Shown: positions 1 to 53,219 of the stretch, one piece after another
Layout: each line of letters starts with the position of its first letter
Numbering within the stretch: position 1 is the first letter of the stretch
Position numbers and translations under genes: made by a program
Notes under the pieces: generated by a model
Told to the model about the DNA's origin: nothing
Database searches by the model: none
The model's input: the letters and a program-made list of their open reading frames with translations, nothing else
Source of the DNA: Alphaproteobacteria bacterium
Lineage (GTDB): Bacteria > Pseudomonadota > Alphaproteobacteria > Micavibrionales > Micavibrionaceae
DNA length: 53,219 bases
NCBI GenBank assembly: GCA_030750865.1
Contig: JASMHE010000005.1
Span: 1 to 53,219 of the forward strand
Reading direction: 5' to 3'

Positions 1-62
1 ATCTCTACCTCGCGTAAGATTTTGATGATTTCCTCTGTTTTGTATCTCTTGCCTCGGCTCAT
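1..62 (-). CDS. IS3-type transposase OrfA, N-terminal fragment cut by window edge
   Basis: Reading leftward from an ATG at position 62, the first 20 codons give MSRGKRYKTEEIIKILREVE. This matches the usual start of IS3-family OrfA proteins, where a short basic N-terminus leads into the first helix of a helix-turn-helix that binds the element's ends. A strong Shine-Dalgarno (GAAAGGAGA) lies just upstream on the minus strand, around positions 70-78. The rest of the gene lies outside the window. With the terminal repeat at 115-140 it marks the upstream end of an insertion sequence that enters the window from the left. It differs in sequence from the element at the right edge. The family call rests on only 20 residues. 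Confidence 0.6.
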   Translation of the reverse strand, partial: MSRGKRYKTEEIIKILREVE

Positions 63-114
63 AATCTGTCTCCTTTCATAAAGACTTTTATAAACCAATT
101 CCTAACTCAAAAAA

Positions 115-140
115 TGGACCGATTTTAGGGGGCAAGGTCA
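115..140 (-). repeat. Putative terminal inverted repeat of the left IS element
   Basis: On the minus strand this 26-bp segment starts TGACCTTGCCCCC and ends GGTCCA. It sits between the transposase start and the truncated integrase. The matching repeat at the other end of the element is not in the window, so its status as an inverted repeat is inferred. Confidence 0.45.
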
Positions 141-1244
141 CCCCTTGTCCTTCTTATCAATCTCGGACAACATCAACGCAATTTCATCTTTACTAAAGGC
201 TTCTCGCTTATTCTTCTTACTGTCTTTAAGCCCCATAGAGGCAAATGGGTTCTCCTTAATGTACTTATTCTGAACAGACCATGTACAGAAAGAGCTATAG
301 ACTTGTAGGTATTTATTGATACTACCGTTAGACAGCTTACTTAATTCAAGCTCTGCACATACTTTGATTTGTTCATGCAAGGGTAAGTCTTTTGTCTCTT
401 TTAACTTTGATCTGTTTGTTGGTGTCCCCATAAGAGCTTCTTTAACCTTACGAGCCGCATCGCCATCAATACGAAGGAAATCATACCCCTCGCCTAAGAA
501 CTCAATCAAATAATTCAAACACGACACGCGCTCTTCTGTGGCACGTATACCCCACGTTCCTGTTCGCTCCATATCAGCCAGATACTTTTCTACAATGACT
601 GAGAGTTTATACTCAGGCTTAGCAAGCTCCTTAACCTTGTGTCCCCGTATATCCCGCCGAAATTCTCCAAACGAATAATTACGTACCTCAAGATTGTAGC
701 TCAACAAAGCATCAAAGTAGTTCCGCAAAGCGTATTTATACTCTTCAAGAAGAATAGAGTATTCCTTTCCACCCTCATCCAATATCAAGTCAAACCGCCC
801 TTGTATTTTGCCCAAAGTCTCTTTGATACTTAACTCTTTTGGAATGTCGTCATCATCCATAAACAAATTGCCATGTATCTCGTCACGATTTGTATTTATA
901 GCGTCACGAATCTTATCAAGCTCACGCTCAATGCGGTAAACATTCTCAGCAGGTAATGGCCCATCCTGATCTATACGTTTCTTAGCCCGCCCCAATACTT
1001 CAGCAAAGTAGCCCTTAAGCATAGAAACAATCTCAGCATGAGATAAATGTTGATTTTGAATATTTTGCGTCATAATACATCCATGATATTCCAGCACCTT
1101 TGATAAGTACAATGCTTCTTTTGAGTTACGCGTACCAAGTGACAACTTAATATATACGGTATTCAGTCCTTGAGAATCATTCACAGGGTAACGGAAGTAA
1201 TAAATGTGATGTCTGGATAGGCTCAAATAGGTTGGATTTTTCAT
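138..1244 (-). pseudogene. Tyrosine recombinase/integrase, C-terminus lost to IS insertion
   Basis: The product would be 368 residues. The N-terminal 50 residues (YLSLSRHHIYYFRYP, then LSLGTRNSKEAL) look like the DUF6538-type arm-binding region of site-specific integrases. Residues of about 215-330 resemble the SAM-like core-binding domain, with LSKLSNGSINKYLQVYSSFC followed by KENPFASMGL. The catalytic domain would begin at about residue 348 (REAFSKDEIALML), but the frame stops 20 residues later. The whole R...HxxR...Y active site is therefore missing. The TGA stop lies inside the presumed terminal repeat of the left IS element. The gene starts 76 bp from a tRNA gene and reads away from it, the usual arrangement for an integrase beside its attachment site. 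The protein is very probably inactive as a recombinase. Confidence 0.8.
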
Positions 1245-1320
1245 GCATAATGTCCCACTTTAATGGCTCACCGCCATCAGCCAGACATAAATACATGGAA
1301 TAAAAGGACTTTTAGAAAAA

Positions 1321-1398
1321 TGGTGGGCCCGGAGGGACTTGAACCCCCGACCAATCCGTTATGAGCGGACTGCTCTAAACCAACTGAGCTACAGGCCC
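1321..1398 (-). tRNA. tRNA with CAU anticodon (Ile2 or elongator Met)
   Basis: On the minus strand the gene starts GGGCCTGTAGCTCAG and ends CGGGCCCACCA, so CCA is encoded. The seven-base acceptor stem pairs GGGCCTG with CGGGCCC (one G-U), and the anticodon stem is GTCCG/CGGAT around the loop CTCATAA, giving anticodon CAT. The T arm is GGGGG-TTCAAGT-CCCTC. The D loop has one more base than usual, so the gene is 78 nt long. A CAU anticodon fits elongator Met, or Ile2 whose C34 is changed to lysidine; sequence alone does not settle which. It lacks initiator features such as three G-C pairs at the base of the anticodon stem. It adjoins an integrase and is the likely integration site. Confidence 0.9.
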
Positions 1399-1571
1399 CG
1401 ACCATTTATACTGCGCTACGCGTGAACACGTAACCATATGGCTATATCATTGAACATATCGACAAGGCAATAGCGCATATCACAAAACAGTAGACAAACG
1501 GCCTCCAAACAGCCCCTCGCATTTTTCATATTTTTCTTTACAGGTTATGGAAAGTATGAAAGGCTATCGTC

Positions 1572-1880
1572 ATGGTTGATACAGGATACCCATCAGAATA
1601 TGGCGGCACGTTACGTGCAAAATTCATCAGCGCTGCAAAACGGCAAGATGGAAAAGCGCCGCGCGTTTTCAAAAATCCGGAGGAACTGGCCAGAGACACG
1701 GTCCGCGCCTGTAACGCGGGTGCCCTGCTCCACTTGCTTGTCGCCGAAGCCCTTGATCTTGGCATTCGTACCAAGAAAATTCACCAGACATTACGCAATG
1801 TCAAGCAATCGGAAATCACAGGCGTGTGCCGCAAGATCATTGCAGAACACGAGAAGTACCGTTTTTTCGATTTTCACTAA
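1572..1880 (+). CDS. Small hypothetical protein
   Basis: The 102-residue product is not one I recognise. It is mixed and charged with several likely helices (EELARDTVRACNAGALLHLL, then VAEALDLGIRTKKIHQTL), has no signal peptide or membrane segment, and has codon use like its neighbours. The start at 1572 is fixed by an in-frame stop five codons upstream, and a weak GAAAGG lies about 8 bases before it. It is convergent with rpoD, whose stop is 88 bp beyond this gene's stop. A longer overlapping frame to 2001 was not preferred because its composition is not protein-like. Confidence 0.55.
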   Translation: MVDTGYPSEYGGTLRAKFISAAKRQDGKAPRVFKNPEELARDTVRACNAGALLHLLVAEALDLGIRTKKIHQTLRNVKQSEITGVCRKIIAEHEKYRFFDFH

Positions 1881-1968
1881 TTCAATTTCAACAAAGACTA
1901 ACACGCCAATGAGTGGCCGTAAGCGCCAACGAGAACTCACGTCAGGGTATGCGCGTACCATGCACGCA

Positions 1969-3954
1969 TTATGTGTCGAGGAAGCTGCGCAATTTGCGTG
2001 AACGGCTTGGGTGTTTCAGCTTACGCAGGGCTTTGGCTTCGATCTGACGAATACGTTCGCGCGTCACGTTGAACTGCTGACCGACTTCTTCCAGTGTGTG
2101 GTCTGTGTTCATGCCAATCCCGAAACGCATACGCAATACGCGCTCTTCACGCGGTGTCAGCGATGCCAGAACGCGTGTTGTTGTTTCACGCAAGTTCGAG
2201 TGAATCGCACTTTCGACCGGCAAAATCGCATTCTTATCTTCGATGAAATCACCCAGACTCGAATCTTCTTCGTCACCGATTGGTGTTTCCATTGAAACCG
2301 GCTCTTTCGCGATTTTCATCACTTTACGCACCTTGTCCAACGGCATATGCAGACGTTCGGCCAGCTCTTCCGGTGTTGGCTCCCGCCCGATTTCATGCAT
2401 CATCTGGCGTGATGTGCGCACCAGCTTGTTGATGGTTTCGATCATATGCACAGGAATACGGATCGTGCGCGCCTGATCCGCGATAGAGCGCGTAATCGCC
2501 TGACGAATCCACCACGTCGCATAGGTCGAGAATTTATAACCGCGACGATATTCGAACTTATCAACGGCCTTCATAAGACCGATATTGCCTTCCTGAATCA
2601 GGTCAAGGAACTGCAAGCCGCGGTTCGTGTATTTCTTGGCAATCGAGATCACAAGACGCAGGTTCGCTTCGACCATTTCCTTTTTGGCACGCGCGGCTTC
2701 GCGTTCACCTTTTTGAACAGTCGATACAATACGGCGGAACTCGCCAAGCGGCAAACCGGCTTCGTCGGCAATCATGCCGATTTGGTCGCGCGTTTCAATA
2801 ATTTCGCCTTCATGCGTTTCCGAGAACTTCTTCCATGCTTTGTTAATTTTGGCAACACGGGACAGCCACGCCGGATCAAGCTCGGACCCGAAATATTCAT
2901 CCATGAAGTTCTGACGATCCACACCGCAATCAACAGCCTTGCGGAACATCTGCCCTTCCAGACTGACCAGCGAGCGGTTGATCTTGTACAAACGCTCGAT
3001 CAATTGTTCGATACGGGCATTGTTCAATCTGACTTCGTTCATCAGATCGACCATGTCTTTTTTCAGGCCTTCATATTTTTTGTTTACGGCATCGCTTGGG
3101 TCCTTGCCTTTGACCAGCGCGTCCAGCCGTTCCTGCTGGACCTTTTGCATTTTTTTGTATGTTTTCTGGATGTGACCGAAATTCTCGAATACTTGCGGCA
3201 GAAGCTCTTCTTCCATTGCCGACAATGACATGTTGCTTTCTTCCGCATCATCATCATCGTCATCAGATTCTGAATCGTCGGAATCCTTATCGCCATCGGC
3301 TGACTCATCGGAATCATCACCCTCTTCCGCAACGTCTTCGTCCTCTTCGACTTCCTCGTCACCGTCACTATAGGTCGCATCAAGGTCGATAACTTCGCGC
3401 AGCAAAATATCGCCGTTCTGGAGGGCCTGATACCAGGCAATCAATGATTCAATCGCAAGCGGACTTTCACAAATGCCGCCGATCATCATTTCTTTGCCGG
3501 CTTCGATCCGTTTGGCGATCGCAATTTCGCCCTCACGGGACAGCAGTTCCACCGTTCCCATCTCGCGCAGATACATCCGCACAGGGTCGTCCGTACGACC
3601 GGAATCGTCCGCCGCAATATTACCACCGGCTTCGTAATCGCCGCCATCGACATCATCATCGTCGTCATCACTATCCGCGATGACACCGGCATCATCACCG
3701 GACTCAATATCATCTTCATTTTCGACGACCTGCACACCCTTGTCGGTCAAGTGCGCAATCGCGTCTTCGATCTGCTCGGGCGAATAATCACCGGCAGGCA
3801 ATTCCGAATTCACCTCATCCAACGTCAGAAAGCCGCTTCCTTTGCCTTTTTTCAAAAGCGCTTTCAATACGTCCTTCAAGTCCGAATCCGACTTTTTCTC
3901 TGAACTTTTTGATTTTGTTGTCTTTTTTGTCTCTTTTTGCTTAGCCACACTCAA
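1969..3954 (-). CDS. rpoD: RNA polymerase primary sigma factor RpoD (sigma-70)
   Basis: The 661-residue product is the housekeeping sigma factor, which directs RNA polymerase to -35/-10 promoters. Region 1.1 is at residues of about 25-80. Region 1.2 follows at about 122-155 ([20 protein letters not shown]). Residues 195-240 are a run of Asp/Glu/Ser in the non-conserved region. The sigma-70 family domain follows. Regions 2.1-2.4 start at about residue 428 ([20 protein letters not shown], then [17 protein letters not shown]). Region 4.2 near the end has the helix-turn-helix [20 protein letters not shown]. Length is normal for alphaproteobacteria. It is the last gene of the yqeY-dnaG-rpoD cluster, 112 bp after dnaG. 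Confidence 0.98.
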
Positions 3955-4066
3955 TGTCCGACACTCTGATGTTAAAATTTATTTTTGTCACACGCTTACA
4001 ATGCGAATCAAACCATATAAATTTATAGATTTTCTGGCACTTTTCCAGAGAAAATCCGCATTCCAA

Positions 4067-5938
4067 TCAATCTTCTTTGTTTTGCCCCAACTTCCTTAGC
4101 GCCAGCATACGCTCTTCTATTTCTGCGCTAAAGTCCTGCGCAAGGGCTTTTCCAGCATCCTGTATCTCTTTCGCGACAGCCTCATCATGCATAATCGCCA
4201 TCATTTTATCCCAACCGTCAAACACATCTGCAATATCCGATTCGGGACGACAGAATGCAGCATGAGTGTATATAGCATTCGAGCATAGAGAATCAAGCTC
4301 TGATTGATATCCGGCCTCGGATAATTTCGCCTGCAGGACCTCGGATTTCATCTCGCTTTCTTCTTCAGCGAAACAGGCAATCACCATATCCCGCATTTCG
4401 GCAAAACGGTTATTTTCAAAAGACAGCGTCATCAAATCATCTTCCACCCGCTCCAACAAGGCCGGATGATTGATCGCCGCCACCAACAAAACCTGCCCGA
4501 TCAAACGGCTTTTGGACACTACCGGACGGCGCAACTGCACGCCTTGCCCCTGACGGGCATCACGCCCTGCACCGCCCCCGAAGCCGCCGCGACCGCCTTT
4601 GCCTTTACCTTGCCCGCCGAAGCCGCCCTGCCCGCGGAAATGATGGTATAGCTTATCCCGAAACACTTGCTTGTAATAATGCTGGACCGTCCGGTTTGAA
4701 ATCCGCGTGGTCATATCATCCATAATCTTGGTCAGACCGGCCCGTTCTTCCGGTGTTTTGAAGCTGCGGCCCTGCGTATAATAATTCCAGATAAAGTCCA
4801 CAAGCGGCAATGCCCCTTCCATCACCTTGCGAAAAGCCTGCGCGCCGCTCCCTTTTATCAAACTGTCAGGGTCTTGCCCGTCCGGCAGAAAAGCGATCTT
4901 CGCACTATGATCGGGTTGCAACAGTGGCAAGATATTTTCACACGCCCGAAACGCCGCACGGCGGCCTGCATTATCGCCATCAAAACACAGCACAGGCACT
5001 TTGCTGTCCGCCGGTATCATTTTCCACAATTTCAGAATTTGTTCATCCGTCAATGCCGTGCCCATTGGCGCAACCGCCCCGCGAAAACCGCCTTCGACAC
5101 AGGCCATCACATCGACATAACCCTCCACGACAATCAGGCTATGTCCGTCAACAGCGGCCTGACGGGCTTGTGATTCACCATAGAGCATCCGTCCTTTGTG
5201 AAAGATACTGCTGTCGCTGGAATTCATGTATTTTGCGGGCGTGTAATCCCCCCGCTCCGGCGGGCGCAAATGATCGGGCAATATGCGTCCGCCAAAAGCA
5301 ACAATACGGCCGCGCATATCCATCACGGGAAACATGATACGATCCCGGAAAAACGCGTAGAACGAGCCGTCGCGCTGTGATTTCCGCAAGAGCCCTGCAT
5401 CCAGCATTTGCTGTTCGGTATATCCTTTTTCTTTTAACACCCCGATAATTTTGTGACGGTCGGCAGGCGAAAAGCCGATCCGGAAAGAACGCATCAGATC
5501 TTCGGACATGCCGCGTTCTTTCAAATAACGGCGCGCAACATCGGCCTCGGATGATTGCAGATAGTCTTCAAAATACTTCGTCGCATCTTCCATCAGGCTA
5601 TACAGGCTTTTTTCCTGCCGCGCCTTCTGCACCTCTTGCGGCGATTGCTGCGGCACTTGCATACCGGCTTCCGCCGCAAGGCTTTCAATCGCATCAATGA
5701 ATGATAAATTATCGTGCTGGATCACAAAGTTGATCACATCGCCATGCGCGCCACACCCGAAACAATGATAAAACTGTTTGTCATCATTGACGGTAAAAGA
5801 CGGTGTCTTTTCATTGTGAAACGGGCAACACCCCTTGAACTCACGCCCTGCCCGCGTCAAGCGTACACGCTTACCGATAACATCGGAAAGCGTCAAACGA
5901 TCGCGCAGTTCATTCAAAAAACGTGGTGGTATGGACAT
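4067..5938 (-). CDS. dnaG: DNA primase DnaG
   Basis: The 623-residue product makes RNA primers at the replication fork. The N-terminal CHC2 zinc finger is complete, with ligands near C38, H41, C59 and C62 (CCPFHNEKTPSF, then FYHCFGCG). The DnaG core and Toprim domain follow, with the typical LIVVEGYVDVMA and VLCFDGDNAGRRAA motifs. A glycine-rich linker (about residues 435-465, with GGFGG repeats) separates the core from the C-terminal helicase-binding domain, which ends near LALRKLGQNKED. The start lies 27 bp after the yqeY stop, indicating one operon with yqeY upstream and rpoD downstream. Confidence 0.98.
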   Translation of the reverse strand: MSIPPRFLNELRDRLTLSDVIGKRVRLTRAGREFKGCCPFHNEKTPSFTVNDDKQFYHCFGCGAHGDVINFVIQHDNLSFIDAIESLAAEAGMQVPQQSPQEVQKARQEKSLYSLMEDATKYFEDYLQSSEADVARRYLKERGMSEDLMRSFRIGFSPADRHKIIGVLKEKGYTEQQMLDAGLLRKSQRDGSFYAFFRDRIMFPVMDMRGRIVAFGGRILPDHLRPPERGDYTPAKYMNSSDSSIFHKGRMLYGESQARQAAVDGHSLIVVEGYVDVMACVEGGFRGAVAPMGTALTDEQILKLWKMIPADSKVPVLCFDGDNAGRRAAFRACENILPLLQPDHSAKIAFLPDGQDPDSLIKGSGAQAFRKVMEGALPLVDFIWNYYTQGRSFKTPEERAGLTKIMDDMTTRISNRTVQHYYKQVFRDKLYHHFRGQGGFGGQGKGKGGRGGFGGGAGRDARQGQGVQLRRPVVSKSRLIGQVLLVAAINHPALLERVEDDLMTLSFENNRFAEMRDMVIACFAEEESEMKSEVLQAKLSEAGYQSELDSLCSNAIYTHAAFCRPESDIADVFDGWDKMMAIMHDEAVAKEIQDAGKALAQDFSAEIEERMLALRKLGQNKED

Positions 5939-5965
5939 GATCTCAAGACCCTAGCAAAAAGGATC

Positions 5966-6427
5966 TTAAGACGCGAGTCTCTGTTTCACCAGATTGCTGG
6001 CTTTCCCCATATCAATCTGTCCGGCATAGCGCGCTTTCAGCTCCGCCATGACTTTACCCATATCGCGGATATCATTTGCACCGACTTCGGTCACCAGCGA
6101 ATCAATCGCGCCGACCACTTCGCTTTCATCAAGCTGTTTTGGCAGGAAAGATTTGATCACTTCGATTTCTTTATCTTCGCGCTCTGCCAATTCCGGACGA
6201 CCTGCATCCGCATAGGTTTTCGAAGATTCCTGACGCTGTTTGATCATCGACTGCAACAAAGACAGAATTTCCTGGTCCGATATGCCGTCATTATTACCTT
6301 TGGAACGCGCTTCAATGTCACGATCCTTGATCGCCGCCGTAATCAAACGTATCGTTGACATTGCAATCTGGTTCTTTTCCTTCAGCGCTGTTTTCAACGC
6401 CTCTTTTAATTCTGTCCTCTTATCCAC
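5966..6427 (-). CDS. GatB/YqeY domain protein
   Basis: The 153-residue product matches the YqeY family in length and sequence: KRTELKEALKTALKEKNQIA at the start, STIRLITAAIKDRDIEAR, then SFLPKQLDESEVVGAIDSLV and MGKVMAELKARYAGQIDMGK. The family shares its fold with the C-terminal tRNA-binding domain of GatB in the tRNA-dependent amidotransferase. The role of the free-standing protein is not well established. It heads the yqeY-dnaG-rpoD cluster and is divergent from carA, with 94 bp between the starts. This arrangement is common in alphaproteobacteria. Confidence 0.93.
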   Translation of the reverse strand: MDKRTELKEALKTALKEKNQIAMSTIRLITAAIKDRDIEARSKGNNDGISDQEILSLLQSMIKQRQESSKTYADAGRPELAEREDKEIEVIKSFLPKQLDESEVVGAIDSLVTEVGANDIRDMGKVMAELKARYAGQIDMGKASNLVKQRLAS

Positions 6428-6521
6428 TTTTTTACATTCCTTGTATTTTTTTGCTTTTCTTTTCGGGTCAAACTCATTATCTGTATTGTTCTAGCGTAAC
6501 CTTTTAGCTAGAAAATGAAAA

Positions 6522-7685
6522 ATGACATCTATTCATAATGTAAAACAGCCTTCAAATGCAACAGCTGTTATTGTAACAGCCACAGGCGATATCTTCTGGG
6601 GCCGTGGTCTTGGCGCAGAAACGACACGCGTCGGTGAAATCTGCTTCAACACATCAATGACCGGCTATCAGGAAATCCTGACAGACCCCAGCTATGCCGG
6701 ACAAATCATTACATTTACATTCCCGCATATCGGCAATGTCGGCACCAATGACGAAGATATCGAAACACGGACACCGCATTCACGCGGCGCGATCATCCGC
6801 GAAGATATTACCACGCCATCAAACTGGCGCGCGAACGCGCATTTCGATGCCTGGCTCAAAGAACATGACTTGCCAGCCATCGCCGGCGTTGATACACGCG
6901 CCATGACACAGGCCATTCGCGATAACGGCGCCCCGAACGGCGTCATTTGTTACAATGCCGACGGCAAATTCGATCTTGAGGCGCTGCACAAACAAGCCAA
7001 AGAATGGCCGGGACTGGAAGGTATGGACCTTGCGACCGAAGTCAGCTGCGATGCCCCCTATGAATGGTCACAAGCCGGATGGACATTAGCCGAAGGCTAT
7101 AACGACAATGACGAAGCCACACATCACATCGTTGCGATCGACTTTGGCTCGAAACTCAATATTCTGCGCTGTTTGGCCCAGCAAAATTGTAAGGTGACTG
7201 TTGTCCCTGCAAAAACCAGCGCCGAAGAGATTTTGGCACTGAACCCTGACGGTATTTTCCTGTCAAACGGACCGGGCGACCCCGCTGCCACGGGCGAATA
7301 TGCAATCCCGACGATCCGTAAACTGGTCGAAAGCGGCAAACCGATTTTCGGCATTTGCCTCGGACACCAGCTTCTGTCACTGGCGCTTGGTGCAAAAACG
7401 GGCAAAATGCATCTGGGACATCGTGGTGCAAACCACCCTGTCAAAGACGTACAGACCGGCCGTGTTGAAATCACAAGCCAGAATCACGGCTTCCAAGTGC
7501 TGTCAGACAGCCTGCCCGATGATGTCGAACAGACGCATGTCAGCCTGTTTGATAATTCGAACGAAGGCATCCGCCTGAAAGGCAAGCCGGTATTCTCTGT
7601 GCAATACCACCCCGAAGCATCGCCGGGGCCGCATGATAGCCATTATTTGTTTGAAAAATTTATCGACCTGATCAAAGCCGCCTAG
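6522..7685 (+). CDS. carA: Carbamoyl-phosphate synthase small subunit
   Basis: The 387-residue product is the glutaminase subunit that passes ammonia to CarB for carbamoyl phosphate synthesis, the first step shared by arginine and pyrimidine synthesis. The N-terminal CPSase small-chain domain has FNTSMTGYQEILTDPSYAGQ. The C-terminal class I glutamine amidotransferase has the nucleophile C279 in FGICLGHQLLSLALG and the His/Glu pair H363 and E365 in QYHPEASPGP. Length is normal. Its partner carB begins 1.1 kb downstream, with two opposite-strand genes between them. Confidence 0.98.
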   Translation: MTSIHNVKQPSNATAVIVTATGDIFWGRGLGAETTRVGEICFNTSMTGYQEILTDPSYAGQIITFTFPHIGNVGTNDEDIETRTPHSRGAIIREDITTPSNWRANAHFDAWLKEHDLPAIAGVDTRAMTQAIRDNGAPNGVICYNADGKFDLEALHKQAKEWPGLEGMDLATEVSCDAPYEWSQAGWTLAEGYNDNDEATHHIVAIDFGSKLNILRCLAQQNCKVTVVPAKTSAEEILALNPDGIFLSNGPGDPAATGEYAIPTIRKLVESGKPIFGICLGHQLLSLALGAKTGKMHLGHRGANHPVKDVQTGRVEITSQNHGFQVLSDSLPDDVEQTHVSLFDNSNEGIRLKGKPVFSVQYHPEASPGPHDSHYLFEKFIDLIKAA

Positions 7686-7732
7686 CCATCACATAACGGC
7701 TGAGTATTTGCGTCATGTCATGACAATGCCGT

Positions 7733-8050
7733 TTATTCAGCGGCATACAGAACGGCGGCCTCTTCTCTGGCCAAATATCGATTGCGCTTATAGAGGGTCA
7801 CACTGATAATCAAAACATGACACACCAGATTCATGCCGGATGTCAAAGCAAACAGCCCGTCTTGCAAAGCAAAGACAGCATAACCGAAGCTGATCGCCCA
7901 TGTTGCTGTCCAGATATACCATGTCATCAGCGAAATTGATTTCGGCACATCACTCAACTTCAAAAGCGTGATCATCTGCGGCAAAAAACCAATCAGCCCG
8001 ACAAGCGGCACAACCGGATATATGTATGTGAAAAATTCCCCTTCTGTCAT
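7733..8050 (-). CDS. PQ-loop / SemiSWEET-like membrane protein
   Basis: The 105-residue product has three hydrophobic segments, as expected for a bacterial half-transporter that works as a dimer. The first carries the PQ motif (GLIGFLPQMITLLKLSDVPK) followed by SISLMTWYIWTATWAISFG, which is the SemiSWEET/PQ-loop signature. The third segment is at about residues 68-88. Family members move sugars or other small solutes across the inner membrane; the substrate here is unknown. It lies 35 bp after the stop of the upstream minus-strand gene, so the two may be co-transcribed, and it sits between carA and carB on the opposite strand. Confidence 0.75.
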   Translation of the reverse strand: MTEGEFFTYIYPVVPLVGLIGFLPQMITLLKLSDVPKSISLMTWYIWTATWAISFGYAVFALQDGLFALTSGMNLVCHVLIISVTLYKRNRYLAREEAAVLYAAE

Positions 8051-8085
8051 GCAAACAGCATACAGGCAAATCCGTTAAGATACGG

Positions 8086-8601
8086 TTAAAGATCGTCCTC
8101 TTTATTCCCTTCCGGGCATGGTGCATAGTAAGGGTTATAACCGCGCGGCAAATATTTATGAACCGTGTCATGGTGCGGGTGCGATGCAAACATAAAATCT
8201 TCTTCCATCATATGATTTAAAAGCTCTACTTTTGTCAGCGTACACTTCAGATAAGCGGGTATTTCAGGGAAATACTGCATCCCCATTGCCGCAAAATGAT
8301 CATAAATCATCCGCCGGAATTGATTTTCCTCCAACCGCTTATTCTCGTAATAGCGGCGGTTATGATTATGCTTTAATTCGACATCCAGCGCCTCGACCTT
8401 ATGATCTTCGGACATCTCCATATGTTTAATGCGCACTTCGACAATGGCATGGTACCGCCCGCCCTTCAGGGTCGCCACATCCAGAACCTGTATATCGACT
8501 TCGTAAAAATCTGTGAAATACTCATACGCCTTTGCCATCGCCTTTGCCAAAGCGTCATCTTCGGAAATGTCAGAGAATTTTTCAATCACAATACGCTGCA
8601 C
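8086..8601 (-). CDS. Hypothetical protein, unrecognised family
   Basis: The 171-residue product is not one I recognise. The N-terminal half alternates short strands and a helix (QRIVIEKFSDIS, then GRYHAIVEVRIKHM), suggesting a small alpha/beta domain. The C-terminal half is rich in His, Tyr and Met (FMFASHPHHDTVHKYLPRGY, then NPYYAPCPEGN), possibly metal-binding. There is no signal peptide or membrane segment. It lies upstream of the PQ-loop gene and is divergent from carB, with a 224-bp intergenic region. Codon use matches its neighbours. Confidence 0.65.
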   Translation of the reverse strand: MQRIVIEKFSDISEDDALAKAMAKAYEYFTDFYEVDIQVLDVATLKGGRYHAIVEVRIKHMEMSEDHKVEALDVELKHNHNRRYYENKRLEENQFRRMIYDHFAAMGMQYFPEIPAYLKCTLTKVELLNHMMEEDFMFASHPHHDTVHKYLPRGYNPYYAPCPEGNKEDDL

Positions 8602-8762
8602 GTCATCACCATCCTTTCGCTTTAAACATGTCTATGCATAGCGTTTCACACATAATATATACCGCCCGCATCGAAATAAGGAGGTTTTTCCCGTTTTTAA
8701 ACCCCTTTTTTTGCGATTAATGTTTGATCCTCTCTATGAAATGGTTTACTACCTAATCTTCG

Positions 8763-8798
8763 GTATCAAACTTCTTTGATACTCCCTCACAGCGAGGG
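8763..8798 (+). promoter_or_regulatory. Paired hairpins in the carB leader
   Basis: Two adjacent perfect stems lie 28 bases upstream of the carB start. The first is GTATCAAA-CTTC-TTTGATAC (8763-8782) and the second is CCCTC-ACAGC-GAGGG (8784-8798). Neither is followed by a U tract, so they are not simple terminators. They may shape the mRNA leader; no function is shown. Confidence 0.4.
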
Positions 8799-8825
8799 TA
8801 AGCGTATACAAAGGTACCGAGAACC

Positions 8826-11800
8826 ATGCCCAAAAGAACAGATATAAAATCCATCGCCATCATTGGCGCCGGACCTATTGTGATAGGTCAAGCCTGCGAA
8901 TTCGATTATTCAGGTGCGCAAGCCTGTAAGGCCCTGCGCGAAGAAGGATACCGCATTATCCTGATCAACTCGAACCCGGCAACCATCATGACCGATCCGG
9001 ACATGGCTGATGCAACCTATATCGAACCGATCACACCGGAAATCGTTGCAAAAATCCTCGAAAAAGAGAAACCGGATGCGCTTCTCCCGACAATGGGCGG
9101 GCAGACAGCACTGAACACAGCCATGACATTATCCGATGACGGCACACTTGATAAGCTCGGCATTGAATTAATCGGTGCCAGCCGCGATGCCATCGAAAAA
9201 GCCGAAGACCGCGACCGTTTCAAAAAATGTATGGATGAAATCGGTCTGGAAAGCGCGCGCAGCGAAGTTGTACACACAATGGAAGAAGCCCGCGCAGCCC
9301 TTGCCACTATTGGTCTGCCGGCCATTATCCGTCCGTCATTTACGCTGGGCGGTTCCGGCGGCGGCATTGCGTATAACCGCGATGATTACGAGAACATCGT
9401 CAAAGAAGGGCTGGATGCCTCCCCGACCACCGAAGTACTGGTCGAAGAATCCATGCTGGGCTGGAAAGAATTCGAGATGGAAGTTGTCCGCGACAAAAAT
9501 GACAACTGCATTATCATCTGCGCGATCGAGAATATGGACCCGATGGGCGTTCACACAGGCGATTCTATGACAATCGCCCCTGCCCTGACCCTGACAGACA
9601 AAGAATATCAGATCATGCGCACAGCTTCATTGAATGTCTTGCGCGGCATCGGCGTTGAAACGGGCGGATCAAACGTACAGTTTGCCGTCCACCCCGAAAC
9701 GGGCCGTTTGATTGTCATCGAAATGAACCCGCGTGTATCGCGTTCATCAGCACTGGCATCAAAAGCCACCGGCTTCCCCATCGCCAAAGTTGCCGCAAAA
9801 CTTGCGGTCGGCTACACGCTGGATGAACTTGATAACGATATCACCGGCGGAAAAATGCCAGCCTCGTTCGAACCAACGCTGGATTATATCGTCACGAAAA
9901 TTCCGCGCTTTGCGTTTGAAAAATTCCGTGGCACGGATAACAAGCTCTCAACATCCATGAAATCCGTCGGCGAAGTCATGGCGATCGGCCGCAGCTTCGA
10001 AGAATCATTGCAAAAAGCCTTGCGATCAATGGAACAAGGGCTATGCGGCCTTGATCCTGTTCCGTTCCCCGGCACCAATGCCGAACATCCGGCAGATGAT
10101 GATATTGTCCGTGCCGCACTGGCCAAAGCCACGCCGCAACGCTTGCTTTACATTGCTCAGGCCATGCGTCATGGCTTCACCAATGATGAAATTCAGGCGA
10201 TCACAAAATTTGACCCGTGGTTTCTGGAACGTATCCGCAATATTATTGACACCGAAAAAGACATCAAAGAACACGGCCTGCCACATGATGCCGATGGCTG
10301 GCGCGCTGTGAAAAAGCGCGGCTTTTCCGATGCACGACTGGCGCAAATCGTCAATCAGGACGAAAACAGCATCCGCAAAGCACGTCATGACCATGACGTT
10401 CATCCGACATATAAGCGCGTCGATACTTGCGCGGCCGAAATTTCGTCGTCCACACCATATATGTATAGCTGTTACGAAAGCTTTGATAACGGCCATAGCG
10501 AGATCGAACCGTGCGACAAACAGAAAGTCATCATCCTCGGCAGCGGCCCGAACCGTATCGGTCAGGGAATCGAGTTTGATTATTGCTGTGTTCACGCGGC
10601 CTATGCCGCAAAAGAAGCCGGTTACGAAACCATCATGGTGAATTGTAACCCCGAAACCGTCTCAACAGACTATGACACATCCGACCGCCTTTATTTCGAA
10701 CCACTAACCGCCGAAGATGTGATTGAACTGATCCGCGCAGAATCGCAGGATGGAAAAATCCACGGCGTGATCGTTCAGCTTGGCGGACAAACACCGTTGA
10801 AGCTGGCCAGCGATCTTGAAGATGAAGGCATTCCGATCTTGGGCACATCGCCTGACGCGATCGATCTGGCCGAAGACCGCGACCGTTTCCAGCAGCTTTT
10901 GCATAAACTAAAACTGCGCCAACCGGAAAACGGAATCGCTAAAAACAAAGAAGAAGCCATTAAAATCGCAGAAGAAATCGGCTTCCCGCTCGTGATCCGC
11001 CCGTCTTATGTTTTGGGCGGTCAGGCAATGGAAATTGTACATACGATGGACGCGCTCGAAACATACATCAACACAGCCGTCAAAGTGTCCGGCACATCCC
11101 CTGTCTTGCTGGACCGCTATTTGCGCGGCGCGATAGAGGTTGATGCCGATGCACTGTGTGACGGGAAAGATGTGTATGTCTGCGGCATCATGGAACATAT
11201 CGAAGAAGCCGGTGTGCATTCCGGCGATTCGGCCTGCGTGTTGCCGCCGCACTCCCTGCCCTATAAAACCGTGCGGGAGATTGAAAAACAGACCATCAAG
11301 CTCGCAAAAGCTTTGAAGGTCAAAGGACTTATGAATGTACAATTCGGGTTAAAGTTAAATCCGAACTCTTCCGAGTATGATATTTATATCATTGAGGTAA
11401 ATCCGCGCGCATCCCGTACCGTACCGTTCGTTGCCAAAGCAACAGGCGTACCGGTAGCGAAAATTGCCGCCCGCATTATGTGCGGTGAAAAACTGGCCTC
11501 ATTCCGCGCACAAGGCCTCTTGCAAGGCATGTCCGACGAACATACCGCCATCAAGGCCCCCGTCTTCCCGTTCAACCGCTTCCCCGGGGTCGATCCGATC
11601 CTGAGTGCGGAAATGAAATCAACCGGCGAAGTCATGGGGATCGACAAAGATATCGCACAAGCGTTTGCGAAATCACAGCTTGGTGCCGGCACAATTCTGC
11701 CAACCGAAGGAACGGTGTTCCTGTCCGTACGCGATGATGACAAAGACGATGTCGTCAGCATTGCAAAGGATCTGGTTGATATGGGCTTCAAGATTGTTGC

Positions 11801-12131
11801 CACAGGCGGTACATGTTTCCACCTGAGAGCAGCCGGACTGCCTGTTGAACGCATCAATAAGGTCATGGAAGGACAGCCGAATATTGTGGATGCCGTCATC
11901 AACGGTGAAATTGACTTCATCATCAATACCACACGCGGCGCGCAATCTTATGCCGATGCGACATCCATCCGCCGCATGGCCCTGACTTATAAAATCCCTT
12001 ACTACACGTTGCTATCAGCGTCACGGGCGGGGATCAAAGCGATACGCTCTATGCGGGCACGCGAATTCGAGGTCGCCTCTATTCAGGAATATTTTGCGGA
12101 TAGGGAGAATAGCGAACGCGAAGCCGTCTAA
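8826..12131 (+). CDS. carB: Carbamoyl-phosphate synthase large subunit
   Basis: The 1101-residue product joins bicarbonate, ammonia and two ATP to make carbamoyl phosphate, with CarA as glutaminase partner. Two homologous ATP-grasp halves are visible: the first opens with [20 protein letters not shown] and has [12 protein letters not shown]; the second opens with [20 protein letters not shown] and has [14 protein letters not shown]. Between them is the oligomerisation domain. The C-terminal MGS-like allosteric domain starts near residue 950 ([20 protein letters not shown]) and includes the ATGGTC loop. Length is normal. The weak Shine-Dalgarno AAAGG lies 8-12 bases before the ATG. Confidence 0.98.
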
Positions 12132-12138
12132 AACAATC

Positions 12139-12200
12139 AGAAGCGGCCTCCGGAAATCATTTGCAAAAGACATGCGCAGGATTTTCGCAGACCGCTTCTA
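12139..12200 (+). terminator. Long inverted repeat after carB, possible terminator
   Basis: Outer arms AGAAGCGG and CCGCTTCT enclose about 45 bases that can pair further. A T-rich stretch (ATGATTTCTTTT) follows. The hairpin is long with a weak U tract, so this could be a terminator or simply structured spacer between carB and greA. Confidence 0.3.
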
Positions 12201-12209
12201 TGATTTCTT

Positions 12210-12237
12210 TTGAATTTTACGCATGATTTTGTATAAT
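12210..12237 (+). promoter_or_regulatory. Sigma-70 promoter of greA
   Basis: The -35 TTGAAT (12210-12215) and a perfect -10 TATAAT (12232-12237) are separated by 16 bases. The greA start codon is 45 bases after the -10. This is among the best-matched promoters in the window. Confidence 0.65.
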
Positions 12238-12282
12238 CGCCGAGAATTCATCGTTCCAACACAATAAACAACAGGAAGAGTC

Positions 12283-12759
12283 ATGGATAAAGTACCAATG
12301 ACAAAGCAGGGTTATGATGCCTTGCAAGACGAATTACAGGATTTGAAAAGCGTACAGCGCCCCGAAGTGATCGAGGCGATTGCGGTTGCACGCGAACATG
12401 GTGATTTGAAAGAAAACGCCGAATATCATGCCGCCCGTGAACAACAAAGCTTCATTGAAGGCCGCATTCAGGAACTTGAAGGCGTCATTTCAAACGCACA
12501 AATCATCGACCCGACACAATTCAGTGGCGACATCGTCAAATTCGGCGCAAAGATTGTGATTGTCGATGAAGATACGGACGAAGAAAAGTCTTACACCATC
12601 GTCGGGCACTACGAAGCCAATGCCGATAACGGCATGATTTCGCTGAATGCACCGATCGCACGGGCCTTCATCGGGAAATCCGTCGGTGACAGCGTAGAAG
12701 TGCGCACACCACAAGGCCTGAAAACCTATGAAATTCTGGACGTAGAATATAGCGCATAG
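12283..12759 (+). CDS. greA: Transcription elongation factor GreA
   Basis: The 158-residue product rescues backtracked RNA polymerase by stimulating transcript cleavage. The N-terminal coiled coil (about residues 8-75) carries the conserved acidic tip motif in [20 protein letters not shown]. The C-terminal FKBP-like domain has [20 protein letters not shown] and [20 protein letters not shown]. Length is normal. It has its own promoter upstream and a hairpin terminator downstream, so it is probably a single-gene transcript. Confidence 0.98.
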
Positions 12760-12793
12760 CGCGCATCGCCTGTCACACGCACAGCACAAAACA

Positions 12794-12824
12794 AAAAAGC
12801 GTCGCTTTGATAGCGGCGCTTTTG
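12794..12824 (+). terminator. Rho-independent terminator of greA
   Basis: The stem AAAGCGTCGC / GCGGCGCTTT has one G-U pair and encloses the loop TTTGATA. It is followed by a short T run. An A run on the other side lets it also serve the convergent Lrp/AsnC gene. Confidence 0.7.
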
Positions 12825-12853
12825 GTCATCTTTGCTTTACGTTTTGCGGATGG

Positions 12854-13327
12854 TTAAATATCAATCGGTACGCCCGGCTCGTCTTTGGATGCGCGGATCG
12901 CGAGCGATGATTTTACCGACGTCACGTTCGGTGCAGATGTCAATTCGTTGGTCAGGAATTGCTGATATTGGTCCCAGTCATGGGCGACGATTTTCAGAAT
13001 AAAGTCCGTTTCCCCCGCCAACATGTACGCCTCACGCACAAGCGGCCATTCTTTGACGCGCGTTTCAAACTGATTGAGGTCGGCTTCGGCCTGACTCATC
13101 AATTTGACCTGCGCAAAAATTGTAACACCGAAACCAAGAACGCCATGATCGATTTTGGCATGATAGCCGTGAATACAGCCGTTTTCTTCCAGCGCGCGGA
13201 CACGGCGCAAACATGGCGGCGCCGATATTCCTGCAAGTTTAGCGAGTTCAACATTTGTAATGCGACCGTCATCCTGTAAGTTTTTCAAGATTTTCAGATC
13301 GATCTTATCAAGCTTTACTTGCGTCAT
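12854..13327 (-). CDS. Lrp/AsnC family transcriptional regulator
   Basis: The 157-residue product has the N-terminal winged helix-turn-helix of the family (LDKIDLKILKNLQDDGRITN, then VELAKLAGISAPPCLRRVRA) and a C-terminal ligand-sensing RAM domain (about residues 65-150, with REAYMLAGETDFILKIVAHD). It resembles Lrp itself rather than a short AsnC form. Members respond to amino acids such as leucine; the ligand here is unknown. It is convergent with greA and divergent from the ELM1-like gene. Confidence 0.92.
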   Translation of the reverse strand: MTQVKLDKIDLKILKNLQDDGRITNVELAKLAGISAPPCLRRVRALEENGCIHGYHAKIDHGVLGFGVTIFAQVKLMSQAEADLNQFETRVKEWPLVREAYMLAGETDFILKIVAHDWDQYQQFLTNELTSAPNVTSVKSSLAIRASKDEPGVPIDI

Positions 13328-13499
13328 TTTTTGTTCCGCTCATCCTTCCGGCTTGCTATTCCAGCATTGTGGTAATATTGTTAAAAAAATACCTAAGGCG
13401 ATGGTATAAAGTTGCCAGCGTAAGAGTGCAAGCTTTTTATTTAAATCTTTTTCACTTTACGTTTGCCCGCAAAAGCCCAAAAAATTTTATGGTAAAGAA

Positions 13500-14516
13500 A
13501 TGCAAATTTCCAAGACAGACGACAAGACAGGCGAAAACACAGACAGAGCAATGAATTGTTGGATTGTAACAGAAGGTATTATCGGCACGGAAAACCAGTG
13601 CATCGGCATCGCAAAGGCTATGGGTGTTCCCTACGACATCAAACGCATCGGCTTAAAACAGCCGTGGAAGACCCTGTCTCCGCATCTGAAATGTGAACAA
13701 AGCTGGAGCTTCACCGGCGATTCGATCGTGCCCTATCAAACAGAACAGTGGCCTGATATTGCGCTATGCTCCGGCCGGAAAAGCATTGCCGCCGCACGCT
13801 ATATCCGCAAACACAGCAAAGGCAAAACCTTCGTCGTACAGATTCAGGACCCGCGTATATCGCCTGCGCATTTCGATATGGTCACCGTCCCCGAACATGA
13901 TCCGACACGCGGACCAAACGTTCTGGTCACAGATGCCGCACCGAACAAAATCGACACAAAAATGCTGGACGATGCGAAAGAACAATTTGAATCACGCTTT
14001 GCTTTATTGCCGACGCCGCGCATTGCCGTGATGATCGGCGGCAACAGCAAAGCCTATACAATGGATGAAAACGTCACGCACACATTATGTGATGATTTGA
14101 TTCGTCTTGCCGACGACGGGAACGGCATCATGATAACGGCATCCCGCCGCACAGGCGAAGACAACGAAAAAATCCTGCAAGAACGCCTGTCGCATCCTAA
14201 TATTGTCTTTTGGGATGGCACGGGTGATAACCCCTATCTGGCCATGCTGGCATGGGCCGATTATATTCTGGTCACAGCCGACAGCGTCTCCATGATTTCC
14301 GAAGCGGCCAGCACAGGCACGCCTGTCTTTATGATTCCACTCTATGGCGGCGCGCCGCGTATCTCGAAATTCCACAATCACATGATTGAAACAGGACGCC
14401 TGAAAATATTCGAAGGTCAGGTCTTTCACTACGATTACACACCGCTTGATGATGCAAAAAAAGTCGCTGCCGTTATTCTAAAGACAATGAAGGCCCGTAA
14501 TAGCACCGCAAAATAG
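13500..14516 (+). CDS. ELM1/DUF1022 family protein
   Basis: The 338-residue product belongs to the family named after the plant mitochondrial fission factor ELM1. The bacterial members resemble GT-B glycosyltransferases, and their reaction is not known to me. Diagnostic segments are CWIVTEGIIGTENQCIGIAK near the start, QIQDPRISPAHFDMVTVPEH, and PRIAVMIGGNSKAYTMDE, followed by a nucleotide-sugar-like site (YILVTADSVSMISEAASTGT). The start at 13500 has a weak GGTAAAG upstream; a second ATG at 13551 (MNCWIVTEG) would fit the family's usual N-terminus and may be the true start. There are no membrane segments. Confidence 0.85.
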   Translation: MQISKTDDKTGENTDRAMNCWIVTEGIIGTENQCIGIAKAMGVPYDIKRIGLKQPWKTLSPHLKCEQSWSFTGDSIVPYQTEQWPDIALCSGRKSIAAARYIRKHSKGKTFVVQIQDPRISPAHFDMVTVPEHDPTRGPNVLVTDAAPNKIDTKMLDDAKEQFESRFALLPTPRIAVMIGGNSKAYTMDENVTHTLCDDLIRLADDGNGIMITASRRTGEDNEKILQERLSHPNIVFWDGTGDNPYLAMLAWADYILVTADSVSMISEAASTGTPVFMIPLYGGAPRISKFHNHMIETGRLKIFEGQVFHYDYTPLDDAKKVAAVILKTMKARNSTAK

Positions 14517-14566
14517 AAGACAAACTGCTGGACAATATAACGCGATTGTAATAATGCTTTAATATT

Positions 14567-15376
14567 ATGCCAAAGTCGAAAAACGATAAGAAAAAAACGC
14601 ATTTCGCTCTCCATACAAAATCAGGGCGTCAATATAACTCGCCCCATATCGATAAAGCAGCCCAGCTGATGCAGCGTATTTCGGCCGACCCCGCAAGACA
14701 TCTGTTCCAAGACATTCTTGATGCCCGTTACCAAAAAGGACGCAAGAAAAGCGTCAGAGACATTTTTGAAGCTGCATGCGAGATTGCGGCGACCGCCGAT
14801 GTCACCGCCGACTGTCCTGTTTTCTTTTCCTCGACTGACGAAAACAGACAAAAGGCCGAACAATATATCTATGAAAATCCGCAGGCCGATGTCATTCACA
14901 CAACACCGGGCGGCTGGTTTCTGGAACGACTGGAATTATTCAACCCCGAAGTCAGCCCGCTTGATTACGCACTGGCGATGATGCCGTGGTATATTGCCGC
15001 CTTGCGTTTTGCCGCAGAATCACCGGGCAATGCCTCTATCGCATTCATTGATAATTCCCTGCCGATCAGCACATTCCGCATGATTGAAATTCCGGCGCTG
15101 ATGAACAATCAAAATCAGCAAACCTTAAACGGTCATCCGAAAGCGCAATATAGCTATCTTTTTTCGGACGATTTCGAAAACTGGATCAAGGAAATTGAAA
15201 TTGCCGTTTCGGCGCATGATTTGCTAAATTCAAAATTGCCGTTAACACAGACGTTCCAGTCGCGCGCATCAAAAGCCGTGCAAATTGATCAGGAATTAAA
15301 ATACAACCTGCTGGATTTTGCCGTCAAAACATATGTCCGGCCGCTGATGAATGCACACACACCGTCAACGCCGTAA
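14567..15376 (+). CDS. Hypothetical protein downstream of the ELM1-like gene
   Basis: The 269-residue product is not one I recognise. It starts with a very basic tail (PKSKNDKKKTHFALHTKSGR), followed by a helical region and a central part with TPGGWFLERLELFNPEVSPL and YALAMMPWYIAALRFAAESP. The end is again helical. No catalytic motif, signal peptide or clear membrane segment is visible. It starts 50 bp after the ELM1-like gene on the same strand, so the two may be co-transcribed. Confidence 0.7.
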   Translation: MPKSKNDKKKTHFALHTKSGRQYNSPHIDKAAQLMQRISADPARHLFQDILDARYQKGRKKSVRDIFEAACEIAATADVTADCPVFFSSTDENRQKAEQYIYENPQADVIHTTPGGWFLERLELFNPEVSPLDYALAMMPWYIAALRFAAESPGNASIAFIDNSLPISTFRMIEIPALMNNQNQQTLNGHPKAQYSYLFSDDFENWIKEIEIAVSAHDLLNSKLPLTQTFQSRASKAVQIDQELKYNLLDFAVKTYVRPLMNAHTPSTP

Positions 15377-15504
15377 ACAGTATCCATTTCAGCCACATAG
15401 ACACCGATGCTTGATGAGCGGTTGATGATAAGTGGAAAAAAGCTCTTTACGCTTCCCTTTTCACTGATTAAGACTAGATCATTAGCAAAAGAAAAGAGTT
15501 TATT

Positions 15505-16473
15505 ATGAGTGAGACAAAGCACACAAAAGTTTTGATTATCGGGTCCGGTCCTGCCGGATACACAGCTGCGATTTACGCCGCGCGCGCCAACCTGAATCCG
15601 ATTCAGGTTCTGGGCCTGCAGCCGGGCGGACAGCTGACGATTACAACCGAAGTTGAAAACTATCCGGGGTTTGCGGAGATCATTCAAGGCCCCTGGCTGA
15701 TGGACCAAATGAAGGCACAAGCCGAAAATGTCGGCACCGAAATGGTGTACGACATGATCAAAGAAGTTGATTTCAGCCAGCGCCCACTGAAAGCTGTAGC
15801 AGATTCCGGTGATGTCTATACGGCCGATTCCGTAATTATCTGCACAGGTGCAAAAGCCCGCTGGCTAGGTCTGGACTCCGAAGAAAAATTCAAAAACAGA
15901 GGCGTATCCGCATGCGCCACATGTGATGGCTTTTTCTATCGTGACAAAGACGTCATTGTTGTCGGTGGCGGCAACTCTGCGGTCGAAGAAGCCTTGTTCC
16001 TGACCAATTTCTGCCGCAAAGTCACGCTGGTGCATCGCCGCGATGAATTACGCGCCGAACGTATTATGCAGGACCGCCTGTTCAAGAATGAAAAAATCGA
16101 AGTCGTCTGGGATTCCGTGGTCGAAGAAGTACTCGGCGATGATAGCGGCGTTACAGGCGCGCGCATCAAAAATGTCAAAACGGATGAAACCAGCGATATC
16201 GATGCCGAAGGTTTCTTTGTCGCCATCGGTCACGACCCCGCAACATCGTTGTTCAAAGAACAGCTCGATATGGATGATGAGGGCTATATCCTTTCCGAAG
16301 CGGACTCGACCAAAACATCCGTACCGGGCGTTTTCGCCGCAGGCGATGTCACAGATAAAATCTATCGTCAGGCTGTCACGGCCGCCGGCATGGGATGTAT
16401 GGCCGCACTGGAAGCGGACAAATATGTCGCTGCACTGGAATCAGACGAAGAACAAAGCGAAGCAGCCGAATAA
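15505..16473 (+). CDS. trxB: Thioredoxin reductase
   Basis: The 322-residue FAD enzyme reduces thioredoxin with NADPH. The FAD-binding motif GSGPAGYTAAIYAARA is near residue 13. The NADPH-binding motif is VVGGGNSAVEEALFL. The redox pair is C137/C140 in ACATCDGFF. The C-terminal GVFAAGDVTDKIYRQ motif contacts FAD. Length is normal. An acceptable ribosome binding site (AAAAGAG) precedes the start. A LysR gene follows after only 34 bp and may be co-transcribed; this pair is common in alphaproteobacteria. Confidence 0.97.
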   Translation: MSETKHTKVLIIGSGPAGYTAAIYAARANLNPIQVLGLQPGGQLTITTEVENYPGFAEIIQGPWLMDQMKAQAENVGTEMVYDMIKEVDFSQRPLKAVADSGDVYTADSVIICTGAKARWLGLDSEEKFKNRGVSACATCDGFFYRDKDVIVVGGGNSAVEEALFLTNFCRKVTLVHRRDELRAERIMQDRLFKNEKIEVVWDSVVEEVLGDDSGVTGARIKNVKTDETSDIDAEGFFVAIGHDPATSLFKEQLDMDDEGYILSEADSTKTSVPGVFAAGDVTDKIYRQAVTAAGMGCMAALEADKYVAALESDEEQSEAAE

Positions 16474-16507
16474 CACGCGGCGTGCCGATTAAAACAGGAG
16501 AAAAGCC

Positions 16508-17404
16508 ATAAATCTGGATTGGGACAAACTCAGAATATTTCATGCTGTCGCAGAAGCCGGCAGCTTTACCCATGCCGGCGACATCCTGAAACTCAGCCAG
16601 TCTGCTGTGTCACGCCAGATCAGTTCGCTGGAAGAAAGCCTCGGCGTTATTTTGTTCCACCGTCATGCACGCGGCCTGATTTTAACAGAGCAAGGTGATA
16701 TCCTTGAAAAAGCGGCCCGCGATATTTTCAGCCAGATGGCCTTAATCGAGAGCCAAATCTCCGATTCAAAACAGCGCCCCGAAGGCCCGCTGCGCATTAC
16801 AACCACATCATTCCTGGCTTCGACATGGATTACGCCGAACATGGCGCCGCTGGTCGAATCCTATCCCGACCTACAGCTTGTTTTGCTACTGGATAACCGT
16901 ATCTATAATCTGGGCATGCGCGAAGCTGATGCCGCGATCCGTCTTTATAAACCCGAACAACCGGACCTGATCCAGTTGAAACTGGCCGCTATGAACTTCC
17001 ATATTTATGGATCAAAAGCGTATCTGGACAAACACGGCAAGCCAAAGACCGTCGAAGAATTAAGAGAACACCGCCTGATCGCCTATCCGGAAGGTTTACC
17101 GACACCGTTTGCCGATCCGAACTGGCTGTTCCGTTTATCAGGGCAAGAACCTGCTGATAATTATAATATGATGATGATGAATTCGATGGCCGCAATTTAC
17201 CAATCCGTTCTCAGCGGTTCCGGCCTCGGCATGTTGCCCGATTATCTGATGGATGGCCGTGATGACATGGAGATTATATTGCCGGACATCACCCCGCCGT
17301 CAATCGACATGTATTTTGTCTATCCGGAAGAGCGACGCAATTCGCAAAGGATTCGAATCTTCCGTGATTTTCTGCAGGATTTGGTCGGAAAAACCGCTTT
17401 TTAA
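16508..17404 (+). CDS. LysR-family regulator with apparent ATA start codon
   Basis: The product is about 299 residues if read from ATA at 16508. The N-terminal winged HTH (LDWDKLRIFHAVAEAGSFTH, then LSQSAVSRQISSLEESLGV) is the well-conserved form found beside trxB in alphaproteobacteria. The C-terminal substrate-binding domain follows from about residue 95 (PLRITTTSFLASTWITPNMA). No ATG, GTG or TTG exists in frame between the upstream stop at 16490 and a GTG at 16607. Starting at that GTG would remove most of the HTH. A strong AGGAG (16496-16500) lies 7 bases before ATA, where the family has its Met. So initiation at ATA, or a mutated start, is implied. The effector is unknown. Confidence 0.88.
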   Translation: MNLDWDKLRIFHAVAEAGSFTHAGDILKLSQSAVSRQISSLEESLGVILFHRHARGLILTEQGDILEKAARDIFSQMALIESQISDSKQRPEGPLRITTTSFLASTWITPNMAPLVESYPDLQLVLLLDNRIYNLGMREADAAIRLYKPEQPDLIQLKLAAMNFHIYGSKAYLDKHGKPKTVEELREHRLIAYPEGLPTPFADPNWLFRLSGQEPADNYNMMMMNSMAAIYQSVLSGSGLGMLPDYLMDGRDDMEIILPDITPPSIDMYFVYPEERRNSQRIRIFRDFLQDLVGKTAF

Positions 17405-17558
17405 GAAAAAATTTCTCCCCGAACTTTGTTTAATCAAAAATAAAAGTTGTTTAAACACAAGGTTTTACAGCTATTTGCGCTGCTATGCGAAAAACGCATG
17501 CCTGATATGTAATATTTTTTGTGGCATTGCACAAGCAAATCATACTATAACCCCAATC

Positions 17559-17663
17559 AACAGCGCGACGCGTTGTTATTAGGATCTTCCCAAGATCCTA
17601 CGTCTCCCAGACGTAAAACCTCCCTGTTCAACTCGCCGGGTCGAAAGACCCGGTGTTTTTTTT
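17559..17663 (+). ncRNA. Putative small RNA with anti-Shine-Dalgarno motifs (cuckoo/alpha-r14-like)
   Basis: Four consecutive hairpins lie in the gap between the LysR and patatin genes. They are AACAGCGC-GAC-GCGTTGTT (17559-17577), TAGGATCTT-CCC-AAGATCCTA (17580-17600), ACGTCT-CCC-AGACGT (17600-17614) and a terminator stem (17634-17655) closed by GAAA and followed by eight T. Between the last two is a single-stranded ACCTCCC. The CUCCC/CCUCCC motifs in loop and linker are complementary to a Shine-Dalgarno, as in the cuckoo (alpha-r14) small RNAs of alphaproteobacteria. The 5' end is uncertain; a weak promoter-like TTGTGG-N18-TACTAT lies at 17519-17548. No reading frame of note is present. Confidence 0.7.
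17634..17663 (+). terminator. Rho-independent terminator of the small RNA
   Basis: A nine-pair stem (CGCCGGGTC / GACCCGGTG, one G-U) with a GAAA tetraloop is followed by TTTTTTTT. This is a textbook intrinsic terminator and ends the putative small RNA. Confidence 0.9.
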
Positions 17664-17754
17664 GCGCAATATACATTTTTATATCTAGCCGCTTCACAGG
17701 CGCGATCAAAAAATATAAAATGAAAATTAGCGTTATGACTTCGAAACGATATGT

Positions 17755-18969
17755 ATGATTTTTCCATTTAAACCAAAATCAGGGCGTAAGGATAAAAAGA
17801 CCTACATCGCACTCTATAATCAGGGTGGCGGTATGCGGGGACTTATTCCCGCGCATATCATGACGCATATTGAAACCCAGACAGGTCTGCGTATGGCCGA
17901 CATGGTTGATATCTTCGCAGGGCCGTCAACAGCGTCCATTCTGAACGCCGCACTTGTTCGCCCCAGCCGCCATCATAGAAACCGCCCGATGTTCCGGGCG
18001 CGCAATCTGGTCCGTTTCTATGAAAGTAACGGCCTGAAAATCTTCCCGCCGGATCGATTTCGTTCGTTCCGTGGCATCATTCATGACTTTAACAACCGCA
18101 CGCTTCGCCTCGGGCAGTTAAATGCCATCATGCGTCACGGTCATTACGACCCGAAAAACCTGAAATTCGCACTCAAGAAACTGCTCGGCAATACGTCATT
18201 GCAGGATACGCTCAGTTCCATTGTCATTCCGTCTTATAATATTGATCGTGACCAGCTGGCGATCGCGCGTGAAAATGACGAAGGCGATCAAAGCCCTGCC
18301 CCAACCAAAAACAATTTTATGGATCAGGGCGGTCACGCCATCTGGTTCAAAAATATCATCACAGAACACGGATTACTGCCGACGAAGAAGCCCATACCGG
18401 ATGTGCTGTTATATGATGCCGTCATGTCAAGCTGCGCCGCACCGACCTTCTTCCCGTGCTATCACATGACCATGCCGCGCGAGAACGGCGCGGGCCTGCA
18501 AAATTATGCCATGATTGACGGACAGATATTCGACAATGCCTGTATCAGTTACCTCGGCGCAATACGCCGTCATATCCCGAAAGATGCCGACCTGATTATG
18601 ATTGTCCTCGGCACGGGATACACAAATTACTCCATCAAAGGCGAAGATTGGAACCGCTACGGCTCGCTCGGGATTGTCGATCCTGTCAATGACTTCCCGC
18701 TGATCAACATCTTCTTCCACGCTTCGGAATCCGCCTTAATGGACAGTTTCGAAGAAGAAATCGGAGACAACCTCTTCCTGTTCAACAAATCAATGCGGGC
18801 CTTCACAGAAGCTCAGCAGGAAACACTGCCCAGCCAGCAAATTGATGATGCGAGCCCCGAAAATCTGAAAAAATTACAGCAATTTGCAGATGCCATTGTC
18901 TATGACAACAAGGCGCAGTTTGACATGATGTGCGACATCCTCGTCAAAAACCACAACGCCAATCAATAA
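17755..18969 (+). CDS. Patatin-like phospholipase family protein
   Basis: The 404-residue product has the patatin hydrolase layout. The oxyanion-hole glycines are GGGMRG (residues 24-29), the nucleophile elbow is GPSTA with S58, and the catalytic Asp is D255 in MIDGQIFDNA. The last Gly of the usual GxSxG is replaced by Ala. Family members cleave acyl esters of phospholipids or act as lipid acyl hydrolases; the substrate is unknown. There is no signal peptide or clear membrane segment, so it is probably cytoplasmic or membrane-associated. The start has no strong Shine-Dalgarno. It lies 92 bp after the small-RNA terminator. Confidence 0.87.
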   Translation: MIFPFKPKSGRKDKKTYIALYNQGGGMRGLIPAHIMTHIETQTGLRMADMVDIFAGPSTASILNAALVRPSRHHRNRPMFRARNLVRFYESNGLKIFPPDRFRSFRGIIHDFNNRTLRLGQLNAIMRHGHYDPKNLKFALKKLLGNTSLQDTLSSIVIPSYNIDRDQLAIARENDEGDQSPAPTKNNFMDQGGHAIWFKNIITEHGLLPTKKPIPDVLLYDAVMSSCAAPTFFPCYHMTMPRENGAGLQNYAMIDGQIFDNACISYLGAIRRHIPKDADLIMIVLGTGYTNYSIKGEDWNRYGSLGIVDPVNDFPLINIFFHASESALMDSFEEEIGDNLFLFNKSMRAFTEAQQETLPSQQIDDASPENLKKLQQFADAIVYDNKAQFDMMCDILVKNHNANQ

Positions 18970-18989
18970 TAACTCCATGACGAAAAGAA

Positions 18990-19022
18990 AACGCCGCCTG
19001 CCTACAGGGCAAGACGGCGCAA
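18990..19022. terminator. Shared hairpin between patatin and aminotransferase genes
   Basis: An imperfect hairpin with arms CGCCG and CGGCG and an inner CC/GG pairing lies between the convergent patatin-like and aspartate aminotransferase genes. There is an A-rich stretch on the left side. It could terminate transcription from both directions, but the U tract for the plus strand is poor. Confidence 0.4.
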
Positions 19023-19056
19023 TTCGTATCTATATGTAATATATATGCCTATTATA

Positions 19057-20286
<1,230 letters not shown>

Positions 20287-20340
20287 CTATACTGTTGCGA
20301 TGCCCCTAGAAAACCACAAAACAAACGCGATGGGAATAGT

Positions 20341-21444
20341 TTAAAAGGCTTGCGCGCCAATATAATTGCGAACATCTTCGGGATCGACATCCGCACCGGA
20401 TTTAAAATCAATATGCTGGTCGGTAAACCATGCCCGCAATGGTGCAAGAAGCGGGTCTTCCAGCGCTTCGTCCATATAACGCTGTAAAACAGGAAGATGC
20501 CGCAGATAATCCCGCCGTCCTGTCATCACAGCAATTCTGATAAACTGCCCCAGTACACGGCAATGAAATTGTGTTCCCAGAACACGATACCAGTCCTGCA
20601 ATATATCAGGATCGGCAAGCCCTTCCATCTTTGCAATATACTGCGCACGCAGCGCATCACGCATGGCGCGCGGCATATAATACCGCGCATCCTCCAGTAA
20701 ATTCACAACATCATACATGACCGGACCATGCATCGCGCCCTGAAAATCAAGCACACCAAACGGCACGCCATCACCGCGCCACATCAAATTATCCGTATGG
20801 AAATCGACATGTAAAAATCCGGTCGGACAAGACGGCAATCCCGCCTCGATTTCATCCCAGACCTGTAAATAAGAATCGCGATCATTCTGTGTCACTGCGC
20901 GGCGCTGCACGGCAGGCATGTACCAATCCACAACACGAATGCGGCCGCGATGCACGTGACTGTCATAATAGTCAGGCAATAACAGATCGGCGGATGGCGA
21001 TAATGTGTTCAATTGTGCCGCCGTTTCAACGGCCTGTTCGTACAATGACGTGTCTTGCAACGTTTCATATCTGCGACGCACCGCGCAATCGCCGAAATCT
21101 TCTATCAACACAAAGCCCTGCGCTTCATCGGCCGCATAAATATCCGGCACAGCGATGTCATTCGCCTTCAAATAGGCCGCGATGCGGATGAAGTCCGATA
21201 ATTTATGACCAGCCAGCGCATGATCGTGATGATCAGGTAACGATTCCATCAATACGGCACTGCCCAGCCGCCCGTTCGTGTCTCCACCCTTGTTCTTGCC
21301 ATCCTGCGCCACGCGCCAATAACGGCGCGTTGCACAATCGCGCCCCATTAACACAGCACCATCAGCAGCACAGCCGTGACGTTCCAAAAACGCATTACGC
21401 TGCGCGGCTTGCGCATCAAACCATTTGTCAGCTGAAAATGTCAT
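20341..21444 (-). CDS. Aminoglycoside phosphotransferase-fold kinase, AmgK-like
   Basis: The 367-residue product has the APH kinase fold. The catalytic loop is FLHVDFHTDNLMW and the metal-binding Asp lies in FGVLDFQGAMHGPVMYDVVN. The N-lobe includes SAVLMESLPDH and FVLIEDFGD. The closest family I can name is AmgK, which phosphorylates N-acetylmuramate or N-acetylglucosamine in cell-wall recycling, usually with MurU. No murU or tsaE neighbour is visible here, so the substrate call is inference. It lies 66 bp upstream of aspC and 44 bp downstream of a small unknown gene on the same strand. Confidence 0.8.
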   Translation of the reverse strand: MTFSADKWFDAQAAQRNAFLERHGCAADGAVLMGRDCATRRYWRVAQDGKNKGGDTNGRLGSAVLMESLPDHHDHALAGHKLSDFIRIAAYLKANDIAVPDIYAADEAQGFVLIEDFGDCAVRRRYETLQDTSLYEQAVETAAQLNTLSPSADLLLPDYYDSHVHRGRIRVVDWYMPAVQRRAVTQNDRDSYLQVWDEIEAGLPSCPTGFLHVDFHTDNLMWRGDGVPFGVLDFQGAMHGPVMYDVVNLLEDARYYMPRAMRDALRAQYIAKMEGLADPDILQDWYRVLGTQFHCRVLGQFIRIAVMTGRRDYLRHLPVLQRYMDEALEDPLLAPLRAWFTDQHIDFKSGADVDPEDVRNYIGAQAF

Positions 21445-21488
21445 GGGGCAGAAACCATGCGATACGATGTTATAAAATTGAGATGATA

Positions 21489-21881
21489 TTATTCAGCGTC
21501 TTTTTTCGCCATGCGCATAATGGCATCAACATGGCTTTTCGACGCTTTGCTATGTCCGGTCGGGACGGAATCGTAAATCTCGCCGCCAAATTTCGAACTG
21601 CCGCCACGCAACAAGCCCAAAATCTCTTTACCAAACATTGATTCGTTCATATCCAGCGGCTTTGTCGCCTCCGGCACATCTTCTTCGGGCAGGCTTTTCT
21701 TATGCACCACACGGCCGATCGCGTGCGCCACAATGCCGGTCATGTGCGGCCGCGTCAGCCCTTGCAACAAACGAAAATCATCCATCGCCCATGCAATCAA
21801 TTTCTGACGGGCTTTGGTGACGTTTCCTTCAGATTGTTCCAATGCTTCTGCAATGCGGCGCTCTACATATTCTCGGCTCAT
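21489..21881 (-). CDS. Hypothetical protein downstream of mfd
   Basis: The 130-residue product is not one I recognise. The N-terminal 50 residues look like a helix-turn-helix-type bundle (SREYVERRIAEALEQSEGNV, then TKARQKLIAWAMDDFRLLQG), followed by a polar, probably flexible region and a basic end. There is no signal peptide. It lies between mfd and the AmgK-like kinase on the same strand with short gaps (81 and 44 bp), so it is probably in the same transcript. Confidence 0.65.
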   Translation of the reverse strand: MSREYVERRIAEALEQSEGNVTKARQKLIAWAMDDFRLLQGLTRPHMTGIVAHAIGRVVHKKSLPEEDVPEATKPLDMNESMFGKEILGLLRGGSSKFGGEIYDSVPTGHSKASKSHVDAIMRMAKKDAE

Positions 21882-21962
21882 CGGGTATCTTCCTTGTTAT
21901 TATCTCTCTCTACCCGCCATTATAGCATAGCTTTGTTAAGAAAAACATTCTTCCCGAAAATT

Positions 21963-24900
21963 TTACAACGCCGTCAGATCATTCAAAATGGAGCGCACCC
22001 CTTTGACCCGCTTGCCCGTTGTATCCCATTCACGCACAGCGACGAGTTTGTGATCCGGCCGCAACTTCACAGAGCCGAGCTTGCTTTGCATCCAGGCCAT
22101 CAAGCCGTTTACATTGGGCGGATTATTTTTATAGAACCCGATCACGGCGCCTTTCGGTCCGGCCTCGACATGCGATACGCCCGCTTTGCGGCAAAGCTGT
22201 TTAATATCGACAATCTGCATCAGATTTTCCACTTCATCGGGGATCGGTCCGAAACGGTCAATCATTTCAGCGGCAAAGGATTCGATATCCTCTTTCGTTT
22301 CCAAATCGGACAAACGGCGATACAAGCTCATCCGCACATTCAAATCCTCGACATAATGTTCGGGGATCAGCACCGATGTGCCAAGATTGATTTGCGGAGA
22401 CCAATGTTCTTCGGCTGCTGTTTCGCCCTTTTCCCAGTCCAATCCCTGACGTGCGGCGGCCACAGCTTCCTCCAGCATTTGCTGGTAAAGCTCGACACCG
22501 ACTTCTTTGATGTGACCGGATTGTTCCTCGCCCAGCAAATTCCCCGCACCGCGAATATCCATATCATGACTTGCCAGCTGAAAACCGGAGCCCAGCGTAT
22601 CCAGTGTTTCCAGCACCTCGAGCCGTTTATGCGCCTGATCGGACAGCATCTTTGTCGGCTCATAGGTCATATAGGCATATGCCCGCACTTTCGACCGTCC
22701 GATCCGCCCGCGAATTTGGTAAAGCTGTGCCAGACCGAACATATCCGCCCGATGTACAATCATTGTATTGGCGGTCGGAATATCAATGCCGCTTTCAATA
22801 ATATTCGTTGTCAGCAACACATCATATTGCCCGTCACAAAAAGCCGTCATGCGGTCTTCAAGATCGGTCGGTGCCATTTGCCCGTGCGCGGTAATGATGC
22901 TGATCTCCGGCACAAGTGTCCGCAAATGCTTTTCCAGTTCTTTCATATCCTTGATACGCGGACACACATAAAATGTCTGGCCGCCGCGATAATGTTCCCG
23001 CAAGATAGCTTCGCGGACCACCATCGGATCGTAAGGCAAGACAAATGTCCGCGTTGCCAGGCGGTCCACAGGCGGCGTAGCAATAATAGACAGATCACGC
23101 ACACCCGTTAAAGACAGCTGCAATGTCCGCGGGATCGGCGTTGCCGTTAAGGTCAGAACATGGATATCATGCTTTAAATCTTTGAGCGCTTCTTTTTGCT
23201 TCACGCCGAAACGCTGTTCTTCATCAACAATCAACAATCCCAGATGGGCGAATTTGATTGTCTTGGCAAGCAATGCATGCGTGCCGATAACGATATTCAC
23301 CGTCCCCTCGGCCAGTGCCTCGCGAACATGTTTTGCATCTTTGTCCTTTACCAGACGTGATAATTGCTCAACCCGCAAGCCTGTTCCCTGAAACCGCTCG
23401 ACAAAATTATTATAATGCTGCCGTGCCAGTAACGTGGTCGGCACAATCATGGCCACCTGCACGCCGTTCATCGCCGCCACATAGGCCGCCCGTAACGCGA
23501 TTTCTGTTTTTCCGAACCCGACATCACCACAGATCAAACGATCCATCGGCTTGGTGTTTGATAAATCTTCCAGCACATTATCAATCGAACGCAGCTGGTC
23601 TTCGGTTTCCTGATAAGGAAACTTACTGACGAACTTGTCATACATGGCCGGTTCCAAACGCAAAGCTTCGCCCTTTTGCAGCTGCCTTTGCGCCGCGATT
23701 TTCAACAGCTGATCCGCCATACGCATCAAATCTTTTTTCACGCGGGCCTTACGCGCCTGCCAGCCGCCACCGCCCAGTTTATCGAGCTGCACAGAGCCTT
23801 CATCCGTCCCGAAGCGGGACAGCACATCAATATTCTCGACCGGCACAAATAAACGGTCATCGCCGGCATAGGTGATTTTCAGGCAATCATGGAACACTTT
23901 CATGACTTCCAGCGTTTCAAGCCCGTCAAACCGGCCGATCCCGTGTTCCATATGCACAACCAGATCCCCCGGCGCCAGCGAAGACACTTCCGTCAGGAAA
24001 TTATCCGCCTTCTTGCGCTTTTGGCGACGACGCACCAGTCGGTCACCCAAAATATCCTGTTCTGTCAGAACAAGCAGATCATCGGCAATAAAGCCATGTT
24101 CCATCGTTAAAATCGCAAAACCGACTTCACGCGCATGCAAGGCTTTTAAATCATCTTTGCCATCCACATCGCGCAAATTGGCAAAGCCTGCATTTTCCAT
24201 TAACCCCTTTAATCGGGTGCGCGCGCCTTCACTATAGGCCGCGACCAGAATTTTGCGTCCATCCATACGGCTAGCCGCAATATATTCAGACAGCGCCGCA
24301 AACACATCGCCATCAGGCATCGCCCGTACATCGGAAAAATCACGCCCTTTCTGCGCGCCGAAATCAACATCATCCGATGTGGCGGCATCCGGCTTTTTAA
24401 ACGGCGACAAAAGAACCGCATCATCAGCAAGGCCGCGCCACTCCTCATCCTGAATATAAAGACGGTCAACGGGAATTGGATTGTACACAGCGCCGCTTAC
24501 GGATTCTTTTGCCCTATTCTCCTTATTGCCCTTTTTGCGTGATATAGCCGCATCTTGCAGTGATTTCCGCGCCGCATAAAAATCCTGTACATGGTTCAGG
24601 CGTTCCTGACGGGCTTGTTCGGCATGGTAATCCAGCACAATATCAGCGCCGCGCATGTAATCAAAAACAGTCTCCATATGATCCAGAAACAACGGCTGCC
24701 AATGATCCATGCCGTTATAACGGCGTCCGTCGCTAACGGCCTCGTATAACGGATCAGCATCCCGCACGACACCGAATAAATCGCGGTAATTGCGCCGGAA
24801 ACGGGCAATCGATTCATCATCAAGGAAAAATTCCGTTGCCGGATACAGCGCAAATTTCGGAATGCGTTTTTCGGTCCGCTGGCTGACCGGATCAAACAAA

Positions 24901-25502
24901 CGGATCGACTCGATTTCATCACCAAACAAATCAACACGGAACGGCTGATCATAGCCCGGTGGGAATAAATCAACGATACCGCCACGGATTGAATATTCGC
25001 CTGCCTCGCGCACCGTATCGGTTCGCATATACCCGTTTTGCTGCAGGAAATTCTGCATATGCGCCAGATCGAGCATACCGCCTTTTTGCGCAATGAACAC
25101 AGATTGCGCCAGCACCTCAGACGGGATAACCCGCTGGGTCACGGCATTCACGGTCGTCAGGACAATACGCGGCTTGCGTGCTTTTTCCTGCGCCCATGCC
25201 AGCATCGCCACAAGTGCCGCCACACGTTTTGCGACAATTTCGCTGTGCGGAGATACGCGGTCATATGGCAGACAATCCCACGCCGGGAAAACAACCACAT
25301 CCACATCAGGATCAAAAAAGGCAATCATGTCCTGCAACAACAAAACGCGACTGTCATCCAGTGCGACGTGGCACAACACGCGATCATCCGGCATCAAGGC
25401 ACGCGCCCTGTCAATCAGCACACGCGCATCTTGCCCTTCGGGCGCACCGAAAAGCGTATGATAATGATGGGTGCTTTCTGTTTCTGGCTCGGCATTAGAC
25501 AT
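21963..25502 (-). CDS. mfd: Transcription-repair coupling factor Mfd
   Basis: The 1179-residue translocase removes RNA polymerase stalled at DNA damage and recruits UvrA. The N-terminal UvrB-like region includes VVFPAWDCLPYDRVSPH. A CarD-like RNA-polymerase-binding domain follows at about residue 500 (LAPGDLVVHMEHGIGRFDGL). The RecG-like motor has Walker A GDVGFGKTEIALRA at about residue 655 and DEEQRFG near residue 760. The C-terminal TRCF domain has VEDLNVRMSLYRRLSDLETK. Length is normal. UvrB, its pathway partner, is encoded 8.3 kb away. Confidence 0.97.
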   Translation of the reverse strand: MSNAEPETESTHHYHTLFGAPEGQDARVLIDRARALMPDDRVLCHVALDDSRVLLLQDMIAFFDPDVDVVVFPAWDCLPYDRVSPHSEIVAKRVAALVAMLAWAQEKARKPRIVLTTVNAVTQRVIPSEVLAQSVFIAQKGGMLDLAHMQNFLQQNGYMRTDTVREAGEYSIRGGIVDLFPPGYDQPFRVDLFGDEIESIRLFDPVSQRTEKRIPKFALYPATEFFLDDESIARFRRNYRDLFGVVRDADPLYEAVSDGRRYNGMDHWQPLFLDHMETVFDYMRGADIVLDYHAEQARQERLNHVQDFYAARKSLQDAAISRKKGNKENRAKESVSGAVYNPIPVDRLYIQDEEWRGLADDAVLLSPFKKPDAATSDDVDFGAQKGRDFSDVRAMPDGDVFAALSEYIAASRMDGRKILVAAYSEGARTRLKGLMENAGFANLRDVDGKDDLKALHAREVGFAILTMEHGFIADDLLVLTEQDILGDRLVRRRQKRKKADNFLTEVSSLAPGDLVVHMEHGIGRFDGLETLEVMKVFHDCLKITYAGDDRLFVPVENIDVLSRFGTDEGSVQLDKLGGGGWQARKARVKKDLMRMADQLLKIAAQRQLQKGEALRLEPAMYDKFVSKFPYQETEDQLRSIDNVLEDLSNTKPMDRLICGDVGFGKTEIALRAAYVAAMNGVQVAMIVPTTLLARQHYNNFVERFQGTGLRVEQLSRLVKDKDAKHVREALAEGTVNIVIGTHALLAKTIKFAHLGLLIVDEEQRFGVKQKEALKDLKHDIHVLTLTATPIPRTLQLSLTGVRDLSIIATPPVDRLATRTFVLPYDPMVVREAILREHYRGGQTFYVCPRIKDMKELEKHLRTLVPEISIITAHGQMAPTDLEDRMTAFCDGQYDVLLTTNIIESGIDIPTANTMIVHRADMFGLAQLYQIRGRIGRSKVRAYAYMTYEPTKMLSDQAHKRLEVLETLDTLGSGFQLASHDMDIRGAGNLLGEEQSGHIKEVGVELYQQMLEEAVAAARQGLDWEKGETAAEEHWSPQINLGTSVLIPEHYVEDLNVRMSLYRRLSDLETKEDIESFAAEMIDRFGPIPDEVENLMQIVDIKQLCRKAGVSHVEAGPKGAVIGFYKNNPPNVNGLMAWMQSKLGSVKLRPDHKLVAVREWDTTGKRVKGVRSILNDLTAL

Positions 25503-25617
25503 GCGCTATATAAAGCAAAAATCAGCGGAATCTCAAGACATATATTGATTTTTTATACCAAACCATATGCACGCGCAGCACGCCCACTAGCGACATTTGC
25601 GCAAATCGCTCAAAACC

Positions 25618-25887
25618 TCAGTGTGCAGGATTAAATTGATGCGCGATGAACTTATCGAGCACGGGCGTAATCAAATTGGCCGGCACATCTTCTTTGCCTG
25701 TGTACCAGTTATACAGATCAGGGTCGCTATATTCTAAAATCGCTTCATACTGCGCGCATTCTTCATCCGAAAAGTGCGGCAGATTTTCATCGGCAAATGT
25801 TCCCATAAGCAGGTCCATTTCCCGCGTGCCGCGATGCCACGAGCGGAAAATCAAGCGTTTACGTCTGTTGACCAATTGTTCATTCAT
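25618..25887 (-). CDS. sdhE: FAD assembly factor SdhE (succinate dehydrogenase assembly factor 2)
   Basis: The product is about 89 residues from the ATG at 25887 (MNEQLVNRRKRLIFRSWHRG). It has the family RGxxE motif in HRGTREMD, followed by FSDEECAQYEAILEYSDPDL and YNWYTGKE. SdhE promotes covalent FAD attachment to SdhA. A longer reading from a GTG at 25956 adds 23 residues not seen in the family and runs almost to the divergent recG start, so the internal ATG is preferred even though no clear Shine-Dalgarno is visible. The sdhE-recG divergent pair with mfd is common in alphaproteobacteria. Confidence 0.9.
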   Translation of the reverse strand: MNEQLVNRRKRLIFRSWHRGTREMDLLMGTFADENLPHFSDEECAQYEAILEYSDPDLYNWYTGKEDVPANLITPVLDKFIAHQFNPAH

Positions 25888-25968
25888 GCGCAAAGAATAT
25901 TTATATCCGGCGCAGATGTCTATATAGTTATTCCAGTTTTTCCCGTGATAAGGCACAAATAATACAAT

Positions 25969-28053
25969 ATGCGCCCGTTTGAACTTGATAATTTATTCCG
26001 TCCGCTTTTGACGTTACCCGGTATCGGGCCACGTAACGGCAAACTTCTTGAACGTCTGGTCGGCGGGCCAAAGGTGCTGGATATGATCTGGCACAAACCT
26101 GTTGATTTCATTGATCGCCGCTACGCACCCAAAATCAACGAAGCGCAACACGGTAAAATCGCAACCATGACATTGATGGTCGATAAACATATCCCCGCCC
26201 CGCGCAGACATCTGCCGTACCGCGTTGAATGTTCGGATGACACGGGCAGCATGACCCTGATCTTTTTTCATGCGCGCAAGGATTGGTTACAAAAACAGCT
26301 GCCTGTCGGCAAAAAAGTCGTCGTCAGCGGCAAGGTCGAATTTTATCAAGGCAGGCCGCAAATGGCCCATCCCGATTCAATGGTGCCCGAAAAAGACAAA
26401 GACAGCATCACCGGATTCGAGCCTGTCTATCCCTTAACACAGGGGATCAGCAATAACGTCCTGCGCAAAGCAATGGGGCACGCCTTAAAAAGCGTGCCGC
26501 AACTCGGGGAGTGGCAAGACCCGACATTTATGACGCAACAAAAATGGCCGCGCTGGCATGATGCTGTGCAGCGGCTGCACGCACCGGAAAGCGAAGCTGA
26601 TCTGGACGCCGAACACCCCGCACGGTCGCGCCTTGCCTATGATGAGTTGCTGGCGAACCAATTAACGCTTGCGATGGTGCGCAACAGACAGCGCCATGTG
26701 CAAGGCCGCGCCTTTCAAGGGGATCAGCGCCTGCGCAACACCTTGATCGACAATCTGCCGTTTACCCTGACCGGCGCGCAGGAACGCGCCCTGAACGAGA
26801 TTTACAGCGATATGGAATCGCCGCTGCGTATGTTGCGGTTGCTGCAAGGCGATGTCGGTAGCGGGAAAACCGTTGTCGCCGCCCTTGCGATGCTGGCCGC
26901 CGTCGAAACAGGCGTACAGGCTGCCATCATGGCCCCGACCGAAATACTGGCCCGCCAGCATGCCGAAAGCCTTGCGCCGTGGCTGGATGCCGTTGGTGTG
27001 GACTATGTTATTCTGACCGGCCGCGACAAAGGCAAAGCCCGCGAAGCCATCACCGATAAAATCAGTGACGGATCGGCGCAAATCGTTATCGGCACGCACG
27101 CTTTGTTTCAGGAAAGTGTCGGCTTCCATGATCTTGGCTTTGCCGTTGTGGATGAACAGCACCGTTTTGGCGTGCATCAACGTTTGCAGCTTTCTTCCAA
27201 AGGCAAAGGGGTTGATGTGCTGGTCATGACGGCCACGCCTATTCCGCGCACACTGACCCTGACCGCCTATGGCGATATGGATGTCAGCCGCCTTGATGAA
27301 AAACCGCCCGGCCGCAAACCGATTGATACGCGCCTGATCCCGCATGAAAAAATCGACGATATGATCGATGGCATCAAACGGCAAATCGATGACGGTGCAC
27401 GCATTTACTGGGTTTGCCCGCTGGTCGAAGAATCCGAGTTCATGGATGTTGCCGCCGCGCAGGAACGCTACGAAATTCTGCAGGCCCGCTTTGGTGATCG
27501 CGTGGGCCTTGTGCACGGACGGCAAAAGCCGCAGGAAAAAGACGATATCATGTCCAGATTCGCACAAGGCGATCTGGATATTCTGGTGGCCACCACCGTC
27601 ATCGAGGTCGGCGTCAACGTGCCCGAAGCCACGATCATGGTGATTGAACATGCCGAACGGTTCGGCCTGTCGCAGTTACACCAGCTGCGCGGACGGGTCG
27701 GACGCGGCGCGGACAAATCATACTGTTTTCTGGTGTATAAAGGCCCGCTTGGCGAAACCGCCAAAGAACGTCTGGCCGTCATGCGCGACACCGAAGATGG
27801 CTTTAAAATCGCGGAAAAGGACCTCGAATTACGCGGCAGTGGCGAGATTCTCGGCACGCGGCAAAGCGGCCTGCCGACATTCAGGCTTGCCCAGCTTCCG
27901 GCACATACCACATTACTGCAAGCCGCACGTGATGATGCCCGTCTGATTATTGAAAAAGATGCACAGCTAACATCAGAACGTGGCAAAGCGTTGCGGACCC
28001 TGCTTTACCTGTTTGAACGCGATCAGGCAATCCAATATTTACGCTCCGGCTGA
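25969..28053 (+). CDS. recG: ATP-dependent DNA helicase RecG
   Basis: The 694-residue branch-migrating helicase acts on stalled forks and recombination intermediates. The N-terminal wedge/OB domain is at about residues 10-160. Walker A (GDVGSGKTVVAALAML) is at about residue 294, followed by APTEILARQHAESL, the DEQHRFG box near residue 394, and the ATPIPRTL motif. The C-terminal helicase domain ends with RGRVGRGADKSYCFLVY and LELRGSGEILGTRQSG. Length is normal. The start lies just right of sdhE, in divergent orientation. Confidence 0.97.
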   Translation: MRPFELDNLFRPLLTLPGIGPRNGKLLERLVGGPKVLDMIWHKPVDFIDRRYAPKINEAQHGKIATMTLMVDKHIPAPRRHLPYRVECSDDTGSMTLIFFHARKDWLQKQLPVGKKVVVSGKVEFYQGRPQMAHPDSMVPEKDKDSITGFEPVYPLTQGISNNVLRKAMGHALKSVPQLGEWQDPTFMTQQKWPRWHDAVQRLHAPESEADLDAEHPARSRLAYDELLANQLTLAMVRNRQRHVQGRAFQGDQRLRNTLIDNLPFTLTGAQERALNEIYSDMESPLRMLRLLQGDVGSGKTVVAALAMLAAVETGVQAAIMAPTEILARQHAESLAPWLDAVGVDYVILTGRDKGKAREAITDKISDGSAQIVIGTHALFQESVGFHDLGFAVVDEQHRFGVHQRLQLSSKGKGVDVLVMTATPIPRTLTLTAYGDMDVSRLDEKPPGRKPIDTRLIPHEKIDDMIDGIKRQIDDGARIYWVCPLVEESEFMDVAAAQERYEILQARFGDRVGLVHGRQKPQEKDDIMSRFAQGDLDILVATTVIEVGVNVPEATIMVIEHAERFGLSQLHQLRGRVGRGADKSYCFLVYKGPLGETAKERLAVMRDTEDGFKIAEKDLELRGSGEILGTRQSGLPTFRLAQLPAHTTLLQAARDDARLIIEKDAQLTSERGKALRTLLYLFERDQAIQYLRSG

Positions 28054-28068
28054 CCGTGCATTCTTTTT

Positions 28069-28097
28069 TTGATTTTTTGTCATAAATAGAGTATAGT
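28069..28097 (+). promoter_or_regulatory. Sigma-70 promoter before the 780-residue gene
   Basis: The -35 TTGATT (28069-28074) and -10 TATAGT (28092-28097) are separated by 17 bases. They lie just after the recG stop and 53 bases before the next start codon. Confidence 0.6.
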
Positions 28098-28149
28098 ACG
28101 CGCATTCTAAAAAAGAAAAACAAGCAACCAAGAATTGCGGGTGTGAAAC

Positions 28150-30492
28150 ATGACAGCGGATTTCGGTCTTCCAAAACTGGACGATTTTATCGAAAACACA
28201 AAAACGCCATCAGACGATGGCGCGCCTAAAGATGACACGCACGCACAAGGCAGCACCGCCGCCCCTATGGCCGGCTTTGCGCTGGATAACGGCACGGACG
28301 CAGGACCGCTGAAACAACAGCAAGAGCGCACATTCCTTGAATGGCTTGCCATCTTGTTCAACAAGGATGTGCTCGAGTTTCACATCGCATACAAACCGTA
28401 CGTTCATAAATTTGAAAATTCTCCTGCGGCGATATCAGCCCGAAAAATCGAACAGGAACTTGCCCGGAACTACGCAACCCAGAATATCGCATCATGGTTT
28501 GATCACTATGAACTGCCGGAACAACCTGCCGAAAAACCCGAAAATATAACAGCAAGAGTTGGCAGCAATAACAGTCAGTTACAGGCCGATATTCATATAT
28601 CAAAAGAAGAAGTAAAAGCCGCACTTTCAAGTGATCTTCAGGCCGCCCTTTACCAAGCCTGCCACATGGCACTGATCGTCAAGGTCAATGACGACATGAT
28701 GGCAAAAGACGCCAAAATCAAACTGACCGGTTCACCGGAACAGCAATCCGCCCTGTATATTGCGGCTGTAAAATTCGGCTTTGCCGCCAAAATAAGCAAT
28801 CCGCCGCACAATATAAACGCCTATATGCAAGACCACTGTCTTGATATTGCAGAAGGCTGGAGAACATTTCTTGAAAGCACACAAGAACAAGCGCCGCATA
28901 CCACACCAGAACAAACACCGCGCGCCCCCGATGAACCTGATGAGCAGGATGCGCCGACAAGCCCCCCATCAGAAGACGCTCTTGATGAGGCATCTGCACT
29001 AGACGCGATCCCTGACCCCGATGATCCTGATGCCGACGCGCAGACCGCGCCCGATGCAGATGAGGCCGTAGCGACAGAGAACACCGATCCTGCAGCGGAT
29101 CAGACGGCATCCGAAACAGCGCAACAACCGGACGACACAGAAACGGCCGTACAAGACACTGACGTACAGGACACTGGCGCGCAGGACGAACAGACAGACA
29201 ATGAACCGTCTGATCCGAACCGTATCCCGATCGTAGAAATCCATGATGACAATAACAAAACACCTCTTTTCGGCGCAGGAACAACCGCATGCTTTGCCGC
29301 CGCTTCACAAGGATACGAAAAACCACCCAGCATCGAAGACATTGAAGCCCAACTTGAAGAGGATCTGAAAAATCTGGTACCGCTTTCACTGGCCGAAGAT
29401 GCCGCCGCAGAAAGTAACGCAGACCAAGAGGCTCAGGAACAGGAAAGCGCCGAAGAACACGAGTCTACAGACGACCACATCGCCGCAACCGACGATGATA
29501 CGACACCTGATGCGAATACCGACACGGATGCGGACACAAGTTCCGAGCCGGACAATAACAAACAAACTGTCATTATTCTGCCGCCGCCCCAAGAAGATAC
29601 CCAAGAGGACGACACAGACACAAATGCAGACAATCAGGATACGACACCAGCTGATAACACAGATGTGACAGACGCTGCGGAAACGGCGCCCGCGCAAGAT
29701 GAAACACATCTTCCGGCCCTGCCCGCGCTGCCGCAATTGCCGGACGAAAACGCAATACGCGACGCGGTAATCTTCCCGCAACAAGCGTTGCTGCCATTGC
29801 CGTCACTTCCGGTACAGAATACGGCCGATACAGATGAGGTGATCGCCCTGCCCGGACCGACAACGGACGAAACAGGCACCACGCCGGAAGCAGACGACGT
29901 ACAAAACAAAACAGAAGAACCACCGATGCTGTACGCCACGATCCAGCATGCGGGAATCAGCCGCGATGCCAATGCTTATCTACAGGCGAAAAAGGTCGAT
30001 CACACAGTGTATAAAAATGTCCGCAGCCATGTACAAAACAGCAACGATCCGCGCGTCAAGTCCATCCGCGATGCATTTAACCTGTCACATGGCAAGGCAA
30101 CATCAGTCGCAAAAACACTGGATATTGAAAACATCACTTATAAACCGAACAAAGGCGGCGCCCGCCTGATCCGTACAGACGATGTATCAACCGCAGAGCA
30201 TCCGCTATACCAGACAACGTTGCATAATGACATCGCTGTCGATGCCTGTGTTCTGTTACAGGCAGACAATATTGATACCGACACATACCGCAATGTCAGG
30301 GATCATGTCCGCACCACAAAAGATGCACGCACAGAACATATCCGCAGCACGTTTGACCTATCAACAGCAAAAGCAAGCACCATTGTGCGGGCACTGGATA
30401 TCGAGAATATCACCTACATTCCGGCAAACGGGCGCGCACGCCAGCTACGCCCGGTCGCACAAGCCTATCCGCAGTTGAATGGCCCGGCGTAA
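28150..30492 (+). CDS. Large hypothetical protein with acidic linker and two C-terminal repeats
   Basis: The 780-residue product is not one I recognise. Residues of about 60-265 form an ordered region (KDVLEFHIAYKPYVHKFEN, then ALYIAAVKFGFAAKISNP). Residues of about 270-590 are a low-complexity linker dominated by Asp, Thr, Ala, Glu and Pro. The end holds two copies of an 82-residue domain (about 594-675 and 687-768), with about 40 of 82 positions identical by eye. Each carries YxNVRxHV and LDIENITYxP, and the helical layout could be DNA-binding. There is no signal peptide. It has its own promoter after recG; no clear Shine-Dalgarno is seen before the ATG. Confidence 0.85.
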   Translation: MTADFGLPKLDDFIENTKTPSDDGAPKDDTHAQGSTAAPMAGFALDNGTDAGPLKQQQERTFLEWLAILFNKDVLEFHIAYKPYVHKFENSPAAISARKIEQELARNYATQNIASWFDHYELPEQPAEKPENITARVGSNNSQLQADIHISKEEVKAALSSDLQAALYQACHMALIVKVNDDMMAKDAKIKLTGSPEQQSALYIAAVKFGFAAKISNPPHNINAYMQDHCLDIAEGWRTFLESTQEQAPHTTPEQTPRAPDEPDEQDAPTSPPSEDALDEASALDAIPDPDDPDADAQTAPDADEAVATENTDPAADQTASETAQQPDDTETAVQDTDVQDTGAQDEQTDNEPSDPNRIPIVEIHDDNNKTPLFGAGTTACFAAASQGYEKPPSIEDIEAQLEEDLKNLVPLSLAEDAAAESNADQEAQEQESAEEHESTDDHIAATDDDTTPDANTDTDADTSSEPDNNKQTVIILPPPQEDTQEDDTDTNADNQDTTPADNTDVTDAAETAPAQDETHLPALPALPQLPDENAIRDAVIFPQQALLPLPSLPVQNTADTDEVIALPGPTTDETGTTPEADDVQNKTEEPPMLYATIQHAGISRDANAYLQAKKVDHTVYKNVRSHVQNSNDPRVKSIRDAFNLSHGKATSVAKTLDIENITYKPNKGGARLIRTDDVSTAEHPLYQTTLHNDIAVDACVLLQADNIDTDTYRNVRDHVRTTKDARTEHIRSTFDLSTAKASTIVRALDIENITYIPANGRARQLRPVAQAYPQLNGPA

Positions 30493-30499
30493 GAAAAGG

Positions 30500-31474
30500 T
30501 CAGGATTTCTTTGATTTAGACGATGTCGTCTTTTTCTTTGTGCCTGCCTTACCCGCTGATCCCGTCTTTCCCGTTTTCTTTGCACTCGTCTTGGTTGCAG
30601 GTTTCTTTGCAGAGGACGATTTTGTGGCGGGTGATTTCTTCGCAGACGTTTTCTTTTGAGACGCAGATGCGGACTTTTCGGTCGTCTTTGTTGTCTTAGA
30701 CGCCTTTGCAGACGCTGACTTCGATGACTTTTTCGTCTCCGGCGCAGATAAGGTCTTTTCTTTCAGAGATGTCATGCGGTCCGGCGGCACAATAATACCC
30801 GCCGATACAATCAGTTTGGCGGCCTCTTCGACCGTCATATCCATATATTTCACTTCTTTTGCCGGCACGAATAACAAATACCCCGATGTCGGGTTCGGTG
30901 TTGTCGGCAAAAAGACATTAATCATTTTATTGGCCGTGACACGCTGTACTTCGCCTTTGGACTCGCCCGTCACAAACCCCAAAGACCAAACACCTTTGCG
31001 CGGATATTCAATCATCACCACATCACGGAACGCGGCCGATTGTGTTGTCATGACCGTTTCAATAACCTGCTTGACCGCCTTATAGATGTTATTGATAACC
31101 GGCATACGGTGCAGGATATATTCTGAAATATTATACAGCACACGCCCGAGGAAGTTCCGTACAAACCAGCCGACAAGAATGAAAAAGATAATCACCAAGA
31201 TCAGCGAGATCAGCGCTTTTAATAACTCGATCCCCGGCACGACATTCGGCACGTAATTAAACGGGTTATACCGCGCCGGAATAAGGGCTGTCACGCGGGT
31301 ATCAATGAAGCTGAGGAATATCCACGTCAGGTAAATCGTAATCCCGATCGGGGCCGTCACGATCACACCAGCGAAGAAATAGGTTCGCAGGCCTGAAAAG
31401 AAAGGATGATCTTGTCCACTTCCAATCGATACGTGATCCGTATCATCGGAATGCATTTTGTTTTTGTCTGACAT
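30500..31474 (-). CDS. DUF502 family membrane protein with basic C-terminal tail
   Basis: The 324-residue product has two transmembrane segments, at about residues 28-55 (TYFFAGVIVTAPIGITIYLT) and 82-107 (LLKALISLILVIIFFILVGW). A soluble domain follows with the family segments NIYKAVKQVIETVMTTQSAA and VFLPTTPNPTSGYLLFVP. That is the whole of DUF502. From about residue 245 a Lys/Ala/Ser/Thr-rich tail of about 80 residues is added, resembling histone H1-like or AlgP-like tails. The family's function is unknown. A DUF502 gene near recG is common in alphaproteobacteria. It is convergent with the 780-residue gene, 7 bp apart. Confidence 0.88.
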   Translation of the reverse strand: MSDKNKMHSDDTDHVSIGSGQDHPFFSGLRTYFFAGVIVTAPIGITIYLTWIFLSFIDTRVTALIPARYNPFNYVPNVVPGIELLKALISLILVIIFFILVGWFVRNFLGRVLYNISEYILHRMPVINNIYKAVKQVIETVMTTQSAAFRDVVMIEYPRKGVWSLGFVTGESKGEVQRVTANKMINVFLPTTPNPTSGYLLFVPAKEVKYMDMTVEEAAKLIVSAGIIVPPDRMTSLKEKTLSAPETKKSSKSASAKASKTTKTTEKSASASQKKTSAKKSPATKSSSAKKPATKTSAKKTGKTGSAGKAGTKKKTTSSKSKKS

Positions 31475-31574
31475 TACGCCGCCTTTTCAAGGATTAAATA
31501 CACCACACGCAGAGTACCAACTTTTCACGAAAAAGCAATCAGGCTTCATGCCCCGCACATATCTATGCGCCCAT

Positions 31575-31630
31575 AACAAAAAAGCCCCCTGACGGGAGCT
31601 CTTTGTAGAAGTGGTGACCGCTCAGGGATT
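31575..31630 (-). repeat. Direct repeat copy A: tRNA-Lys 3' end plus terminator
   Basis: This stretch repeats the segment at 31743-31798. It has about 32 identical bases covering the terminator hairpin, five divergent bases, then 19 identical bases equal to the tRNA 3' end (TGGTGACCGCTCAGGGATT on the plus strand). After that the tRNA body is absent and unrelated sequence follows. Confidence 0.85.
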
Positions 31631-31742
31631 TCTTTGCCGCCGTGGCTACGCCACAAAACAGCAAAGTGGCAAACGCTAAGCTCGGCATTGCCTCGCTAAG
31701 CTTATTGTCGAACCGGGTTCGAATACTCTACAGCATTATCCC

Positions 31743-31798
31743 AACAAAAAAGCCCCCTGACGGGAGCTCTTTGTTGGAATGGTGACCGCTCAGGGATT
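31743..31798 (-). repeat. Direct repeat copy B: intact tRNA-Lys 3' end plus terminator
   Basis: This is the functional copy of the repeat, 168 bp to the right of copy A. It contains the tRNA-Lys 3' end and its terminator. Confidence 0.85.
31744..31772 (-). terminator. Rho-independent terminator of tRNA-Lys
   Basis: On the minus strand the stem AGCTCCC-GTCA-GGGGGCT is followed by TTTTTTG. Outer arms CCAACAAA/TTTGTTGG extend the pairing. A second copy of the hairpin is at 31576-31604. Confidence 0.8.
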
Positions 31799-31855
31799 CG
31801 AACCCTGGACCTACTGATTAAAAGTCAGTTGCTCTACCGACTGAGCTAAGCGGTC
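31780..31855 (-). tRNA. tRNA-Lys (TTT anticodon)
   Basis: On the minus strand the gene starts GACCGCTTAGCTCAG and ends AGCGGTCACCA. The acceptor GACCGCT pairs with AGCGGTC, and CCA is encoded. The anticodon arm is AACTGACTTTTAATCAGT with anticodon TTT. The T arm is CCAGG-GTTCGAATC-CCTG. Length is 76 nt. A terminator follows directly, and a partial copy of the 3' end lies 168 bp further on. Confidence 0.95.
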
Positions 31856-31940
31856 ATTTCCGTCAATGATTACATCATAATCATACGAACGGCAGGACTA
31901 TATGTGCATGATAAAAAAAGGTCAAGTTTTCTTTGAGATT

Positions 31941-32444
31941 TTATTGAAATTTCTTTTTCAGGGCTGCTTCGACATTCGGGGTCACAAATTCGCCGATATC
32001 ACCGCCCAGTGCGGAAATCTCTTTCACAAAGCTGGAAGACACAAATTGCCACTTATCCGCCGCCATCAAAAACACCGTTTCAATATCGGGATCAAGACGC
32101 GCATTCATCCCCGTCATCTGGAATTCGTAATCAAAATCCGATACGGCGCGCAAGCCGCGAAAAATGCAGGACGCATTCATTTCTTTGGCAAAGTTAATCA
32201 AAAGATTATCAAAGGTTACAACCTCAATCTCGCAGAATTTCTCCTGCATATTCGCCAGATCACCTTTGACCATTGCAATGCGCTCTTCATGCGTAAAAAG
32301 CGGCTGTTTGCGATCATTCGATGCCACAGCGACATATAATGTATCAACCAGCTTGCTCGCCCGCTTGATCAGGTGCAAATGCCCTTTTGTCACAGGGTCC
32401 AATGTGCCCGGATAAATACCAATACGATGTGTTGTTTTACTCAT
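31941..32444 (-). CDS. coaD: Phosphopantetheine adenylyltransferase
   Basis: The 167-residue enzyme makes dephospho-CoA from 4'-phosphopantetheine and ATP, the fourth step of CoA synthesis. The nucleotidyltransferase motif is RIGIYPGTLDPVTKGHLHLI at the N-terminus, and EFQMTGMNARLDPDIETVFL with SSSFVKEISALGGDI follow, as in the family. The start at 32444 is chosen because an AGAGGAC lies just upstream and the length then fits the family; 17 more codons are open upstream but unlike CoaD. It lies on the minus strand, divergent from the cold-shock gene. Confidence 0.96.
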   Translation of the reverse strand: MSKTTHRIGIYPGTLDPVTKGHLHLIKRASKLVDTLYVAVASNDRKQPLFTHEERIAMVKGDLANMQEKFCEIEVVTFDNLLINFAKEMNASCIFRGLRAVSDFDYEFQMTGMNARLDPDIETVFLMAADKWQFVSSSFVKEISALGGDIGEFVTPNVEAALKKKFQ

Positions 32445-32764
32445 GTCCTCTGTCCTTTGCCCCCATGTTTTACAAATCCTTGATTTAAAATGCAAAGAAA
32501 AATCGAAAGCCGCATGAACACAGTCTGTACAAGCGATTTATATTGACCTTAGGCGATATATGTGTTTTATGTGGCATTAAGTTTGATCGCAAGTTTAGGT
32601 CAAAACCAACTTTTATCTATAAGGCCCTGTTTAAAACTGTTTAATGCTGTTTATTCACTCCTCTATCGACTAAAGAACGGTTACACGAACGACACTATCA
32701 AACACAAAAAGGCCCGATAAGGTTTTGGGTCATTCACCGTGTTAATACTAAAAGGAGAATAAAC
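32445..32764 (+). promoter_or_regulatory. Long leader region of the cold-shock gene
   Basis: The 320 bp between coaD and csp hold no gene. A possible promoter (TTGACC at 32543-32548, 17 bases, TTTATG at 32566-32571) would give a leader of about 185 nt, which is typical of cold-shock mRNAs whose 5' region folds differently with temperature. A strong AAAGGAG precedes the ATG. The promoter match is moderate. Confidence 0.45.
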
Positions 32765-32971
32765 ATGGCAGAAGGTACAGTAAAATGGTTCAACACAACA
32801 AAAGGCTTCGGCTTCATTGAACCAACAGAAGGCGGAAAAGACGTTTTCGTTCACATCAGTGCAGTTCAACAAGCTGGCTGGACAACATTGAACGAAGGTC
32901 AAAAAGTCTCTTACGAGCTGGTTGAAGAAAAAGGCCGCACAAGCGCACAGCAATTGGCTGAAGCTGCTTAA
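32765..32971 (+). CDS. Cold-shock protein, CspA family
   Basis: The 68-residue product is a single cold-shock OB-fold domain that binds single-stranded RNA/DNA. Both RNA-binding motifs are visible: [17 protein letters not shown] (RNP1) and [13 protein letters not shown] (RNP2). Length is typical for a stand-alone Csp. The long leader and strong ribosome binding site upstream, and the strong terminator downstream, indicate a single-gene, post-transcriptionally controlled transcript. Confidence 0.96.
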
Positions 32972-32994
32972 TAGCCCCTTTTATACAGAATTCA

Positions 32995-33026
32995 GAAAAA
33001 AGCCCGCATGATGCGGGCTTTTTTTA
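32995..33026 (+). terminator. Rho-independent terminator of csp
   Basis: The perfect stem AGCCCGCAT-GATGCGGGCT is flanked by AAAAA and followed by a run of seven T. It lies 24 bases after the csp stop. Confidence 0.92.
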
Positions 33027-33063
33027 CATCTGACCATAGAACCTCGTAGATTCTCACACACTA

Positions 33064-33092
33064 TTGACAATATAGGAATATTATCCTAATAT
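33064..33092 (+). promoter_or_regulatory. Promoter with internal inverted repeat
   Basis: The consensus -35 TTGACA (33064-33069) lies 17 bases before TAATAT (33087-33092), which overlaps a TATAAT. Between them is the inverted repeat TAGGA-N6-TCCTA (33073-33088), a possible operator for a repressor. The gene begins at 33125. Confidence 0.6.
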
Positions 33093-33124
33093 AATTTTAA
33101 ATGGAAAATTATAAGGATATAAAA

Positions 33125-33466
33125 ATGATTACTTTAAAAAATACAGTGGCCCCCAATCAAAAAACAAACGAAGATGATATCCTAACCCTCAAAAAAGCAT
33201 TACACACTACGGGCGACTACAAAAATCCTTCCTATGGAATGACACCCTACCCCGACAGAGACCTATTCAAAGCAGTCAAGAAATATCAACAAAGACAAAA
33301 TCTAAAAGTGGATGGGATCGTACGACCAAACGGAGAAACACTGCTATCACTCAACGCTCTAAAGGCCATTCCTATGGCCAAAAGCCCCATTGCACGTTGC
33401 ACAACGTGTGGAGCTCCACACGGCGGATCGCACGGAAGTGAATGCCCTGACTGCGCAAACAAATAA
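33125..33466 (+). CDS. Small peptidoglycan-binding-like protein with zinc ribbon
   Basis: The product is about 113 residues from ATG 33125, chosen because AAGGAT lies 6 bases upstream; a start at 33101 is also open. The central part (DRDLFKAVKKYQQRQNLKVD, then GIVRPNGETLLSLN) matches peptidoglycan-binding domain 1, a three-helix module. The end has two CxxC pairs (CTTCGAPHGG...CPDC), which look like a zinc ribbon. No signal peptide is present, so a periplasmic role is unclear. The gene is AT-rich compared with its neighbours and has a strong promoter with an internal operator-like repeat, consistent with recent transfer or phage origin. Confidence 0.7.
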   Translation: MITLKNTVAPNQKTNEDDILTLKKALHTTGDYKNPSYGMTPYPDRDLFKAVKKYQQRQNLKVDGIVRPNGETLLSLNALKAIPMAKSPIARCTTCGAPHGGSHGSECPDCANK

Positions 33467-33474
33467 CACATTCG

Positions 33475-33852
33475 TTAGGTGTCGTTCAGAAAAGAAGATA
33501 TATCCTTTTCTGAATACCCGAGCAAACGACCAATGATCGCCTCATCTGCGCGATCAAAGGATCGAACACCACTTAAAGTCTCTCCTTTGATCCACAAATA
33601 GGTTAGAGCTCGCCATTCTTGACCAGGCAATGCAAAACAAACATAACGCATTTTGTCACCTGATTTCCGACTAACAAAAGATTGCTCCAATCTTACAATA
33701 GTACCGTTTGCAACATGTTGCGAAAATAACGCTTCAGGAATGATTTCTTCTGGTGTTTGGTAATTCGCCTTTACAAGATCATAAAACACAGCAAATTTCT
33801 TTTGCCCCGATAACATCAACTCCAGTTCTTTTCCTTCATGCGGCCCTATCAT
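33475..33852 (-). CDS. Hypothetical protein translationally coupled to uvrB
   Basis: The 125-residue product is not one I recognise. It looks like a small alpha/beta domain: [20 protein letters not shown] at the start, [20 protein letters not shown] in the middle, and [18 protein letters not shown] at the end. Its ATG overlaps the uvrB stop by four bases (ATGA), so it is translated after uvrB from the same mRNA. There is no signal peptide. It is convergent with the peptidoglycan-binding gene, 8 bp apart. Confidence 0.75.
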
Positions 33853-35915
33853 AAATCAAGCTCCAGCTCTTGTAGTTTTTTTACCTTATCACGATATTTT
33901 GCCGCCTCTTCAAATTCAAGGTTGCCTGCGGCCTCATGCATTTTCTTGGTCATTGCTTCGATCTCTTTGCGTAAATCAGCCGGTGATTTGACCAATTCCT
34001 GTTCCTGATCGGATAAACCGACGGCCCTGCGGATATTCACATGATCGCCTTGTTCGTAAACGCTGTTCATCACATCGCCGATATTCTTTTTGACACTTTC
34101 GGGGGTGATGCCATGCTCTTTGTTATAGGCTTCCTGTTTTGCGCGGCGGCGGTCGGTTTCATCAATCGCGGCTTTCATGCTGTCCGTCATACGATCTGCG
34201 TACAGGATTGCGCGGCTATCAACATTCCGCGCAGCACGCCCAATCGTCTGGATTAACGATGTCCGGCTACGCAAATACCCTTCTTTATCCGCATCCAGAA
34301 TGGCTACGAGCTGACATTCGGGAATATCCAGCCCCTCACGCAGCAGGTTGATCCCGACAAGAATATCAAATTCCCCCAAGCGCAGATCGCGGATAATCTC
34401 GATCCGTTCCAGCGTATCCACATCGCTGTGCATATAACGCACACGCAAGCCGTTCTCGATCAGATATTCTGTCAGATTTTCGGCCATCTTCTTGGTCAGC
34501 GTTGTCACAAGAATACGCCCGCCGCGTTCCGTGATGGTTTTACATTCATGCATCAAATCATCGACCTGATGGGTCGTCGGGCGGATTTCAACAGGCGGGT
34601 CGGTTAACCCCGTCGGACGGACGACCTGTTCGGCAAACACACCGCCCGTTTGTTCCAATTCCCACGGGCCGGGCGTTGCCGACACAAAAATACTCTGCCC
34701 GCGAAAACTGTTCCACTCTTCAAACTTGAGCGGACGGTTATCCAGTGCCGACGGCAAACGAAACCCGTATTCCGATAACGTCCCCTTGCGCTTCTGGTCG
34801 CCATTATACATGGCGCGCAATTGCGGAACCATCACATGGCTTTCATCCAAAAACATAAGGGCATCATCCGGCATATATTCAATCAACGTCGGTGGCGGTT
34901 CCCCCGGTGCGCGACCTGTCAAATAACGGGAATAATTTTCGATGCCCGAACAAAAGCCCTGCGCCTGCATCATTTCGATATCAAACATCGTGCGCTGCTC
35001 AAGGCGCTGCGCTTCGAGCAATTTCCCCTGTTTGGTAAACATCTCAAGCTGAGACTTCAGATCCTTTTTGATCTGCGTAATGGCCTGCGCCATTGTCGGA
35101 CCGGGCGTAATATAGTGCGAGTTCGCGTAAATACGCACGCCATCCAGCCCCGTAATCCGCTTTCCGGTCAGCGGGTCAAATTCTGTAATCTCCTCGATCT
35201 CATCACCGAAGAATGAAAAACGCCAGGCGCGGTCTTCAAAGTGCACAGGAAAGAGTTCCACCGTATCGCCGCGCGCACGAAACGCCCCCCGCTCAAACGC
35301 CAGATCATTGCGCACATATTGCAATTCAACAAACTGGCGGATCAACGCATCACGATCCATACGATCACCGGCTTTCAGATCAACACGCATGGCTTCGTAA
35401 TCTTCTTTACTGCCCAAACCGTAAATACAGGATACGGACGCAACGATGATACAATCCTTGCGCTCGAACAATGCACGGGTTGCGGCGTGACGCATGCGGT
35501 CGATTTGTTCGTTGATAGAAGAATCTTTTTCGATAAACGTATCCGAACGCGGCACGTACGCTTCAGGTTGATAGTAATCGTAATAAGACACGAAATATTC
35601 AACCGCATTATCAGGAAAGAAGCTTTTCATCTCGCCATAAAGCTGCGCAGCAAGTGTCTTGTTCGGCGCCATAATCAGTGCCGGACGCTGTGTACGTTCG
35701 ATAATATGCGCCATCGTGAATGTTTTACCCGACCCGGTCACCCCCAAAAGCACCTGATCGCTTAAACCTTCCCCTACCCCTTCGACAAGTTGGCGAATGG
35801 CTTCAGGCTGGTCGCCTGCGGGATTAAATTCGGACTCAATACGAAACGGCTTCGATACATCGCTCGAAGAGACATTCCGCATGTCTTCAAAGTTGATAAC
35901 ATTGCTTTCCGGCAT
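33849..35915 (-). CDS. uvrB: Excinuclease ABC subunit B
   Basis: The 688-residue product is the damage-verifying helicase-like subunit of nucleotide excision repair. Walker A GVTGSGKT is at residues 58-65. The beta-hairpin region has [20 protein letters not shown]. The DESHV box and the helicase motif [11 protein letters not shown] are present. The C-terminal UVR domain ([20 protein letters not shown]) binds UvrC. Length is normal. The stop overlaps the start of a small unknown gene. UvrA and UvrC are not in the window; Mfd, which works with it, is. Confidence 0.97.
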
Positions 35916-36009
35916 TTCCGTCCTATTTCTTTGCTATCTTTATCTTTTATACTAAATTCCATTCAACAATATAGATAGTGCAGAATAAATAAAAACCAGC
36001 AGGCCCCTT

Positions 36010-37488
36010 ATGAAACTAAAAGATAAAACCGACCAATGCCGGGACTATTACGCGAAATTGCAAGGCTACGCAACGCAGACATCCGTATGGAGTGATGAGA
36101 TTGCCGATCTGTGCAAAGCCTTCGACAGCGATTTCACACAGTGGGATCAGGATCTGGTTTATCTGCAACGGGCCGACCGTATCGCCAAGATATTCATCGC
36201 CGGACTGGAAAAGGACCAAACGTTTAAAGACGCGCTCACCGATATTACAGCGCCCCTTTGGACCGACTTCACAAACCCGCCCGTCAGTGAAGATTTACAA
36301 GACAGCGTGGCGCAGAAATTATACTTCCAAACGATAGAGCCGGACGCAAAAGGTCGCATTACCATTGCCGAAGGCGCGCGCTATATCGGTGTGCAATTAT
36401 TGGCATATGCCGAACGCGATGCTGTTCCCTTTTACGTGCAAATCATGGACAGTAATTTCACCACCCTGCTGATCAATCACACAGACGATGACAAAATCGC
36501 CGCCCTTGCCGATTACACGGCAGCGTCACTGGTTGGCGTTACAAAACGCATCGCCGCCAACAGCGGCACATCCGTACATAAAACCGTCAAAGCCGATAAA
36601 GAAAAACACAGGCTCTACCGCGAACATCTGGCGAAACGAGTATCGGGGACAGGCACACTCGATTTCTGCCTGACATCCATTCCATCCCGCAAAGATGCGG
36701 AGATTGACGGCATTGATTATGATGACTATATCAAGCTTTACTTCGAAATGTGCGATCAGCCGTGGGATCATATCGGACGAGCGCATGAAAAACTGATCGG
36801 TATCCTGAATGCCACAACGCAGCTACGCTTCCGTAATAATGACGGCACGGACCTGACAATGGAACTGATCGACTATGACGGCACGCATTTTACATTCTGC
36901 AACAGCCTTGTGGCCCGCAACGTGCCCGGATCGGAAGTCTTCAGCGCGCCGCGCCGTGACAGTGTCAACGGCACGATCGTCGCCAAAGGGCGCTTTGCCA
37001 AAGGCGGCGGCACGATTGAAAACCTGACGATGCACTTCAAGGATGGCAAGCTGACCGCTTTCACCGCCGATAAGGGCGCCGAATATTTTCAGGATTATAT
37101 CGACAGCACCGAACAAACGCGCTATGTCGGCGAAATCGGCATCGGCACAAACCCGCATTTAAAACGCCATGTTAAAAACACACTGCTGGTCGAGAAAATC
37201 GGCGGCAGCTTCCACGTTGCACTTGGCGGCTGTTACCAAATGACCGAATATTGCGGCGTGCCCGTGCATGTCGATAACGGCAATATTGATAACGCCCATC
37301 ACTGGGATATCACGACATTGCTCTATGGCAAGGACGGCACCATCGAAACCGACGGCGAAATCATCATGAAAGACGGCCGTTTTACCGATCCGGAGCTTGC
37401 CGTTCTGAACGAAGGCTGGGCGGCGGTGCCGGTTGCAGACCGCCCCGCATACTGGAAAGATTTTGAAGGCTACGCCCAAAACACATAA
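36010..37488 (+). CDS. M29-family metallo-aminopeptidase (thermophilic type)
   Basis: The 492-residue product resembles the M29 aminopeptidases. The diagnostic part is the C-terminal half: ARNVPGSEVFSAPRRDSVNG supplies the first Glu ligand, VGEIGIGTNPHL the second, FHVALGGCY a His, and VHVD...HHWDITTLL the last His/Asp pair. These hold two metal ions. The N-terminal half includes GRITIAEGARYIGVQLLAYA. The enzymes remove N-terminal residues from peptides in the cytoplasm. It stands next to the divergent uvrB and 31 bp before the nitroreductase, so it is probably in the same transcript as the latter. The N-terminal half is less typical, and some ligand assignments are by eye. Confidence 0.78.
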   Translation: MKLKDKTDQCRDYYAKLQGYATQTSVWSDEIADLCKAFDSDFTQWDQDLVYLQRADRIAKIFIAGLEKDQTFKDALTDITAPLWTDFTNPPVSEDLQDSVAQKLYFQTIEPDAKGRITIAEGARYIGVQLLAYAERDAVPFYVQIMDSNFTTLLINHTDDDKIAALADYTAASLVGVTKRIAANSGTSVHKTVKADKEKHRLYREHLAKRVSGTGTLDFCLTSIPSRKDAEIDGIDYDDYIKLYFEMCDQPWDHIGRAHEKLIGILNATTQLRFRNNDGTDLTMELIDYDGTHFTFCNSLVARNVPGSEVFSAPRRDSVNGTIVAKGRFAKGGGTIENLTMHFKDGKLTAFTADKGAEYFQDYIDSTEQTRYVGEIGIGTNPHLKRHVKNTLLVEKIGGSFHVALGGCYQMTEYCGVPVHVDNGNIDNAHHWDITTLLYGKDGTIETDGEIIMKDGRFTDPELAVLNEGWAAVPVADRPAYWKDFEGYAQNT

Positions 37489-37519
37489 CCCCTCCACCGA
37501 ACAAAATGGAGCGCGACAC

Positions 37520-38170
37520 ATGATCGACTTTCTTTTAAACAGACGCAGCACACCATTGAAACTTATGTCGTCCGAAAACGGGCCATCCCGTGACGAGATC
37601 AATACAATCCTGACCGCCGCCGCACGCGTGCCAGATCACAACAAGGTTTTTCCGTGGCATTTCACCGTCCTTCAAGGTGAACAGCGCCGCGAGGCGGGCC
37701 ACATGATCGGCGATATCTACGCCACGAAATTCCCCGACGCACCGACGGAGAAATTATCACAAGTCCGCGACACGTTCATGCGCGCCCACACGGTCATCAT
37801 CGTGACATCACGCATCCGCGAGGCCGGCGCGCCCATTTGGGAACAAGCCCTCTCCGCAGGCGCGGCCAGCTATAATCTATGCCTTGCGGCAAACGCAATA
37901 GGATATGGTACAAACTGGCTCACGGAATGGTATTGCTTTGATGATACAGTGAAAAAGGCCTTTGGCCTTGATGAACGAGATCATTTTGCAGGCTTCATTT
38001 ATATCGGCGCACAAACCGAAAAACCCGAAGATCGTGACCGCCCCGACCTGAACGCCATCACAACATTCTGGGAAAAAGACAAGCCATTAAACAAGGGTGA
38101 TGATTATGGCCGCAAAGGCCGCGGATACCCTGAAGACGGTTTTGATTTCAGCAAAATAAAAAGAGGCTGA
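37520..38170 (+). CDS. YdjA-like nitroreductase
   Basis: The 216-residue product fits the FMN-dependent nitroreductase family, YdjA type. The FMN site is FLLNRRSTPLKLMSS with VPDHNKVFPWHFTVLQ, followed by WEQALSAGAASYNLCLAANA and GYGTNWLTE, and GFIYIGAQTEKPEDRDRPDL at the end. Physiological substrates of the family are poorly known. The start at 37520 is chosen from GGAGCG about 6 bases upstream and from family length; an ATG 87 bases earlier would overlap the preceding gene. It follows the M29 gene by 31 bp. Confidence 0.9.
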   Translation: MIDFLLNRRSTPLKLMSSENGPSRDEINTILTAAARVPDHNKVFPWHFTVLQGEQRREAGHMIGDIYATKFPDAPTEKLSQVRDTFMRAHTVIIVTSRIREAGAPIWEQALSAGAASYNLCLAANAIGYGTNWLTEWYCFDDTVKKAFGLDERDHFAGFIYIGAQTEKPEDRDRPDLNAITTFWEKDKPLNKGDDYGRKGRGYPEDGFDFSKIKRG

Positions 38171-38190
38171 AACCAGCCCCTTCTTTTCGT
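38160..38190 (+). terminator. Possible terminator after the nitroreductase gene
   Basis: The short stem GGCTG-AAAC-CAGCC overlaps the stop codon and is followed by a pyrimidine-rich CCTTCTTTTC. It is weak and the U tract is interrupted. Confidence 0.4.
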
Positions 38191-38213
38191 CTCTTTTCTA
38201 CGCTTTCGTCGCG

Positions 38214-39725
38214 TTAATCCTGCTTTGGCTTCAACGTCGGGAAGCAAATCACATCACGGATATTGGATGCATCTGTCAGCAGCATGACAAAACGGTCAAT
38301 GCCAAGTCCCCAGCCTCCTGTCGGCGGCAAGCCGAACTCAAGTGCGGTGACAAAATCTTCATCCAGCATTTGCGCTTCTTCATCGCCAGCTTCGCGGGCA
38401 TCAACCTGCCCCTGAAAACGCTCACGCTGCACGGCCGGATCGTTCAGCTCCGTAAAGGCATTGGCAATTTCCCAGCCATTGATAAAGCTTTCGAACCGTT
38501 CAACCAGACGTTCATTTTCGCGGTGACCTTTTGCAAGTGGCGATACCTCAAGCGGTACATCCATGACATGCGTTGGCTGAATCAGCGTATCTTCGACGCG
38601 TTCGTCAAAAACTTCCTGCAAAATTTTACCCCATGTCGCGGCTTTCGGATCAATCGATACGCCAATGGATTTTGCCGCATCCTGCGCTTCTTCGTCCGTT
38701 TTCATTGCCAGAAAATCAAGGCCTGTTTTTTCTTTCACCAATTCACACATTGTTTTCCGCGGCCATGCCGGTCCGAAATCAATGTCATGATCGCCGACTT
38801 TCACAACTGTCGAGCCATGAATTTTCTGCACGATCGTGCGGCACATATCTTCGATCAGGTCCATCAGATCATTATAATCATAATAAGCATGATAGCCTTC
38901 AATCGATGTGAACTCGGGATTGTGTTTTATCGACAACCCTTCGTTACGGAAACAGCGGCCAATCTCGTAAACAGCGTCAGCGAAGCCACCAACGATCAAG
39001 CGCTTCAAGTAAAGTTCCGGTGCAACGCGCAGATAAAACTTTGCATCCAGTGCATTGTGGTGCGTTTCAAAAGGCTTAGCAGACGCGCCGCCCATAATCG
39101 GGTGAAGCATTGGTGTTTCAACTTCCATCGCACCAAGACCATCCATGTAATCACGAATGGCTTTCACCACTTTGGAACGTGTCCGCAGACGTTCGCGCGA
39201 TTCTTCATTCACGATCAAATCAACATAACGTTGACGATAGCGCTGCTCGATATCTTTCAGGCCGTGATGTTTTTCCGGCAGGATTTCAAGCGACTTTGTC
39301 AGCATCGTAATTTCGGATGTCCGCACAGAAAGTTCCCCGCGCGGCGTACGGCGGATCGTGCCATGCGCGCCGATCACATCACCGATATCCAGCAATTTCA
39401 GCATTTCGCGTTTTTCTTCATCCATGCTGTCTTTGTGACAGAACAGCTGGATTTTACCGCTGGCATCCTGCAAATCGATAAACATACCGTTATTACGCAT
39501 CGACATGATACGTCCGGCAACAGCGACATAATCTTCGGTTTCCGTACCGTCTGGCAAGTCGGCGTATTTTTCCTGTATCGGGCCGGCCATATGCGTACGC
39601 TCGAACTTATGCGGATAAGGCGTGATGCCCTTTTCCTTCAACATCGCGAGTTTTTCTTCTTTTGCCTCGCGAGGACTCAAAGCCTGATTTTCTTCCGCAA
39701 CGTTGTTCTTTGTCATTTTTACCAC
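38214..39725 (-). CDS. lysS: Lysyl-tRNA synthetase, class II
   Basis: The 503-residue enzyme charges tRNA-Lys. The N-terminal OB-fold anticodon-binding domain is at about residues 55-170 (VAGRIMSMRNNGMFIDLQDA). The class II core has motif 1 around MEVETPMLHPIMGGASAKPF, motif 2 in YEIGRCFRNEGLSIKHNPEF, and motif 3 in PPTGGWGLGIDRFVMLLTD. Length matches bacterial LysS. The start could be the first ATG or the Met three codons later (MTKNN). Its tRNA-Lys is also in the window, 6.4 kb away. Confidence 0.97.
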   Translation of the reverse strand: MVKMTKNNVAEENQALSPREAKEEKLAMLKEKGITPYPHKFERTHMAGPIQEKYADLPDGTETEDYVAVAGRIMSMRNNGMFIDLQDASGKIQLFCHKDSMDEEKREMLKLLDIGDVIGAHGTIRRTPRGELSVRTSEITMLTKSLEILPEKHHGLKDIEQRYRQRYVDLIVNEESRERLRTRSKVVKAIRDYMDGLGAMEVETPMLHPIMGGASAKPFETHHNALDAKFYLRVAPELYLKRLIVGGFADAVYEIGRCFRNEGLSIKHNPEFTSIEGYHAYYDYNDLMDLIEDMCRTIVQKIHGSTVVKVGDHDIDFGPAWPRKTMCELVKEKTGLDFLAMKTDEEAQDAAKSIGVSIDPKAATWGKILQEVFDERVEDTLIQPTHVMDVPLEVSPLAKGHRENERLVERFESFINGWEIANAFTELNDPAVQRERFQGQVDAREAGDEEAQMLDEDFVTALEFGLPPTGGWGLGIDRFVMLLTDASNIRDVICFPTLKPKQD

Positions 39726-39799
39726 CTTAACGCATTCAAAACTCGATAAAACTTAGGGAGATAGCTTTAGCAAAGCCCGCAGGAAAGAACAATAAATAT

Positions 39800-40138
39800 T
39801 TATCGTGCGCAGGCAATACACGTCAAAATAGCCGGATCAAGCGCCAGCCGCTTTGCCGCAATCTCTTCGTCGCATTTCACGCAATAACCGTAATCATCAC
39901 TTTCAATGCGTTTCAGCGCAGATGTAATGCGCTGCATTTCCGTTGCACGGCGGCGTTCGGCTTCTTTGGCCATTTCCTGCTGCATCAATGCATCCTGACG
40001 GGACACGCGCCCCTGACGCGTCTGGTCAAGCTCAACCGCATCGCGGGATTCAGCGGACCTTTCCCGTAACGCCTCCAACTCACGCAGGCGCATTTCCAGC
40101 TCAGCCTTCAGGGCCGTTATATCAACATCATCACGCAT
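39800..40138 (-). CDS. DksA/TraR family zinc-finger protein
   Basis: The 112-residue product has a coiled-coil N-terminal part (ALKAELEMRLRELEALRERS) and a C-terminal DksA/TraR C4 zinc finger (YCVKCDEEI...LTCIACAR). This is the short form of the family, which binds the RNA polymerase secondary channel and may modulate promoter response. It lacks the long first domain of true DksA. It lies 74 bp upstream of lysS on the same strand, and is divergent from the large helicase, whose most upstream possible start would almost touch this gene's start. Confidence 0.9.
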   Translation of the reverse strand: MRDDVDITALKAELEMRLRELEALRERSAESRDAVELDQTRQGRVSRQDALMQQEMAKEAERRRATEMQRITSALKRIESDDYGYCVKCDEEIAAKRLALDPAILTCIACAR

Positions 40139-40235
40139 TGTGATCGTCTCTCACCTTCAAAATAAACTGTATATAGAGCCGGAAAACTCCGTCCACAGCC
40201 AAGACAACGTAAAGAATTCTATGCTAGAAAGAGAT

Positions 40236-43118
40236 ATGCATCAAGAACCCTCCGCAGAGCAAACAGACCAACAGGCACGGCCGCGCATTACCGTGCCGTC
40301 GATCCCTGTTTTGTCGGTGAACACCAAAGAAGCCGTGCTGATGTCACCGGATGGCGAGTTGCGGAATCTGCCGCACGATCAGGCCAAAATGGAACTGCAT
40401 AAAAAGCCCGTGCTGGTCTGTCATGCGCCGTACACACGCGCAAAGCTGGGCGCAAGCGATTTGTATGCCTATGATATCCTTGAGCTTTATGCGTTTATCT
40501 ATCCGGCACAATTCTGTGTCCCAACCCCGTTCGGTCTTGCAAAGGCGCTGGGCCTGTCCGTGCCGTCAACATTGGAAGATTATCCGTTTACACTGATCGA
40601 AGCGACACAAGCATTGTTGGAAGATTTTTCAAATCTCGCATTGGGCAAAGACGACAAAGACCCGCTTGATATTGCCGAAGTCATGGCACAGCAAGGCAAA
40701 GGCTGGCCGTGGACACCGTTTTTATTTGCCGCGCGCGGGCAGGACTATGACCCGCAGCGCCCTGTGATCTCGAAAAACGCCCTGAATATCTGGCGCGATC
40801 TGCCGGAATGGTCCGAGGAAGCACCGCCCCCGCCGCCATCCCATCATCCCGTCACCGAAGACGAGGCCACACAGCGCCTGACCGAATTGTTACGCATTGA
40901 ACGCGGCCATACGGCAGAAAACCGCCCCGAGCAAATCCGTTATACCGCACAAATGGCACAAGCCTTTGCGCCGCTCTCCAAAGCGCCCGAAGAAACAACT
41001 GCACAAGGCGAAGAAAGATGCCCTCCGCATCTTGTGCTGGGCGAAGCCGGTACGGGGGTTGGCAAAACACTCGGCTATCTGGCCCCTGCCAGCGTATGGA
41101 GCGAAAAGAATGACGGATCGGTCTGGATTTCAACCTATACCAAAAACCTACAAAGCCAGATTGACGATGAATTATCACGCCTGTACCCGCATCCAGATGT
41201 CAAAGATGCCAAAGTCGCGGTCCGTAAGGGGCGGGAAAATTATCTCTGCCTGCTGAATTTCGAAGATACAGCAACAGGCGCGGGCCTTGCAAAACATCCC
41301 AATCAAGCCATTGCCGCCGGATTGATGGCGCGGTGGCTCGGCGCAACAAAAGACGGCGATTTAACCGGCAAGGATTTCCCCGGCTGGCTTCCCGGCTTGC
41401 TCGGATACAAACATACACGTGGCTTATCCGACCGTCGCGGCGAATGTATTTATGCCGCATGCGATCATTATCACCGCTGCTTTGTCGAAAAAGCCGTTCG
41501 CAAATCAAAACATGCTGATATGGTCGTCGCAAACCATGCCCTTGTCATGATTCAAACCGCACTGGCCACACCGCTTGAAAATCTGCCGCAACGCTATGTC
41601 TTTGACGAAGGACACCATATTTTTGACGCCGCAGACAGCGCCTTTTCCGGGCATTTGACCGCGCGTGAGGCCCACGATCTGCGCCGCTGGATCAAGGGCG
41701 CCGAAGGCGGCAAACAAACCCGCGCACGCGGCCTGAAAAAACGTGTTGAAGATTTGATTGCCGAGGACCATGACTTGCTGATGGCGCTGGAAGATATTAT
41801 TCACGCCGCATCGGCCCTGCCGAATTACGGATGGTCACGGCGTCTGCGCGATAAAGAACCGCAAGGCGCAACCGAAAAATTCCTGCGCGCCGTCTATCAA
41901 CAAGTCTATGACCGTGCCGCCGGACGCGATGGCCCCTATTCACTTGAAACGGAAACACGGCCACTGGCCGATGGCGTTCTGGATGTAGCGATGGCATTAA
42001 AAGACAAGCTGACGCAAATTCAAACACCGATGCGCAAACTCTCTGCCGCTCTAAAGAAAAAACTTAACGATCAGGCCGATACCCTTGATCCGGATACAAA
42101 AAAGCGGATTGAATCTGTATCCGCAAGCATCGACAGACGCTGCGAACATTATCTGGCCGCCTGGATTTCGATGCTCGATAGTTTAAAATCCGAACACCCT
42201 GCCGAAGACTTTGTCGATTGGATGGAGGTCGAACGGATCGACGGACACTCCGTGGATATCGGCCTGTATCGCCACTGGATTGATCCGTTAAAACCGTTTT
42301 CAGAATCATTAAAGTCACATGCACACGGTATTGCCGTCACATCCGCCACATTAAAAGACCGCACAGAAGACGAAACACAGAACTGGCGCGCGGCACAAGA
42401 AACGACAGGCGCGGCTTATTTCACAGACAGTCCCGTCTGCTTCAGCGAAGAATCGCCATATGATTACGCCGCCCAAAGCCGCGTTTTCATTATTACGGAC
42501 TTACAAAAACACAACATGCCGCAGATGGCCCGCGCCTGCGAACAACTGTTCACCGCCGCGCAAGGTGGCGGATTAGGGCTCTTCACCGCGATACAGCGCC
42601 TGCGCGAGGTACACCAACGGATCGCGCAGCCCCTCGAATCAGCCGGATACCCCCTTTACGCCCAGCATGCCGATGAAATTGACACAGGCACATTGGTCGA
42701 TATGTTCCGCGAAGACCAGCACGCCTGCCTTCTGGGTACAGACGCCGTACGTGACGGCGTTGATGTTCCCGGCGATGCGCTTCGGCTACTCATTTACGAC
42801 CGTGTGCCGTGGCCGCGCCCCACCTTGTTACACAAAGCGCGGCGCAAAGCTTTTGGCGGACGGCGTTATGACGAACGCATTACGCGCCTGAAAATCCGGC
42901 AAGCCTTCGGCCGCTTAATCCGCCGCGCCGATGATTACGGTGTCTTTATTATGCTGGATTCAATGCTGCCGACACGCTTGCTCGGCGCATTCCCGGACGG
43001 CGTTCCCGTTGAACGTATCGGTCTTGCCGAAGCCATCGTTAAAACACAGGCCTTTCTTGCTGAAAAAGCAGAAAGCAAGATTATTATGCCGCAAGACGAT
43101 GAATGGAGCGCATCATGA
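40236..43118 (+). CDS. Fe-S-type ATP-dependent DNA helicase (DinG/XPD-like)
   Basis: The product is about 960 residues. I prefer ATG 40236 (AAAGAG just upstream); ATGs at 40221 and 40140 are also open, but the last leaves only one base to the divergent gene. About 265 residues precede the Walker A GEAGTGVGKTLGYLAPASVW. Four Cys between motifs Ia and II (one in NYLCLLNF, three in ECIYAACDHYHRC) match the 4Fe-4S ligands of XPD/DinG. The Walker B is VFDEGHHIF. The C-terminal motor has LLGTDAVRDGVDVPGDALRL and LKIRQAFGRLIRRADDYGVF. It probably unwinds DNA 5'-3' in repair. The N-terminal region is unassigned. Its stop overlaps the next gene by ATGA. Confidence 0.88.
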   Translation: MHQEPSAEQTDQQARPRITVPSIPVLSVNTKEAVLMSPDGELRNLPHDQAKMELHKKPVLVCHAPYTRAKLGASDLYAYDILELYAFIYPAQFCVPTPFGLAKALGLSVPSTLEDYPFTLIEATQALLEDFSNLALGKDDKDPLDIAEVMAQQGKGWPWTPFLFAARGQDYDPQRPVISKNALNIWRDLPEWSEEAPPPPPSHHPVTEDEATQRLTELLRIERGHTAENRPEQIRYTAQMAQAFAPLSKAPEETTAQGEERCPPHLVLGEAGTGVGKTLGYLAPASVWSEKNDGSVWISTYTKNLQSQIDDELSRLYPHPDVKDAKVAVRKGRENYLCLLNFEDTATGAGLAKHPNQAIAAGLMARWLGATKDGDLTGKDFPGWLPGLLGYKHTRGLSDRRGECIYAACDHYHRCFVEKAVRKSKHADMVVANHALVMIQTALATPLENLPQRYVFDEGHHIFDAADSAFSGHLTAREAHDLRRWIKGAEGGKQTRARGLKKRVEDLIAEDHDLLMALEDIIHAASALPNYGWSRRLRDKEPQGATEKFLRAVYQQVYDRAAGRDGPYSLETETRPLADGVLDVAMALKDKLTQIQTPMRKLSAALKKKLNDQADTLDPDTKKRIESVSASIDRRCEHYLAAWISMLDSLKSEHPAEDFVDWMEVERIDGHSVDIGLYRHWIDPLKPFSESLKSHAHGIAVTSATLKDRTEDETQNWRAAQETTGAAYFTDSPVCFSEESPYDYAAQSRVFIITDLQKHNMPQMARACEQLFTAAQGGGLGLFTAIQRLREVHQRIAQPLESAGYPLYAQHADEIDTGTLVDMFREDQHACLLGTDAVRDGVDVPGDALRLLIYDRVPWPRPTLLHKARRKAFGGRRYDERITRLKIRQAFGRLIRRADDYGVFIMLDSMLPTRLLGAFPDGVPVERIGLAEAIVKTQAFLAEKAESKIIMPQDDEWSAS

Positions 43119-43999
43119 GTGCCATCATCATGACTGCCAGATTGCCTGCCTTTTATGCACTATGCCTTTGCGTACTCCTTGTCTGCGCCTGCGCATCCCA
43201 TGACCCCGGCGTGCCATCCACACAGCAACGCCATGAGCTGGCACAAACAATCGCCGCGCGCAGCAATATGCAAGCCGAAAACATACAAACAACACCGTTT
43301 ACTTTGCGCGGCTATTATCGCTTATCCGATCCCGAAACAACCACAACGGCGCTTTATATTGAAGGCGACGGTCTTGCGTGGCTCTCCCGCAGCCGCCCAT
43401 CGCTTGACCCAACACCGACAGATCCGGTCGCATTGCGCCTTGCCGGCATCGACAGGCGCAGCAATGTTTATTATCTGGCGCGGCCCTGCCAATACGAAAC
43501 ATGGACACGCAAAAAAGCCTGCCCCATCAAATACTGGACATCAAACCGTTTCGATCAAACCGTCCTGCAGAGCTATCATCAGGCACTGGACAAAATCAAA
43601 GCCGCCCACGGCATCAAAACATTTGATATTGTCGGCTTTTCCGGCGGCGCGGCCATTGCGGCCATTCTTGCGGCACAGCGGTATGATATAACGTCACTCC
43701 GCACCGTTGCGGGCAATCTGGATCATGCCGCCCTGAATGAATATCACGGCGTCAGCGCCATGCCGCAATCCATCACCCCGATCACCTATGCACAAAAGCT
43801 AACCACCATGCCGCAAATTCACTATTCCGGCGGGCAAGATCACATCGTCCCGTCATGGCTTGCCGATCATTTTATTGATGCACTGGATAACGCCGCTTGC
43901 GCACAACACATCACGGTCGATTATGCCTCCCACGAAGATGGCTGGACGATGGCATGGAAAGATTACGCGCAAAACACAGCACATTGCAGCGACAAGTAA
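43115..43999 (+). CDS. Putative lipoprotein alpha/beta hydrolase
   Basis: The 294-residue product starts at the ATG that overlaps the helicase stop (ATGA), so the two are co-translated. The N-terminus is a hydrophobic signal peptide ending in a lipobox-like LLVCACASHD, so it is probably lipid-anchored in the envelope. The nucleophile elbow GFSGGAAIAAILAA is typical of alpha/beta hydrolases, and a late Asp and His (GGQDHIVPSWLADHF, then DYASHEDGW) can complete the triad. The substrate is unknown. Coupling with a cytoplasmic helicase is functionally odd and may be only positional. Confidence 0.78.
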   Translation: MSAIIMTARLPAFYALCLCVLLVCACASHDPGVPSTQQRHELAQTIAARSNMQAENIQTTPFTLRGYYRLSDPETTTTALYIEGDGLAWLSRSRPSLDPTPTDPVALRLAGIDRRSNVYYLARPCQYETWTRKKACPIKYWTSNRFDQTVLQSYHQALDKIKAAHGIKTFDIVGFSGGAAIAAILAAQRYDITSLRTVAGNLDHAALNEYHGVSAMPQSITPITYAQKLTTMPQIHYSGGQDHIVPSWLADHFIDALDNAACAQHITVDYASHEDGWTMAWKDYAQNTAHCSDK

Positions 44000-44037
44000 C
44001 CTCATCGCTTTACATCATCATGCAAAAAAGGATTAGA

Positions 44038-47000
44038 TTAGAAGCGGTATGCCGCCTTCATATAACCGGATTGCGACACATAATCTGCGCGCAAATCAAG
44101 CTCGTAATCCGCGCTAAGCTGCCACGGTCCGCGTGAAAGATAATGCATGCCCGCACCAAAGGTGAAACGGCTTTCCGCAGGATCGAACCCTTCAAGCACA
44201 AACGAGCTGCCGCCACCGACAAAGGCCGTTGTTGATTGCACTTCTTCATCAATCAGATCATAACGGTATGCTGCACGCACAGACGGTGTAAACATGCCGT
44301 TATTATTATAGAAGTTACTGCTAAGCTCCGCCCCGATACCCAATTCAAGAACAGAAAGCGGATCGGTTTCAACAATAAGGTTCGCTCCGCCCAGCCCTTT
44401 TTCAGTATAATCTGTCGGCTCGACCATCATATAATTCATGGACACAACAGGCGTCAGGTGAACATCATTATCCCAGCTGAACAGACGCCCCACTTCGGAA
44501 TAAATCTGATATTGGTTACTGGTATAATCCGACAGTGCTTCTTCCACCGTCGTGCCGCCAACATTGATGCGGGTCTGGTCAACATCATTCATACCGCCGG
44601 ACACCTGCGCATTGACGAACATATCATTATCAAACATATATTCGCCATATGCCGTAAACAGATAGGAATCGATGTTGTTTTCCGTACGGTTGATCGTATC
44701 AGAATCCACATTCGTATCCGCGTAACTGAATGCCAGCCCCAGCGTCAGGTTTTCTGCCGCATTTTTGGTATCAGCGCCTGCCATAAAACCAAATGTCTTG
44801 AAACTGAATCCCGGGATATTCTGCCGTTCGTTCTGATCACCACCAGCACCGTAAACCTGCGCCCACAAGCGCGGCCCGTCTTCATCATAGCGGCGGCGAT
44901 ATTCACGATCATAGGCCGCCACTTTTTGACGTACTTTTTGTTTTCTTTCGTTCACAGGCTTACTGCTATCCACTTCATAGACCCGATCCAATTCGCGCTG
45001 AATCGCATCGAAATCAAAGCCCGTACCAGAGGATGCCTTTTTCTTTTTGGACGCAGAACCGGAGGCATAATATTGATCTTCAAACGCATTACCAAAGGCC
45101 AGACCGGACCGTTTTTTCGCACGCAAAGATGCTAGCTGGTTACGCACCGTATGATTTGCCTGACGCGCCGCTTCCATCGTGCCGATCAGCGCCCCGCCAT
45201 CCATAGTCGGGCCGGACGATTCAATAATTTCAGCAACACGCGCCGTTGATTCCGCAGACAGCAAACGCCCGCGCAATGTATCAAGATCGTCATCCGTTCC
45301 AGCCGGAATAGAAAGCAACTCATCCGCCAGCGGGCTGAGATAACCGCGATCTTCACCCGCGACCATATCGCCGATATCCGCCACAACCGCCGTTGCCTGC
45401 AATGTATCTGCGTCAGGTGATGTATTAATGAAATCCAGCAACACAGAAATGTCTGTAAAGGTCGTCGTCTGGAAATCTGTTGCGCCGCCTGTGGATGTGA
45501 TCAAATCAAATGTATCACCTGCCTCGACCACATTGTCTGTTGTGACACGCATTTGCACCGTATTATCGGTGACAACAGCATCGCCCGTCGCCACAACGTT
45601 ACCGAAATCGGTTGTGTCGGTCAGTTCAAAGGTCAGGGTTGAGCCTGTATTGGCTGTAAAATCACCTGCGTTGAGCGTCGAATCCGCCGTCAAATAAAGC
45701 GATGAATTATTGGCAGCCATCGTCACATCCGCAGACCCGCTGACCAGATCGGTCAGGGTTAAAACACCTTGCGTGATATTAAACACATCCGTGCCGCCGC
45801 CACCAAAATCAATTTCATTGAGAGACAATGTATCGGTCGCAGCCCCCAGATTAATCGTCACCGTATCATCACCGCCGCCACCAGTATAATCCCCGGTGAA
45901 CCGGCCGCCGGTAATGGTCAATGTGTTTGTACCGCCCGCCAGATCAATGTCGCCGGAAATGTGACCGCTATTCAGGATCACGCTCTGGTCCTGCCCGACA
46001 TTCAATTCATTAATATTACTGTAAACACGGCCATCTCCGGCATCAACCGTCAGCGTCACACTGTTATCAATCAGGATATCAAGCCCCAGCGTTACGCCAT
46101 TGGCAAGTGTCGCATCACCGCCAACGAAGAAATTATCCGATCCGCCGCCACCGACAACCGCATTATAAAGAATGCCGCCATCCAGATTTAATGTATCATT
46201 ACCCGGACCAAGATTTAACGTGCCGCTACGATCTGTTGCACCGAAGACACCGCCGGAGATAGTCACCGTATCATCACCATCCCGCAGCAAAACATCACCT
46301 TCATAGGTACCGGCCGTCAATGTAATTGTTTGTTGCTGAGAACCACCGGCACCGCTGCCAACACCAATATCACCGATCACGGATTCCGTCGTGTTGATCG
46401 TGATGCCCGCACCATTGCCCTGCAGAACAATATCCGGTTCATCCAACACTTCCGTTGCGCCGCCCGTACCGATAAACAACGTATCGCTAGAGGCCACCAG
46501 TAACGTTTCAAATCCGGCAATATCACTGGTGATTGTCGTGTCATTACCGTCCACCGTCAGCGTATCGTCACCATCACCACCGATAATGCTGTCTGCAGAC
46601 ACCGTCGCACCATCCAGCGTAATCGCATCATCCCCTGCACCCAGATCAACAATCGTTCCGGCTGTACCAAGTGTGCCGCCATTTTCCACTTCGATCGTTT
46701 GCGTACCCGTCTGCCCTGCTTCGTTCGTGATATCAACCTGAATATCGCCTGAACCGCCAACACGCAACGTTGCGCCATCGCTGATTGTAATATCCGCATT
46801 TGTGTTGTCATACACAGCATCAATCACGAGAACGCCGCTTTGCACATCAACATCATCGACATTTGTAATCGCACCGGAAATCGTTGCCGTGTCATCCGCA
46901 TCCGTCAAATTCACCAAAATGCGATCGCCCGTACTGCCAGCACCAAGATCAACCGTTGATGAAATAGAAGACCCGCCCGTCCCAGTAAAAGACAGAAGCT

Positions 47001-47628
47001 GATCCCCTGCACCGCCGGTTACAGTGCCTGTAATCACGGCATCATCATTCAGAATAAGCGTATCTGTCGCACCGGCATTATCACCAAGCAGAACATTGCC
47101 CGTGACATCGCCGTCCGCACCGCCACCATCACCGTTAATAGTAATTGTGGTTGCAGAATCACGTGTACTGTCGGACAGATTAATCGCATTTCCGCCACCG
47201 GCCGCATTCAGCGCACCATTGATGGTAATACCACCTGCAATATTCATATCCGTGCCTGTTGATGTGAACAAAACATCACCGGAATTATTGATTCCTGTCG
47301 CAACGGTTGCACCGGCATCGACCGTCAGCCCGAGACTTGTCTCAGCGCCGCCTGTTCCCTGCAGCTCAATCACGCCGCCATCCGGTCCATCCAGACCGAC
47401 ATCTGTTTGCGTGATATCATGTGCGACAGAAAAATTAACATCCGTATCAACTGTCAGTGTCACGCCAACATCATCATCCAGCGTAATTGTTTGCAATGTG
47501 GCCGTACCGTCCTGATTTGCCGACGGGACACTTGTCAGTTCCTGCGCGCCTGCATCAAAAGACGACACGCCGAAGAATGTCGCACATGCGGCGCTTGCCA
47601 ATAGAACTTTTTTTACATTGATCGCCAT
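44038..47628 (-). CDS. Large autotransporter adhesin-like protein
   Basis: The product is about 1196 residues from ATG 47628, which has AAGGAG upstream; an ATG 15 codons earlier is less likely. A signal peptide (KKVLLASAACATFFGVSSF) is followed by a passenger of about 900 residues, rich in Gly, Asp, Thr and Val, with repeated strands as in beta-helix passengers. Repeats such as IIGGDGDDTLTVDG, LGAGDDAITLDGA and LGPGNDTLNLDGG resemble the GGxGxDxL calcium-binding nonapeptide, scattered rather than tandem. The last 290 residues form an autotransporter beta-barrel ending in Phe (GYMKAAYRF). It is exported to the cell surface. The linker before the barrel is rich in Lys and Arg. It is convergent with the lipoprotein hydrolase gene. 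Confidence 0.9.
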   Translation of the reverse strand: MAINVKKVLLASAACATFFGVSSFDAGAQELTSVPSANQDGTATLQTITLDDDVGVTLTVDTDVNFSVAHDITQTDVGLDGPDGGVIELQGTGGAETSLGLTVDAGATVATGINNSGDVLFTSTGTDMNIAGGITINGALNAAGGGNAINLSDSTRDSATTITINGDGGGADGDVTGNVLLGDNAGATDTLILNDDAVITGTVTGGAGDQLLSFTGTGGSSISSTVDLGAGSTGDRILVNLTDADDTATISGAITNVDDVDVQSGVLVIDAVYDNTNADITISDGATLRVGGSGDIQVDITNEAGQTGTQTIEVENGGTLGTAGTIVDLGAGDDAITLDGATVSADSIIGGDGDDTLTVDGNDTTITSDIAGFETLLVASSDTLFIGTGGATEVLDEPDIVLQGNGAGITINTTESVIGDIGVGSGAGGSQQQTITLTAGTYEGDVLLRDGDDTVTISGGVFGATDRSGTLNLGPGNDTLNLDGGILYNAVVGGGGSDNFFVGGDATLANGVTLGLDILIDNSVTLTVDAGDGRVYSNINELNVGQDQSVILNSGHISGDIDLAGGTNTLTITGGRFTGDYTGGGGDDTVTINLGAATDTLSLNEIDFGGGGTDVFNITQGVLTLTDLVSGSADVTMAANNSSLYLTADSTLNAGDFTANTGSTLTFELTDTTDFGNVVATGDAVVTDNTVQMRVTTDNVVEAGDTFDLITSTGGATDFQTTTFTDISVLLDFINTSPDADTLQATAVVADIGDMVAGEDRGYLSPLADELLSIPAGTDDDLDTLRGRLLSAESTARVAEIIESSGPTMDGGALIGTMEAARQANHTVRNQLASLRAKKRSGLAFGNAFEDQYYASGSASKKKKASSGTGFDFDAIQRELDRVYEVDSSKPVNERKQKVRQKVAAYDREYRRRYDEDGPRLWAQVYGAGGDQNERQNIPGFSFKTFGFMAGADTKNAAENLTLGLAFSYADTNVDSDTINRTENNIDSYLFTAYGEYMFDNDMFVNAQVSGGMNDVDQTRINVGGTTVEEALSDYTSNQYQIYSEVGRLFSWDNDVHLTPVVSMNYMMVEPTDYTEKGLGGANLIVETDPLSVLELGIGAELSSNFYNNNGMFTPSVRAAYRYDLIDEEVQSTTAFVGGGSSFVLEGFDPAESRFTFGAGMHYLSRGPWQLSADYELDLRADYVSQSGYMKAAYRF

Positions 47629-47963
47629 ATGATGGACTCCTTGTTGCATTTCAACGTAAGCAAAGCGAAACACACAGTTTTTAGCGATTTAAACGGCCCG
47701 AAAGACCTGCTGAACATATGAAGGCAACATCAAAAGAATCAGTCGCCGGAAAAATACTCTTTGTATTATTATCAGCTTTACCGGACAAAAAAAAGCCCTT
47801 TTCCGGCCTATCAACAGGCCGCCGGACAGATAACACGTGCGGGATAAAGCAGATATATCGCATCCGGAAATGATCTATTTACCCTTTTAAGTTAAGATGT
47901 ATAATTACAGCCGTTATTATAACGATTCTTTTGATTTTCAACACAATACGGGGCATACAGCAC
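47629..47963. other. Divergent intergenic region with hairpin
   Basis: No gene is seen here. On the minus strand CGGCCT-GTTGAT-AGGCCG (about 47801-47818) is followed by AAAAGGGC and eight T, which could be an attenuator or the end of a short leader RNA ahead of the autotransporter. A promoter for the plus-strand methyltransferase lies at 47878-47905. Confidence 0.4.
47878..47905 (+). promoter_or_regulatory. Promoter of the methyltransferase gene
   Basis: The -35 TTTACC (47878-47883) lies 16 bases before a perfect -10 TATAAT (47900-47905). The start codon follows 58 bases later. Confidence 0.5.
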
Positions 47964-49727
47964 ATGGCGACAAAGAAAAGCAAAACAGCGAAAAAAGCAA
48001 AAACAGCCAAATCAAAAAACACGAAAAAGACCGCAAGCAAGAAAACCGCCAAGAAAAAAGAAATCGCGCCGGACGAGATCGAAACAAAAAACGTACAGGT
48101 CGCTGACGAAAACGACACCGCACAAGACGACGCGCTTGAGGCCAGCACAGGAAACGAGACACTGGAATCCGCGCCATTTTCATATGATGAATTGCCGTAT
48201 GAAAGCTTCCCTTATTCACAGACGCACCCACCGCAACTGGCAACCATCGCCACGATCTTCGGCCTTGAGACACCCGATTTTGACAAAATGCGAGTCCTGG
48301 AACTTGGCTGCGCGGCCGGTGGCAACATCATCCCTCTTGCGCATGACTACCCCGATGCGGAATTTGTCGGGATCGATCTGTCAAAAGAACAGATTGATAA
48401 AGGCAAAAAGCAGATCAAGGATATGAAGCTCAAGAATATCAAACTGGACCATCTGAGCATCGCCGACATCAAAGACCAATACGGCACATTTGATTACATC
48501 ATCTGTCACGGTGTCTTTTCATGGGTTCCTGATGAAATCGCCGAGAAGATTCTGAATGTCGCCCACAAAAGCCTGTCACCCGAAGGGCTTGCCATCATCA
48601 GCTATAACTGCCTGCCCGGCTGGTCTGCCGTCAGCAGTGTCCGCGATATGATGATTTATCATACACGCAAATTCGACTCCCTGACGGAAAAGGCCGAACA
48701 GGCAAAGCGTCTGGTCGATTTTCTGCACAAGAACTGTGATACGGAAAGCCCGTATAAAGGCATTCTTGAAAACGAGAAAAAAGTATTGGGACGCACGCGC
48801 AACGATTATATCGCGCATGAATATCTGGAAGACCAGAACACCCAATATTACTTCTATGAGTTTATCGAAAAAGCGCAAAAACATGATCTGCAATATGTCG
48901 GCGACACATCACTTGCCACAATGTATTACGGCAACATGCCCGACGAAGCGGCAAAACAGCTGCAGGTCGTCAATGATATGATTACGCAGGAACAATATAT
49001 GGATTTCATCCGTAACCGCCGTTTCCGTTACTCTATCCTGACGCACGCGAACCGTAAGATTAACCGCAAAATCACGCCGGAAGCCATCGAGAAAATGTAT
49101 GTCGTCAGCACATACAAACCCGAAGGCCCGATTACAAATGACGACAAACCGATGACCTTTGTACGCCCTGACAAGAAAATGTCTTTCAAACTCAGCACGC
49201 CTGTTCAAAAACTGGCCTTTGCAAAATTCGGCGAAAATGCAGGAAACCCCGTCAAAATTTCCGAGATGATTGACTTTGTCGCCGAACGGCTAGACGCAAC
49301 AGACGCTGATGCCAAAGATGCTGTCCGTGCCACAATTTTGGACAGCGTAGCGCAACTGGCCTTGAAAGGCATGATCAAATTAACGCTGGAAGGCCCGCGA
49401 TGGACGTTAAAAATATCAGAAAAGCCGCGCGTGAGCGACCATGCCCTTTATCTGGCCGGTCTTGATCAACAAGGCTGGGTGGTGAACGGTTTACGCAGCA
49501 AAGTCAGTGTGACGCTCATCACGAAATTCATTATCTCGCAACTCGACGGCACGCAGACGATTGATCAGGTCGTCGATAAGCTGATCGCCGAGATGGAAAA
49601 GCAAAACTGGAAAATTCGTGCGGACAAGAAGGTTGTCGAAGATGAAGAGTTTATCCGCAAGGCGGCTGAACGATTGGTGCGGAATACGATTGCCGAAGCC
49701 CGCCGCCGCTGTATGCTCGTCGCATAA
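47964..49727 (+). CDS. SAM-dependent methyltransferase with regulatory domain
   Basis: The product is about 587 residues from ATG 47964; a TTG 33 bases earlier is also open. The first 35 residues are a Lys/Ala/Thr-rich tail (ATKKSKTAKKAKTAKSK) like a histone H1-type extension. Class I methyltransferase motif I is VLELGCAAGGNIIPLA, followed by the acidic loop AEFVGIDLS and FDYIICHGVFSWVPDE. The C-terminal half, from about residue 215, matches the methyltransferase regulatory domain (MRD) type found with protein or lipid methyltransferases. The substrate is unknown. There is no signal peptide. It is divergent from the autotransporter. Confidence 0.85.
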   Translation: MATKKSKTAKKAKTAKSKNTKKTASKKTAKKKEIAPDEIETKNVQVADENDTAQDDALEASTGNETLESAPFSYDELPYESFPYSQTHPPQLATIATIFGLETPDFDKMRVLELGCAAGGNIIPLAHDYPDAEFVGIDLSKEQIDKGKKQIKDMKLKNIKLDHLSIADIKDQYGTFDYIICHGVFSWVPDEIAEKILNVAHKSLSPEGLAIISYNCLPGWSAVSSVRDMMIYHTRKFDSLTEKAEQAKRLVDFLHKNCDTESPYKGILENEKKVLGRTRNDYIAHEYLEDQNTQYYFYEFIEKAQKHDLQYVGDTSLATMYYGNMPDEAAKQLQVVNDMITQEQYMDFIRNRRFRYSILTHANRKINRKITPEAIEKMYVVSTYKPEGPITNDDKPMTFVRPDKKMSFKLSTPVQKLAFAKFGENAGNPVKISEMIDFVAERLDATDADAKDAVRATILDSVAQLALKGMIKLTLEGPRWTLKISEKPRVSDHALYLAGLDQQGWVVNGLRSKVSVTLITKFIISQLDGTQTIDQVVDKLIAEMEKQNWKIRADKKVVEDEEFIRKAAERLVRNTIAEARRRCMLVA

Positions 49728-49779
49728 ATACGGTCGGACCGGCAGGCAAGCAATACGGCAACGCCAGAAACAGCCCCCT

Positions 49780-49811
49780 TTTACAGTGATCTGCCTCTTT
49801 ACAGTGATTTG
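49780..49811. repeat. Tandem 14-bp direct repeat at the IalB stop codon
   Basis: TTTACAGTGATCTG at 49780-49793 and TTTACAGTGATTTG at 49798-49811 differ at one base and are 18 bp apart. The second copy contains the end of the IalB-like gene, so this looks like a short slippage duplication. Confidence 0.6.
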
Positions 49812-50305
49812 TATGTTTTTGAAAAACCTGTCAGGTTCAGGTCGAGTTGTATCTTCTTGCCATCTGCGCTCATGATCAGAATATGCGCGACATTACCACG
49901 CTGGAACGATTGTACGACCTGTTGATTTAAATCAACAAAGGCAAAACAGCCATTTTCATTACAATGATTAATATCAAAACGGAACTTATCACCGTCATCA
50001 ATCTGCATCATGACGCCCGGCTTCAGCAAAATGCCCAATGGCAAAACAACAACACCACGTGATATTTTGGTTTCCGCATCCGGCTTGGCCAGTGCAAACT
50101 CCAGAATACGTTGACCGGATTCTTTGACGGACAGACGCTGAAACATTTCACAGGTCTTGCCTTTTCCCTCTTGCTCAACGCAGCGCGTATCCCAATATTT
50201 CACGCCCTGCTCCTTTGATGCCGCAGGCTGCGTCACTGCTGACACGGCCATCACAGTCATCACTAACGCGAAAACCGCGCATATCTTTAAAATTCTCGTC
50301 TGCAT
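49799..50305 (-). CDS. IalB-like invasion-associated secreted protein
   Basis: The product is about 168 residues from ATG 50305, which has GGAG 7 bases upstream. A signal peptide (MQTRILKICAVFALVMTVMA) precedes the mature protein. Its layout is that of IalB: W-x-C near the start (YWDTRCVEQEGKGKTCEMFQ), VVLPLGILLKPGVMMQIDDG, the pair of Cys in HCNENGCFAF, and LDLNLTGFSKTYKSL at the end. IalB was named for red-cell invasion in Bartonella, but the family is widespread in free-living alphaproteobacteria and its role there is unknown. The product is probably periplasmic or in the outer membrane. Confidence 0.85.
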   Translation of the reverse strand: MQTRILKICAVFALVMTVMAVSAVTQPAASKEQGVKYWDTRCVEQEGKGKTCEMFQRLSVKESGQRILEFALAKPDAETKISRGVVVLPLGILLKPGVMMQIDDGDKFRFDINHCNENGCFAFVDLNQQVVQSFQRGNVAHILIMSADGKKIQLDLNLTGFSKTYKSL

Positions 50306-50567
50306 AAACATGCTCCACCATTCATCTGACATGACAATTCAAAACATGGTTACGTTTGCAAAAATGCATCACGAGGTCAAACAAAAACATTCCTCGTCCG
50401 TCGCCACCTGCATACACACCACAGCATGCACAAAAACGCGCGACATCACGTAGAACGGCACAAACCGTTTACATATTTAACCTTTTGGTAAACAAATTGT
50501 GCGAAGCTTGTTATATTGTGTGAGGATAGGAAAGTATTTTCTTCAGGTATGGAGGGAGGCTGAGGCT

Positions 50568-50963
50568 ATGCGTCACACATTCAAATCTATTATTTTTATA
50601 TTCTCGATATTCGCGATATCAGTCGGCATGGGCGCAAATCCTGCGCTGGCACAAGGCGATGGAAGCGAAGAAGAAATCGAACTGTACGATCCTGATGAGC
50701 TGGATCGTGATACGCTACACGCCTATATTCGCGGTTCTGTCAAAGCCAGCATTCTTAAAAAGAGAGTGCTTGATAAGCTTGAAACAGCAGACACCATTGA
50801 TGAAAAGAACAAAATCTACAGACAAGCGCGCATCGATATGGTGAACGCGATTGAAGAAGACGGCGAAATCACCATCGAAGAATTCGAAAAGATCAGTAAG
50901 ACAGCACAGAAATTTCCTGAATTACAACTGCGTATCATTTCAGAATATAACCGCATTAATTAA
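50568..50963 (+). CDS. Small secreted DUF4168-like protein
   Basis: The product is about 131 residues from ATG 50568, preceded by GGAGGGAGG; an upstream ATG adds an unlikely 23 residues. A signal peptide (KSIIFIFSIFAISVGMGA) ends in ALAQ. The mature part (YDPDELDRDTLHAYIRGSVK, then ARIDMVNAIEEDGEITIEEF and EKISKTAQKFPELQLRI) resembles DUF4168, a helical periplasmic family without known function. The similarity is by eye and moderate. It stands alone, downstream of the divergent IalB-like gene. Confidence 0.7.
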   Translation: MRHTFKSIIFIFSIFAISVGMGANPALAQGDGSEEEIELYDPDELDRDTLHAYIRGSVKASILKKRVLDKLETADTIDEKNKIYRQARIDMVNAIEEDGEITIEEFEKISKTAQKFPELQLRIISEYNRIN

Positions 50964-51027
50964 CGGCCCTCCCCGTCAACGGCACAGAACAGCGGCTCAA
51001 AAATACAGGCGTCAACACATACGGCAC

Positions 51028-51052
51028 AACGCCATATGATTGGCGCCTTTTC
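51028..51052 (+). terminator. Possible terminator after the DUF4168-like gene
   Basis: The short stem CGCCA-TATGAT-TGGCG is followed by CCTTTT. It lies 67 bp after the stop and is weak. Confidence 0.35.
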
Positions 51053-51214
51053 TATCGTTCCCGTATAACGCAGACATACGCCCGTATTGACCAAAGCCGC
51101 TGCGTTCCTTTCCCCCCTTACTTTCGCTACAATAGCCGGACATTGATCATGTCTTCCGATTACAACCGGAGACAGACGGCTTTTGACGGTCACAGAGAAA
51201 GAGGAGAAAACAAA

Positions 51215-51717
51215 ATGCCACAGAGCGCGACAAAGAACATACTCGGTTTCGGCACCCCAAAATCATCCAAGAAAAGTCCCGGTGAAATGAACGACATTCT
51301 GGCTGCACTGGACAAATCAAACGCAACAATCGAATTCGCGCTGGATGGCACGATCCTGACAGCAAACGAGAACTTCCTGAATGTCATGGGCTATACACTC
51401 GAAGAAATCAAGGGACGACACCACAGCATGTTCGCCGAACCGGAATATGCCGCAAGTCAGGACTATAAAGATTTCTGGAAAAAACTGAATAACGGTGAAT
51501 TTCAGGCCGCGCAATATAAACGCATTGGCAAAGGCGGCAAAGAAATCTGGATCGAAGCATCCTATAACCCGATCTTCGATAAAAACGGGCAGCCTTATAA
51601 GGTCATCAAATACGCAACCGACATTACGCAACAACGACTGAAACAGGCAGAGCTTACAGGCACCATCGATGCAATCGACCGCTCCCAAGCGGTGATCTCA
51701 TTTGAAATGGACGGCAC
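51215..51717 (+). pseudogene. PAS-domain sensor (chemoreceptor-like), disrupted by IS3 element
   Basis: The start ATG 51215 has GAGGAG 8-13 bases upstream. The first PAS domain is intact (SNATIEFALDGTILTANENF, then LNVMGYTLEEIKGRHHSMFA), followed by the PAC region IWIEASYNPIFDKNGQPYKV with IKYATDITQQRLKQ. A second PAS begins (IDAIDRSQAVISFEMDGT) and is cut where the insertion sequence starts. The frame continues 23 codons into IS sequence to a stop at 51787. Paired PAS modules of this type usually precede the methyl-accepting domain of a cytoplasmic chemoreceptor, but that part is not visible. The rest of the gene would lie beyond the right edge of the window. Confidence 0.85.
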
Positions 51718-51743
51718 TGTACGTCGTCAGGGTATTTTGGACA
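51718..51743. repeat. Left terminal inverted repeat of the IS3 element
   Basis: This begins TGTACGTCGTCAG and ends TTGGACA. Compared with the right repeat, 19 of 26 positions match. Confidence 0.85.
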
Positions 51744-51789
51744 CGGCGCATAAAAATATAAGGTGTGCTTCTGGCTCCTTGGTTTGATT

Positions 51790-52764
51790 TTAGGCAGCTT
51801 TTTTCTGCCAGTACAATTGTTTTCTTAAATGCAGTGTTTTTGCCTTAATTTTGCGCCGCTGCGCGAGGATGTCATTTCCCCGTCCCAGCCACACATCTTC
51901 CGGCGTTAAATTGTTCAGGCTCTCATGATATCTCCTTGTGTTGTAATGGTTGATAAATTCGCCAATACGGGCTTCCAGCTCGCTTGGCATGTAATAATTC
52001 TCCAGCAGGATTTTGTCTTTCATCGTGCGATGCCAGCGCTCGATCTTGCCCTGGGTCATTGGATGATAAGGCTTGCCGCGCGTGTGGGTCATGCCGTGAT
52101 CTGCCAGCCAGCCTTTGAGCTCACCGCTGATATAACACGGCCCGTTATCGCTTAAGAGGCGCGGCCTGTGCTTTCTGGACAGTCCGGCAGCTTTCAGCGC
52201 ATCCTTGAGCGTTGCAGACACATCGGAAGCTGCCATGCCAGTGCAGAGCCGCCAGCTTACGATGTAACGGCTGTAATCATCAATCACGGTCGAGAGGTAA
52301 TACCAGCCCCAGCCCGTTACTTTCAGATAAGTAAAATCCGTCTGCCAGAGCTGGTTGATCGCCGTTGTTGGCTGATCGAACTTATCTTTGGCACTCATCA
52401 CGATCCACGCCGGAGAGGTCAGCAGATTATGATCTTTCAGGATGCGGTACACGCTGGCCTCGGAGATAAAATAGCCATGATCTTCGGTGAACCGGATCGC
52501 CAGCTCCCGCGGTGAGAGCTCCGGCTCATCCAGCGCCAGCTCTACCAGAGCTTTGCGCTCGGCCTCCGGCACCTTGTTCCACACAGAAGTTGGACAGGGC
52601 TTTTGATCCTCAAGAGCATCATAACCGCCGGAGAGATACCGGTCATACCAGTTGTAAAAGGTCGAGCGCGATATCCCGAGCTGCTCACACGTCCGCCTGA
52701 TGCCAAGTGCGCTGTTCTCAATCGTGCGGATAATCTCGAATTTTGAAGCGGCGGAATATCTCAT
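51790..52764 (-). CDS. IS3-family transposase OrfB (DDE integrase)
   Basis: The 324-residue product has an N-terminal HTH (LGIRRTCEQLGISRSTFYNW, then YDRYLSGGYDALEDQ), an HTH_21-type region (SPRELAIRFTEDHGYFISEA) and an rve integrase core. The DDE triad is visible: D in LWQTDFTYLKVTG, D in LLSDNGPCYISG, and E in GKIERWHRTMKDKI. A C-terminal NHYNTRRYHESLNNLTPEDV segment is typical. Its ATG overlaps the orfA stop by four bases (ATGA). Length is normal. Confidence 0.95.
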   Translation of the reverse strand: MRYSAASKFEIIRTIENSALGIRRTCEQLGISRSTFYNWYDRYLSGGYDALEDQKPCPTSVWNKVPEAERKALVELALDEPELSPRELAIRFTEDHGYFISEASVYRILKDHNLLTSPAWIVMSAKDKFDQPTTAINQLWQTDFTYLKVTGWGWYYLSTVIDDYSRYIVSWRLCTGMAASDVSATLKDALKAAGLSRKHRPRLLSDNGPCYISGELKGWLADHGMTHTRGKPYHPMTQGKIERWHRTMKDKILLENYYMPSELEARIGEFINHYNTRRYHESLNNLTPEDVWLGRGNDILAQRRKIKAKTLHLRKQLYWQKKAA

Positions 52765-53132
52765 ATATCGTCCTCCCCACCCAAAATCTCGCTTTTTTTG
52801 AGTAGGCGGTGCTCAAGAATTTCCTCGGCCAAAGCCTCTTTGAGCGCTGAATTTTGTTTGCGCAGATCTTTGACCTCACTCGTACTGGCCTCGCGCTGCG
52901 TATCACCTTCCAGGCGCTTCTTGCCAGCTTCCATAAACTCACGGCTCCAGCGGTAATACAAATTCTGGTGAATGCCTTCCTGGCGGCACAGCTCGGCAAT
53001 GCTCTCCTCACCGCGCAATCCAGCCAGGACAATCCGTATTTTCTCTTCAGAATTGAATTTGCGGCGCGTCTGCCGCTTGATATTACGAACAATCTTATCC
53101 GCTTCGTTTTTTGAACTCTGTTTTTTGCTCAT
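52761..53132 (-). CDS. IS3-family transposase OrfA
   Basis: The 123-residue product has the usual HTH (FNSEEKIRIVLAGLRGEESI, then AELCRQEGIHQNLYYRWSRE) and a leucine-rich coiled coil (LRKQNSALKEALAEEILEHR) used for multimerisation. Its TGA overlaps the orfB ATG (ATGA). Many IS3 elements make an OrfAB fusion by a -1 frameshift; here the plain overlap also allows coupled translation, and I did not find an obvious slippery site in the part I read. Confidence 0.93.
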   Translation of the reverse strand: MSKKQSSKNEADKIVRNIKRQTRRKFNSEEKIRIVLAGLRGEESIAELCRQEGIHQNLYYRWSREFMEAGKKRLEGDTQREASTSEVKDLRKQNSALKEALAEEILEHRLLKKSEILGGEDDI

Positions 53133-53193
53133 CTCCGTTCCTTTCAGTCACTTCGATAAGCCAAAAACATCACCTTAGCAATGATGCGCTATC

Positions 53194-53219
53194 TGTCCAA
53201 CTTGTGCTGACGGGGTACA
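53194..53219. repeat. Right terminal inverted repeat of the IS3 element
   Basis: On the minus strand this begins TGTACCCCGTCAG and ends TTGGACA, matching the left repeat at 19 of 26 positions. It coincides exactly with the window's end. Confidence 0.9.

Follow-up and report, generated by a model that had tools for sequence, protein, structure and literature searches.

Positions 17557–17663 of the window (the whole stretch of DNA analysed, 53,219 nt long, a contig of a 2.19 Mb genome) probably encode a LysR-activated, Hfq-type, trans-acting anti-Shine-Dalgarno (anti-SD) RNA of the LsrB/VtlR locus that resembles AbcR, a reading to which a probability of about 0.75 is assigned. We infer transcription, LysR binding, Hfq binding, targets and repression as follows. 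The LysR protein encoded just upstream would bind the T-N11-A/GCAT-N3-TG-N3-T box at 17485–17508 and, once bound, would activate a sigma-70-type promoter of the RNA. The RNA would probably be held by Hfq (hfq is encoded in the same genome) and its two anti-SD seeds, CUCCCA in the loop of hairpin SL3 and CCUCCCUGUU in the linker, would pair with ribosome binding sites. Such pairing would repress the translation of many mRNAs, most likely from genes for uptake and metabolism, in the manner of AbcR1/2 in rhizobia. Sequence comparison established the core of the RNA, the linkage of this core to trxB–lysR, the box with its phasing and the locus common to AbcR and SorX-family RNAs. The genes follow in the order trxB, lysR (ending at 17404), a 350-nt gap and a patatin-like gene (17755–18969), and the elements of the locus are:

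15505–16473, + strand, trxB, thioredoxin reductase; opens the conserved gene pair (TIGR01292, 423.8 bits vs a cut-off of 343.45)
16514–17404, + strand, lysR, LsrB/VtlR ortholog (HTH_1 and LysR_substrate; best match per class genome)
17485–17499, + strand, palindrome ATGCG-N5-CGCAT, ATGCGAAAAACGCAT, a LysR-type T-N11-A box (sequence match)
17496–17508, + strand, GCATGCCTGATAT, exact fit to the LsrB consensus GCAT-N3-TG-N3-T, overlapping the palindrome
17545–17550, + strand, CTATAA, probable -10 region (inferred; TATA clusters 46–56 nt from GCAT in relatives)
17557–17663, + strand, small RNA of ~107 nt (5' end inferred, about 17557; 3' end from the terminator)
17559–17577, + strand, hairpin SL1 (MFE fold)
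17582–17598, + strand, hairpin SL2 with a CCC triloop (MFE fold; sequence and loop variable among relatives)
17599–17615, + strand, hairpin SL3 with a CCC triloop within CUCCCA, anti-SD motif 1 (MFE fold)
17616–17633, + strand, unpaired linker AAACCUCCCUGUUCAACU, anti-SD motif 2 (MFE fold; invariant in 29 aligned family/order sequences)
17634–17663, + strand, intrinsic terminator (stem 17634–17655 plus U8 17656–17663)

In the MFE fold of 17550–17663, four hairpins, the free ACCUCCCUGUU and the U8 terminator lay within 17559–17663, as the earlier note had described. The MFE was -41.7 kcal/mol in comparison with a mean of -21.7 in 200 dinucleotide shuffles (z = -6.65), none of which (0/200) was as stable, and the core recurs across the class, which indicates that the structure did not arise by chance. 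The note's reading as a small RNA with repeated anti-SD motifs beside the trxB–lysR pair is likewise supported. The start given for it, 17519, also takes in promoter sequence, the 5' end of the RNA being placed at about 17557. The ACCUCCCUGUU stretch is unpaired at 17618–17628, inside the linker, and the CUCCCA of SL3 consists of the same six letters as the M1 motif of Brucella AbcR. The terminator is probably shared with the trxB–lysR transcript.

A BLAST search with 17550–17670 gave matches in 38 of 58 genomes, that of the window included, and the 30 best of the 40 matches were taken as family/order loci. The extraction pattern required CCTCCCTGT, with none of the 30 loci lost to that requirement, and 29 of them were aligned (L009 was left out). 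The conserved part consists of hairpin 3 (ACGUCUCCCAGACGU) and GAARCCUCCCUGUU. In the 29 sequences the linker was invariant; among the stems, whose conservation in relatives had been brought up earlier, SL3 was nearly invariant, whereas SL1, SL2 and the terminator loop varied. Of the CCC loops pointed out in the window, that of SL2 is not conserved among relatives, whereas that of SL3 (CUCCCA) mostly is, and so is the CCUCCCUGU linker. In a few members (e.g., L030, L032, L036, L095 and L101) the CUCCCA loop was lost and the linker kept. RNAalifold applied to the 29 sequences yielded just SL3 and a portion of the terminator, with double-sided changes in 3 of 12 pairs, the MAFFT alignment leaving SL1 and SL2 unaligned. 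Single folds of 160 distinct cores, for which the upstream cut was set arbitrarily at 50 nt and the shuffle was approximate, contained SL3 in 139 cases, and the median z of 40 sampled was -3.9 (range -8.3 to 0.5). Motif 2 was fully unpaired in only 57 of these 160 MFE folds and at least partly paired in 103, which may reflect either regulated access or imprecision of the folds.

The 26-nt core pattern GTCTCCCAGACGTRAARCCTCCCTGT was found in at least 119 stretches of the genome collection. Carriers among the matches listed, with names taken from 80 of these stretches, were Azospirillum, Thalassospira, Kiloniella, Nisaea, Magnetovibrio, Acetobacteraceae, Reyranella and Defluviicoccus, as well as a Micavibrio, records named Caedibacter and Caedimonas, and others. 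The core of a genome of the same family (L028) was letter-identical over 68 nt to that of a record named Micavibrio sp. UBA7657 (L121), which makes a Micavibrio-like lineage probable for the window. A covariance model, R1, built from 43 cores matched 73 of 142 class genomes (about one per family), scoring at least 50 bits in 51, and these counts include the genome of the window and those of the training sequences. At E up to 0.0044, R1 matched 48 of 79 class LysR loci, 26 of which were in the training set and 22 were not. Against the main reading, R1 gave no match at this threshold in the other 31 loci, and an exact-motif search found both motifs absent within 460 nt in 35 of the 79.

The 5' end of lysR (16508–16525) reads CTGGATTGGGAC in the window and ATGGATTGGGAC or ATGGACTGGGAC in relatives; no ATG is present there in the window, so a start at CTG 16514, or alternatively at ATA 16508, is likely, the former being the probable one. 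The encoded protein shares 46.8% identity with the S. meliloti LysR located between trxB and ar15 and 46.2% with the R. leguminosarum protein named VtlR (NCBI). It matched 110 of 142 class genomes; in most of those listed a single match clearly outscored the others, and three genomes (G062, G087 and G197) had two near-equal matches each. The best matches from 79 genomes made up the class loci L036–L114, and 63 of these contained a TrxB-like match, some loci being cut by contig ends. In P. ferrooxidans, trxB was not beside the LysR gene, which speaks against the main reading.

LysR was encoded directly 5' of the RNA in 24 of the 30 family/order loci (that of the window included) and in 83 of 118 genome-collection loci (the 119 minus one failing the core pattern); 19 of the remaining 35 have less than 600 nt of upstream sequence. 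When the search was not selected on LysR, 39 of the 51 genomes with an R1 hit of at least 50 bits had the RNA 141–339 nt downstream of the LysR ortholog. In the other 12, two hits lay 2.8 and 4.9 kb downstream, four were in genomes without a strong LysR ortholog and the rest were elsewhere; some of these best hits were on other contigs, and a few could reflect assembly breaks. In L158 and L162, the records named Caedibacter and Caedimonas, the core was kept, lysR was not adjacent and no exact palindrome was seen. In L014, with no LysR match in 3 kb, the RNA followed trxB directly, without the exact palindrome.

In the plasmid collection, LysR was found in 25 records, 11 of which were fetched. 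All three Rhizobiaceae loci (S. meliloti, Shinella and R. leguminosarum) carried two ar15 (AbcR) genes just downstream of LysR, and all four Rhodobacterales loci (two Paracoccus, Octadecabacter and Pseudorhodobacter) carried a SorX-family RNA at this place. In 4 of the 11 loci (an Azospirillum chromid copy, Methylobacterium, Tistrella and Microvirga) LysR was present without any Rfam sRNA, a point against the main reading. The trxB–lysR neighbour, which the earlier note also pointed out, is a better clue than the cuckoo reading favoured there, as it marks the LsrB/VtlR locus, the home of AbcR (alpha-r15).

The LsrB/VtlR consensus GCAT-N3-TG-N3-T, with generic T-N11-A motifs, is placed in PMC8844928 at -61 to -49 of the S. 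meliloti promoter PabcR1. The box in the window lies at the same -61 to -49, a distance that depends on the start at 17557, which in turn assumes CTATAA to be the -10 region and transcription to begin 7 nt after it. Of the 158 distinct core loci, 105 have an exact ATGC-N7-GCAT in the 260 nt preceding SL3, whereas first-order Markov shuffles averaged 1.18 and 1 of 145 control segments taken downstream contained it; with one mismatch allowed, these numbers rose to 140 of 158 vs 20.5 and 13 of 145. The core loci yield the consensus YATGCR-N5-YGCATRGCTG...T; a large part of the LsrB consensus known from print is thus recovered from other lineages. The full 13-nt form as published was rarer, 10 of 30 and 21 of 118 loci carrying it exactly, vs 1 of 164 in the control. 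TATA lay 46–56 nt from GCAT in 31 of the 105 loci, vs 3 and 0 in two control windows, the 74 others having no TATA there. The palindrome was exact in S. meliloti and R. leguminosarum and had 0–1 mismatch in the four Rhodobacterales loci, as do about one in eight shuffled 260-nt segments. At 22 loci lysR was not adjacent; in 8 of them the palindrome still preceded the RNA, a hint that it is part of the promoter of the RNA, and in the remaining 14 it was not exact or absent, contrary to the main reading.

The window and 35 related loci were searched with Rfam 15, and no sRNA family reached its gathering score at the locus (tRNA and SRP RNA were found elsewhere). Scanning of 17400–17760 (361 nt) at E up to 10 returned 8 matches of any family. 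Identity with the cuckoo (alpha-r14) RNAs, proposed earlier, had to be abandoned: no alpha-r14 match appeared even at E 10, the SL1 and terminator loops have no anti-SD motif and the SL2 loop is not conserved. In alpha-r14, described for Rhizobiaceae, Brucellaceae and Phyllobacteriaceae, the motif is present in all loops (PMC7143759). The repeated anti-SD motifs and small size of these RNAs (NfeR1) are alike, whereas their distribution differs (PMC7143759). The ar15 model (RF02345, gathering score 40 bits), which detects a pair of copies at each of L249, L251 and L252, also gave no match in 17400–17760 at E up to 10, and R1 in turn failed to find any ar15 gene at the same E limit; common descent with AbcR therefore rests on the locus and the box, not on RNA sequence. 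Whole-genome ar15 searches of the class (0/142 and 0/385) were uninformative, since 0 of 14 controls were matched and only some candidates were scored. The SorX model (RF02784) scored 29.7 bits (E 2.3e-5 in 361 nt), below its gathering score of 46.6, and R1 found SorX genes at 21.2–28.5 bits, so that the two models match each other. By these searches, the window RNA appears to form a family of its own without an Rfam 15 model at gathering score and would supply a missing Rfam family.

Comparison with AbcR1/AbcR2 revealed the same trxB–lysR–sRNA place, the orthologous LysR, the palindrome with the box, the terminator and two anti-SD seeds, of which one is a CUCCCA within a loop and the other is unpaired. 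The AbcR RNAs are 121 and 114 nt long vs the 107 nt inferred here. In ar15, unlike the window RNA, there is a large loop on the 5' side and GUUCCCCUC precedes the middle hairpin, and its sequence and hairpin order are different; it is present in tandem copies in Rhizobiaceae, whereas there is one copy at the locus in the window. The AbcR M1 motif CUCCCA is present in SL3, whereas M2 (GUUCCC) is absent from 17557–17663, where CCUCCCUGUU is unpaired instead. SorX and the window RNA have in common CUCCCUGUU-NN-ACU before the terminator and the place just downstream of the LysR ortholog (4/4 Rhodobacterales loci); no CUCCCA was seen in the four Rhodobacterales loci looked at, which sets SorX apart.

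By analogy, the window RNA appears to work like AbcR. The AbcR family is characterised by Hfq binding and by repression of ABC-transporter mRNAs. AbcR1/2 bind Hfq, and mutation showed that their anti-SD seeds act on mRNA leaders (PMC8844928). VtlR directly activates abcR1 in A. tumefaciens (PMC7486931). For S. meliloti the reports conflict: LsrB is described as not involved in AbcR control in PMC7486931, whereas in PMC8844928 it binds the AbcR1 promoter and is essential for AbcR1. In the genome of the window, CAGGGAG-N4-10-ATG gave 15 matches (13 distinct sites) vs 5 for the reversed pattern, a mild excess. By eye, a HlyD-like and a PrkA-like protein could be recognised among the open frames there; the matches are too few for any claim. 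No 11-nt perfect target was found in this genome outside the two sRNAs, which speaks against the main reading. Autoregulation of lysR by the RNA was considered and set aside: at least 6 letters of AACAGGGAGG occurred within 25 nt before lysR in 21 of 191 cases vs 5 of 124 before trxB, a weak signal that is not general.

An RNA cut by RNase E from the 3' UTR of the trxB–lysR mRNA, as reported for SorX in R. sphaeroides, with the same trans function and no promoter of its own, is an unlikely alternative. The only terminator-like site after lysR is at the RNA end, with none separating lysR from the RNA, and a consensus promoter scan listed neither CTATAA nor any other sigma-70 site before the RNA and showed no clear -35, all of which goes against the main reading. 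In R. sphaeroides, SorX is reported to arise by processing of the 3' UTR of ompR-1 mRNA (PMC8625941; PMC9438474), and SorX-family RNAs occupy the same place in the four Rhodobacterales loci. Against processing as the sole origin stand the palindrome with the phased TATA upstream, the palindrome at 8 of 22 loci without an adjacent lysR, and the start site mapped for each S. meliloti AbcR transcript (PMC7143759). An own promoter and mRNA processing may coexist. That the element is a mere terminator or structured 3' end of the trxB–lysR operon, without any trans function, is very improbable. A terminator this strong probably also stops lysR transcription; however, the 18-nt linker is invariant in 29 sequences and the 26-nt pattern is widespread, whereas the terminator stems vary, and in 12 of 51 genomes the best hit was not directly downstream of a LysR ortholog (a few of these could be assembly breaks).

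Two further readings concern the motifs themselves. Motif 2 resembles the 16S anti-SD sequence, and the motifs could act on a protein or the ribosome (as a 16S anti-SD mimic or decoy), or as the partner of a sponge RNA, more than they act on mRNAs. A Caulobacter sponge RNA that binds alpha-r8 anti-SD motifs (PMC12559287) fits such a role. It is nevertheless considered improbable here, since mutation revealed that AbcR1/2, encoded at the corresponding position, target mRNAs through their anti-SD motifs (PMC8844928). Membership in the alpha-r8 (SuhB/MmgR/SisA) family, the least probable reading of all, would draw on a weak suhB match (RF00519, 21.4 bits), on the alpha-r8 core UUUCCUCCCU, which similarly follows a weak hairpin (PMC12559287), and on the CCUCCCU unpaired stretch after a hairpin and before the terminator. 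It was rejected as the match was below the gathering score of 41; moreover, the Rfam consensus hairpin has no CUCCCA and the neighbour gene is different, alpha-r8 mostly adjoining an FGase gene (PMC12559287).

Common descent of the window RNA, AbcR and SorX is likely, not proven, and the data suggest one old regulator-plus-RNA control unit behind the window RNA, AbcR and SorX-type RNAs. We lean slightly towards a history in which an LsrB-controlled anti-SD RNA arose early in Alphaproteobacteria, stayed about unchanged (ACGUCUCCCAGACGUGAAGCCUCCCUGUU) in Rhodospirillales-like lineages, in the Micavibrio-like family to which the window belongs and in others, and was reshaped into AbcR1/2 in Rhizobiaceae and SorX in Rhodobacterales. 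The circuit would then be far older than host association, and LsrB thiol redox sensing would be a late addition. For A. tumefaciens, LsrB is presented in PMC11975290 as a sensor of thiol redox state in which C144 and C273 are conserved. In contrast to LsrB, the window LysR has no cysteine and thus no redox cysteines. The C144 position was Cys in 6 of 79 class and 1 of 24 family/order orthologs and the C273 position in at most 1 of 79 and 0 of 24, these positions being set by an inferred numbering offset of 2 from S. meliloti. Orthologs without any Cys numbered 41 of 79 and 6 of 24, respectively, and many have cysteines elsewhere. Since the window LysR and almost every class ortholog checked lack the redox cysteines, the ancestral signal was probably not thiol oxidation. 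If the age of the circuit matches its wide distribution, its original signal was probably not sensed by the thiol pair. The cysteines credited with LsrB sensing would accordingly be non-ancestral, which reopens what the regulator senses.

In the literature examined, AbcR (studied in rhizobia, Agrobacterium and Brucella) and SorX (in Rhodobacter) are treated apart, and no paper naming both AbcR1 and SorX was found. The search, with most subscription journals outside its scope, returned no paper on the window RNA outside Rhizobiales and Rhodobacterales; in the accessible part of an Azospirillum sRNA paper (PMC7685610), trxB does not occur and LysR is mentioned once, as a target class. The novelty of the window RNA in print is not proven. 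With AbcR, SorX and a widespread unmodelled RNA behind one LysR ortholog, the origin of these networks becomes testable, and a single box, a single regulator and a single short core of the RNA are open to probing in free-living species.

Several loci showed further variation. Downstream of lysR in L041 and L045, CCTCCCTGT occurred twice, 41 nt apart, as an internal repeat of the anti-SD motif. In L068 and L070, several CUCCC-rich stretches replaced the usual core downstream of lysR in an arrangement that recalls alpha-r14, and L068 nevertheless matched R1 at 36.4 bits. The patatin-like phospholipase gene (17755–18969) adjoining the RNA showed a weak likeness to CBASS cGAMP-activated phospholipase (91.9 bits vs a cut-off of 200). 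A second RNA-like place with a CCUCCCUGUUCAACUCGCCGG module was present in the same genome at L002:1479–1541 (G000:C8:628241–628303, minus strand); it comprised the linker and terminator without SL3, looked SorX-like (30.8 bits with the SorX model, below gathering) and scored 34.3 bits with R1.
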